From contig CAIVGN010000181.1 of the NCBI GenBank assembly GCA_903905455.1, forward strand, positions 1-35,959: DNA of 35,959 bases, in the 5' to 3' direction. Positions within the stretch are counted from its first letter, which is position 1, and each line of letters opens with the position of its first letter. A program made the translations under genes and the position numbers. The notes beneath the pieces were generated by a model that saw nothing but the letters and a program-made list of their open reading frames with translations, did not search any database and was not told the DNA's origin. This DNA comes from an uncultured Archangium sp. GTDB lineage: Bacteria; Myxococcota; Myxococcia; Myxococcales; Myxococcaceae. Positions 1-35,959 of the stretch are shown here, in pieces.

Positions 1-178
1 CGACCGTTCCTGAACATTGAGGCCTTGCCCCATTCGACTCTGCGCCTCGTCTAGCCCGCGCGGCAGATGAGCGCACCCCTCGCCCCGGGGGGCGAGGATG
101 GGAGTGGGGCGACCCTGGGCACCCAAACAAAGACACGACCGCTGCCGATCGCAGGAGACGCAAGCCCTCCATCGAAGC
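1..178 (+). repeat. Right half of a ~540-bp palindromic repeat element (copy A, cut by window edge)
   Basis: These bases match the right arms of the elements at 6850-7028 and 12735-12912 almost base for base, in the same orientation. The match ends at the shared terminal bases ATCGAAGC (171-178). The internal hairpin at 78-97 (CCTCGCCCC, two-base loop, GGGGCGAGG) is present. The left arm and core should lie just upstream of the window. No protein-coding gene is supported here; the short open frames recur in every copy only because the DNA is repeated. Confidence 0.85.
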
Positions 179-210
179 CTCGCGTCCCCTGCCTCACCGA
201 CCAGAGAACC

Positions 211-507
211 TCACCGACCGTGGCGCCCATGCCGGCCGAACTGGCGACTGAACCGGGGCGCCGGCGCGCACGCGTGATGCTCCCGGTTCATGCGGCGATC
301 GTCGTCCCGGCGCAGCTCACGCCGACCCCGACCACCGCGACGATCGTCGTCGCGCCGGTCGTCATCGCGTCGCGACCCCTGTCCCTGGCTGAACTCGCTG
401 CGACCATCGCGGCCGAAACCCTGCTCCTGGCCACCACGCCCGCCGCCGGGGGCCGCGAACGCCGCCGTCGAGACCAGCACACCCAGCATCAGCATCATCG
501 TCTTCAT
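211..507 (-). CDS. Small secreted Arg/Asp/Gly-rich protein
   Basis: 98 residues, function unknown. It has a clear Sec signal peptide: Lys at 2, a hydrophobic stretch, and AFA-AP as the likely cleavage site near residue 19. The mature part is low-complexity, with repeated RRDDD and DDRR blocks, a Gly/Arg-rich start and a His/Arg-rich end, so it is probably disordered and highly charged. The ATG is preceded by AAGGAA at six bases, a good ribosome binding site. The same AAGGAACACC-ATG context precedes the tpm gene. It lies between the repeat at the window start and tpm, all read leftward. Composition bias makes homology assignment unreliable; the signal peptide and ribosome site are the main evidence that it is a gene. 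Confidence 0.65.
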   Translation of the reverse strand: MKTMMLMLGVLVSTAAFAAPGGGRGGQEQGFGRDGRSEFSQGQGSRRDDDRRDDDRRGGRGRRELRRDDDRRMNREHHACAPAPRFSRQFGRHGRHGR

Positions 508-609
508 GGTGTTCCTTTGGTGAGGGGGACTGCCCCGTGTTGAACGGGCCCCTGCCCCGGGCGTTCACGCCCGGAAGGAACACTTCGCACTCCTTCACAA
601 TCGCCCATT

Positions 610-1239
610 TCAGAAGCGAACGACGAACGCCTTCTCCCGCGCGCCGACCTCGGTCAACGCGGGGCCCTCGGCGAGCACCTCGTCCACGCGAATCACCGAC
701 AAGCCCTCGTAGTGGGTCCGCAGCTCCGCCTCGGGCACCGAGAACGGCGGCCCGCCGCGCTGGTCCTGGGGGTACTCGACGGTGATCACCAGGCCCGGCG
801 CACCCTCGGGCATCAGCGCCCGCACGTGCTCGACGTAGTCGGGGCGCATGGTCAACGGCAGGGCGATGACCGCGGCCCGGTCGAACAGCGCGTCGATGGG
901 CCCCAGCAGCTCCCGGGTGGTGGCGAAGAAGTCACCGGCGAACAACGTGATGCCCCCGAGCGCGTAGCGCACGAACGGGCCCACCTTCGTCACCACGGGG
1001 GTCAACCCGTGCTCGGCGAAGAAGGCCTGCACCGCGGTCTCCACCAGCTCCACGCCGACCACCTCGAAGCCCTGGGCCGCGAGGTACGCGAGGTCTTCGG
1101 TCTTGCCGCACAGGGGCACGAAGACGCGCTTCTTGCCGGTGTAGATGCCGAGGTGATTGACGAGGTGGGCGTTGGGCTGCCCCTCGTGAAAGCCGATGCG
1201 ACCTTCTCCCCACCGCGCGTGCCAGAAGTCAGGTTCCAT
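610..1239 (-). CDS. tpm: Thiopurine S-methyltransferase
   Basis: 209 residues, close to the ~215 of bacterial TPMTs. The family transfers a methyl group from S-adenosylmethionine to thiopurines and, in bacteria, to selenium or tellurium compounds; it is a cytosolic Rossmann-fold enzyme. The N-terminus (EPDFWHARW, then IGFHEGQPN) is the family signature, with Trp and Phe at the cofactor site. FVPLCGKTEDL (about 40-50) is the SAM-binding motif I, followed by GFEVVGVEL, where the acidic residue binds the ribose. YPQDQRGGPPFSV (about 155-167) matches the late conserved segment. It starts nine bases after the stop of the 1249-2016 gene, with AAGGAA before the ATG, so the two are probably one transcript. 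The natural substrate cannot be read from sequence. Confidence 0.92.
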   Translation of the reverse strand: MEPDFWHARWGEGRIGFHEGQPNAHLVNHLGIYTGKKRVFVPLCGKTEDLAYLAAQGFEVVGVELVETAVQAFFAEHGLTPVVTKVGPFVRYALGGITLFAGDFFATTRELLGPIDALFDRAAVIALPLTMRPDYVEHVRALMPEGAPGLVITVEYPQDQRGGPPFSVPEAELRTHYEGLSVIRVDEVLAEGPALTEVGAREKAFVVRF

Positions 1240-1248
1240 GGTGTTCCT

Positions 1249-2016
1249 TCAGCCCGCGGTCAGCAGCAGGGCATCGTTGTTGAGGTGAAGTTCGGTCGCG
1301 GCCGTGGGGCGGAAAGCCGAGAGCTTGACCGTGTTCTCGCCCAGGGTCACGACGTCGCCCGCCCGGAGCACCACGCCGTCGGCCAGCTGGGCCGCGAGCC
1401 CCCGCACCAGGCCGGCCACCGCGTCCCAACTCTGGCCGGGCACGTCGCGCACCACCAGGTCCGGGCGGCCGAACTTCTGCATCCCCCGGGTGTGAATGGT
1501 GGCCCGGATCGAGATCGGCTCCGCTTCGACCACCACGTTGACGTCGCTCGAGAGCGCGAAGGGCCTCACCGCGGGCCAGTCCGCGACCTCGGAGGCCTTC
1601 CAGAAGCGGTTGGTCTGCGCGTCGAGAATCACCGTCACCCCACGGGCGATGAGCCACTGCGCGGTCACCCACCCCGCCTGGAGGTGCTCCAGCTCGTCAC
1701 CATCGGGCCGGTTGATCAGCACCGCGGTCAACTGGGTGGCGGCGTCGAGCGCGCTCACGTCGCCCAGGGCCGCCAGCGCCAACTTGCGCAGCGAACCCGA
1801 ACGGAAGCCGTCGAACCAGCCGGGGTCCATGTCGCGGGTCAGCTCGCGCACCTCGACGAAGTTCATCGCCGTGGGCGAGGGCAGGCCGAAGCGCACGGCC
1901 AACATGGGCACGTCCGTCGACAGCGGCCCCGACGAGAAGCAGAAGAGCTGAAAGACGTTGGGCCTACCGCCGGGCTGGAAGGCGCTGCGCTGCCACGACG
2001 GGATGTGCATGGTCAT
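1249..2016 (-). CDS. Uncharacterised protein, possibly DUF4261-like
   Basis: 255 residues, no signal peptide and no clear membrane segment. I do not recognise it with confidence. The segment IHTRGMQKFGRPDL (about 175-188) and the overall layout recall DUF4261-type proteins, whose function is unknown; this is a weak memory-based match. The ATG at 2016 has no Shine-Dalgarno sequence, but a TATGAC hexamer lies eight bases upstream, consistent with a leaderless or nearly leaderless message. A second ATG two codons in is possible. It is divergent from dnaN, with about 100 bases between the two starts, and is followed after nine bases by tpm. Confidence 0.7.
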   Translation of the reverse strand: MTMHIPSWQRSAFQPGGRPNVFQLFCFSSGPLSTDVPMLAVRFGLPSPTAMNFVEVRELTRDMDPGWFDGFRSGSLRKLALAALGDVSALDAATQLTAVLINRPDGDELEHLQAGWVTAQWLIARGVTVILDAQTNRFWKASEVADWPAVRPFALSSDVNVVVEAEPISIRATIHTRGMQKFGRPDLVVRDVPGQSWDAVAGLVRGLAAQLADGVVLRAGDVVTLGENTVKLSAFRPTAATELHLNNDALLLTAG

Positions 2017-2024
2017 TCGGGGGG

Positions 2025-2030
2025 GTCATA
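2025..2030 (-). promoter_or_regulatory. Candidate -10 element for the 1249-2016 gene
   Basis: TATGAC on the minus strand, eight bases before the ATG. No Shine-Dalgarno sequence lies between (the spacer is C-rich). It fits the leaderless pattern seen at several other genes here. No good -35 hexamer is visible. Confidence 0.4.
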
Positions 2031-2080
2031 CACCGGGTCCAACCCTCGGAAAGCACGGCGAAATGAGGCGGTAGGAGAAG

Positions 2081-2109
2081 TTGAACGGGCGCGTGCCGCA
2101 GGCTACATC
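2081..2109 (+). promoter_or_regulatory. Candidate dnaN promoter (TTGAAC, 17 bp, TACATC)
   Basis: TTGAAC at 2081-2086 and TACATC at 2104-2109 are separated by exactly 17 bases. Transcription would start about four bases before the dnaN ATG at 2120, giving an almost leaderless message. The competing reading is that TTG at 2081 is itself a start codon, since AGGAG lies at 2072-2076; that would add 13 residues to DnaN. Both readings use the same bases and cannot be separated without data. Confidence 0.4.
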
Positions 2110-2119
2110 GGCGCTCCCT

Positions 2120-3226
2120 ATGGAATTCCGGATCGCGGCAGATGAGCTGAAGAAGGCGCTGCACCGTGCGCAGGGCATCGTCGAGCGCAAGGCGACCATG
2201 CCGATCCTCTCGAACGTGCTCGTCAACGCGACGAAGACGGGCGTGACGGTCACCGCCTTCGACCTCGACATCGGCATCGTCAGCGAGCACCCGGCCGAGG
2301 TGATGAAGCCCGGCGCGGTGACGGTCTCGGCCAAGACGCTCTTCGACATCGTCAGCCTGATCCCCGATGCGAACCTGACCATCAAGAAGCTGCCGAACAA
2401 CTACGCGGAGATCACCTCCGGCGCGGCGCACTACAAGATCGTCGGCATGGCCCCGGAGGAGTTCCCCAAGCTCCCCAAGGAAGACGCCACGCACCTGGTG
2501 AAGCTCACCGGCTCGACCATCCTCGAGATGATCAAGAAGACCCAGTACGCCATCTCGAACGACGAGACGCGCTACATCCTCAACGGCGTCTTCTTCGAGC
2601 CCCGCGAGGGCCACAAGGTGCGCATGGTCGCCACCGACGGCCACCGCCTGGCGCTCGTGGAGCGCGAGATGGCGGGGGACTTCAAGCTCAAGAGCGGGGT
2701 CATCATCCCGCGCAAGGGCCTGTTCGAGCTCAAGCGCCTGCTCGACGAGGCGCCCGACGCCGAGTGCCAGCTGGGCTTCGCGGAGAACTCGGCGCTGTTC
2801 AAGAAGCCGGGCCTCTCCATGGTCATGCGGCTCATCGACGGCCAGTTCCCCGAGTACCAGCGCGTCATCCCCAAGGAAGGGGAGAAGCAGGTGATGATCA
2901 AGCGCGCGACGTTCTTCGACGCGCTCAAGCGCATCTCGCTGCTGTCGGCTGACAAGTCGAGCGCGGTGAAGCTCTCGCTGTCCGAGAACCTGCTGCGCAT
3001 CACCGCGAACAACCCGGAGCTCGGCGAGGCGAAGGACGACATCGAGGTCGCCTACCGCGGCCCGTCGCTCACCATCGGCTTCAACGCCCGCTACATCCTC
3101 GACGTGCTCGGCGCGCTCGAGACCGACGAGGTCACCCTCGAGCTGGGCGACGAGCACAGCCCCGGCGTGCTCCACGCACCCGGCGACAAGGAATACACCG
3201 CCGTCGTCATGCCCATGCGCGTCTGA
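2120..3226 (+). CDS. dnaN: DNA polymerase III beta subunit (sliding clamp)
   Basis: 368 residues, the normal clamp length (E. coli 366). Two copies form a ring of six similar domains that encircles DNA and tethers polymerase III and other enzymes. It begins MEFRIAADEL, followed by the conserved ERKATMPILSNVL segment. FDLDIGI, the THLVKL region and RYILNGV lie in domains 1 and 2. The C-terminus YTAVVMPMRV matches the canonical ending near the partner-binding pocket. I chose the ATG at 2120 because clamps start at this Met; an in-frame TTG at 2081 with a good ribosome site would add 13 residues that do not look like clamp sequence. The usual neighbours dnaA, recF and gyrB are absent from the window. 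Confidence 0.97.
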   Translation: MEFRIAADELKKALHRAQGIVERKATMPILSNVLVNATKTGVTVTAFDLDIGIVSEHPAEVMKPGAVTVSAKTLFDIVSLIPDANLTIKKLPNNYAEITSGAAHYKIVGMAPEEFPKLPKEDATHLVKLTGSTILEMIKKTQYAISNDETRYILNGVFFEPREGHKVRMVATDGHRLALVEREMAGDFKLKSGVIIPRKGLFELKRLLDEAPDAECQLGFAENSALFKKPGLSMVMRLIDGQFPEYQRVIPKEGEKQVMIKRATFFDALKRISLLSADKSSAVKLSLSENLLRITANNPELGEAKDDIEVAYRGPSLTIGFNARYILDVLGALETDEVTLELGDEHSPGVLHAPGDKEYTAVVMPMRV

Positions 3227-3233
3227 GCCGGCG

Positions 3234-3239
3234 TATGGT
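3234..3239 (+). promoter_or_regulatory. Candidate -10 element for the 3249-4226 gene
   Basis: TATGGT lies nine bases before the ATG and seven bases after the dnaN stop. No Shine-Dalgarno sequence precedes this start, so a promoter of its own with a very short leader is plausible. Read-through from dnaN is equally possible. Confidence 0.35.
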
Positions 3240-3248
3240 CCCGGGTGA

Positions 3249-4226
3249 ATGAAACCACCCGGGAGTCGTCAGCGGGCCGTGCGTTTTCTCCCCCTCGTCG
3301 CAGTGCTCGTCGCGTCCGGTGCGTCCTTCGCGCAGGACGAGGGCGTCTCTCCACCCCCCATGGTGCCGGCTGATCAGCCCGTCGACCCGGGGGCCGGCGC
3401 ACAGCCGCAGTACCAACAGTACCCGCCGCAACAGCAGCCCTCGCAGCAGCCGCAGTACCAGCAGCAGCCGCAGTACCAGCAGCAGCCGCAGTACCAGCAG
3501 CAGCCGCAATACCAGCAGCAGCCGCAATACCAGCAGCAGCCGCAGTACCAGCAGTACCCGCAACAACAGCAGCCCTCGCAATACCCCCAGCAGCCGCAGT
3601 ACCAGCAGTACCCGCAGCAGCAGCAGGCCCCGCAGCAGCCCCGGCAAGCGCCGCCCGCCGAGGTGAAGGAAGGCCTGATGGGCTCGACGCGGACCAAGCA
3701 CTTCGTGGGGCTGCTCTCGGGCGCGTTCGGCATCGCCAACGCCACGCCCGGGGTGGTCGTCAACGCGCGCCTCGAGGCCGACATCGGGCGCATCGGGCTG
3801 CTCTTCGGCTACACGAACTTCTTGTCGTCGGTGGACGCGTTCGCCTTCAGCAACATCCAGGTGCACCAGTTCAACCTGATGGGGGGCTATTCGTTCTTCT
3901 CGAGTGACGCGCTGACCTGGCGGGTGCTCGGCGGCGTCGACGTGATGATGCGCGAGGGGACCACGGCGGTCGGCCCCATCATCGGCACCAACCTGCGCTC
4001 GATGTGGGGGCCCGTGGGGCTCGACGGCGCGTTCATGGTGACGCTGTACCCGTTCCGTCAGCTCGAGTTCCGCGCGGCCTTCGTGTTGCGCTTGAGCATC
4101 TTCGAGCTGCACGTCGGCTGGCGGGTGCAGGTGGTCGACGCCACGCAGTCGGGCTCGCTGGGCACGTTGTTCACCACCAGCCCCACGGTGAACGGGCCGG
4201 TCGCGGGCGTGGGCCTCACCTTCTGA
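3249..4226 (+). CDS. Secreted Gln/Tyr/Pro-rich repeat protein with outer-membrane-type C-terminal domain
   Basis: 325 residues, function unknown. Residues 1-28 are a signal peptide (basic start, hydrophobic LPLVAVLVASGASFA, cleavage before QDEG). About 50-135 is a low-complexity linker of PQYQQQ units and variants. The last ~185 residues have alternating hydrophobic/polar strands rich in Gly and aromatics (LLFGYTNFL, FNLMGGYSFF, FELHVGWRVQV) and end in a Phe (VGLTF), which is the usual terminal residue of outer-membrane beta-barrels. I infer a barrel domain at the outer membrane with a flexible periplasmic or surface linker. It follows dnaN by 22 bases, but no functional link is evident. The repeat tract may vary in length between strains. 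Confidence 0.8.
   Translation: MKPPGSRQRAVRFLPLVAVLVASGASFAQDEGVSPPPMVPADQPVDPGAGAQPQYQQYPPQQQPSQQPQYQQQPQYQQQPQYQQQPQYQQQPQYQQQPQYQQYPQQQQPSQYPQQPQYQQYPQQQQAPQQPRQAPPAEVKEGLMGSTRTKHFVGLLSGAFGIANATPGVVVNARLEADIGRIGLLFGYTNFLSSVDAFAFSNIQVHQFNLMGGYSFFSSDALTWRVLGGVDVMMREGTTAVGPIIGTNLRSMWGPVGLDGAFMVTLYPFRQLEFRAAFVLRLSIFELHVGWRVQVVDATQSGSLGTLFTTSPTVNGPVAGVGLTF
3450..3557 (+). repeat. 18-bp tandem repeat coding PQYQQQ
   Basis: Five in-frame 18-bp units encoding PQYQQQ, then a sixth reading PQYQQY, inside the 3249-4226 gene. Units differ by one or two silent changes (CAG/CAA, CCG). Related, less regular units continue to about 3650. Copy number could change by slippage without breaking the frame. 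Confidence 0.85.
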
Positions 4227-4257
4227 GGCCGGTCGTTCAGATTGCCGGGTGACCCAC

Positions 4258-5214
4258 TCACCCCAGCGAGAGGGGGATGGGCATGAAGGTCAGCCCGGTC
4301 ATCACCCAGGTGATCACCACCACCACCTTGCGGCCCCGGCTCAGGGGCACTTCGGGGCGCTCCACGGGCGGGTGACCGACGCCCACGATGCGGGTGATGA
4401 GGAGGAACCACACCAGCCACGAGGCGCTGCAGAAGAGCGCCATGACCAGGGCCCCGGCGGCGATGCGCTCGCCGATGGCCTCGGCCTTCGCGCCGTACCA
4501 GGCGTGGGTGAGGTGGCCGCCGTCGAGCTGACCGACGGGCAGGAGGTTGAGCATGGTCATCACCAGCCCGAACCACGCCGCGAGGAACACCGGGTGGGCC
4601 ATGAGGTCCGAGCCGGCGGCGATCTTCCCGTGGACCAGGCGCACCGCGAGCCAGGTCAGCAGGTTGTCGCCGAACAGCTCGTACTGGGGCCACACCGGCT
4701 CGGGGGCGTCGAAGACCAGGTGCCTGATGTACAGCCCGCCCTGCGAGGCGAGGTTGATCAACGAGAGCGTGGGGGGAAAGCCGGTGCCGAGGTCGTCGGG
4801 CATCTTCTCGACGTGGGACAGGGCCACGCCGACGAAGAGCATGGGCACGGCGATGAGCAGGCCGGCCAGGGGACCGGCGGCGCCGATGTCGACCAGCGCG
4901 TCACGGGTGGGGATGCGGCCCTTGAGGCGGATCACCGCGCCCAGGGTGCCGAAGCCCAGCGGCAGGGGGATGAAGTACGGCCAGCTCGCGTCCACGCCGT
5001 GGGCCCGGGCCATGAAGTAGTGGCCCAGCTCGTGGGACAGGAGGATGAGCATCAGCACGAAGGCGTAGAGCCCGCTGGCCCACAGCTTGTCTTCCAGCGT
5101 GCCCTCCACGCCGCCGCCGAAGAGCGTGAGGCACACGAGGAAGGTGGTGACGCAGGTGGCGAGGAACAGCCCGAGGTGGAGCCGCTTGTTCACGGCTCCC
5201 GCGGTGGACGACAT
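4258..5214 (-). CDS. Site-2 protease family (M50) membrane metalloprotease
   Basis: 318 residues, polytopic inner-membrane protein. The zinc-binding HELGH motif is at 61-65 within a membrane segment (FVLMLILLSHELGHYFMAR). The third ligand region, LPVGQLDGGH, is at about 225-234, the position of the NPDG/LDG motif of site-2 proteases. At least six hydrophobic segments are visible. This family cleaves substrates within the membrane, such as anti-sigma factors or membrane-bound regulators; the substrate is unknown. It has no PDZ domain and resembles the EGY1-like or short bacterial branch. The ATG has GGAAGG eight bases upstream. It is divergent from the lipoprotein at 5308 and convergent with the upstream gene. 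Confidence 0.9.
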   Translation of the reverse strand: MSSTAGAVNKRLHLGLFLATCVTTFLVCLTLFGGGVEGTLEDKLWASGLYAFVLMLILLSHELGHYFMARAHGVDASWPYFIPLPLGFGTLGAVIRLKGRIPTRDALVDIGAAGPLAGLLIAVPMLFVGVALSHVEKMPDDLGTGFPPTLSLINLASQGGLYIRHLVFDAPEPVWPQYELFGDNLLTWLAVRLVHGKIAAGSDLMAHPVFLAAWFGLVMTMLNLLPVGQLDGGHLTHAWYGAKAEAIGERIAAGALVMALFCSASWLVWFLLITRIVGVGHPPVERPEVPLSRGRKVVVVITWVMTGLTFMPIPLSLG

Positions 5215-5239
5215 GGGTCAGGCCTTCCGAAATCGACGA

Positions 5240-5267
5240 TTGACTGGGGACTGTCGGTACCTATGCT
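5240..5267 (+). promoter_or_regulatory. Sigma-70-like promoter for the 5308-5670 lipoprotein
   Basis: TTGACT (5240-5245) and TATGCT (5262-5267) are separated by 16 bases. This is the best classical promoter match in the window. Transcription would start near 5274, leaving a ~34-base leader that contains GGAG before the ATG at 5308. Confidence 0.55.
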
Positions 5268-5307
5268 CCGCGCCGCTCTTCCCCTCAACACTTTGGAGTC
5301 ACTGAAC

Positions 5308-5670
5308 ATGAAGAAGCTCATCCTCGCCGCTGCCCTCGCGACCGCAGTCTCGGGTTGCACGTCGATCGAGTCGGCCACCGTCGCCAGCAACGAAGTGACC
5401 GCCACCGGGGGCGAGGCCGTCGCCGTCATCCAGGCGAGCTCCATGGGTTGGACGCTCATCTTCCACATCGTGGACATCGTGACGTCGGACCTCGACCAGG
5501 TGGTCAACAAGCTGCTCATTGGCGAGGCGAAGGCCATGGGCGCGTCGAAGATCGACCTCAAGTCGGCCAGCACCAGCTCGCGCCACGGCATCTTCGCGGT
5601 GTTCGGCCTGCCCGGCCTGAACATCACCAGCCCGGTGTTCTCCAGCGCGGTCGGCATCGCGGTCAAGTAA
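5308..5670 (+). CDS. Small lipoprotein of unknown function
   Basis: 120 residues. The N-terminus MKKLILAAALATAVSGC has a typical lipobox with Cys17 as the lipidated residue. Residue 18 is Thr, not Asp, so outer-membrane sorting would be expected by the E. coli rule, which may not hold here. The mature domain is small with a conserved-looking core (GEAKAMGASKIDLKSAS, about 72-88) and a hydrophobic end. I recall similar bacterial small lipoproteins but cannot name a family. I chose the ATG at 5308 for the signal peptide and the GGAG ten bases upstream; the longer open frame upstream overlaps the protease antisense and is not coding. A terminator follows. Confidence 0.85.
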   Translation: MKKLILAAALATAVSGCTSIESATVASNEVTATGGEAVAVIQASSMGWTLIFHIVDIVTSDLDQVVNKLLIGEAKAMGASKIDLKSASTSSRHGIFAVFGLPGLNITSPVFSSAVGIAVK

Positions 5671-5673
5671 GGC

Positions 5674-5733
5674 ACGACCTTCGGGTCGTCCGACGGGCTC
5701 GCTCCTTCAACCGGGGCGAGCCTGTTTCATTTT
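5674..5733 (+). terminator. Two hairpins ending in a T-rich run (rho-independent terminator)
   Basis: Just after the stop codon, ACGACC-TTCG-GGTCGT (5674-5689) is a perfect stem capped by a very stable UUCG tetraloop. A second stem, GGCTCGC (5696-5702) with GCGAGCC (5716-5722), is followed by TGTTTCATTTT. The second has the shape of an intrinsic terminator for the 5308-5670 lipoprotein; the first could protect the mRNA 3' end or add to termination. Confidence 0.75.
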
Positions 5734-5748
5734 CGAAGGGGTGGCTGG

Positions 5749-6471
5749 ATGAAGAAGCTCGCGCTCGCGGTGGGGTTGATCAGCGCCGGGTGTCCGAAGT
5801 CGCCGGCCGAGGCGCCGGCGCCGCCGCCCTCGCTGGTGGCCACGGCCAAGCGCGCGCTCGCCGAGCGGGAACGGCGGCTGACGTCGTTCAAGCTGGTGGT
5901 CGACTCGACCGAGGGGGAACAGCGGGCGCACCACGAGTTCGCCTTCAAGAGCCCCAACAAGAGCCGGGGCCACATGACGGTGCCGCAGGAGGTGGAGCTG
6001 GCGTTCGATGGGGCGCGGTTGGTGCGGGTGCTGTACCCGGCGAAGGTGGTGGAGGTGGTGCCGCTCGACTTGCCGCCGGCGCAGCGCGCGTACTTCCTGG
6101 CGTCGACGTTCATGCCGTTCGCGCCGGAGGGGTACCGGGCACCGCTGTTGCCGCTCTCGGGGGTGGAGGCGAAGCAGGTGTCGCGGCCCGACGCTGCCGA
6201 GGCGGTGGAGCTCACGGTGCGGCCCGGAGACGGGGTGACGGTGCGCTACGTGTTGCGGCTGCCGTCAGGAGATTTCCTGGAGAAGCGCACGGTGGCGGAG
6301 GGCAAGGAGCGGGTGCTGAAGGTGCTCGAGGAGCACTGCGAGGCGGCGCTCGGGGTGTGCGTGCCGACGAAGCTGGTGGAGACGATGGGGGAGGTGGTGC
6401 TGGGGACCACCTCGGTCAGCGACGTGGAGTTGAACCCCGCGTTGCCGCAGGAGTTCTTTTCGCCGAGGTGA
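5749..6471 (+). CDS. Lipoprotein with possible LolA/LolB-like fold
   Basis: 240 residues. MKKLALAVGLISAGC carries a likely lipobox (Cys15), followed by an Ala/Pro linker (PAEAPAPPP). The rest is a single domain of alternating strands: SFKLVVDSTEG, HHEFAFKSPNKSRGHM, VELAFDGARLVRVLYPAKVVEVV. This resembles the lipoprotein-sorting (LolA-like) beta-sheet fold, where an early helix is followed by strands with short turns. The assignment rests on pattern, not on a clear motif. AAGGGG lies eight bases before the ATG. The terminator upstream suggests its own promoter, but I found no convincing one in the ~78-base gap. The 3' end is 15 bases from the palindromic repeat. Confidence 0.8.
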   Translation: MKKLALAVGLISAGCPKSPAEAPAPPPSLVATAKRALAERERRLTSFKLVVDSTEGEQRAHHEFAFKSPNKSRGHMTVPQEVELAFDGARLVRVLYPAKVVEVVPLDLPPAQRAYFLASTFMPFAPEGYRAPLLPLSGVEAKQVSRPDAAEAVELTVRPGDGVTVRYVLRLPSGDFLEKRTVAEGKERVLKVLEEHCEAALGVCVPTKLVETMGEVVLGTTSVSDVELNPALPQEFFSPR

Positions 6472-6485
6472 CGGGGGGCGGGGAG

Positions 6486-7028
6486 GCTTCGAGGAGGGGT
6501 TTGCGTCTCCTGCGATCGGCAGAGGTCGTTTCTGTGTTTGGGTGCCGGGGTTCGCCCCTATCCCTTCCTTTCCCCCCGGGGAAAGCGGACCGCTCGGCCG
6601 CGGGGGCCAGACGGGATGCAGAGTCGAATGGGGCAAGGCCTCGATTCGCAGGACCGCTCGCAGCGCTGGACACCCACGCTTCTTCTCGATGGTCTTGGCA
6701 TGCGCCGGATCCACCGCCCAGGCAGCAACATCTGACTTCCTACAGTGGCTGCCGAAGGGCAGCACCTGCTGCTTCAGGATGCTGCTGCTTCAGCGCCCCG
6801 CGTCGCCGTCGACGAAAACCGTCGAGGACCTACGGTGGATCAACCCCCACCGACCGTTCCTGAACATTGAGGCCTTGCCCCATTCGACTCTGAATCCCGT
6901 CTAGCCCGCGCGGCAGATGAGCGCACCCCTCGCCCCGGGGGGCGAGGATGGGAGTGGGGCGACCCTGGGCACCCAAACAAACACACGACCTCTGCCGATC
7001 GCAGGAGACGAAGACCTCCCATCGAAGC
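6486..7028 (+). repeat. ~540-bp palindromic repeat element (copy B, complete)
   Basis: The left arm (6486-6660) is an imperfect inverted copy of the right arm (6850-7028). The outer ends read GCTTCGA and TCGAAGC. The ~190-bp core (6661-6849) is close to that of copy C. Inside the left arm, CTTTCCCC/GGGGAAAG (6568-6585) forms a hairpin; inside the right arm the matching hairpin is CCTCGCCCC/GGGGCGAGG. The core holds a GCTGCC-GAA-GGGCAGC hairpin. No transposase and no convincing coding frame is present, and no target duplication is visible. It fills the gap between the 3' ends of two convergent genes. Confidence 0.88.
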
Positions 7029-7046
7029 CGGCCGCGGATCCGCGCC

Positions 7047-7637
7047 CTACAACTCGAACCGCTGCAACCGTGCGCCCACCTTCACACCCTTGCGCAGGTT
7101 GCGACCCGAGCACGTGACGAACGCCTCGTGCCGGCACGCATTGACCAACACCACGTCACACGAGAGCTCTTCCGCGTCACTGGTCGCGTCCAACGCCGCC
7201 CGGGCGAGGCACTTCGCATACTCCCGCGCGTGCACCCGACGCCAGTCGGCGATCTCCTTCACATGCTCCTCTTGAGACTCATGCCCCTCGAGCGGCTCCT
7301 GCGGGTCACACTCCGCCAGCCGCGGCTCGTAGGCCATCCACCGCCACACCCGCAGCGGCGCCGCCTGCCCCTCGAGCACCAGCGAGCGCGCCTCGAGCCG
7401 CGTGCCCGAACTCCCGTCGTCGCCTTCGGTCATCGGGCAGAGCTTCGCGGGCTGCGCACAGCCCGTCTCCGGCACCGCCGCCACCTCCACGCACCCCGTC
7501 AGCGCGCGGGCATCCTTCGCGGTGAGCTGTGGCTGCTTCTTCTTCGCCCACGCCGCCACCGCCTGCTGCCGCACCGCCGCGTCATCCGACGCGAGCGGGT
7601 GCTGGGTGAGCACCAGCAGCAGCAGGCCCTCAAACAT
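7047..7637 (-). CDS. Secreted Cys-containing protein of unknown function
   Basis: 196 residues. The short hydrophobic start MFEGLLLLVLTQHPLA looks like a signal peptide with a weak N-region. The mature part has about eight Cys residues (GCVEV, GCAQP, LCPM, ECDP, KCLA, SCDV, NACR, TCSG), which suggests disulphides and an exported location. No known domain is recognised. Its ATG shares one base with the stop codon of the Cys-rich lipoprotein upstream (TGATG), so translation of the two is probably coupled and they may act together. The 3' end lies 18 bases from palindromic repeat B. Confidence 0.75.
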   Translation of the reverse strand: MFEGLLLLVLTQHPLASDDAAVRQQAVAAWAKKKQPQLTAKDARALTGCVEVAAVPETGCAQPAKLCPMTEGDDGSSGTRLEARSLVLEGQAAPLRVWRWMAYEPRLAECDPQEPLEGHESQEEHVKEIADWRRVHAREYAKCLARAALDATSDAEELSCDVVLVNACRHEAFVTCSGRNLRKGVKVGARLQRFEL

Positions 7638-8884
7638 CAGTTACAGGCGCCCGTGGTGGCGTTGCAGGCCTGGCCCGTGGGGCACGCCGACAGCGCCCCC
7701 ACGTTGGTGCACTTCGCGCGGCAGAAGCCCGGGGTCACCGAGCTCGCCGACGGCTGGCACACGTAGCCCGTGCGGCAGGTGGACTGCGTGCCCGGCTGGG
7801 TGCACGTCGCCCGGCAGGTGCTCTGCGCCGCCCCGAAGAAGCTCTCGGTCACGCAGGTGCTGCCCCCGGCGCAGGCCGTCCCGTTGCCGCAGCTCGAGGT
7901 GCAGTAGCCGGCCGGGTAGCCCGTGGCCTGGCCCCCGAGCGACTCGGCGATGCACAGGCCGCCCACGGTCGGCGAGCACTGCGTGGTCAACGTGCACGCA
8001 CTGCCCGCCGGCAACAGCGCCCCGGCGTCCGGAGTGGGCACGATGCCGCCGTCGAACGGAGGCGGCACGATGCCCCCATCGAACGGGGGCGGCACGATGC
8101 CGCCATCGAAGGTGGTCATGCCGCTGCACACGCCCGCGCCGCACTGCTCACCCATGGCGCAGCGCACGCAGGTCTGACCCGACCGGCCGCAGGCGAAGCG
8201 CGAAGTGCCCTGGGTGCACTGCCCGTTCTGGCAACACCCCATGGGGCACGTCGTCGCGTCGCACACCCGCGCCGCGCAGGTGCCGTTCTGGCAGGCCTGG
8301 CCCATCGGGCACTGGGTGCACGCCTGGCCCTGCGCGCCACAGGCAAACGAGCCCTGCTGGGCGGGCACGAGGCAGAAGTTGTTGGTGCAGCAGCCGGCGC
8401 ACGACTGCGGGCCGCACGCGCCCACCATGCAGGCGCCGTTGACGCACTGCTCGCCCAGGTTGCACATCGTGCACTGGGCCATGCCCGCGCCACACGCGAG
8501 CGCCGAGTTGCCCACCTGGCACTGCCCGCGCCCGTCGACGCAGCCGCAGGTCGTGCCGCCACCGCCGCCAGCGCCGCCGCCCGTCACCGTGCCACCCCCG
8601 GTGCCGCCGCCCAGGCCACCACCGGTGACGCTGCCGCCCCCCATGCCGCCGGTCCCGCCGCCGGTGACCGTGCCGCCGCCGGTGCCGCCGCCCGTCACCG
8701 TGCCCCCACCCGTGCCGCCGCCCGTCGCGTTCCCGCCGCCGGTGCCGCCGCTCGAACAGCGCCCGTCCACGCACGCGCCCGCGTCTGCACAGTCGACGTT
8801 GCTCAGGCACTGCGCTTCGGGCACGGCCGTGAAGCACGCGGTCAGAGAGAGACTGATCAGGGCGAAGAGAAGACGACGGTTCAT
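7637..8884 (-). CDS. Cys-rich, Gly-rich surface lipoprotein
   Basis: 415 residues. MNRRLLFALISLSLTAC gives a standard lipobox (Cys17). After a short Cys-containing segment comes a Gly/Thr/Val linker of GGGT and GGGTVT units (about 48-105), then several Cys-rich modules (CGAGMAQCTMCNLGEQC, CGAQGQACTQCPMGQAC, CGRSGQTCVRCAMGEQC). Three FDGGIVPPP units follow, then a second Cys-rich region. This architecture is frequent in myxobacterial surface lipoproteins; the function is unknown. The start at 8884 is chosen for the signal peptide and for GGAG seven bases upstream; the open frame extends further but lacks signal features. It overlaps the next gene by one base. Confidence 0.9.
   Translation of the reverse strand: MNRRLLFALISLSLTACFTAVPEAQCLSNVDCADAGACVDGRCSSGGTGGGNATGGGTGGGTVTGGGTGGGTVTGGGTGGMGGGSVTGGGLGGGTGGGTVTGGGAGGGGGTTCGCVDGRGQCQVGNSALACGAGMAQCTMCNLGEQCVNGACMVGACGPQSCAGCCTNNFCLVPAQQGSFACGAQGQACTQCPMGQACQNGTCAARVCDATTCPMGCCQNGQCTQGTSRFACGRSGQTCVRCAMGEQCGAGVCSGMTTFDGGIVPPPFDGGIVPPPFDGGIVPTPDAGALLPAGSACTLTTQCSPTVGGLCIAESLGGQATGYPAGYCTSSCGNGTACAGGSTCVTESFFGAAQSTCRATCTQPGTQSTCRTGYVCQPSASSVTPGFCRAKCTNVGALSACPTGQACNATTGACN
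8037..8110 (-). repeat. 27-bp tandem repeat coding FDGGIVPPP
   Basis: Nearly three in-frame copies of a 27-bp unit in the lipoprotein gene, differing by one to three bases. They encode a flexible Pro/Gly spacer between the Cys-rich modules and the C-terminal domain. Confidence 0.85.
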
Positions 8885-9008
8885 GAACACTCCGAGGGGA
8901 TGATGGGCGCGGCCTGCCCACCCGGGGCATGGTTTCACATTCATGCGGGGCCCGGGGCAAGGGGCTCGTGGCAGGAACCCAAGGGGCGCCCGGCCTCGTT
9001 CCAGCCCC

Positions 9009-9308
9009 ATGGGCCTGTTTCTGCTGCGCTTCGCCGCCTCCCCGACCCCGGGGTGCCCCGCCCGGGGCAACGCCCTGGTGGTGCGGACCGCCGACCACCG
9101 GCTCGTGCTGGGCCAGGGCGGCGCCGAGGTGGGTCGCTACGAGGTGGCCCTGGGCTCCGGCGGGGTCGCTGCCGGGCGCGTCGGGTGGGCCCAGACCCCG
9201 CTGGGGGCCTTCGTCCTCGCAAGCCCCCGCCCCTCGAGCCAGTTCCACACCTTCATTCCCCTGGTGAACCCCGACCCGACGCGCTTCTCGGCGTGGGCCA
9301 GCGGGTGA
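9009..9308 (+). pseudogene. Truncated L,D-transpeptidase (YkuD) fragment
   Basis: An open frame of 99 residues whose sequence matches the first half of a YkuD catalytic domain: a strand with ALVVRTADHRLVL, then GRYEVALGSGG, the TPLGAFVLASPRPSS turn and FHTFIPLVNPDP. Intact enzymes crosslink peptidoglycan or attach lipoproteins to it in the periplasm, using a His...SxGCxR active site about 40-60 residues further on. That part is missing: a stop falls at 9306-9308, and the next 70 bases do not encode it in any frame before the following gene. There is no signal peptide and no ribosome site before the ATG. I read it as a decayed remnant; a small protein of other function is less likely. Confidence 0.6.
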
Positions 9309-9379
9309 CGCGGGTCGAGTTCAGGTGACGCGGCCGGCCGGGGCAAAGAGTCGGCACACGGCCTGTCGCGGACCTGATT

Positions 9380-10111
9380 ATGAAGAGGGCCGTGAAGGTC
9401 CTGTGCCCCGAGTGCGAGCGGTTGATCACCCTCGAGCAGTTTCGTCTCGACGGTGACGCGCTCGTCGTCACCTGCCCGAAGTGTGGCGCCGAGAGCCGCG
9501 CCCAGCCCACCGCCGCGGCGCCCACGCCCACGCACGCCCTGGGCCGGGCGCTCCAGCCGCCGCGGGTGACCCTGGCCTCGACCTCCGGCGGGAGCAACGT
9601 GGTGGTGCTGCGCACGGCGGGCCACGAGGCAGTGCAGAAGGCCGCCCTCGCCGCCGACGCCGGGCCCTTCACCATTCCCGACGACACCTGCCCCAAGTGC
9701 ATCTCGCGGCGCAGCACGGCCCCGGAGTGCCCGCACTGCGGCATCCGCTTCGAGAGCTTCGACGAGGCGAGCGTGCTGCCCCCGAAGTGGCTGCGCGAAG
9801 AGTGGGTGGAGTTGCTGCGCGACTGGGGCAACGAGACGCGGCACAGCGCGCTCCGGCGCCGGGCCCAGCAGGTCGACACGCTGGCGGCCGTGGGGCGGCT
9901 CTACCGGCTGCGGCAGTCGGCGGTGCCCGAAGACCCCACGGCGGCCGAGGGCCTGGCGGACATCTTGCGGTTGGCGGCGGTGCCCATCGGGATGCCGCGC
10001 TCGGCCGACGACCTCGCCGAGCGCCGCCGCACCGCGATGATCGGCGGCGCGGTGACGCTGGTGGGCGTGTTGATCCTCGTGCTGGTGCTGCGGCTCTTCG
10101 TCTTGCGCTGA
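9380..10111 (+). CDS. Zinc-ribbon protein with C-terminal membrane anchor
   Basis: 243 residues. An N-terminal zinc ribbon has Cys9-x2-Cys12 and Cys32-x2-Cys35. After a Pro/Ala linker, a second pair set (Cys104-x2-Cys107, Cys117-x2-Cys120) forms another ribbon of rubredoxin-knuckle type. A helical region follows, then one membrane helix (about 216-241, VTLVGVLILVLVLRLFVL) at the very end, so the ribbons should face the cytoplasm. Such MJ0042-like ribbons are frequent in myxobacterial membrane proteins of unknown role. The start is uncertain: the ATG at 9380 has no ribosome site, while a GTG at 9392 is preceded closely by AGAGGG. It abuts the pap gene tail to tail, their stop codons forming TGATCA. 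Confidence 0.85.
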   Translation: MKRAVKVLCPECERLITLEQFRLDGDALVVTCPKCGAESRAQPTAAAPTPTHALGRALQPPRVTLASTSGGSNVVVLRTAGHEAVQKAALAADAGPFTIPDDTCPKCISRRSTAPECPHCGIRFESFDEASVLPPKWLREEWVELLRDWGNETRHSALRRRAQQVDTLAAVGRLYRLRQSAVPEDPTAAEGLADILRLAAVPIGMPRSADDLAERRRTAMIGGAVTLVGVLILVLVLRLFVLR

Positions 10112-11605
10112 TCAGGCCCGCTCGAGGCCCGCTTCCACCGCGCGCACCAGGGTCTTGAGCACCTTGATGCGCGTGTAGAACTTGTTGTTGGCCTCGACCA
10201 GGGTCCACGGGGCGACGGGGGTGCTGGTGCGGTCGATCATGTCGCAGACCGCGTGCTCGTAGGCGTCCCACTTCTCGCGGTTGCGCCAGTCTTCGTCGGT
10301 GATCTTGAAGCGCTTGAAGGGCGTGGCCTCGCGCTCCTTGAAGCGGCGCATCTGCTCTTCCTTGCTGATGGCCAGCCAGAACTTCACCAGCACGGTGTTC
10401 GAGCCGTGGAGATCGCCTTCGAAGTCGTTGATCTCCTGGTAGGCGCGCAGCCACGCGGCCTCGTCGCAGAAGCCCTCGACGCGCTCGACGAGCACGCGGC
10501 CGTACCAACTGCGGTCGAAGATGGCCATGCGCCCATGGCGCGGGAGGTGCCGCCAGAAGCGCCACAGGTACGGCTGGGCCCGCTCCTCTTCCGTGGGCGC
10601 GGCGATGGGGATGGGGCGGATGAACCGGGCGTCGATGGCGCCGGTGACGCGGCGGATGGCGCCGCCCTTGCCCGCGGCGTCGTTGCCTTCGAAGACCGCC
10701 ACCACCGAGAGCCGGTTGAAGCGCGGGTCGCGCGAGAGGAGGTTGAGGCGGCCCTGCCACTTCTCGAGCTGCTGCTCGTAGTCGCGCTCGGCGAGCTTCT
10801 GGTCGAGCGTCAGCGCCTTGATGACGTTGCGGCCGTCGAGCGGGGCCACGAGGGGGTTGGGGCGCACGCGGCGGCGGTCGGCCTTCACCGGCTTCTCGTC
10901 GAGCCGGGCGCGCAGGGCGGCGAGCAGCGTCTGGCCCACGGTGAGCGCGCGGCTGCGGGCGTCGACGCCGTTGACCACGAACCACGGCGCGTCACCGGTG
11001 GACGTGGAGCGCACGAAGTGTTCGGAGGCCTCGCGCAGGGCGTCGTACTTCTTGAAGAGCTTCCACTCTTCGTCGCCCACGCGCCAACGGGTGGACTTCT
11101 TGGCGGCGAGCGACTCGAGGCGCTTCTTCTGCTGCTTCCTGGTGAGGTGAAACCAGAACTTCACCAGCAGCACGCCCTCGTCGGCGAGCATCTTCTCGAA
11201 GCGCTGCACCTCGGCCACGCGCTGGTCGACGCCGGCCTTGCTGAGCTCGCCCAGGGCGCGCTCCATGATGGGGTGGCTGTGCCACGCGCCCAGGAAGATG
11301 CCGATGCGCCCTTTCGGCGGGAGCCTCGCCCAGAAGCGGTACATGTAGGGGCGCTCGGCCTCGTCTTCGCTGGGACGATCGAAGCCGGAGGTCTGCACGT
11401 GCCGGGGGTCGAGCCACTCGTTGAGCTGGTTGACGACCTCGCCCTTGCCCGCGCCCTCCACGCCGCCGATGAGCACCAGCACCGGGAAGCCGCCGTGTCG
11501 CAGGAGCTCGAACTGCGCGGCGAGCAGGGCCTCGCGAAGCTTGGCCTCCTCCTGGCGGTAGGTGGCCTTGTCGACTTCGTGGGCGATCTCGGCAGTGTCG
11601 AACAT
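10112..11605 (-). CDS. pap: Polyphosphate:AMP phosphotransferase (tandem PPK2)
   Basis: 497 residues, matching the known two-domain enzyme (~496-500). It uses polyphosphate to phosphorylate AMP to ADP, or runs in reverse, in the cytoplasm. There are two PPK2 domains. The first has Walker A GGVEGAGKGE (about 47-56), but its second motif region reads FLGAWHSHPIMER. The second has EGNDAAGKGG (306-315), FDRSWYGRVLVERVEG as Walker B/lid start, and FWLAISKEEQMRRFKER. The degenerate first domain and intact second domain are as expected for this class. GGGGAA precedes the ATG. It follows the secreted protein at 11642-12328 by 36 bases on the same strand. Confidence 0.95.
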   Translation of the reverse strand: MFDTAEIAHEVDKATYRQEEAKLREALLAAQFELLRHGGFPVLVLIGGVEGAGKGEVVNQLNEWLDPRHVQTSGFDRPSEDEAERPYMYRFWARLPPKGRIGIFLGAWHSHPIMERALGELSKAGVDQRVAEVQRFEKMLADEGVLLVKFWFHLTRKQQKKRLESLAAKKSTRWRVGDEEWKLFKKYDALREASEHFVRSTSTGDAPWFVVNGVDARSRALTVGQTLLAALRARLDEKPVKADRRRVRPNPLVAPLDGRNVIKALTLDQKLAERDYEQQLEKWQGRLNLLSRDPRFNRLSVVAVFEGNDAAGKGGAIRRVTGAIDARFIRPIPIAAPTEEERAQPYLWRFWRHLPRHGRMAIFDRSWYGRVLVERVEGFCDEAAWLRAYQEINDFEGDLHGSNTVLVKFWLAISKEEQMRRFKEREATPFKRFKITDEDWRNREKWDAYEHAVCDMIDRTSTPVAPWTLVEANNKFYTRIKVLKTLVRAVEAGLERA

Positions 11606-11641
11606 GGGGTTCCCCGGTGCGGGTCGATCAGCGGTAGGGCA

Positions 11642-12328
11642 TCACTTCAGGAACTGGGTGAGGGCCTGCTTCGCCATGTCCTTCGCGAGGGCGAGCTGGG
11701 CGGCGTCGCCGGTCTCAGTGGCGTTCTGGGCCATGCCGGCGATGAGGCCGCCGGTGATGAGGAAGGCGTCGTAGGCGGCGGTGCGCTTCTCGTTGCTCAT
11801 GGCCTTGAAGCCGGGCAGCTCGGCGAGCGCGTCGTTGATGATCAACTGCAGGCCCTCGCTCTCGGCGTCGGAGAACTCGCGGCCGGTGGACACCTGCAGG
11901 CTGATGCCCAGGAGCACGGTGACGGCGGTGGAGAGGTTGTGCTTGCGCACCCCGGGCTGGGCCTCGATGCCCGACTGGATGGCGCGGCACAGCTGGATGA
12001 CCTGGGCGCGCTCCCCGGCGGTCTTGGCGTTCTTCGCGAACTGCTCGGGCATGGTGCGCTTGCCGGCGGGGGTGAAGTCGGTCGCGGTGAGGGCGTGCTT
12101 GAAGGCGGGCGGGGCCACCTTCACCGGCGCAGCGGCCTGGGGAGTGGGGGTGGGAGTGGTCACCGCGCGGATGCGCGTCTGGAAGTAGGCGTTCTGCTGC
12201 ATCTGCTGCTGGAAGAAGGCCGCGTTCGCCGCGTAGGGGTTGCTGTAGTTCAGGCCCGTGAGGGTGTTCGTGTACTGGGCGTGCGCGGCTGCGGCGACGA
12301 GGGTCAGGGCGAGGGCCAGCAAGCGCAT
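11642..12328 (-). CDS. Secreted protein resembling DUF6683
   Basis: 228 residues. It has a clear signal peptide, MRLLALALTLVAAAAHA, cleaved before QYT. An Asn/Gln-rich stretch (about 20-55) and a Thr/Pro linker follow. The main domain (about 80-228) is helical with the pattern RTMPEQFAKN, RAQVIQLCRAI, STGREFSDAE, FLITGGLIAGM. This recalls DUF6683 proteins, of unknown function; the match is from memory. The ATG has no Shine-Dalgarno sequence, and TAGAAG lies six bases upstream, so a leaderless mRNA is likely. It lies upstream of pap and may share its transcript. Palindromic repeat C begins 43 bases upstream of its start. Confidence 0.8.
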   Translation of the reverse strand: MRLLALALTLVAAAAHAQYTNTLTGLNYSNPYAANAAFFQQQMQQNAYFQTRIRAVTTPTPTPQAAAPVKVAPPAFKHALTATDFTPAGKRTMPEQFAKNAKTAGERAQVIQLCRAIQSGIEAQPGVRKHNLSTAVTVLLGISLQVSTGREFSDAESEGLQLIINDALAELPGFKAMSNEKRTAAYDAFLITGGLIAGMAQNATETGDAAQLALAKDMAKQALTQFLK

Positions 12329-12334
12329 GGGGAG

Positions 12335-12340
12335 CTTCTA
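12335..12340 (-). promoter_or_regulatory. Candidate -10 element (TAGAAG) for the 11642-12328 gene
   Basis: TAGAAG on the minus strand, six bases before the ATG, with no Shine-Dalgarno sequence between. The same hexamer sits seven bases before the ATG at 24803. No -35 match is visible. Confidence 0.45.
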
Positions 12341-12371
12341 GTATGGAGGCGGGGGACGCGCTCGCGGAGCG

Positions 12372-12912
12372 GCTGCGGTGGGAGGTTTGCGTCTCCTGCG
12401 ATCGGCACAGGTTGTTTCGTCGTTTGGGTGCATGGCTTCGCCCCACTCCCTTCCTCTCCCCGCCCGGGGAGAGGGGAGCGCTCGCCGCGCGGGCCAGACG
12501 GGATTCAGAGTCGAATGGGGCAAGGCCTCAATGTGCAGGACCGCTCGCAGCGCAGGACACCCACGCTTCTTCTCGATGGTCTTGGCATGCGCCTGATCAA
12601 CCGCCCAGGCAGCAACATCTGACTTCCCGCAGTTGCTGCCGAAGGGCAGCAGCAGCCGTTGGATGCTGCTGCTTCAGCGCCCCGCGTCGCCACTCACGAA
12701 AACCGTCGAGGGCCGACGGTGGATGAACCCCTACCGACCGTTCCTGAAAATTGAGGCCTTGCCCCATTCGACTCTGCGCCTCGTCTAGCCCGCGCGGCAG
12801 ATGAGCGCACCCCTCGCCCCGGGGGGCGAGGATGGGAGTGGGGCGACCCTGGGCACCCAAACACAGAGACGAGCTCTGCCGATCGCAGGAGACGAAAACC
12901 GCCCATCGAAGC
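12372..12912 (+). repeat. ~540-bp palindromic repeat element (copy C, complete)
   Basis: Same organisation and orientation as copy B. The left arm is 12372-12547, the core 12548-12734 and the right arm 12735-12912. The left-arm hairpin is CCTCTCCCC/GGGGAGAGG (12453-12474), with a different but compensated base pair from the hairpins in copy B and in the right arms. The core differs from that of B at scattered positions, with a longer CAG-rich stretch after the central hairpin. It sits between divergent genes, 43 bases before one start and 66 before the other. Confidence 0.88.
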
Positions 12913-12978
12913 CCCCGAGCGCCAGCCTGCGCTGCCCCCAATTCCAAAAACTCCGCCCCCCGTTCCCACTCACGGGTC

Positions 12979-13442
12979 ATGCACGCCTTCGTCGAGGGCA
13001 TGAAGAAGGTCGAGCGCGCCTCCATCGGCTACGCCGCCTACGTCGACCACGAGCTCGCCCCGCTCCTGCGCCGCGGGTTCCTGCCGCCCCTCGCCGCCGG
13101 CTTCCGCCACTTCATGGGCGCGCCGCTGATCTCCAGCAGGGTCGACGCCGCCTCCACCCGCGCGCTGGCCGACGCCGAGGCCAACCCCCTCGACTCGCAC
13201 CCGCCCGCCCGCGACTGCATCGCCGCCGCCCTCCGCCTCGCCACCCCGCTCCGCTCGAGCGCGGCTTCGTGTCCACCAACCTGCCGGGCCACGTCACCTC
13301 CTTCGTGCGCGGCGCCGTGTCCTTCGAGGCCGGCCGCGTGCTCGGCGACTACCTCGACGGCACCCTCGACGCCGCCGGCTGGCAGGCCCACCTCGCCGCC
13401 CTGGGCGTCGCCGCCCTCGACGTCTCCCAGCTCGGGGCCTGA
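12979..13442 (+). pseudogene. Frameshifted gene of unknown function
   Basis: From ATG 12979 the frame reads about 85-90 well-formed residues (MHAFVEGMKKVERASIGYAA, then APLLRRGFLPPLAAGFRHFM). Near 13235-13260 it turns into a Ser/Pro/Arg-rich shadow. Protein-like sequence resumes in another frame (ERGFVSTNLPGHVTSFVRGA, then GRVLGDYLDGTLD) and ends at the stop 13440-13442. Joined across the shift it would be about 154 residues. Loss of one base, or gain of two, in the GC-rich stretch around 13245 explains it. It may be a true pseudogene or a sequencing error. I recognise no family. No ribosome site precedes the ATG, and palindromic repeat C ends 66 bases upstream. Confidence 0.6.
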
Positions 13443-13488
13443 GCCCCGGCTCCAGGCAGTCGGGCGCCACCGGTCGCGGGCGCCCTGG

Positions 13489-14148
13489 TCAACCCGCGAA
13501 GCCCGCGGCCAGCAGCGCGTCTCGCAGCGGCTGGGTGCCCGGCGAATCGTCGGCGTCGACGCGGTACCGCGCCCCTTCCGCGGCGAGCTGCACCTCCACC
13601 TCGAAGCGCACGGGCACGCCGCCAAGCGCGAGCGCTGGCAACGACACCCACCACTGCTCCACGGCGTCGCTCGAAGGGCAGCCGCTCCCCACCACGCGCA
13701 AGCCCGGCCCGGCCTCGAAGGTGTTGGTGCCCGCCGGTCGCAACGGTTCGTCGAAGCCCAGCGCAGCCCGCAACACGCCGACCACCCGCTCCACCGGCGA
13801 AGGCCAGTCGTCACGCGCCGCAGCGAGGAAGGGCCCGAAGTCGAAGGGCTGCTCGAGGTGGCGCGCATGGACGAAGCCCAACCACGCGAGGAAGCCAGGC
13901 TCGTCGCGGCGGGCCCGCAGCCGCGCCAGCTCGGGGTTTCGCGAGGGGTCGCGGGGGATCCGCACCGAGCGCCCGGGGAAGCGGAGGTGGAAGTCGGTGA
14001 AGCTCGGCCGCCCGTCGTCGGCGACGCCTTGCTGCAGCACCGCGCGCCACAGCGCCTCGAGGGCTTGCGCGGGGTCGTCGAACTCACCTTCGTGTCGGGG
14101 CTCGGCCTCGCGGTCGAAGAGGTCGTTGGACCACAGCACGAGGGGCAT
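13489..14148 (-). CDS. Uncharacterised cytoplasmic protein
   Basis: 219 residues, no signal peptide or membrane segment. Rich in Trp, Phe, Arg and Asp, with no motif I recognise (MPLVLWSNDLFDREAE at the start, RFPGRSVRIPRDPSRNPELA about 56-75). Codon use is like its neighbours, and the third positions are strongly GC-biased in this frame. It is third in a leftward series behind the hybrid kinase and the 14179-14844 gene, with a 30-base gap. A GC-rich stem (GGGCGCC 13462-13468 with GGCGCCC 13479-13485) lies just past its stop, shared with the convergent pseudogene, but it lacks a T-run. Confidence 0.75.
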   Translation of the reverse strand: MPLVLWSNDLFDREAEPRHEGEFDDPAQALEALWRAVLQQGVADDGRPSFTDFHLRFPGRSVRIPRDPSRNPELARLRARRDEPGFLAWLGFVHARHLEQPFDFGPFLAAARDDWPSPVERVVGVLRAALGFDEPLRPAGTNTFEAGPGLRVVGSGCPSSDAVEQWWVSLPALALGGVPVRFEVEVQLAAEGARYRVDADDSPGTQPLRDALLAAGFAG

Positions 14149-14178
14149 GGTGCCCGGACTCTGCCCCAGGACGCGGCC

Positions 14179-14844
14179 TCAGGGCCCTTCGTAGTCGCGC
14201 AGCGTGGTCACCACGCGAAACCGCTTCTTGAAGAACAACAGCCCCGCGATGCCCTTGATGGTCAGCTTCGAGAGCGCGCGGCCCGCCGGGGTCTGCGCCT
14301 CGAACGCACAGTCGATGGACAGCGCCTCGACGAACATCGGGTTCTTCGAGGGGCGCATCGACAACGCCACCGTGTCGCCGCTGACGGGGTCGACCGTCGC
14401 GTCACCCATGGACAGCGCCTCGTCCTTTTCGCCCGCCGGCTGAAACCCGACGCGCAGCAGCCCCGCCTCGCCCGCTGGCGGCAGCATCACGAAGCGGTAC
14501 TTGGGCTGCTCCGCGGGGTGAAAGGGCGAACGCATGGCGGCCTCGGCCTTCTTCGGGGGGCGCTCCAGCTCGGCGCGCTTGGCCTCGGTGAGGTCCTTCC
14601 CGTTCTCTTCGTGGTGCAGCAGCGTGCGCCCCACCTTGCCGCCCGCGCGGGTGACCCGCAGCGTCGTCTGGGTGGTCTTGTTCACCGCGCCCGCGGCGTC
14701 GAGCTCTTCGGCGTGCACCTCGAGGGTCAGCTGCGCGGCCTCGGTGAAGGCCTCGAGCTGCAGCGCCCGCGCGCCCAGCTTCTCGAGGAGCGCAGGCTCA
14801 GGCACCGCCGCGGTCAACAGCGTCACCATGGCGAGCACACCCAT
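14179..14844 (-). CDS. Exported protein, possibly LolA-like fold
   Basis: 221 residues. The start MGVLAMVTLLTAAVPEPA looks like a short signal peptide. The remainder alternates strands and turns (LTLEVHAEELDAAG, TTLRVTRAGGKVGRTLLHHEENG, KYRFVMLPPAGEAGLLRVGFQP) and ends with FFKKRFRVVTTLRDYEG, a layout seen in periplasmic LolA-type or outer-membrane lipoprotein-sorting-type domains. This is inferred from pattern only. It begins ten bases after the kinase stop. TAGAGT lies six bases before its ATG, and the TAG of that hexamer is the kinase stop codon, so it may be transcribed alone as well as with the kinase. Confidence 0.75.
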   Translation of the reverse strand: MGVLAMVTLLTAAVPEPALLEKLGARALQLEAFTEAAQLTLEVHAEELDAAGAVNKTTQTTLRVTRAGGKVGRTLLHHEENGKDLTEAKRAELERPPKKAEAAMRSPFHPAEQPKYRFVMLPPAGEAGLLRVGFQPAGEKDEALSMGDATVDPVSGDTVALSMRPSKNPMFVEALSIDCAFEAQTPAGRALSKLTIKGIAGLLFFKKRFRVVTTLRDYEGP

Positions 14845-14850
14845 GCGCCC

Positions 14851-14856
14851 ACTCTA
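14851..14856 (-). promoter_or_regulatory. Candidate internal -10 element (TAGAGT)
   Basis: TAGAGT on the minus strand, six bases before the ATG of the 14179-14844 gene. Its first three bases are the stop codon of the histidine kinase. No Shine-Dalgarno sequence separates it from the ATG. It is one of the best TANNNT matches in the window. Confidence 0.4.
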
Positions 14857-17604
14857 CGCAGACGCCGCCGGCGATTGCGTCCTCGCGGCGCGCACCAACT
14901 CCGAGGTCAGCCTCCGCAGTCGCACCGGGTCGATGGGCTTGTCGAGGAGGACATTGGACACGCTGGCGAGGTAGTCCGACGCGTGGGGCGTGAAGGCGCC
15001 GCCGGAGACGAAGACCACGCGGCGCGCGAGCACGGGCAGCGTGGCGACCAGCCAGGCGTGGAGCTCCATGCCGGTCATCTCGGGCATCATCAGGTCGCAG
15101 AGGATGACATCGAAGCGCTGGTCTTTCTCGAGCAGTGCCCGGGCTTCGCGACCCGACGCCGCGGTGAGCACCTCGTGCTCGGCGAGCAGCCGCTGGAGGA
15201 TGCGGCGGATGGGCTCCTCGTCGTCGACCACGAGCACCCGTCCGTGGACCGCGGGCGCGGCGGGCTTCGCCGGCTGCGGAGGCGGGAGGGCCACCGGGGT
15301 GGCCGCGCAGGCCGGCAGGCGCACGAAGAGGCGCGTGCCTTCGCCGACCCGGCTCTCGACGCGGAGCTCACCGCCGAACTCGGTGACGATGTTCTTGCTG
15401 ATGGACAACCCGAGGCCCGAGCCCACGCCCACCTTCTTGGTGGTGAAGAACGGCTCGAAGATGCGCCCCAGGTTCTCGGCGGGAATGCCATGCCCGGTGT
15501 CGGCGATCTCGACGAACACCGACGCGCCCTCGCTCCACGTGCGCACGGTGATGCGGTTGCGGTCCACGTGTCCCTCGTCGATGGCGTGGGCCGCGTTGAT
15601 CAACAGGTTCAGGAAGACCTGCGCCAACTTGCCGTCGGACGCAAGCACGGGCGGCACGGGACCGAGTTGCTTGATGAGCTGGGCCCGGTACTTCACCTCG
15701 TTGTGCGCCATGGAGATCGCGGTCTCGAGGGCGAGGTTCACGTCGACGTGGTTGAGCTCGACGCGCTCGGCGCGGGCGAAGGTGCCCAGGCCCTGCGAAA
15801 TCTTCCGGATGCGCCGGGTGCCTTCGAGCGCGTCGCGGGCGCCTTCGAGCAGTTCTTCGAGGGCGCCGGGGCGCAGCAGCCCGGCGTCGTGGCCGGCGAG
15901 CGCGGCCTGGCCCTGTTGCTCGGCGATGGCCGTGGCGCACCAGCGGGCGAGCTCCACGAGCTTCGGCAGGTCGAGCGCCAGGGTCTCGAGGTTGGCGAGC
16001 ACGTAGGCCAGGGGGTTGTTGATCTCGTGCGCGACGCCGGCGGCCAGCATGCCCATGCTCGCCATCCGGTCAGCCTGGGCCAGCCCGGCCTCGAGCTTCT
16101 TGCGCTCGGTGATGTCCACGTGGGTGCCCAGCAACCGCAGCGCGCGGCCGTGGGCGTCACGGGCCACGCACTTGCCGCGCCCGAGAATCCACCGCCAGGC
16201 GCCGTCGTGGGCCCGCATGCGGTACTCGACCTCGAAGCGCTCCTTGCGGCCCTCGATGCAGTCGAGGTTCGCCCGGTCGGCGGCGTCGCGGTCGGCGGGA
16301 TGAATCAAGTCTCGCCAGCTCTTCCCGGTGGCCGCGAAGGTGCCCACGTCGAAGCCCAGCATGCGGAAGTAGCCGGGGCTGAAGTAGCCGCCGTCGGTGA
16401 CGAGGTCCCAGTCCCACAGGGCGTCGCTGGTCGCGTCCATGGCCAACACGAAGCGCTCGTCGCTCTTCTTGAGCGCCTCGTCGGCCTGCCTGCGCTCGGT
16501 GACGTCGGTGATGAAGCCGTGCCACAGCACCGCGCCGTCGGCTTCCTTCTCGGGGAGCGCGCTGCCCAGCAGCCAGCGCACCGTGCCATCTTCGAACTTG
16601 GCGCGGTACTCGTGCTGCCACGGCGTCAGGTCGCGGGCCGACTGCTGGATCGAGGCCACCACGCCCGGGCTGTCTTCGGGGTGCAGGCGGGTGAAGACGA
16701 CCGCCGCGTCGTGCTGCACTTCTTCAGGGGAGACCCGGTAGATGTCGCGCAGGGCCTCGCTGGCGAAGGGGAAGCACGAGGTGCCGTCGGGGCGCAGGCG
16801 GTACTGGTACACGACGCCGGGCACGCGGCTGGCGATCTTCTCGAGGCGGATCAACGCCTCCTCGCGTGCCTGGGCGACCTGGCGGTGCTCCGTGACGTCT
16901 TCCGCGGCCCCGAGGAGCTTGGGGCCCTCGGAGGAGTTCACCACCTCGCCCCAGTAGCGGCAGGTGATCCGCGGACCGCTCTTGCTGCTGATGATCAGCT
17001 CGATGGCGGTGTTCCTGGGGGCGCTCATCAGCCGCTGGGCGAGGAGCTCGCGCTCCTGCGCGTCGATCATCCCCAGCTCCACGGCCGTGCGGCCCACCAT
17101 CTCTTCCCGCGTGAAGCCGATGCGGGCGCAGAAGGCGTCGTTGACCTCGAGGTAGCGGTCGGTGGCGAGGTCGCTGATGGCCATCAGCAACGGACTGCGG
17201 TGGAAGGCATTGGACAGCAGCGCCTTGCTCCCGCGCAGCGCGTCTTCCATCGCCTGCCGCTCGGTGCTGTCGCGGCCGATGACCGCCAGTGCCGCGCGAC
17301 CCTCCCAGGTGAAGGGGCTCACCGAGGCCTCCACGACGAAGGTGGTGCCGTCCTTGCGCCGGTGCACGCGGCGGTGCGCATGGAAGTCGGTGCCGTGCAG
17401 GGCCTTCATGGTCTCGAGGGGCTCCGTCGAGAGCTCCGCGGCGCTCAGGCCCAGGAGCTCGGCGCGCGAGTACCCATAGAGGCGGGCGGCGGGCGAGTTG
17501 GCCGCGAGGATCTGCCCGGTGTCCTGGTCGAAGACGAACGCGGCGTCAGGCAGCGCCTCGAAGAGCGCCTGGAAATCGAACGTGCCCGCTGGTTGCTGCA
17601 TCAT
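14854..17604 (-). CDS. Soluble hybrid histidine kinase with four PAS domains and a receiver
   Basis: 916 residues from the ATG at 17604. Four PAS/PAC units come first: about 10-120 (FEALPDAAFVFDQ), 130-240 (FHRSPLLMAISDL), 265-370 and 380-495 (FVLAMDATSDALWDWD), each ending in a DxTER-like segment. The HisKA phosphoacceptor is in GVAHEINNPLAY, His526. A long helical insertion follows. The ATPase domain has NLLINAAHAID (N-box), DTGHGIP (G1) and GSGLGLSISKNI (G2). A receiver domain follows, with VDDEEP, phosphoacceptor Asp837 (CDLMMPEMTG) and a late Lys in DKPID. No membrane segment, so it senses a cytoplasmic signal. GAGGGG precedes the chosen ATG; upstream in-frame starts are possible. No response-regulator gene is adjacent. 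Confidence 0.93.
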   Translation of the reverse strand: MMQQPAGTFDFQALFEALPDAAFVFDQDTGQILAANSPAARLYGYSRAELLGLSAAELSTEPLETMKALHGTDFHAHRRVHRRKDGTTFVVEASVSPFTWEGRAALAVIGRDSTERQAMEDALRGSKALLSNAFHRSPLLMAISDLATDRYLEVNDAFCARIGFTREEMVGRTAVELGMIDAQERELLAQRLMSAPRNTAIELIISSKSGPRITCRYWGEVVNSSEGPKLLGAAEDVTEHRQVAQAREEALIRLEKIASRVPGVVYQYRLRPDGTSCFPFASEALRDIYRVSPEEVQHDAAVVFTRLHPEDSPGVVASIQQSARDLTPWQHEYRAKFEDGTVRWLLGSALPEKEADGAVLWHGFITDVTERRQADEALKKSDERFVLAMDATSDALWDWDLVTDGGYFSPGYFRMLGFDVGTFAATGKSWRDLIHPADRDAADRANLDCIEGRKERFEVEYRMRAHDGAWRWILGRGKCVARDAHGRALRLLGTHVDITERKKLEAGLAQADRMASMGMLAAGVAHEINNPLAYVLANLETLALDLPKLVELARWCATAIAEQQGQAALAGHDAGLLRPGALEELLEGARDALEGTRRIRKISQGLGTFARAERVELNHVDVNLALETAISMAHNEVKYRAQLIKQLGPVPPVLASDGKLAQVFLNLLINAAHAIDEGHVDRNRITVRTWSEGASVFVEIADTGHGIPAENLGRIFEPFFTTKKVGVGSGLGLSISKNIVTEFGGELRVESRVGEGTRLFVRLPACAATPVALPPPQPAKPAAPAVHGRVLVVDDEEPIRRILQRLLAEHEVLTAASGREARALLEKDQRFDVILCDLMMPEMTGMELHAWLVATLPVLARRVVFVSGGAFTPHASDYLASVSNVLLDKPIDPVRLRRLTSELVRAARTQSPAASA

Positions 17605-17985
17605 GCCCCGACCCCTCGCCATGAACGTCGCGGTGAGTGTCGACCTCGGGGAGGCGGCTGAACAGCGGTTTCGCTGACATGACAATCACCTACGCGCGTG
17701 TCTCAGCTGCGTAACAAGAAACTGCCCAACACCAGCCAACGCCGGTCGCTCGCGCGCAGGCCTGCAGCGGCGTCGTGGAATGCCAGACGGGCAGCCAGTA
17801 CGCGGTGACCATGCCCGGGGTGGCCGTCACGCGCAGACACGAGGAGCTGTTCCTTCACCCCGGCCGCGGTGAAGCAGGGCGCACGCTGCAGCGCGGCATA
17901 AGCAGGGCCACGACGGCGGAGAAGCTGGCGACCTTTCGGGGACGGGAGCGCCTCGAACTGAGCTGGGAAGGCGCGCCTGGGCAGG
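17605..17985. other. Gene-free interval between divergent genes
   Basis: About 380 bases upstream of both the kinase and the 17998 gene. A 71-codon frame from GTG 17775 to 17990 (plus strand) and a longer minus-strand frame crossing into the next gene are open, but neither has a ribosome site, a recognisable domain or a convincing start. I see no repeat or strong hairpin here. It presumably holds regulatory sites for both genes. Confidence 0.5.
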
Positions 17986-17991
17986 CATGAT
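17986..17991 (+). promoter_or_regulatory. Candidate -10 element (CATGAT) for the 17998 gene
   Basis: CATGAT, four of six matches to TATAAT, ends six bases before the ATG. No Shine-Dalgarno sequence is present. It is weaker than the TANNNT examples elsewhere in the window. Confidence 0.3.
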
Positions 17992-17997
17992 GCCCCG

Positions 17998-18711
17998 ATG
18001 AGCACGGACCCGCTTGATGTGTTGATGGCCGTCGACGATCTGCTGCACCACCCTGCCGCGCCCTCCGACATCGAGAAGGCCCTGGTGGTGCTCAAGAAGC
18101 ACGCGAAGCAGAAGCTGTTGCTCTCGTACTTCGCCAAGGCGCTGGTGCTCGGCGGGAAGTACCAGGCGGCGCTGGAGAAGGCCGACGAGGCGGTGGCTGA
18201 TCAGAAGTCGTCGGCCTGGCCGCGGTTCTGGCGCGCAGCGGCGCTGGTGGGCCTGGGCGCCGACGCCAAGCAGTGGGTGCCAGAGCTCAAGCTCGCCTAC
18301 AAGGGAGACCGGGACGTGGCGAAGGAAGCGATGGCCCAGCCGGTGTTCGACACCGTGCGCGGGTCGGCCGAGTTCCTCTCCGCCATTGGGCAGAAGAAGG
18401 GCGCCGCGGGCCCTTCCGTGGAGGTGGCGCGGTTGATCAAGCTGGCCACCCACGGCGAGCCGTTCGACCTGTGGGCCGCGGCCTCGACGCTGGGCAAGCA
18501 CCAGGATCAACCGAGCATCATCGACGCGAAGTTGAACGCGCTGGAGGCCATCTGCGAAGACCTCGATGAGCACGGCGAGGCGAACCTCGCGGAGTACGGC
18601 AACAAGTCGCCGGTGTTCTTCCACAAGGCGCTCAAGGCAGAGAAGACGGCACGCAAGGCGCTGGGCAAGGCGCGGTCGGCGTTCACCGTGGGCCTCGAAG
18701 TCGCGGAGTAG
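17998..18711 (+). CDS. TPR-like helical protein of unknown function
   Basis: 237 residues, no signal peptide or membrane segment. An N-terminal helical repeat region resembles tetratricopeptide repeats: LLLSYFAKALVLGGKYQAALEKADEAVA (about 40-68), then WPRFWRAAALVGLG and LAYKGDRDVAKEAMAQPVFDTVRGSAEF. The final segment, in which a work-load count is followed by a statement of distance to the next unit (QPVFDTVRGSAEFLS), is common in bacterial TPR proteins. The C-terminal half is Lys/Ala-rich and helical. Such proteins are scaffolds for protein contacts; the partner is unknown. It is convergent with the 18753-20657 lipoprotein, 41 bases away. Confidence 0.8.
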   Translation: MSTDPLDVLMAVDDLLHHPAAPSDIEKALVVLKKHAKQKLLLSYFAKALVLGGKYQAALEKADEAVADQKSSAWPRFWRAAALVGLGADAKQWVPELKLAYKGDRDVAKEAMAQPVFDTVRGSAEFLSAIGQKKGAAGPSVEVARLIKLATHGEPFDLWAAASTLGKHQDQPSIIDAKLNALEAICEDLDEHGEANLAEYGNKSPVFFHKALKAEKTARKALGKARSAFTVGLEVAE

Positions 18712-18752
18712 CGCGCCGCCCCGGCCTCGAGCACCCACGGCGAACCACCGCT

Positions 18753-20657
18753 TCAGTCGTCGCCGTGGTGGTCGTCGTCGTCATTCCGCATGCGCGCCAG
18801 GTAGATGCCCGCCCAGGTCACGGAGGCATCGGCGTTGGCCATGCTGACGTTGATCACCAGGTAGCGCGAGCCATCCTCCCTTCCATCGCTGCGGAAGGAG
18901 TCTCGCTCGATGCCCATGGAGGTGACCAGGAGCGGGACGAGGCCGGTGGCGTCCGCGGGAGGCGCTCCGAGATCGACGTTCCACGCCGAGGTGTGGGTGT
19001 CGACGAGCACGGTGAAGCGGCTGGCCCGCGTGTACGGCCCGTCGACGAGGTACAGGCCGGTGACCGTGTTGGTACGCAGCGCCTTGAAGGCGACCTGCCA
19101 GGTCGACTCCCCCACCGCGCTGACCGCCGCGAAGGCGTTGGAGCGCCAGCGCGGAGGCTCGAGGCTCTCTTCCTCGGAGCCTCCCTTGGGGCTCGGCGCC
19201 CGCCCGGAGAAGTTCCAGAACAAGAAGTCCTGGAAGGTGGGCCCGGTCTGCGCGGCCATCCACGTCTTCTTCGTCTGGAGGTCGTGCACGAAGAGGCCCT
19301 GGTGGACGGGCACGGTGTGGGTGTACCAGCCGTCCTTGTTCAGGCTCTGCGCGACGCAGTACTTGATGACCTCCTTGTTGCCGTCACCCGCGCACTGCAT
19401 CTGGAAGGAGCGCGTTGCCGTGCCCCAGGCGCCCCAGAAGGCGACGTAGCGCCCGTCGAACGAGAGGCCCTCACCGAAGCGGGTGAAGGTGTCCGCGGTC
19501 GGCTGCCCCGAGGCGTTGGGCACCCGGCCCCCGATCTTCACCAGCGTCTGCAGCGTGGGGTTGGGGCGCAGGGGCGCGCGGTACACGCCGCCCGCCGTGG
19601 GGTTGTCCTCGTTGTCGGAGCCGACGAAGACCATGAAGCCCTTCGCGGCGCTGGGCGGCGCAGTGGAACCAAAGAGCGTGGTGGTGCCGGGGATCAGCGA
19701 GCTGACGTTGTCGGCGACGCGCTGCACGCGGCTCAGGGGCACGGAGAGGTCGCGGTAGTAGACCCCGGTGCGACCCTCGGTCAGGCCGCCGCCGAGATCC
19801 TGCGTCCAGTTGCCCTTGAAGACCACCGTCGAGCCCGCGAGGCCCGGCGCGCCGGGGAACTGGTCGAAGCGGGTCCCCGCCACGGCCCCGGGCACCTGGT
19901 ACTCGGGGAACACGAGCTGGCCGGTGGGGTAGTCGGCCACCCCGCCCAGGAGGTTGGCCCCGGCCTGCAGCACGCCGCCCGGGTTCGCGAACACGCCCGA
20001 GGTGCCCACCTTGGTGGTGGTGCCCGCGTCATCGAGCGCGAACTGCCACACCGGCCGCGTCTGCCCGCGCGTGGCGACGGTGCGCGTCAGGAGGTCGATG
20101 CGCGGAATGGAGGGGAACTCGTTGAAGGGTGCGGCGAGGTTGTTGGGCGAAGGGGCGATGCCCCCGGTGACCGCGATGGGCGTGACTGGCCCCGGAGTGA
20201 GCTTCGTGCCGAGGTCGCGGGTGAAGATGCCGCGCACCGGACTGGAGCCTGCGCCCGAGCCTGCATCGGAGCCGGAGCCCGAGCCTTCAGCCGCGGCGGG
20301 GAGCAGCACCGTCTCGCCTTCGCCTCCGCCTCCTTCCGACCCGGTGCTGCGCGCGCGGAAGACCACGAACCCTTTTCCGTTCACGGAGGGCTGATTGTAC
20401 GAACTGAAGGTCTTGCCTCCCGCATTGGGGATCAGACTCGCGTTGTTGACGACGGTCTCCCAGGCCAGCCGCGGAGCCGCCGGCTGCGTCAGGGGGAGAC
20501 TCGTGCTGTCCACCGCGTCCGACCCATCGGGCCACCCGCATCCTGCGATCGCCGCCGCGACGACGAGCCACCGAGGCCACGACTTTCTTTGCACGGGGCC
20601 GCCTCGTGCCGATCCGATGGTGTTGCTTCGCCCCGCCTTGCCCCGTGTGTTGCCCAT
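18753..20657 (-). CDS. Large lipoprotein with a possible beta-propeller-like repeat fold
   Basis: 634 residues. The start at 20657 gives a basic N-region, then RWLVVAAAIAGC with Cys40 as lipidation site, and AGGGGG lies upstream of it; the n-region is unusually long. The mature part begins with segments of the type FSSYNQPSVNGKGFVVFRA, which recur later (GLAGSTVVFKGNW, AKGFMVFVGSDN, SFDGRYVAFWGAW). They resemble the repeats, in which a G-x-VaFrA strand recurs, of secreted proteins annotated with choice-of-anchor tandem repeats, so I infer a propeller or similar repeat fold. A GSGSDAGSGAGSS linker interrupts the first part. The C-terminus is Asp/His-rich (DDDDHHGDD), a possible metal-binding tail. 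Function unknown. Confidence 0.85.
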   Translation of the reverse strand: MGNTRGKAGRSNTIGSARGGPVQRKSWPRWLVVAAAIAGCGWPDGSDAVDSTSLPLTQPAAPRLAWETVVNNASLIPNAGGKTFSSYNQPSVNGKGFVVFRARSTGSEGGGGEGETVLLPAAAEGSGSGSDAGSGAGSSPVRGIFTRDLGTKLTPGPVTPIAVTGGIAPSPNNLAAPFNEFPSIPRIDLLTRTVATRGQTRPVWQFALDDAGTTTKVGTSGVFANPGGVLQAGANLLGGVADYPTGQLVFPEYQVPGAVAGTRFDQFPGAPGLAGSTVVFKGNWTQDLGGGLTEGRTGVYYRDLSVPLSRVQRVADNVSSLIPGTTTLFGSTAPPSAAKGFMVFVGSDNEDNPTAGGVYRAPLRPNPTLQTLVKIGGRVPNASGQPTADTFTRFGEGLSFDGRYVAFWGAWGTATRSFQMQCAGDGNKEVIKYCVAQSLNKDGWYTHTVPVHQGLFVHDLQTKKTWMAAQTGPTFQDFLFWNFSGRAPSPKGGSEEESLEPPRWRSNAFAAVSAVGESTWQVAFKALRTNTVTGLYLVDGPYTRASRFTVLVDTHTSAWNVDLGAPPADATGLVPLLVTSMGIERDSFRSDGREDGSRYLVINVSMANADASVTWAGIYLARMRNDDDDHHGDD

Positions 20658-20807
20658 GTGAGACCCCCTGGTTGACTTCGGGCAGGGCGGAGCACTCGAC
20701 GTGCCACCGTGTGGTCGAGGGTGCGAGCACCACCGAGCGTAGACAGCGGGGCATTTTGGTTGCGCCGAACGCAAGAAGGGCGGCGGCGAAGCGCTGAAGG
20801 AAGGGCG

Positions 20808-20849
20808 CGTTGAGATGCGCGGTGGGCGCGCATCCTGTGAATCTCAACG
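20808..20849 (+). repeat. Two-tier hairpin repeat (copy 1)
   Basis: Outer stem CGTTGAGAT (20808-20816) with ATCTCAACG (20841-20849), inner stem GCGCG (20817-20821) with CGCGC (20827-20831), and a nine-base bulge on the 3' side. A diverged copy lies at 26262-26314. It sits about 40 bases before the start of the 20891 gene, in the 233-base gap between divergent genes. Confidence 0.7.
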
Positions 20850-20877
20850 GCCGCGATGCAGTGACGCCCGTTTCGTC

Positions 20878-20883
20878 TACCCT
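20878..20883 (+). promoter_or_regulatory. Candidate -10 element (TACCCT) for the 20891 gene
   Basis: TACCCT ends seven bases before the ATG, with no Shine-Dalgarno sequence between. No clear -35 hexamer. Fits the leaderless pattern of this window. Confidence 0.4.
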
Positions 20884-20890
20884 GCGCGCC

Positions 20891-21268
20891 ATGTGTTCGT
20901 TCCTGACCGTGGGCATCGAAGGAAGTCGTTCCGCCGCGCTCGAAGCGGCGCTGGTCGCGCTGCGCCTCGGGGTGAGCCGCGAGGTGAATCCCCAGGTGCA
21001 GCGCCTCTTCCCCGCAGGCGACACGCTCTTCCTCGTCACCCGGGGGGAGTGCTCCTGCGACCTCGTGCCCCTGAAGGCCGACTCGCCGCGCGAAGAGAAG
21101 CGACGCCGTCGCGGACAATCAGGCTCGAAGCGACCCAACCAGGTCTCCGAGACATTTTTTGCGTCATTGAAGCCCCATGCCCCGGTGCGCCTGTATTTCC
21201 ACGAGGTCGCGGGCGATCACCTCACCGAACCGGTGAAGCCCGAGGCGCAGGCCACGCTGATTTCCTGA
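20891..21268 (+). CDS. Small uncharacterised protein with CxC motif
   Basis: 125 residues from the ATG at 20891. No signal peptide. MCSFLTVGIEGSRSAALEAA begins a domain with a beta-alpha start; FLVTRGECSCDLVPL (about 54-68) contains CSC. A basic stretch (REEKRRRRGQSG) comes next. The C-terminal part (APVRLYFHEVAGDH) looks like strand and turn. I recognise no family. The long upstream open frame includes the hairpin repeat and is unlikely to be translated; the leaderless-type -10 supports this start. 86 bases separate it from the Ig-repeat gene on the same strand. Confidence 0.7.
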   Translation: MCSFLTVGIEGSRSAALEAALVALRLGVSREVNPQVQRLFPAGDTLFLVTRGECSCDLVPLKADSPREEKRRRRGQSGSKRPNQVSETFFASLKPHAPVRLYFHEVAGDHLTEPVKPEAQATLIS

Positions 21269-21354
21269 GAGGAAGGTCAGGCCCGACAGCAATCCCGCTG
21301 CCTACATGGTAGGAAAACTGCACACACTGATTGCAGTTCACCAAGGGGCGGGTC

Positions 21355-24300
21355 ATGGGCGCTGGTTTGCGTTTGAAGTCCGGGGCGTTGGTCGCATTTT
21401 CTTTGGTTGTCTTGTCTTGTCAGGCCCAGGCGGCGCCGGTGAGCGCCTTCCGGCTCAGCGGGGTGCCCACGCAGGCCGTCGCCGGAGCGCCCGTGACGTT
21501 CACCGTCTCGGCGCTCGACGCGACCGGGGCGCTGGTCGCCGACTACGCAGGCACTGCGCTGATCACCAGCAGTGACCTCGCCGCCGCCGTGCCCGTGCCC
21601 GCGGTCTTTTCATCGGGCGTGGCGGCAGGCCTCACCCTCACCTTCAACACCGCCGGCACCCAGTCGGTGACGGCCACCGACGCGCTGCTGACCGGCGTGA
21701 GCGCGAGCGCGTCGGTCACCGTCGCCCTGCCCCCCAGTTCCACCATCACCGCGCCGGTGAACGTGAGCGCCGGAGCCAACGCGACGGCCACGGTGCCCAG
21801 CCAGGCCGGCGTCACCTACGCCTGGAGCGTCCAGAACGGCGTCGTCACTGCCGGTGGCACCGCGCGCTCGATGACCTTCACCGCCGGCGCCTCCGGGGCC
21901 GTGCTGCTGTCGTGCCAGGTCACGCGCACCGTCGGGGGCGCCAGCAGCACGGGCACCCGTTCGGTGAACATCGCCGCGGTGCCCACGGCCCCCGCGGTCA
22001 CCGCGCCGGCCCTCGTCACCACCGCCGTCGCGGGCAACACCGCCAGCGTCGCCGCCACCGTCGGCATGACCTATTCGTGGACCATCGTCGGCGGCACCAT
22101 CAGCGGCTCGAAGCTGGGGGTGATCAGCGGCGGTCGCAACACCGTCACCTTCACCGCGGGCGTGGTGGGCACCCTCACCTTGAGCGCCGTGGAGATCAAC
22201 GTCGCGGCCCTCAAGAGCGCCGCCGCGAGCGCCACCACGCAGGTCATCGCCGCGCCGGTCAAGCCGAGCGCCATCACCTCCACCACGCCGGTCACCGCCG
22301 GCAGCAGCGGGCTCACGGCGAGCGTCACCGCGCGCGCCGGCGCCACGTACCTGTGGACCCTCGCCGGCGGGACCTTCACCAACGCCCACGGCGACGCGGG
22401 CGAGCTGGCGGGCACCACCAACTCCGTCACCTTCACCGCGGGCGCCGCGGGCACGCTGGTGCTCACGGTCAAGGAAGTGAACCTCGCGGGCACGAAGAGC
22501 GCCGCGCTCTCGAAGAGCCTCACGGTGAAGGCCGCGCCGCTCCCGCCCACCATCACCGCGGCCAGCCCGGTGAACGCCGGACAGACGGGCCGCACCGCGC
22601 AGGTCACGGCCCGCACCGGCTTCACCTACCTGTGGACCATCGCCAACGGCACCCTCACCTCGACCGGCGGCACCGCGGGCGTCACCGCCACGGGAACGAA
22701 CACCGTCACCTATACCGCCGGAGCCGTGGGCCCGGTCACGCTGACCTGCGTCGAGCGCAACGGCGTGGTGGGCCCCAACGGCAGCAGCGCGCCGGCCACC
22801 GCCAGCATCACGGTGAACCCCGCGGGCAGCCCGGTGATGCCGGTCATCACCGCGACGAGCCCGGTCTCCGAAGGGCAGTCGGGCCGCACCGCCTCCGTCG
22901 TGGCGCTGACGGGCATGAGCTACCTGTGGACCATCGCCAACGGCGCCGTCACCTCGGCCAACGGCCTGGCCGGCGTCACTGCCACGGGCCGGAACACCAT
23001 CACCTATACGGCGGGCGTCGCGGGCAGCACTGACTTCACCTGCGTCGAGAGCAACGGCGTCGCGACCAGCCTCCCGGCCACGAAGTCGGTGACGGTGGCG
23101 GCCACGCCGACGCGGCCCAGCCTCGTGACCACCACGCCCCTCGAGGCCGGCGCCAGCAGCAGCGCACAGGTCACCGCCAACACCGGCATGCACTACCTGT
23201 GGGGGGCGACCAACGCGACGCTCACCAGCGCGGGAGGCACCTCCGGAGTCACCAGCGGGGCGAGCAACAGCGTCACCTTCACCGCGGGCACGGTGGGCAC
23301 CCTGGGCCTGACCTGCGCGGAGCTCAACGCCGCCAACGTGCAGGGCCCCACGGCCTCGGCCTCGGTGCAGGTCATCTCTGCGCCGCCGGTCACCCCCACC
23401 ATCAGCGTCCAGGCCACCGTGGCCCTGGGCACGTCGGCGACGGCCTCGGTCGTGGCGCGGCCGAGCATGACGTACGCGTGGACCCTCACCAACGGGACCT
23501 TCACCAACGTGGGCGGCGCGGCCGGCGTCGTCAGCGGGTCGACCAACTCCGTCACCTTCAGGCCGGTGGCCGAGGGGGCCCTGGTGCTCACCTGCGTGGA
23601 GACCAACACCGACGCGGTGAACTCGGGCGCGGCGACGGCCACGCTGACGGCGACGCCCGCGGGCACCGGCGGCATCGTGGCCATGCCCCGGCTCGGCCTG
23701 GGCCGGCCCATCTTCGGCACCAACACCCCTTCGCTGCTCAATGACGGGGCGTACCGCGCCTCCTACGCGTGGACGGCCCCGAAGGGCGCGTGGGCGGCCC
23801 TCGACCTGGGCGCCGGGCCTTCCCAGCTCTACGTGCAGATCTCCAACGAAGACTCGGCGACCGGCGACCTGAACGGCGGAGGCATGGCGGCCTTCCACTG
23901 GCTGACGAGCGCGGACTCGACCAACGGCCAGGACGGTACGTGGACCACCGTGGCTACCATCACCGCCAACCCGTACATCACCCGCGCGAGCCTGCTGCCC
24001 TTCAGCGGCCAGCGCTGGCTCAAGCTGGTGATGGACTCGGCCTCGACCCTCGATGAGATCGACGCGTGGGACGCGAGCGGCGGCGTCACCGACGCCTGGA
24101 TGTTCATCGGCGACAGCATCACCAACCGCGCCACCAAGCGTGGCAGCCAGTCGGGCGTGGGCAACCAGCCCTCGTTCCAGGCCAACCTGCAGACGGCGAA
24201 GGGCCAGTACCCGGCGCAGGGTGGTGGCGGCATCGTGGGCGCCGGCGCGGCCGACGTGCGCGCCAACATCGACGCCTGGCTCGCGGCGTTCCCCCACGCG

Positions 24301-24660
24301 AAGTACTGGGCGGTGAGCCTCGGCACCAACGACGCCTACGCCGGCGCGGCGGGCCTGCCGCAGTGGATGGGCGACATGCAGTACATCATCGACCACCTCA
24401 AGGCGGCCGGCCGCGTGCCGGTGCTGGCGCGCATCCCGTACACCACCGACCGCTACTACGGCTTCCCGAGCGGCACGGCGCTGTACAACACGTCGGGCAT
24501 CGACGTGCTGGTGGCCACCAACAACCTGCGCCCCGGGCCGGACCTGTACACGTGGTTCCAGGGGCACACCGCGGAGCTCGAAGACGGCGTGCACCCCACC
24601 GAGACCGGTTGCATCTCGTGGAACCGGCTGTGGGCCGACGCCGTGCTGCCGATGTACTGA
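21355..24660 (+). CDS. Exported multi-Ig-repeat protein with C-terminal SGNH/GDSL hydrolase domain
   Basis: 1101 residues from the ATG at 21355 (AAGGGG upstream; an in-frame TTG at 21331 is less likely). Signal peptide about 1-27; cleavage after AQA, or lipidation at Cys23, is possible. An Ig-like domain (28-125) is followed by seven ~90-residue PKD/Ig-like repeats (about 128-769), each with a YLWTIANG-like strand and an NTVTFTAG-like strand, and often a LTCVE strand. A discoidin-like beta-domain (about 775-915) comes next. The SGNH hydrolase domain ends the protein: GDSI with Ser921, GTND with Asn992, and DGVHPT with Asp1077 and His1080. All catalytic positions are present, so it is likely an active esterase or acetylhydrolase on carbohydrate, outside the cell. 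Substrate unknown. Confidence 0.92.
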   Translation: MGAGLRLKSGALVAFSLVVLSCQAQAAPVSAFRLSGVPTQAVAGAPVTFTVSALDATGALVADYAGTALITSSDLAAAVPVPAVFSSGVAAGLTLTFNTAGTQSVTATDALLTGVSASASVTVALPPSSTITAPVNVSAGANATATVPSQAGVTYAWSVQNGVVTAGGTARSMTFTAGASGAVLLSCQVTRTVGGASSTGTRSVNIAAVPTAPAVTAPALVTTAVAGNTASVAATVGMTYSWTIVGGTISGSKLGVISGGRNTVTFTAGVVGTLTLSAVEINVAALKSAAASATTQVIAAPVKPSAITSTTPVTAGSSGLTASVTARAGATYLWTLAGGTFTNAHGDAGELAGTTNSVTFTAGAAGTLVLTVKEVNLAGTKSAALSKSLTVKAAPLPPTITAASPVNAGQTGRTAQVTARTGFTYLWTIANGTLTSTGGTAGVTATGTNTVTYTAGAVGPVTLTCVERNGVVGPNGSSAPATASITVNPAGSPVMPVITATSPVSEGQSGRTASVVALTGMSYLWTIANGAVTSANGLAGVTATGRNTITYTAGVAGSTDFTCVESNGVATSLPATKSVTVAATPTRPSLVTTTPLEAGASSSAQVTANTGMHYLWGATNATLTSAGGTSGVTSGASNSVTFTAGTVGTLGLTCAELNAANVQGPTASASVQVISAPPVTPTISVQATVALGTSATASVVARPSMTYAWTLTNGTFTNVGGAAGVVSGSTNSVTFRPVAEGALVLTCVETNTDAVNSGAATATLTATPAGTGGIVAMPRLGLGRPIFGTNTPSLLNDGAYRASYAWTAPKGAWAALDLGAGPSQLYVQISNEDSATGDLNGGGMAAFHWLTSADSTNGQDGTWTTVATITANPYITRASLLPFSGQRWLKLVMDSASTLDEIDAWDASGGVTDAWMFIGDSITNRATKRGSQSGVGNQPSFQANLQTAKGQYPAQGGGGIVGAGAADVRANIDAWLAAFPHAKYWAVSLGTNDAYAGAAGLPQWMGDMQYIIDHLKAAGRVPVLARIPYTTDRYYGFPSGTALYNTSGIDVLVATNNLRPGPDLYTWFQGHTAELEDGVHPTETGCISWNRLWADAVLPMY

Positions 24661-24789
24661 AGCGCGTTCGTCGGTGCAGGTCTCCGGAACCACCCGGCGC
24701 GCGCACGCAGGCACGGGCGCATGATTGGCGGTGCTCGCAGCACGGTTTTCGCGCCCCGATTCGGTGGCCCCCTTTTGCGGGGAGGCCGC

Positions 24790-24795
24790 TAGAAG
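24790..24795 (+). promoter_or_regulatory. Candidate -10 element (TAGAAG) for the 24803 gene
   Basis: TAGAAG ends seven bases before the ATG, with no Shine-Dalgarno sequence between. Identical in hexamer and nearly so in spacing to the site before the 12328 start. Confidence 0.45.
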
Positions 24796-24802
24796 ACGCG
24801 CC

Positions 24803-25465
24803 ATGAAGGCACTCCTCTTCGGCGGGTCGGGAATGATTGGGCAGGGCGTGTTGCGCGAGCTGCTCTCGCGGCCCGAGGTCACGCAGGTCATCTCGGTGGG
24901 GCGCAGCGCGCTCTCGCAGAAGCACGAGAAGCTGGGCGAGCTGCTGCTCAAGGACCTCACCGAGTACTCGTCTGCGGGCGCGGCCTTCGAGGGCGTGGAC
25001 GCGGTGTTCTTCTGCCTGGGCATCTCGTCGGGCGGCGTGACCGAGGCCGAGTACCGGAAGATCAGCTACGACCTTCCGCTCGCGGCGGCGAAGGCGCTCA
25101 AGGCGAAGAGCCCCGGGCTCACCTTCTGCTTCATCTCCGGCGCCGGCACCGACGCCACCGAGAAGGGCTCGGCCATGTGGGCCCGGGTGAAGGGCGAGGC
25201 GGAGAACGCGCTGCAGAAGGTGGGCTTCAAGGCCGTGTACTGCTTCCGGCCCGGCTACATCCAACCGATGGACGGCATCGAGTCGAAGACGCCCTCGTAC
25301 AAGTGGATGTACGTCTTCACCAAGCCGCTCTACCCGTTGATCAAGGGCCTGACGAAGTACGTGACCTCGACCCGGCAGCTGGGCTTCGCGATGGTCGAGG
25401 TGGCGAAGAAGGGCTTCGGCAAGCCGGTGCTCGAGAGCGCCGACATCAATTCCGTGCAGGCGTAG
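24803..25465 (+). CDS. NAD(P)-binding atypical short-chain dehydrogenase/epimerase-like protein
   Basis: 220 residues. Rossmann fold of the atypical SDR kind: the nucleotide-binding loop is GGSGMIGQG (about 7-15) after an initial KALLF strand. VISVGRS (about 31-37) ends the second strand, where Arg suggests NADP. AVFFCLGISSGG follows. TFCFISGAGTD lies at the catalytic Ser strand, but the usual YxxxK is replaced by WARVKGEAE, with Lys kept. FRPGYIQP is the late conserved turn. These proteins bind NAD(P) and act as reductases or as assembly chaperones; the substrate is not readable. The start is chosen because the upstream part of the open frame overlaps no motif. It is followed after 27 bases by the acyltransferase. 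Confidence 0.88.
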   Translation: MKALLFGGSGMIGQGVLRELLSRPEVTQVISVGRSALSQKHEKLGELLLKDLTEYSSAGAAFEGVDAVFFCLGISSGGVTEAEYRKISYDLPLAAAKALKAKSPGLTFCFISGAGTDATEKGSAMWARVKGEAENALQKVGFKAVYCFRPGYIQPMDGIESKTPSYKWMYVFTKPLYPLIKGLTKYVTSTRQLGFAMVEVAKKGFGKPVLESADINSVQA

Positions 25466-25479
25466 CGACCCTGGGCGCC

Positions 25480-25485
25480 CATACT
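25480..25485 (+). promoter_or_regulatory. Candidate -10 element (CATACT) for the 25493 gene
   Basis: CATACT ends seven bases before the ATG, four of six matches to TATAAT. No Shine-Dalgarno sequence. It lies in the 27-base gap after the preceding gene, so it could give separate transcription. Confidence 0.35.
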
Positions 25486-25492
25486 CGGGCGC

Positions 25493-26251
25493 ATGGCTCC
25501 TGCTCCTGATCAACTGCCCTTCCTGCACCGCTTTGCCACGTCCGTGCAGGTGCTGTTGACGGCGGGGTTGTACCTGCAGCTCTCGGTGCTCGGAGGCCTT
25601 GCGGCGACGCCGGGGTTCTTCGTGCTCTCGCTGGTCTTCGACGCCACGGCCGCGTGGGCCCGGCTGCCGCGCGTCGCCGCGCTCTCGGTGGGGTTGTTCG
25701 TGGCGTACTTCTCGTACGCCTTCTTCGTCATCTTCGTGGTGGCCGCGTACCGCTTCCTCACGCGCGCCGGCACGCCGCTGGGCAGGTACCCCTACTACTC
25801 ACTCAAGGGCTACCAGTGGGCCAGCTACAACGCGCTCATCCTCCTGGTCCGGTACACGTGCATCAACTTCATGCGGGTGACCCCGTTCATCAACCTCTTC
25901 CACGCGCTGATGGGCATGAAGCTGGGCGCGCGGGTGCAGATCAACACCGCGATCATCGGCGACTCGAACTTGATCGAGATCGGCGACGACACGGTCATCG
26001 GCGGTGACGTCACCCTGGTGGCCCACGCGGCAGAGCGCGGGCAGTTGATCACCGAGCGGGTGAGGATCGGTCGCAAGGTCACGGTGGGGTTGATGGCGGT
26101 CATCTTCCCAGGCGTGGAGATCGGCGACGGCGCGGTCATCGCCGCCAACGCGGTGCTCAAGAAGGGCACCAAGGTCGGCGCGGGGGAGATCTGGGGCGGC
26201 GTACCGGCAGTGAAGCTGGGGCAGCGCGAGGCGAGGCCGACGACGCCGTGA
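25493..26251 (+). CDS. Membrane-anchored hexapeptide-repeat (left-handed beta-helix) acyltransferase-like protein
   Basis: 252 residues. Two or three hydrophobic segments (about 17-36, 37-53 and 62-88) precede a soluble domain. The C-terminal part (about 140-240) has the hexapeptide rhythm of left-handed beta-helix transferases: NTAIIGDSNLIEIGDDTVIGG, then VGLMAVIFPGVEIGDGAVIAA, and VLKKGTKVGAGEIWGGVPAVKLG, the last being the typical end of this family. It resembles the C-terminal module of Pls-type peptide synthetase ends and of LacA/CysE-like acetyltransferases. It likely transfers an acyl group to a sugar or peptide at the inner membrane. The acceptor is unknown. It follows the NAD(P)-binding protein closely. 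Confidence 0.85.
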   Translation: MAPAPDQLPFLHRFATSVQVLLTAGLYLQLSVLGGLAATPGFFVLSLVFDATAAWARLPRVAALSVGLFVAYFSYAFFVIFVVAAYRFLTRAGTPLGRYPYYSLKGYQWASYNALILLVRYTCINFMRVTPFINLFHALMGMKLGARVQINTAIIGDSNLIEIGDDTVIGGDVTLVAHAAERGQLITERVRIGRKVTVGLMAVIFPGVEIGDGAVIAANAVLKKGTKVGAGEIWGGVPAVKLGQREARPTTP

Positions 26252-26261
26252 CGGGAGGCTG

Positions 26262-26314
26262 CGTTGAGATGCGCAGAATGCGCGGTGGGCCGCGCATCTT
26301 GTGAACCTCGAAAC
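26262..26314 (+). repeat. Two-tier hairpin repeat (copy 2, diverged)
   Basis: Matches the 20808-20849 hairpin with the same CGTTGAGATGCGC start and GCGCGGTGGG...CGCGCATC.TGTGAA middle, but with an extra nine bases. The outer stem is partly lost because the 3' side reads ACCTCGAAACG. It begins 11 bases after the acyltransferase stop. Confidence 0.6.
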
Positions 26315-26595
26315 GGGGGGCGGCTCGCGGCGCGATTGAAGAGAGCACGCACGTCCGTCATTGACCGGCGCGGACGCCCGACGAGCCGCGGTGACGACGG
26401 CGCAGCCGATTTGGCCGAGCCCGTCGAGCGCGCCGACCCCTTGCGCTGCTCGAGACGCGACGCGGGCGTGGTGGGTGCGGCGCTCAGCCACCTCGCGGCG
26501 TTGAACAGCAGCCTGAAGGGTGGCGGTCATTCGCGAAGCGTCGGCCGTGCACATCGCGTGCGGGCCCCTCGAAGACGCGACGTCTCGATTCAGCA

Positions 26596-26646
26596 ACAGT
26601 GACGGACTTTCAGCGCACGGGGGCAGCACCAGAAATCCGTCACTGT
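26596..26646 (+). repeat. Hairpin in tandem unit 1
   Basis: ACAGTGACGGA (26596-26606) pairs with TCCGTCACTGT (26636-26646), a perfect 11-bp stem. Partial pairing continues into the loop. Compared with unit 2, the fourth base pair is changed from C-G to G-C on both sides. Confidence 0.75.
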
Positions 26647-26908
26647 GAATCGCACGAGACGAAGCCTGCACGGGTTCGTCAGCGGCACGCTCGAGCCGAG
26701 GGGCTGATCAACCCAGGCACGGCGCAAGGTCTCCACGTCACCCTCGCTCCCCCAGGGCCTTCGCCGTCACGCACGCGCAGTCGAACCGCGAGGGCATCTC
26801 CGACGTGCGGCGGTGAACAGCAGCATGTGGGGTGGCGGTCGTTCGCGGAGCGTCGGCCGTGCGCATCGCATGCGAGCCCCTCGAAGGCGTGGCGTCTCGA
26901 TTGAATCG

Positions 26909-26958
26909 ACACTGACGGACTCCGTGGGGGTGCGCACCACCACCGAGTCCGTCAGTGT
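26909..26958 (+). repeat. Near-perfect 50-bp palindrome in tandem unit 2
   Basis: ACACTGACGGACTC (26909-26922) pairs with GAGTCCGTCAGTGT (26945-26958). The palindrome continues to the centre at TGCGCA, giving 25-base arms with only two mismatches. It may form an RNA hairpin or a DNA cruciform, or serve as a binding site for a dimeric protein. Confidence 0.8.
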
Positions 26959-27151
26959 GCAGGGCCCGGGACGAAGCCTGTACTTGCGAGTCACCGGAAC
27001 GCTCGTGCCGAGGGGCTGCCCAATCCGGGCACGGCGCAGGGCCCCCACGCCCCCTCGCTCCCCAGTGCTTTGGCCGCTCCCCGCACCGACCCACGTGCAG
27101 TCGCACCGCGCGGGGACATCCGCGGTGCAGCGGTGAACAGCAGCAGGAAGG

Positions 27152-30100
27152 TCAGTCGCCGTCGTCGGCCTTCTCCTCGTCGTCATCGCCGTCGTCGTCG
27201 TCATCGCCGTCGTCGTCGTCGTCGCCGTCCTCGTCATCGTCGGACTCGTCATCGTCGGACTCGTCATCGTCGGACTCGCTGTCAGCCGTGACATGGGGCT
27301 CCGGTTCCCAGGGGAAGCCCGGCTCGGTGAGCACGGCCACGACGAGTTCGTGCGCGCCTTCGCACAGGTAGACGCGCCCTGACGCGAGTTCCTTGAGCGC
27401 CTGGCTCGCAGCGATGAGCCGCAGCGCTTCTCCGACTTCGCGCGCCCAGGCCCACGCCTCGGCCTCGGCGCGCTCGTTCCCCTCGACGCGGTTCGAGGCC
27501 TTGGGCGGCGCATAGAACTCGGGCGCCGGTCCGCCGGGCAGTTCCGCCGGGGCGACGGAGAAGGTCGCGACCGGGTCGATGGCTGCGCTGAAGCCAGCGA
27601 GGCTTCGCGGCCCGGTGAGGCGCAACCGCACCTCCTCCTCGTCGCGGTAGCGTTGCGGCACCCGCTCGAGGACCAGCGCGCCCAGCTTGAGGTCAGGATG
27701 GCTGGCCTTCACTTCGCGCAGGCGCTCCTCGACCCACTGGGCGAGGCGTGGGGCGAGGCCCGTGACGCCATGGGAAGGGTCGTTGGTGCGGTCGCGCACC
27801 ACGGGTTCGTCCTCCAGGGTGATCAGCTTCTTCCGGGTGACGAGATGCACCCGCCCCTGTCGCTTGATCAGCCCCTTGATCGACCGGTCATCCAGCTCCT
27901 GCTCCCGGTCTTCGGGCAGCCGCTGCACGTTCACCACCTGCGGCAGCGCGTCGTGCGCGAGCCGAAGAGTGAACAGGCGGAGTTCCGTGTCGAGCACCAG
28001 CAACTCGCCACGGTCGAGCGCCACCTGCAGCACCCGCCGGGGCGACGAGAGGCGCGCCACGCAGCGGGGCGCCCCAGGGGACCGCAGGTCGATGACCGCG
28101 ATGGGCCCACGCGAGCTGTCGACGTCTGCCTCGCCCCTTCCCTGGACCACGGCGAACTGCTCGCTGATCGCGAGACGACTCGGATCGTCGATGCTGAGCG
28201 GCAAGAAGGCGAGCGGCCGGGGTGCCGACGGGTCTCGCACGTCGACGGTGCTCAGCCCCTCGGCGGTGACACACACCAGCACGTCGTCCCCGAGGAAGGC
28301 GCAGTCGATCTCTTCGCGAGCACCCTCGGGCAAGGCGATGGTACCGACCAGGCCCGGCTTCGTGACGTCGATGAGCGCGAGCGCCCCCTTGCCCTCGACC
28401 ACCAGCAAGTTGCCCCGGGAGGCGAGCGCACCGCGCCGCGAGAGCGGCATCGCCAGGGGGACGGGCTGTCCCGCGAGGAACAGGCGGCCGTCGGCCTGGA
28501 AGACCAGCCGGTCACCCCGCGCGTGGATCGCGTCGATGCGCGCGGCGTGCGCCTGTCGGGGCTGGCGACCAGGCGCTCCTGATGGCGTGAGCCCGACGCT
28601 GGCCATCTCGCCGGCCCGCGTGACCCAGAGCGTGTCGGCGTCGACGCAGAACTCGTTGACCTCGCCGAGCTCGAGCACGTGTTCGGCGACCGGCGTCGTG
28701 GAGACCTTCGGGTCGGGCTGCTGGCTCAACACGAGGTCCGGAGCGGCCCCGGCGTCGACACGCGAGGGGGCCCAGGACTTGCGCTGCGCAGCGAGCTGGG
28801 TGCGGACCGCCGCCTCTTCCCGGAGCGCCGCCTGCACCAGGTCGGGGGCGCCGGCGAAATCACTCGCGGCGAAGGCGGCCCAACCCGACGGTTCGCTGAA
28901 CGAAGCACGCAAGTCCTGCTCGGCGGCCTTCGGGTCTCGCTGCTGCAGGATGACCGCGCGCGCCCAGCGCCTCTCCGCGTCACTCCCGCCGTCGGTGGTC
29001 GCGAGCACGGCGAGCGCTTCGTCGGTCTTCCCCTCCCGGCCCAGGGCCATCGCCCGGCGCAGCGTCTGCCCGCTCGGGACGTCCTCGCTGGGCTCCAGCT
29101 TCTGCAACCGCGCCAGCACCGCGTCGAAGCGCCCGAGGCCGCGCAGGCAGTCGAGCTCCCCTTCCCACGAGTCCGCCCGGTCCGTGTTCGGCAGCGCCTC
29201 GTAGGCCGCCAGGCCCTCGGCGAAGCGCCCGGCGGCGAGCAGGGCGGCGGCGTATTCGCCCTCGAGGCGGGCCCGGCTGTCGTCCTCTGCAGGCACGCGC
29301 GCCAGGAACGCGGGCACCTGGTCGAGGCCTCCGCGCTGGGCGAGCTCCTTCACCGCTCCCCACATCGACAAGCCGTACGCGGCGACGAGCTCGAAGTAGC
29401 GGTCAACGGAGGCGCCGACGAGCGGCAGCGGCAACAGGCGGGCACCGAACTCGAGCTCGGGGTGCGTCTTCAGGTGCCTGAAGAAGGCATCGAAGATGGC
29501 GCGCTCCTTCGGCGACCCGTCGTCGTCGCTCGAGGTGTAGCCCCACTTCAGCGTGACCAGGAAGGACGCCTTGCGCTCCCGCCAGCCCAGGCCCTCGTGC
29601 TCTTCGCCCACCTCGGGGCGCGTCCAATACGCGCAGGTGTCGAAGCGGTACTCGCGAACGGGGCGCTGCCCCTTCTTGAACTTCAGGCCGTCCTGCTTCG
29701 CGTCGGGGAAGAAGAGCACCACGCCTTCCGCGGTGGTCGCGCCCAGGGCCTTGAAGGTCTCGTCTTCGCGTTCTTCCTCCACGGGCCACACCACCCCGCC
29801 GCGCGCGTCATAGACCGCGGTGGGGAAGGCGACCTGCTTGCCAGCCTCGAGCTGGAGGAAGACCACCAGCTGAGGGAACGCACCCAACCCGCCGGAGCTG
29901 GCCAGCTCGGAGAGGGCGCGAGCGACGTCGGCGTCGAGCTGCGCCACGTGGGCCGTGAGCAGGGCCTGCGTCGCTGCGTCCGGGTGCGCCAGCGGAGGGA
30001 GCAGCGAGGGCCCCTCTTCCTGGCGCATCCTCACCGGGGCGTTGATCAGCTGCCGCAGCGAGGGGCCGCTGGCGCGCTCCAGCTCGACGTACCCGTGAAA

Positions 30101-30313
30101 CCACTCGGTGAGCGGCACGCGCAGGCTCGGGGCCTCTTCGGCCAGCTCGAGCTCGCCGGGGTACTCCTCCCAGCGGTCGAAGGCCCACACGCCGAGTTCT
30201 CCGAGCGTTTGCAGGGGCCCGATGACCAGCGTGCGCAGCTTGTTTCGGTTGAACGTCTTGTCCGCCAGGGCGGAGTTGAGCGCCTCGGTCAGCGCCGCCG
30301 TCAGGGTCGTCAT
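27152..30313 (-). CDS. Large TPR / beta-propeller protein with poly-acidic tail
   Basis: 1053 residues from the ATG at 30313 (AGAGAG upstream). No signal peptide, so probably cytoplasmic. The N-terminal ~330 residues are an unrecognised domain. About 345-480 is TPR-like (EYAAALLAAGRFAEGLAAYE, then GRFDAVLARLQKLEPSED). About 540-820 has repeated strands of WD/propeller type (NEFCVDADTLWVTRAGEM, RGALASRGNLLVVEGKGALALIDVTKP is one blade's core in outline, VLVCVTAEGLSTVDVRDP). A C-terminal domain (about 830-1010) follows. The last ~40 residues are almost all Asp, Glu and Ser, coded by a 15-bp tandem repeat. It is divergent from another propeller protein at 30492, 178 bases apart. Function unknown. 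Confidence 0.85.
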   Translation of the reverse strand: MTTLTAALTEALNSALADKTFNRNKLRTLVIGPLQTLGELGVWAFDRWEEYPGELELAEEAPSLRVPLTEWFHGYVELERASGPSLRQLINAPVRMRQEEGPSLLPPLAHPDAATQALLTAHVAQLDADVARALSELASSGGLGAFPQLVVFLQLEAGKQVAFPTAVYDARGGVVWPVEEEREDETFKALGATTAEGVVLFFPDAKQDGLKFKKGQRPVREYRFDTCAYWTRPEVGEEHEGLGWRERKASFLVTLKWGYTSSDDDGSPKERAIFDAFFRHLKTHPELEFGARLLPLPLVGASVDRYFELVAAYGLSMWGAVKELAQRGGLDQVPAFLARVPAEDDSRARLEGEYAAALLAAGRFAEGLAAYEALPNTDRADSWEGELDCLRGLGRFDAVLARLQKLEPSEDVPSGQTLRRAMALGREGKTDEALAVLATTDGGSDAERRWARAVILQQRDPKAAEQDLRASFSEPSGWAAFAASDFAGAPDLVQAALREEAAVRTQLAAQRKSWAPSRVDAGAAPDLVLSQQPDPKVSTTPVAEHVLELGEVNEFCVDADTLWVTRAGEMASVGLTPSGAPGRQPRQAHAARIDAIHARGDRLVFQADGRLFLAGQPVPLAMPLSRRGALASRGNLLVVEGKGALALIDVTKPGLVGTIALPEGAREEIDCAFLGDDVLVCVTAEGLSTVDVRDPSAPRPLAFLPLSIDDPSRLAISEQFAVVQGRGEADVDSSRGPIAVIDLRSPGAPRCVARLSSPRRVLQVALDRGELLVLDTELRLFTLRLAHDALPQVVNVQRLPEDREQELDDRSIKGLIKRQGRVHLVTRKKLITLEDEPVVRDRTNDPSHGVTGLAPRLAQWVEERLREVKASHPDLKLGALVLERVPQRYRDEEEVRLRLTGPRSLAGFSAAIDPVATFSVAPAELPGGPAPEFYAPPKASNRVEGNERAEAEAWAWAREVGEALRLIAASQALKELASGRVYLCEGAHELVVAVLTEPGFPWEPEPHVTADSESDDDESDDDESDDDEDGDDDDDGDDDDDGDDDEEKADDGD

Positions 30314-30479
30314 CGGGACTCTCTGCCCGCTCGGAGCGGGCCATGGCCTTCGCCGCGAAAGGGCCCCGCACGGTAGGGCGCCCTCGTGCGCAGGGCCATC
30401 ACGAACCCAGACGCGCTGCGCCGCGACGGAGCAAGCACCTCGGCTGCAGTTGAAGTGACTCGCCTCGCGTCGCACCAGC

Positions 30480-30485
30480 TACCGT
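30480..30485 (+). promoter_or_regulatory. Candidate -10 element (TACCGT) for the 30492 gene
   Basis: TACCGT ends six bases before the ATG, with no Shine-Dalgarno sequence between. A TTGAAG at 30450-30455 is too far upstream (24 bases) to be a normal -35. Confidence 0.4.
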
Positions 30486-30491
30486 CAGCTC

Positions 30492-32078
30492 ATGGGTTCA
30501 CCTTCGAAGACGAACTTCTCGCTCAAGCGCCTCGCCCACGCGAAGGGTGACCTCCGGGGCCTCGCGGTACACGGGGACACGCTCTACGCGGCAGGCGCGC
30601 ACACGCTGCTGGTGACCGGGGACGGAAAGCGCTTCAGCACCGAGGTGTCACCCGGCCCGACGAATGCCCTCGTGGCTTCGGGTGAGGCGCTGTTCGCCGC
30701 CGGAACGTCCGGGCTCTTCGTCAGCACCGATGGCGCCAAGAAGTGGCAGCCCATCGCGCTCCCCTTCAAGGGAGCGCTCTTCGCGCTGCACCAGGAGGTG
30801 GGCGGCACCTGGTGGCTCGGGGGCGACGGCGGCGTGGTGCTGCGCTCGAAAGATCCGCTCCGCGGATGGACGTTGTTTCCCACGGGGCCGGCGCCCGGAG
30901 CCGCGAAGGCCGTGCTGGGCTTCTGCAGCGTGGGCGAGCGGCTCTTCGTGCTCAGTGGCGGCGGAGGGTGGGTCGTCGATGGCCCGCGGGTCACTCCGTT
31001 CAGCACGAAGGCGAGCCTGCTGACGCGAATGCTCGTGTCCCCGGACGGGGCGCTGCTGGCGTTCGGCGCGCTCGACACCGGCTCGCTCTTCGCCGGTCGC
31101 TCGACGGACGGTGGCGCCACGTTCAAGAAGGCGAAGCTGCGCACCACGAACGACGCGGGCACGCTGCGCGATGCCTGCCTGGTGGGCAGCGAGCTCGTCG
31201 CCGTCGGTGGCTACGGCAGCCGCAGCGCGGTGCTGCGGTCGAGCGATGACGGGAAGTCCTTCGACCAGGTCGTGAGCAAGCCGTTCCCCCGGCGGTTGCT
31301 GGCCATCGCCCCGTACCGGAACGGAGCCCTCATCGGCGCCGGCGATGAGCCCGCGGGACAGAGCGAGCTCCTTGGGCTCGTGTCCCCTCGCGCCAGCAAG
31401 ACCGTGAAGGCCGATCCCACCCTCGCGGCGCGCACCGCGTTCGTCGCGCACGTCTCACCGCTCGCGCCGAAGGGTGATGCGCGGGCCTGGCTCGAGGCCC
31501 TGGCGCCAGCGGTCGTGGGATTTCGGCCCGGCCCCACGACGCGGATCACGATTGACGACCGAGAGGTCGACGCGAAGCAACAGGTCACGTGCGAAGCGCC
31601 GCTCACCGGTCGCCCCGCAAAGGACCTGCCCGCCGGGATGCTCGAGCTCGCCGCGTTGCACAACGGCCTCACCTGGCGCCTGACCGGCGGCCAGCGCTGC
31701 GGTTTCTTCGGGCTGGGTTCCGATGGTCAGCTCGCCCGCGTCGATGACGCCGACGCGCTGCTCGCGCTCCCCATCCCCTTCGCCGCCGCGATGAAGAAGC
31801 TCGGGCGCACGCGGGTGCACACCTTCTTCTTCAGCTCCGGAGGCACGTCACGCACGTGGGTGGTGCTCGATCCGACGAAGCCCAACGCCAGGGGAGAACC
31901 GGGGTTCGCGCTCGTGCTGCCCGCGGATCGCCGCGTCGGGAGAACGACCGCCGACGTGGTGCCGCTGCGCTCGGCGAAGAAGTTCGGCGCAGGCGCGGTG
32001 CTGCTGGGGTTGCTGGGGTTGCTGGGGTTGCTGGCGCGGGAGTTCGGCGGGGCAGTGCCGTTTGTCGAGTTGAAGTGA
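30492..32078 (+). CDS. Propeller protein with possible SMI1/KNR4-like C-terminal domain
   Basis: 528 residues, no signal peptide. Residues 1-300 contain repeated BNR/sialidase-type blades (LYAAGAHTLLVTGDGKRF, LFAAGTSGLFVSTDGAKKW, SLFAGRSTDGGATFKKAK, SAVLRSSDDGKSFDQV), each with the S-x-D-x-G-x-x-W/F turn. The enzyme active-site residues of true sialidases are not apparent. The C-terminal part (about 320-490) includes ELAALHNGLTWRL and later acidic turns, which could be an SMI1/KNR4-like domain, a fold common in bacterial immunity proteins; this is tentative. Near the end, GLLGLLGLL is coded by a 9-bp tandem repeat (about 32004-32033). It is divergent from the 27152-30313 gene and probably related to it in role. 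Confidence 0.82.
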   Translation: MGSPSKTNFSLKRLAHAKGDLRGLAVHGDTLYAAGAHTLLVTGDGKRFSTEVSPGPTNALVASGEALFAAGTSGLFVSTDGAKKWQPIALPFKGALFALHQEVGGTWWLGGDGGVVLRSKDPLRGWTLFPTGPAPGAAKAVLGFCSVGERLFVLSGGGGWVVDGPRVTPFSTKASLLTRMLVSPDGALLAFGALDTGSLFAGRSTDGGATFKKAKLRTTNDAGTLRDACLVGSELVAVGGYGSRSAVLRSSDDGKSFDQVVSKPFPRRLLAIAPYRNGALIGAGDEPAGQSELLGLVSPRASKTVKADPTLAARTAFVAHVSPLAPKGDARAWLEALAPAVVGFRPGPTTRITIDDREVDAKQQVTCEAPLTGRPAKDLPAGMLELAALHNGLTWRLTGGQRCGFFGLGSDGQLARVDDADALLALPIPFAAAMKKLGRTRVHTFFFSSGGTSRTWVVLDPTKPNARGEPGFALVLPADRRVGRTTADVVPLRSAKKFGAGAVLLGLLGLLGLLAREFGGAVPFVELK

Positions 32079-32145
32079 AGTGAGGGGAGTGAGGTGGCGC
32101 GGCCCCTCACCCCGCCCTCTGCCCGCTCTCGCAGGGCGAGGGAGG

Positions 32146-32775
32146 TCATTTCGGGCGCGTCGAGTAGTGGACCACGCCCTCTTCGTCGACCCAGCGGTGA
32201 ATGTCCGGGCCCTTCTCGGCCGGCCCCTTGTTCGCTTCCGCGCGGGCCAGCTCGAGGCGCTGCGCTTCCCTTGCCGCGAGGTCCTTCTCTTTCGCCTCGA
32301 ACTCCTTCTGCACCAGGGCCTTCTCTTCGGCCCACTTCGCCAGGGCGGCGTCGGCATCGCGCTGCTGTTGTTCGGCCCGCAGTTGCTGCTGCTGCGCGAC
32401 GAGCTGCTGTTGCTGCGCGAGCAACTGCGCCTGGGCGGCCTGCTGCTGATCAATCAACGCGTTCTGCTGGGCCACGAGCCGCTGCTGCGCGGCGAGGGTC
32501 TCGAGTTCCTGCGCGCGGGCGTTCTCCTTCTGCCGCTCGACCATGGTCATCTGCGTCACGTAGGCCTGCTGCGCGGCGAGCTGCGAGAGCACCACCAACT
32601 GCTGCTGCTGGGCGGTGAGCACCGGCTGCCGGGCGGGCCCCAGGAGGAGCCCCGCCGGGCGTGCGGGCCGCGACTCGTTCACCCAGCCGTTGACGTAGCC
32701 CGACCACGTGCCGGGCACGGGCTGGGCGAGGACCACCGAGCTGATCGACACCACGGAGAGCAGGAGTGCGCGCAT
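32146..32775 (-). CDS. Exported Gln-rich coiled-coil protein with DUF4124-like C-terminus
   Basis: 209 residues. Signal peptide MRALLLSVVSISSVVLA, cleaved before QPVPG. About 55-165 is a long Gln/Ala/Leu coiled coil (many QQQL and AQQ heptads), followed by a Lys/Glu/Ala helix. The last 20 residues include IHRWVDEEGVVHYSTRP, which matches the core of DUF4124, a short domain of exported proteins (y-x-W-x-D-x-x-G-x-x-h-y). It probably sits in the periplasm and forms fibres or oligomers; the role is unknown. A TACGGT hexamer lies ten bases before the ATG and no good ribosome site is present. It follows the Cys-repeat surface protein by 45 bases. Confidence 0.85.
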   Translation of the reverse strand: MRALLLSVVSISSVVLAQPVPGTWSGYVNGWVNESRPARPAGLLLGPARQPVLTAQQQQLVVLSQLAAQQAYVTQMTMVERQKENARAQELETLAAQQRLVAQQNALIDQQQAAQAQLLAQQQQLVAQQQQLRAEQQQRDADAALAKWAEEKALVQKEFEAKEKDLAAREAQRLELARAEANKGPAEKGPDIHRWVDEEGVVHYSTRPK

Positions 32776-32785
32776 GACGAAAACG

Positions 32786-32791
32786 ACCGTA
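32786..32791 (-). promoter_or_regulatory. Candidate -10 element (TACGGT) for the 32146-32775 gene
   Basis: TACGGT on the minus strand, ten bases before the ATG; the leader would be only two or three bases. No Shine-Dalgarno sequence is in position. Lies in the 45-base gap after the upstream surface-protein gene. Confidence 0.3.
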
Positions 32792-32820
32792 CTCCTTCCA
32801 CGCGCGCCACTCCATGCGGC

Positions 32821-35800
32821 CTACTTCCTCAGGATGCCGCTCTGGTCCCACAGCCAGGTCGTGCTCCCGGTGGAGGCACGCGCGTGGGTCAGCAGCCCCC
32901 GGGGGAACGTCTCGGTGGTCCAGCTCGTGCCGTTCCACACCTGCGCCACGTCGGTGGGGCCCGTCGAGGCCTGGTCCACGTGCACGTCCGTGTCGGAGGT
33001 GCCCCAGATGGCGCCCGCCACGGCCGTGAAGCCGAGCGCCGTCCACACGCCCGCCCGGTAGCGCATCACCCCGAAGGTGCCCGAGACCCACAGCGAGCCC
33101 TGGGGGCTCTTCCACAACGAAGTGATGCGCGTGGTGGTGGACGAAGGGAGGGCCGACTCGAGCTGCCAGGCGTTGCCGTCCCAGCGCAGCAGCACGTTGC
33201 CGCTCACGCTGACGAAGGCGGTGTTGGCGTCGAGGGCCACCAGCGCCCCGAAGTACTCGGTGGTGCCGGTGAAGGGCGTGGTCACGTCGGTGAAGGTGGT
33301 GCCGTTCCAGCGCACCATGCGGCTGCCGCCGGTGAGCCACAGGTCGGTGTCGCTCACCCCGCCCACCTGGTTGAGCGCCTGGCCGGTGAGGGTGCCCTTG
33401 AGCACCCAGGTGGTGCCGTCGAAGCGGTACACCGAGGTGCGGTTGTTGGAGATTTCCGTGGTCCACACCGCGGTGCCGTCGGGCGACCAGAAGCCGCCGT
33501 GGTTCGTGCCGTACGACGCAATGCGCACGCCCTGGTAGCCGGTGGGCGTGAGCATCGCCACCACGTCACGGCCGGTGCCCAGGCTCGAGTACTCGACCTG
33601 GCGCACCATGGCGCGCGTCGCCGAGAGCGGCAGCACCGCCTGGTTCGTGGCGAGCACCAGCGGGGGAATGACGTTCCACGCGTGGCGGCTGACCCAGCCC
33701 GCGGTGCTCCGCGTGAGGAAGACGCCCGAGTTGCCGACGAAGGACGCCACCGTGGCCGAGCCGTGGCCCTTCTGCAGGGAGAGCATCGGCACCTCGGTCG
33801 AGCCGCCCACCGTCGCCCAGCTCGCGCCGTCGAAGTGCCAGCCGCCGGCGGTCGTCTGGAAGTAGTCGACGTCGGTCACCGAGCGCGCCGCCAGCTGAGG
33901 GTCGGGGTAGCTCTGGGTGTAGCCGTTGTTCGGCAGGGTGACGCTCGTGGAGATGGTGCCCACCCACTTGGTGAGCTGCGTGTAGTACCCGTAGCCCGAG
34001 CTGTAGCTGATGTTGCCCAGGTAGAGCTCGCTGCTCGAGGCGCTCGCCACGGCATGCGCCGAGTTTGTGCTCAGCCGCGTCGGCATGGTGGAGAGGCCGA
34101 GGAGCGGCCAGGTGTAGAGCCCGTCGCTGGTGACGAGCCGCAGGTCGCCCCCCTGCTGGGTGAGCTCGGTGACGCTGCTGAAGGCGGTGGAGACGATGGG
34201 CGTCGTCCACGTGCCCGGCGCGGTGTAGCGGCGGAGGAAGAAGACCCAGGAGTACGTCGTCGGGCGCGCTTGTCCGGCGACCCAGATGGCCCCGCTCGAG
34301 TCCCGGAAGAGGTCGGAGATGACGACGTCCGAGCTCACCGAGAGGTCGTCCCAGGTGGTGCCGTTGAAGTGCAGCAGTGACCCAGAAGTGCCGCCCACCC
34401 ACACGTCGTTGGGCCCGTTGGCCAGCACCGCGTTGAAGGTCACGTCGCGCAGGCGGTACACGCCCGAGGTGGCGCCACCGGCCCGCGCGCGGAGCACCAG
34501 GCCCTCGTAGCCCGCCGCCCACACGTCGCCGCTGGCCTCGGCGTACACGTCGAGCAGCGTGATGGTGGGCGTGGTCGCCGCGGTGAAGCAGTACTGGTTG
34601 GTGGTGCACACGCCGGTGCTGGGGAAGGGCTGCGCCGAGAGGCAGGTGTTCGCCGAGACGCCCACCGCACCGCAGGTCGCGCCGGCGGTGCACGTGCCAC
34701 ACGCGGCCGACCGCGCCCCGCCGCAGTTGTCGGTGGCGGTGATGGTGCCGCAGGTCTTGCCCAGGCGGTCACACAGCGCACGCTCGGTCTCCGGCGTGCA
34801 GCCGCAGACGTTGGCCGTGCCTCCACCCCCGCAGGTGGTGTTCGAAGCCGAGCAGGTGCCGCAGGAAGTCACCGAGCGGGTGGTGCCGCAGTTGTCCACC
34901 GCGCTCAAGCTGCCGCAGGTCTTCGAGAGCCGCCCACACAACGCCGCGTCGGTCTCGGCCACGCAGGCGCACACGTTCGAGGCGCCGCAGGTCTGGGGCA
35001 GCGTGCACGCACCACAGGCGACGGTGCGGTAGCGGCTGCAGAGGTCGTAGCCGCTGGCGGTGCCACACTGGGCGTTGCGCGCCGTGCAGAAGTCCGCGTC
35101 GCTCTGGCCGCAGCCGCACTGGTTGGCTGTGCCCGCGCCTCCGCACGTCTGGGTGCCGTAGCAGGTGCCACAGTTGGCGACGTTCTTCGGGTTGCCGCAG
35201 AGGTCGGTGCCCGAGACGCTGCCGCAGGTCGCGCCCAGGCGCTGGCAGAAGCCGGAGTCCGTCTCGGCGTTGCAGCTGCACTGGCCGGCGTTGCAGGTGT
35301 TGGGCGCCATGCACGAGCCACAGGTGACCGAGCGGTAGGTGCCGCAGGTGTCCGCGCCGCTGGCGGGCCCGCAGGAGATGTTCTTGCGGGTGCAGAAGGC
35401 CGCGGTCGTCTCCGGCGTGCAGGCGCACTGGCCGGCGGTGCTGCAGGTCTGCGTCGAGGTGCACGTGCCGCAGGAGGCCACCGAGCGGGCCGTGCCGCAG
35501 TTGTCGAGCGCCGTCGCCGCGCCGCAGCTGCGACCGACCCGCGCACAGAACGTGGTGTTGCTCTCGGCGACGCACACGCACTGCCCCGCGGAGCAGGTGT
35601 TGGGCGAGAGGCACGCGCCGCAGGAAACGGTGCGCGTCACGCCGCAGGAGTCGACGAGGGTCTGCGCGCCGCACGTCACGCCCGCCCGGGCACAGAGGAC
35701 CGCGGTGGTCTCCGACTGGCAGGCGCTGCCGCCGCCGGTGGAGGTGCCGCCTCCTCCGCCCGCCGCCGTGCCGCCTCCGCTCGCGAAGCCGCCACCCGTC

Positions 35801-35959
35801 GCCACGCCTCCGCCAGTCGCGTTCCCGCCACCCGTCGCGTTTCCACCACCCGTCGCCGTGCCGCCACCCACGGCCATGGGGAAGGTGCACGCGCCGGCGA
35901 CGCATTGCTGGCTGCCCACACACACGTCGCAGCTTTGACCCGCGGCGCCGCACGAGAGC
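32821..35959 (-). CDS. Cys-repeat surface protein with C-terminal beta-propeller (5' end outside window)
   Basis: At least 1046 residues are in the window and the frame is still open at 35959; a signal peptide or lipobox should lie upstream. First come Cys-rich modules and a Gly/Ala/Thr linker (GGGTATGGGNATGGG-like). Seven ~45-50-residue repeats follow, each with about eight Cys: E-T-x-x-x-F/L-C, then SCG, D-x-CG, a V-x-CG-x-C turn and a final TC...C-x-C. Last is a ~550-residue propeller-like domain with strands such as DVWVGGTSGSLLHFNGTTW, AAGYEGLVLRARAGG and WRFDGTTW-type turns. Such proteins are surface or secreted in myxobacteria; disulphide-rich repeats with propeller ends suggest binding or adhesion. 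It is upstream of the coiled-coil gene, 45 bases apart. Confidence 0.88.
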   Translation of the reverse strand, partial: LSCGAAGQSCDVCVGSQQCVAGACTFPMAVGGGTATGGGNATGGGNATGGGVATGGGFASGGGTAAGGGGGTSTGGGSACQSETTAVLCARAGVTCGAQTLVDSCGVTRTVSCGACLSPNTCSAGQCVCVAESNTTFCARVGRSCGAATALDNCGTARSVASCGTCTSTQTCSTAGQCACTPETTAAFCTRKNISCGPASGADTCGTYRSVTCGSCMAPNTCNAGQCSCNAETDSGFCQRLGATCGSVSGTDLCGNPKNVANCGTCYGTQTCGGAGTANQCGCGQSDADFCTARNAQCGTASGYDLCSRYRTVACGACTLPQTCGASNVCACVAETDAALCGRLSKTCGSLSAVDNCGTTRSVTSCGTCSASNTTCGGGGTANVCGCTPETERALCDRLGKTCGTITATDNCGGARSAACGTCTAGATCGAVGVSANTCLSAQPFPSTGVCTTNQYCFTAATTPTITLLDVYAEASGDVWAAGYEGLVLRARAGGATSGVYRLRDVTFNAVLANGPNDVWVGGTSGSLLHFNGTTWDDLSVSSDVVISDLFRDSSGAIWVAGQARPTTYSWVFFLRRYTAPGTWTTPIVSTAFSSVTELTQQGGDLRLVTSDGLYTWPLLGLSTMPTRLSTNSAHAVASASSSELYLGNISYSSGYGYYTQLTKWVGTISTSVTLPNNGYTQSYPDPQLAARSVTDVDYFQTTAGGWHFDGASWATVGGSTEVPMLSLQKGHGSATVASFVGNSGVFLTRSTAGWVSRHAWNVIPPLVLATNQAVLPLSATRAMVRQVEYSSLGTGRDVVAMLTPTGYQGVRIASYGTNHGGFWSPDGTAVWTTEISNNRTSVYRFDGTTWVLKGTLTGQALNQVGGVSDTDLWLTGGSRMVRWNGTTFTDVTTPFTGTTEYFGALVALDANTAFVSVSGNVLLRWDGNAWQLESALPSSTTTRITSLWKSPQGSLWVSGTFGVMRYRAGVWTALGFTAVAGAIWGTSDTDVHVDQASTGPTDVAQVWNGTSWTTETFPRGLLTHARASTGSTTWLWDQSGILRK

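Follow-up and report, generated by a model that had tools for sequence, protein, structure and literature searches.

The window analysed here, 35,959 nucleotides long, comprises the entire contig C181 of the 8.6-Mb, 251-contig genome of an uncultured Archangium sp. and contains two full copies of a palindromic element together with the right half of a third one (Table 1). The latter is incomplete because the window is a whole contig, the end of which cuts the element. All three copies had been predicted at these positions from the sequence. The inverted arms, expected at ~175 bp, are 175-178 bp long with a mutual complementarity of 80-86% in the window copies, and the core between them, expected at ~190 bp, spans ~187-190 bp; the stem variants CTTTCCCC/GGGGAAAG, CTCTCCCC/GGGGAGAG and CTCGCCCC/GGGGCGAG are located in the arms to which they had been assigned. 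The gene ahead of the first copy (5749..6471) has orthologues with 68-71% identity in three same-genus species, where the element is missing. Other repeats in the window include ~280 bp tandem repeats (22100-23600) inside a long open frame (21439-24660) that probably encodes a repetitive surface protein, a 9-bp periodic low-complexity repeat within an open frame (3366-3694), and a repeat pair, 312 bp apart and 78-88% alike (26495-27054).

Table 1. Copies of the palindromic element in the window, their parts and the genes adjacent to the first copy.
Feature	Position	Strand	Remarks
Flanking gene	5749..6471	+	stop codon 14 bp ahead of the first copy
First full copy	6486..7028	+	543 bp
Left (L-type) arm, first copy	6486..6660	+	
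Triplex motif, left arm, first copy	6555..6586	-	third-strand complement CCCCTATCC, CTT (spacer), CCTTTCCCC (stem), CC (loop), GGGGAAAGC (stem)
Core, first copy	6661..6850	.	non-coding, modest structure
Right (R-type) arm, first copy	6851..7028	-	
Triplex motif, right arm, first copy	6928..6959	+	CCTCGCCCC GG GGGGCGAGG ATG GGAGTGGGG
Flanking gene	7047..7637	-	oriented towards the first copy, its stop codon 18 bp off
Second full copy	12372..12912	+	541 bp; sits between divergently read genes
Triplex motif, left arm, second copy	12441..12474	-	CCCCACTCC CTT CCTCTCCCC GCCC GGGGAGAGG
Triplex motif, right arm, second copy	12812..12843	+	
Third copy, right half only	1..178	-	severed by the contig end
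Triplex motif, half copy	78..109	+	

The genome search that had been suggested for the first copy revealed far more copies than those in the window. Altogether, 57 element ends, called at no more than two mismatches to the 17-mer of the element end, correspond to ~28 copies, a number well above anything chance would give; 18 of the element places are at contig ends, in keeping with the breaking of assemblies at repeats. Identity to the reference copy is 81-91% in the near-full copies, and three shortened ones, C30 (139 bp), C79 (126 bp) and C127 (about 110 bp), retain the two outer ends alone. The 21 placed copies all lie clear of the genes predicted by a rough, purpose-made gene caller. At the one occupied site that was compared (C29), the element is inserted where sister species have none: the genes on either side are syntenic in the same-genus genomes G003 and G004, where the element is absent and the aligned blocks are separated by about 100 and 58 bp, respectively, the junction being not base-exact because the spacer has diverged. 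The equivalent site in G005 is occupied by a different insertion of ~790 bp (L213, reverse complement, about 2221-3010) with two open frames that, by eye, we take to resemble a putative toxin-antitoxin pair with a PIN-domain toxin. Searches of five same-genus genomes, the remainder of the class, plasmids and phages gave DNA matches of no more than about 60 nt, and the family therefore appears to have spread within this lineage. A scan of other genomes and viral contigs with the 17-mer end gave isolated single matches, and no plasmid or phage carrier of the element was found.

The family displays several features of MITEs, namely terminal inverted repeats, lack of coding, many interspersed copies and an empty site in relatives; target-site duplication, also a MITE trait, was found in none of 17 copies in any of the fixed geometries up to 25 nt. 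The left and right flanks of the copies pair no better than shuffled flanks, so that insertion into hairpin targets was rejected. An open frame is present in the core of most copies, but its third codon positions vary least and it matches no Pfam or NCBIfam family over the cut-off, which rules out a coding core. A search for an autonomous relative was negative, as every end with 0-1 mismatch to the 17-mer was assigned to a known copy, in an assembly that is broken at 18 copies and the gaps of which could hide such a relative. Bacterial MITEs such as Correia/NEMIS, ERIC and RUP (PMC2229807) are likewise non-autonomous, non-coding and intergenic, with terminal inverted repeats, many copies and strong folding potential; in contrast to these, the present element is three to five times longer, G+C-rich, without TA ends and without target-site duplication, and no partner transposase was found. 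The element is a species-restricted, interspersed, non-autonomous MITE-like repeat that consists of two inverted ~175-bp units and a non-coding core. The large non-autonomous mobile palindrome of the original prediction is borne out by the ~28 dispersed intergenic copies, the syntenic empty sites, and the lack of both coding capacity and a transposase.

A structured unit present in inverted pairs, its extragenic location and the missing target-site duplication would also be compatible with a REPIN-like element moved by a RAYT (Y1 tyrosine transposase). REPINs/BIMEs with their RAYTs and the CGTC-tagged REPs (PMC3116915, PMC3733652) similarly form inverted palindromic-unit pairs that are extragenic and mostly located 3' of genes, and the CGTC-tagged REPs are likewise without a known transposase (PMC3116915, PMC3733652). 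However, the unit of the present family is ~175 bp long compared to 20-40 bp, the GTAG tag is absent from the conserved arm columns, and Y1_Tnp has no match in the genome, whereas control genomes gave matches, so that mobilization of this kind is most improbable.

Relative to dinucleotide shuffles, folding of the complete element reaches z = -19.8; single arms fold like shuffles (z 0.1 and 0.5), and folding of the core is modestly above them (z -2.7 and -1.7). In 3 or 4 of the 12-13 copies compared, arm-to-arm pairing is interrupted at the corresponding columns, and the arms within one copy (84.2% identity) are no more alike than arms from different copies (83.9%). Therefore, the constrained unit is the single arm and not the long palindrome, and arm-to-arm pairing was rejected as the conserved feature. 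Within the arm, a local hairpin is under constraint: among 46 aligned arms, three pairs (columns 86/102, 87/101 and 109/125) change on both sides, with 21 double-change cells and 0 broken cells, and slid controls yield none. The double changes that keep pairing, from which a constraint on structure had been postulated, are accordingly present in the local hairpin, whereas for the large palindrome no pairing constraint was found. The hairpin covariation goes back to few ancestral changes, roughly three, since the CTCT and CTCG stem types probably share one change; the change at 109/125 is restricted to L-type arms. The three right arms of the window all have the CTCG stem, as originally recognized, but this does not extend to the genome as a whole, in which CTTT is the commonest form and CTCG occurs in 5 of the 49 stem-bearing arms.

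The predicted hairpin is real but incomplete, in that an adjoining pyrimidine tract completes a sequence fitting the intrastrand-triplex motif known as PIT/BoxC/TMECO. On the G-rich strand, the motif of the window reads CCTTTCCCC-GG-GGGGAAAGG-AAG-GGATTGGGG, that is, a C-stem, a loop, a G-stem, 3 nt and a third strand. When scored as antiparallel purine-motif triads with reverse-Hoogsteen pairing (G.GC, A.AT and T.AT), 98.1% of the triads over 53 arms are canonical at a spacer of 3, compared to 16-73% at other spacers from 0 to 12. On this basis, the arms fall within the motif class, the definition of which includes a purine-rich third strand and allows one mismatched triad at most. The sequence is triplex-capable and covaries in three strands: changes involving all of them occur at position 4 (G.GC to A.AT), position 5 (T.AT or A.AT to G.GC) and position 6 (T.AT to G.GC), and a stem change is mostly accompanied by a change of the third strand, as in the left arm of the second copy where both have changed together. 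Not following this rule are the five CTCG arms, three of them in the window, where T with C-G breaks the homopurine stem and, in the right arm of the first copy, is the one non-canonical triad; two arms that have C with A-T; and two more arms with a single odd triad each. In a shuffling test of the 8 distinct haplotypes that ignores their relatedness, exchanged third strands reach the observed fit at p about 0.004, and few independent ancestral changes, about three, are behind the triad covariation.

The compensated stem changes could, in principle, be mutational, produced by template switching within the hairpin and without any selection. Template switching is a known mutational mechanism for quasi-palindromes, and the CTCG type has changed two adjacent pairs together, as one switch could. 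However, such a switch restores stem complementarity without being able to determine the third strand, a sequence that obeys the triad code although it is not complementary and not an exact mirror copy; strict mirror identity is only 82% versus 98% for the triad code, and therefore the third strand fits the triad code better than plain mirror symmetry. We consider this explanation very unlikely.

The arm motif and PIT/BoxC/TMECO have in common a 9-nt C-rich stem, a short loop, a G-rich stem, a 3-nt second loop and a third G-rich strand (PMC4666352). Both are intergenic, form inverted pairs, undergo deletions at the palindromic pairs and are without an associated mobility gene (PMC4666352); five inverted pairs of the motif are present in E. 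coli MG1655 (PMC4666352). The differences are in the stem, which here is CCTTTCCCC, CCTCTCCCC or CCTCGCCCC and not CCCTCNCCC, the loop, which here is usually 2 nt long, the third strand, with T.AT at up to two positions, and the context, namely both arms of a 540-bp repeat with defined ends. The arms do not match the TMECO consensus 5'-CCCTCNCCC N3-6 GGGNGAGGG N3 GGGNGAGGG, the stem sequences being different, and, judging by sequence, the arm motif belongs to the same class as TMECO but is not TMECO itself. Intrastrand-triplex motifs are widespread in bacteria; their origin is open and no function has been demonstrated for them, including in E. coli (PMC4666352).

The arm and centre deletions within the family coincide with this motif. 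In 8 of 8 deletions that affect an arm or the centre, a breakpoint lies in the motif (element coordinates 70-102 on the left and 443-474 on the right) or at most 5 bp from it; these are the single-arm deletions of C34, C238, C171, C186 and C107 and those of the minimal copies C30, C79 and C127, for which the alignments are partly ambiguous. This does not apply to the truncated copy C12, to the truncated far ends of C107 and C238, or to one core deletion that C34 and C171 have in common. Deletions at palindromic pairs of the intrastrand-triplex motif have been reported in E. coli (PMC4666352).

With a covariance model built on the outer 129 nt of the element, diverged relatives were identified in G018, a genome from another genus of the same family, in the form of 313-bp non-palindromic elements. 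It was the comparison of their hairpin, CCTTCTCCC-TCGA-GGGAGAAGG, with that of the window that pointed to the adjoining tract, and they keep the triplex motif with two further compensated positions. These repeats share with the palindromic element a homologous arm, the triplex motif, a second hairpin and the placement after stop codons, all three copies with an assembled start beginning about a dozen bases past a stop codon. They differ in that they are not palindromic, are present in few copies and have another right end, which is also found alone at two more places (L243 and L245). The G018 family might be composed of separate modules in the manner of a mosaic.

Many of the features described so far would be expected of an ordinary MITE of a cut-and-paste IS, the parent of which was lost, with the hairpins being incidental and the paired changes representing inherited blocks or gene conversion. 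Terminal inverted repeats, a non-coding core and interspersed copies are typical of such an element, and the internal-deletion derivatives with both ends (C30, C79 and C127) as well as chimeric arms, for example the left arm of C29, are readily accommodated. Nevertheless, the triad code is kept across two genera, not one of the 17 copies has a target-site duplication in the fixed geometries tested, and there are no surplus ends assignable to an autonomous copy; we consider this origin unlikely.

With the gene caller mentioned above, a stop codon is faced by 37 of the 57 ends (median distance 18 bp) and a start codon by 20 (median 74 bp), whereas from background spacers about half of the ends would be expected to face a stop if spacers are counted, and a third if they are weighted by length; therefore, the element is in excess 3' of genes, as are REPs (PMC3733652). 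This excess would be explained if the arms acted as RNA, that is, as 3' UTR hairpins that end transcription or protect the mRNA, bidirectionally by virtue of the inverted arms. The starts of the G018 copies close to stop codons are in line with such a role, and so are the three terminator-like matches in the first copy, compared to 0.4 in shuffles. However, the purging of promoter-harming insertions would produce an excess 3' of genes as well, and element-free convergent spacers are short too (median 8.5 bp). The start-facing ends and the location of some copies between divergent genes (e.g., 12372-12912) also argue against an RNA role, as do the RNA folding of the arms, no better than that of shuffles, and the lack of an Rfam match. 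In viral contigs, the wider motif shows no bias of orientation with respect to genes and their stop codons, and in E. coli it has no strand bias (PMC4666352). Finally, the third strand covaries by a DNA triplex code, which Watson-Crick pairing of RNA does not predict, and the structured RNA that was the second option of the original prediction is for all these reasons not favoured; a function of the arms as RNA is, in our assessment, improbable.

The best explanation, which we estimate to be correct with a probability of roughly 0.6, is that the element is a deletion-prone, MITE-like palindrome of two inverted triplex-bearing units in which the folded DNA, and not an RNA, is conserved. In single-stranded or strongly supercoiled DNA, each arm would fold locally into a compact triplex such that, after the hairpin and exactly 3 nt, the third G-rich strand enters the groove by reverse-Hoogsteen triads. 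The conserved entity would then be the folded DNA of the arm, neither an RNA nor the long arm-to-arm palindrome. This fold might be the shape recognized by a mobilising enzyme that acts in trans or, alternatively, a polymerase-stalling structure, and it would render the site deletion-prone, giving rise to shortened copies. Presumably, the triplex exists in vivo and is the target of selection, and a role of the triplex in transposition or polymerase arrest can be envisaged. Much more tentatively, a natural DNA triplex, backed by the three-strand covariation inside the repeat family and across genera, might be the conserved working part of the mobile palindrome, for example, a single-strand fold that is recognized during movement. 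The co-change of three strands, if true, would be rare natural evidence of DNA triplexes mattering, and a repeat family with a co-changing third strand offers an evolutionary test of their importance. Given that the motif is tied to a dispersed element with defined ends, empty sites and deletion hot spots, its spread, instability and folding become jointly testable.

Motifs of the same general type are also found outside the family. In public viral contigs, A or T is opposite A in 267 of the 272 cells of CCCTCTCCC..GGGAGAGGG sites with a third strand, these sites having been selected on G positions only; the first pattern scan preset part of the third strand, so that its site count is biased and the bases at A positions are unaffected. 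Stems interrupted by C (CCCTCGCCC) are without a third strand in 55 sites of the viral contigs. For the stem CCTTCTCCC, a third strand accompanies only 6 of 382 sites, and in each of the six A or T is found at the extra A. One of the viral contigs that carry the triplex motif (L282) additionally contains two matches to the Acido-Lenti-1 RNA (3638-3834). In G004, a generic triplex motif (CCCCTCTCCCCGACCCTCTCCCCCCTGGGGGGAGAGGG; L197, 2230-2285) lies immediately downstream of the orthologue of the flanking gene 5749..6471, and three generic triplex-type hairpins are present on the 5.2-kb contig L234 from this genome.
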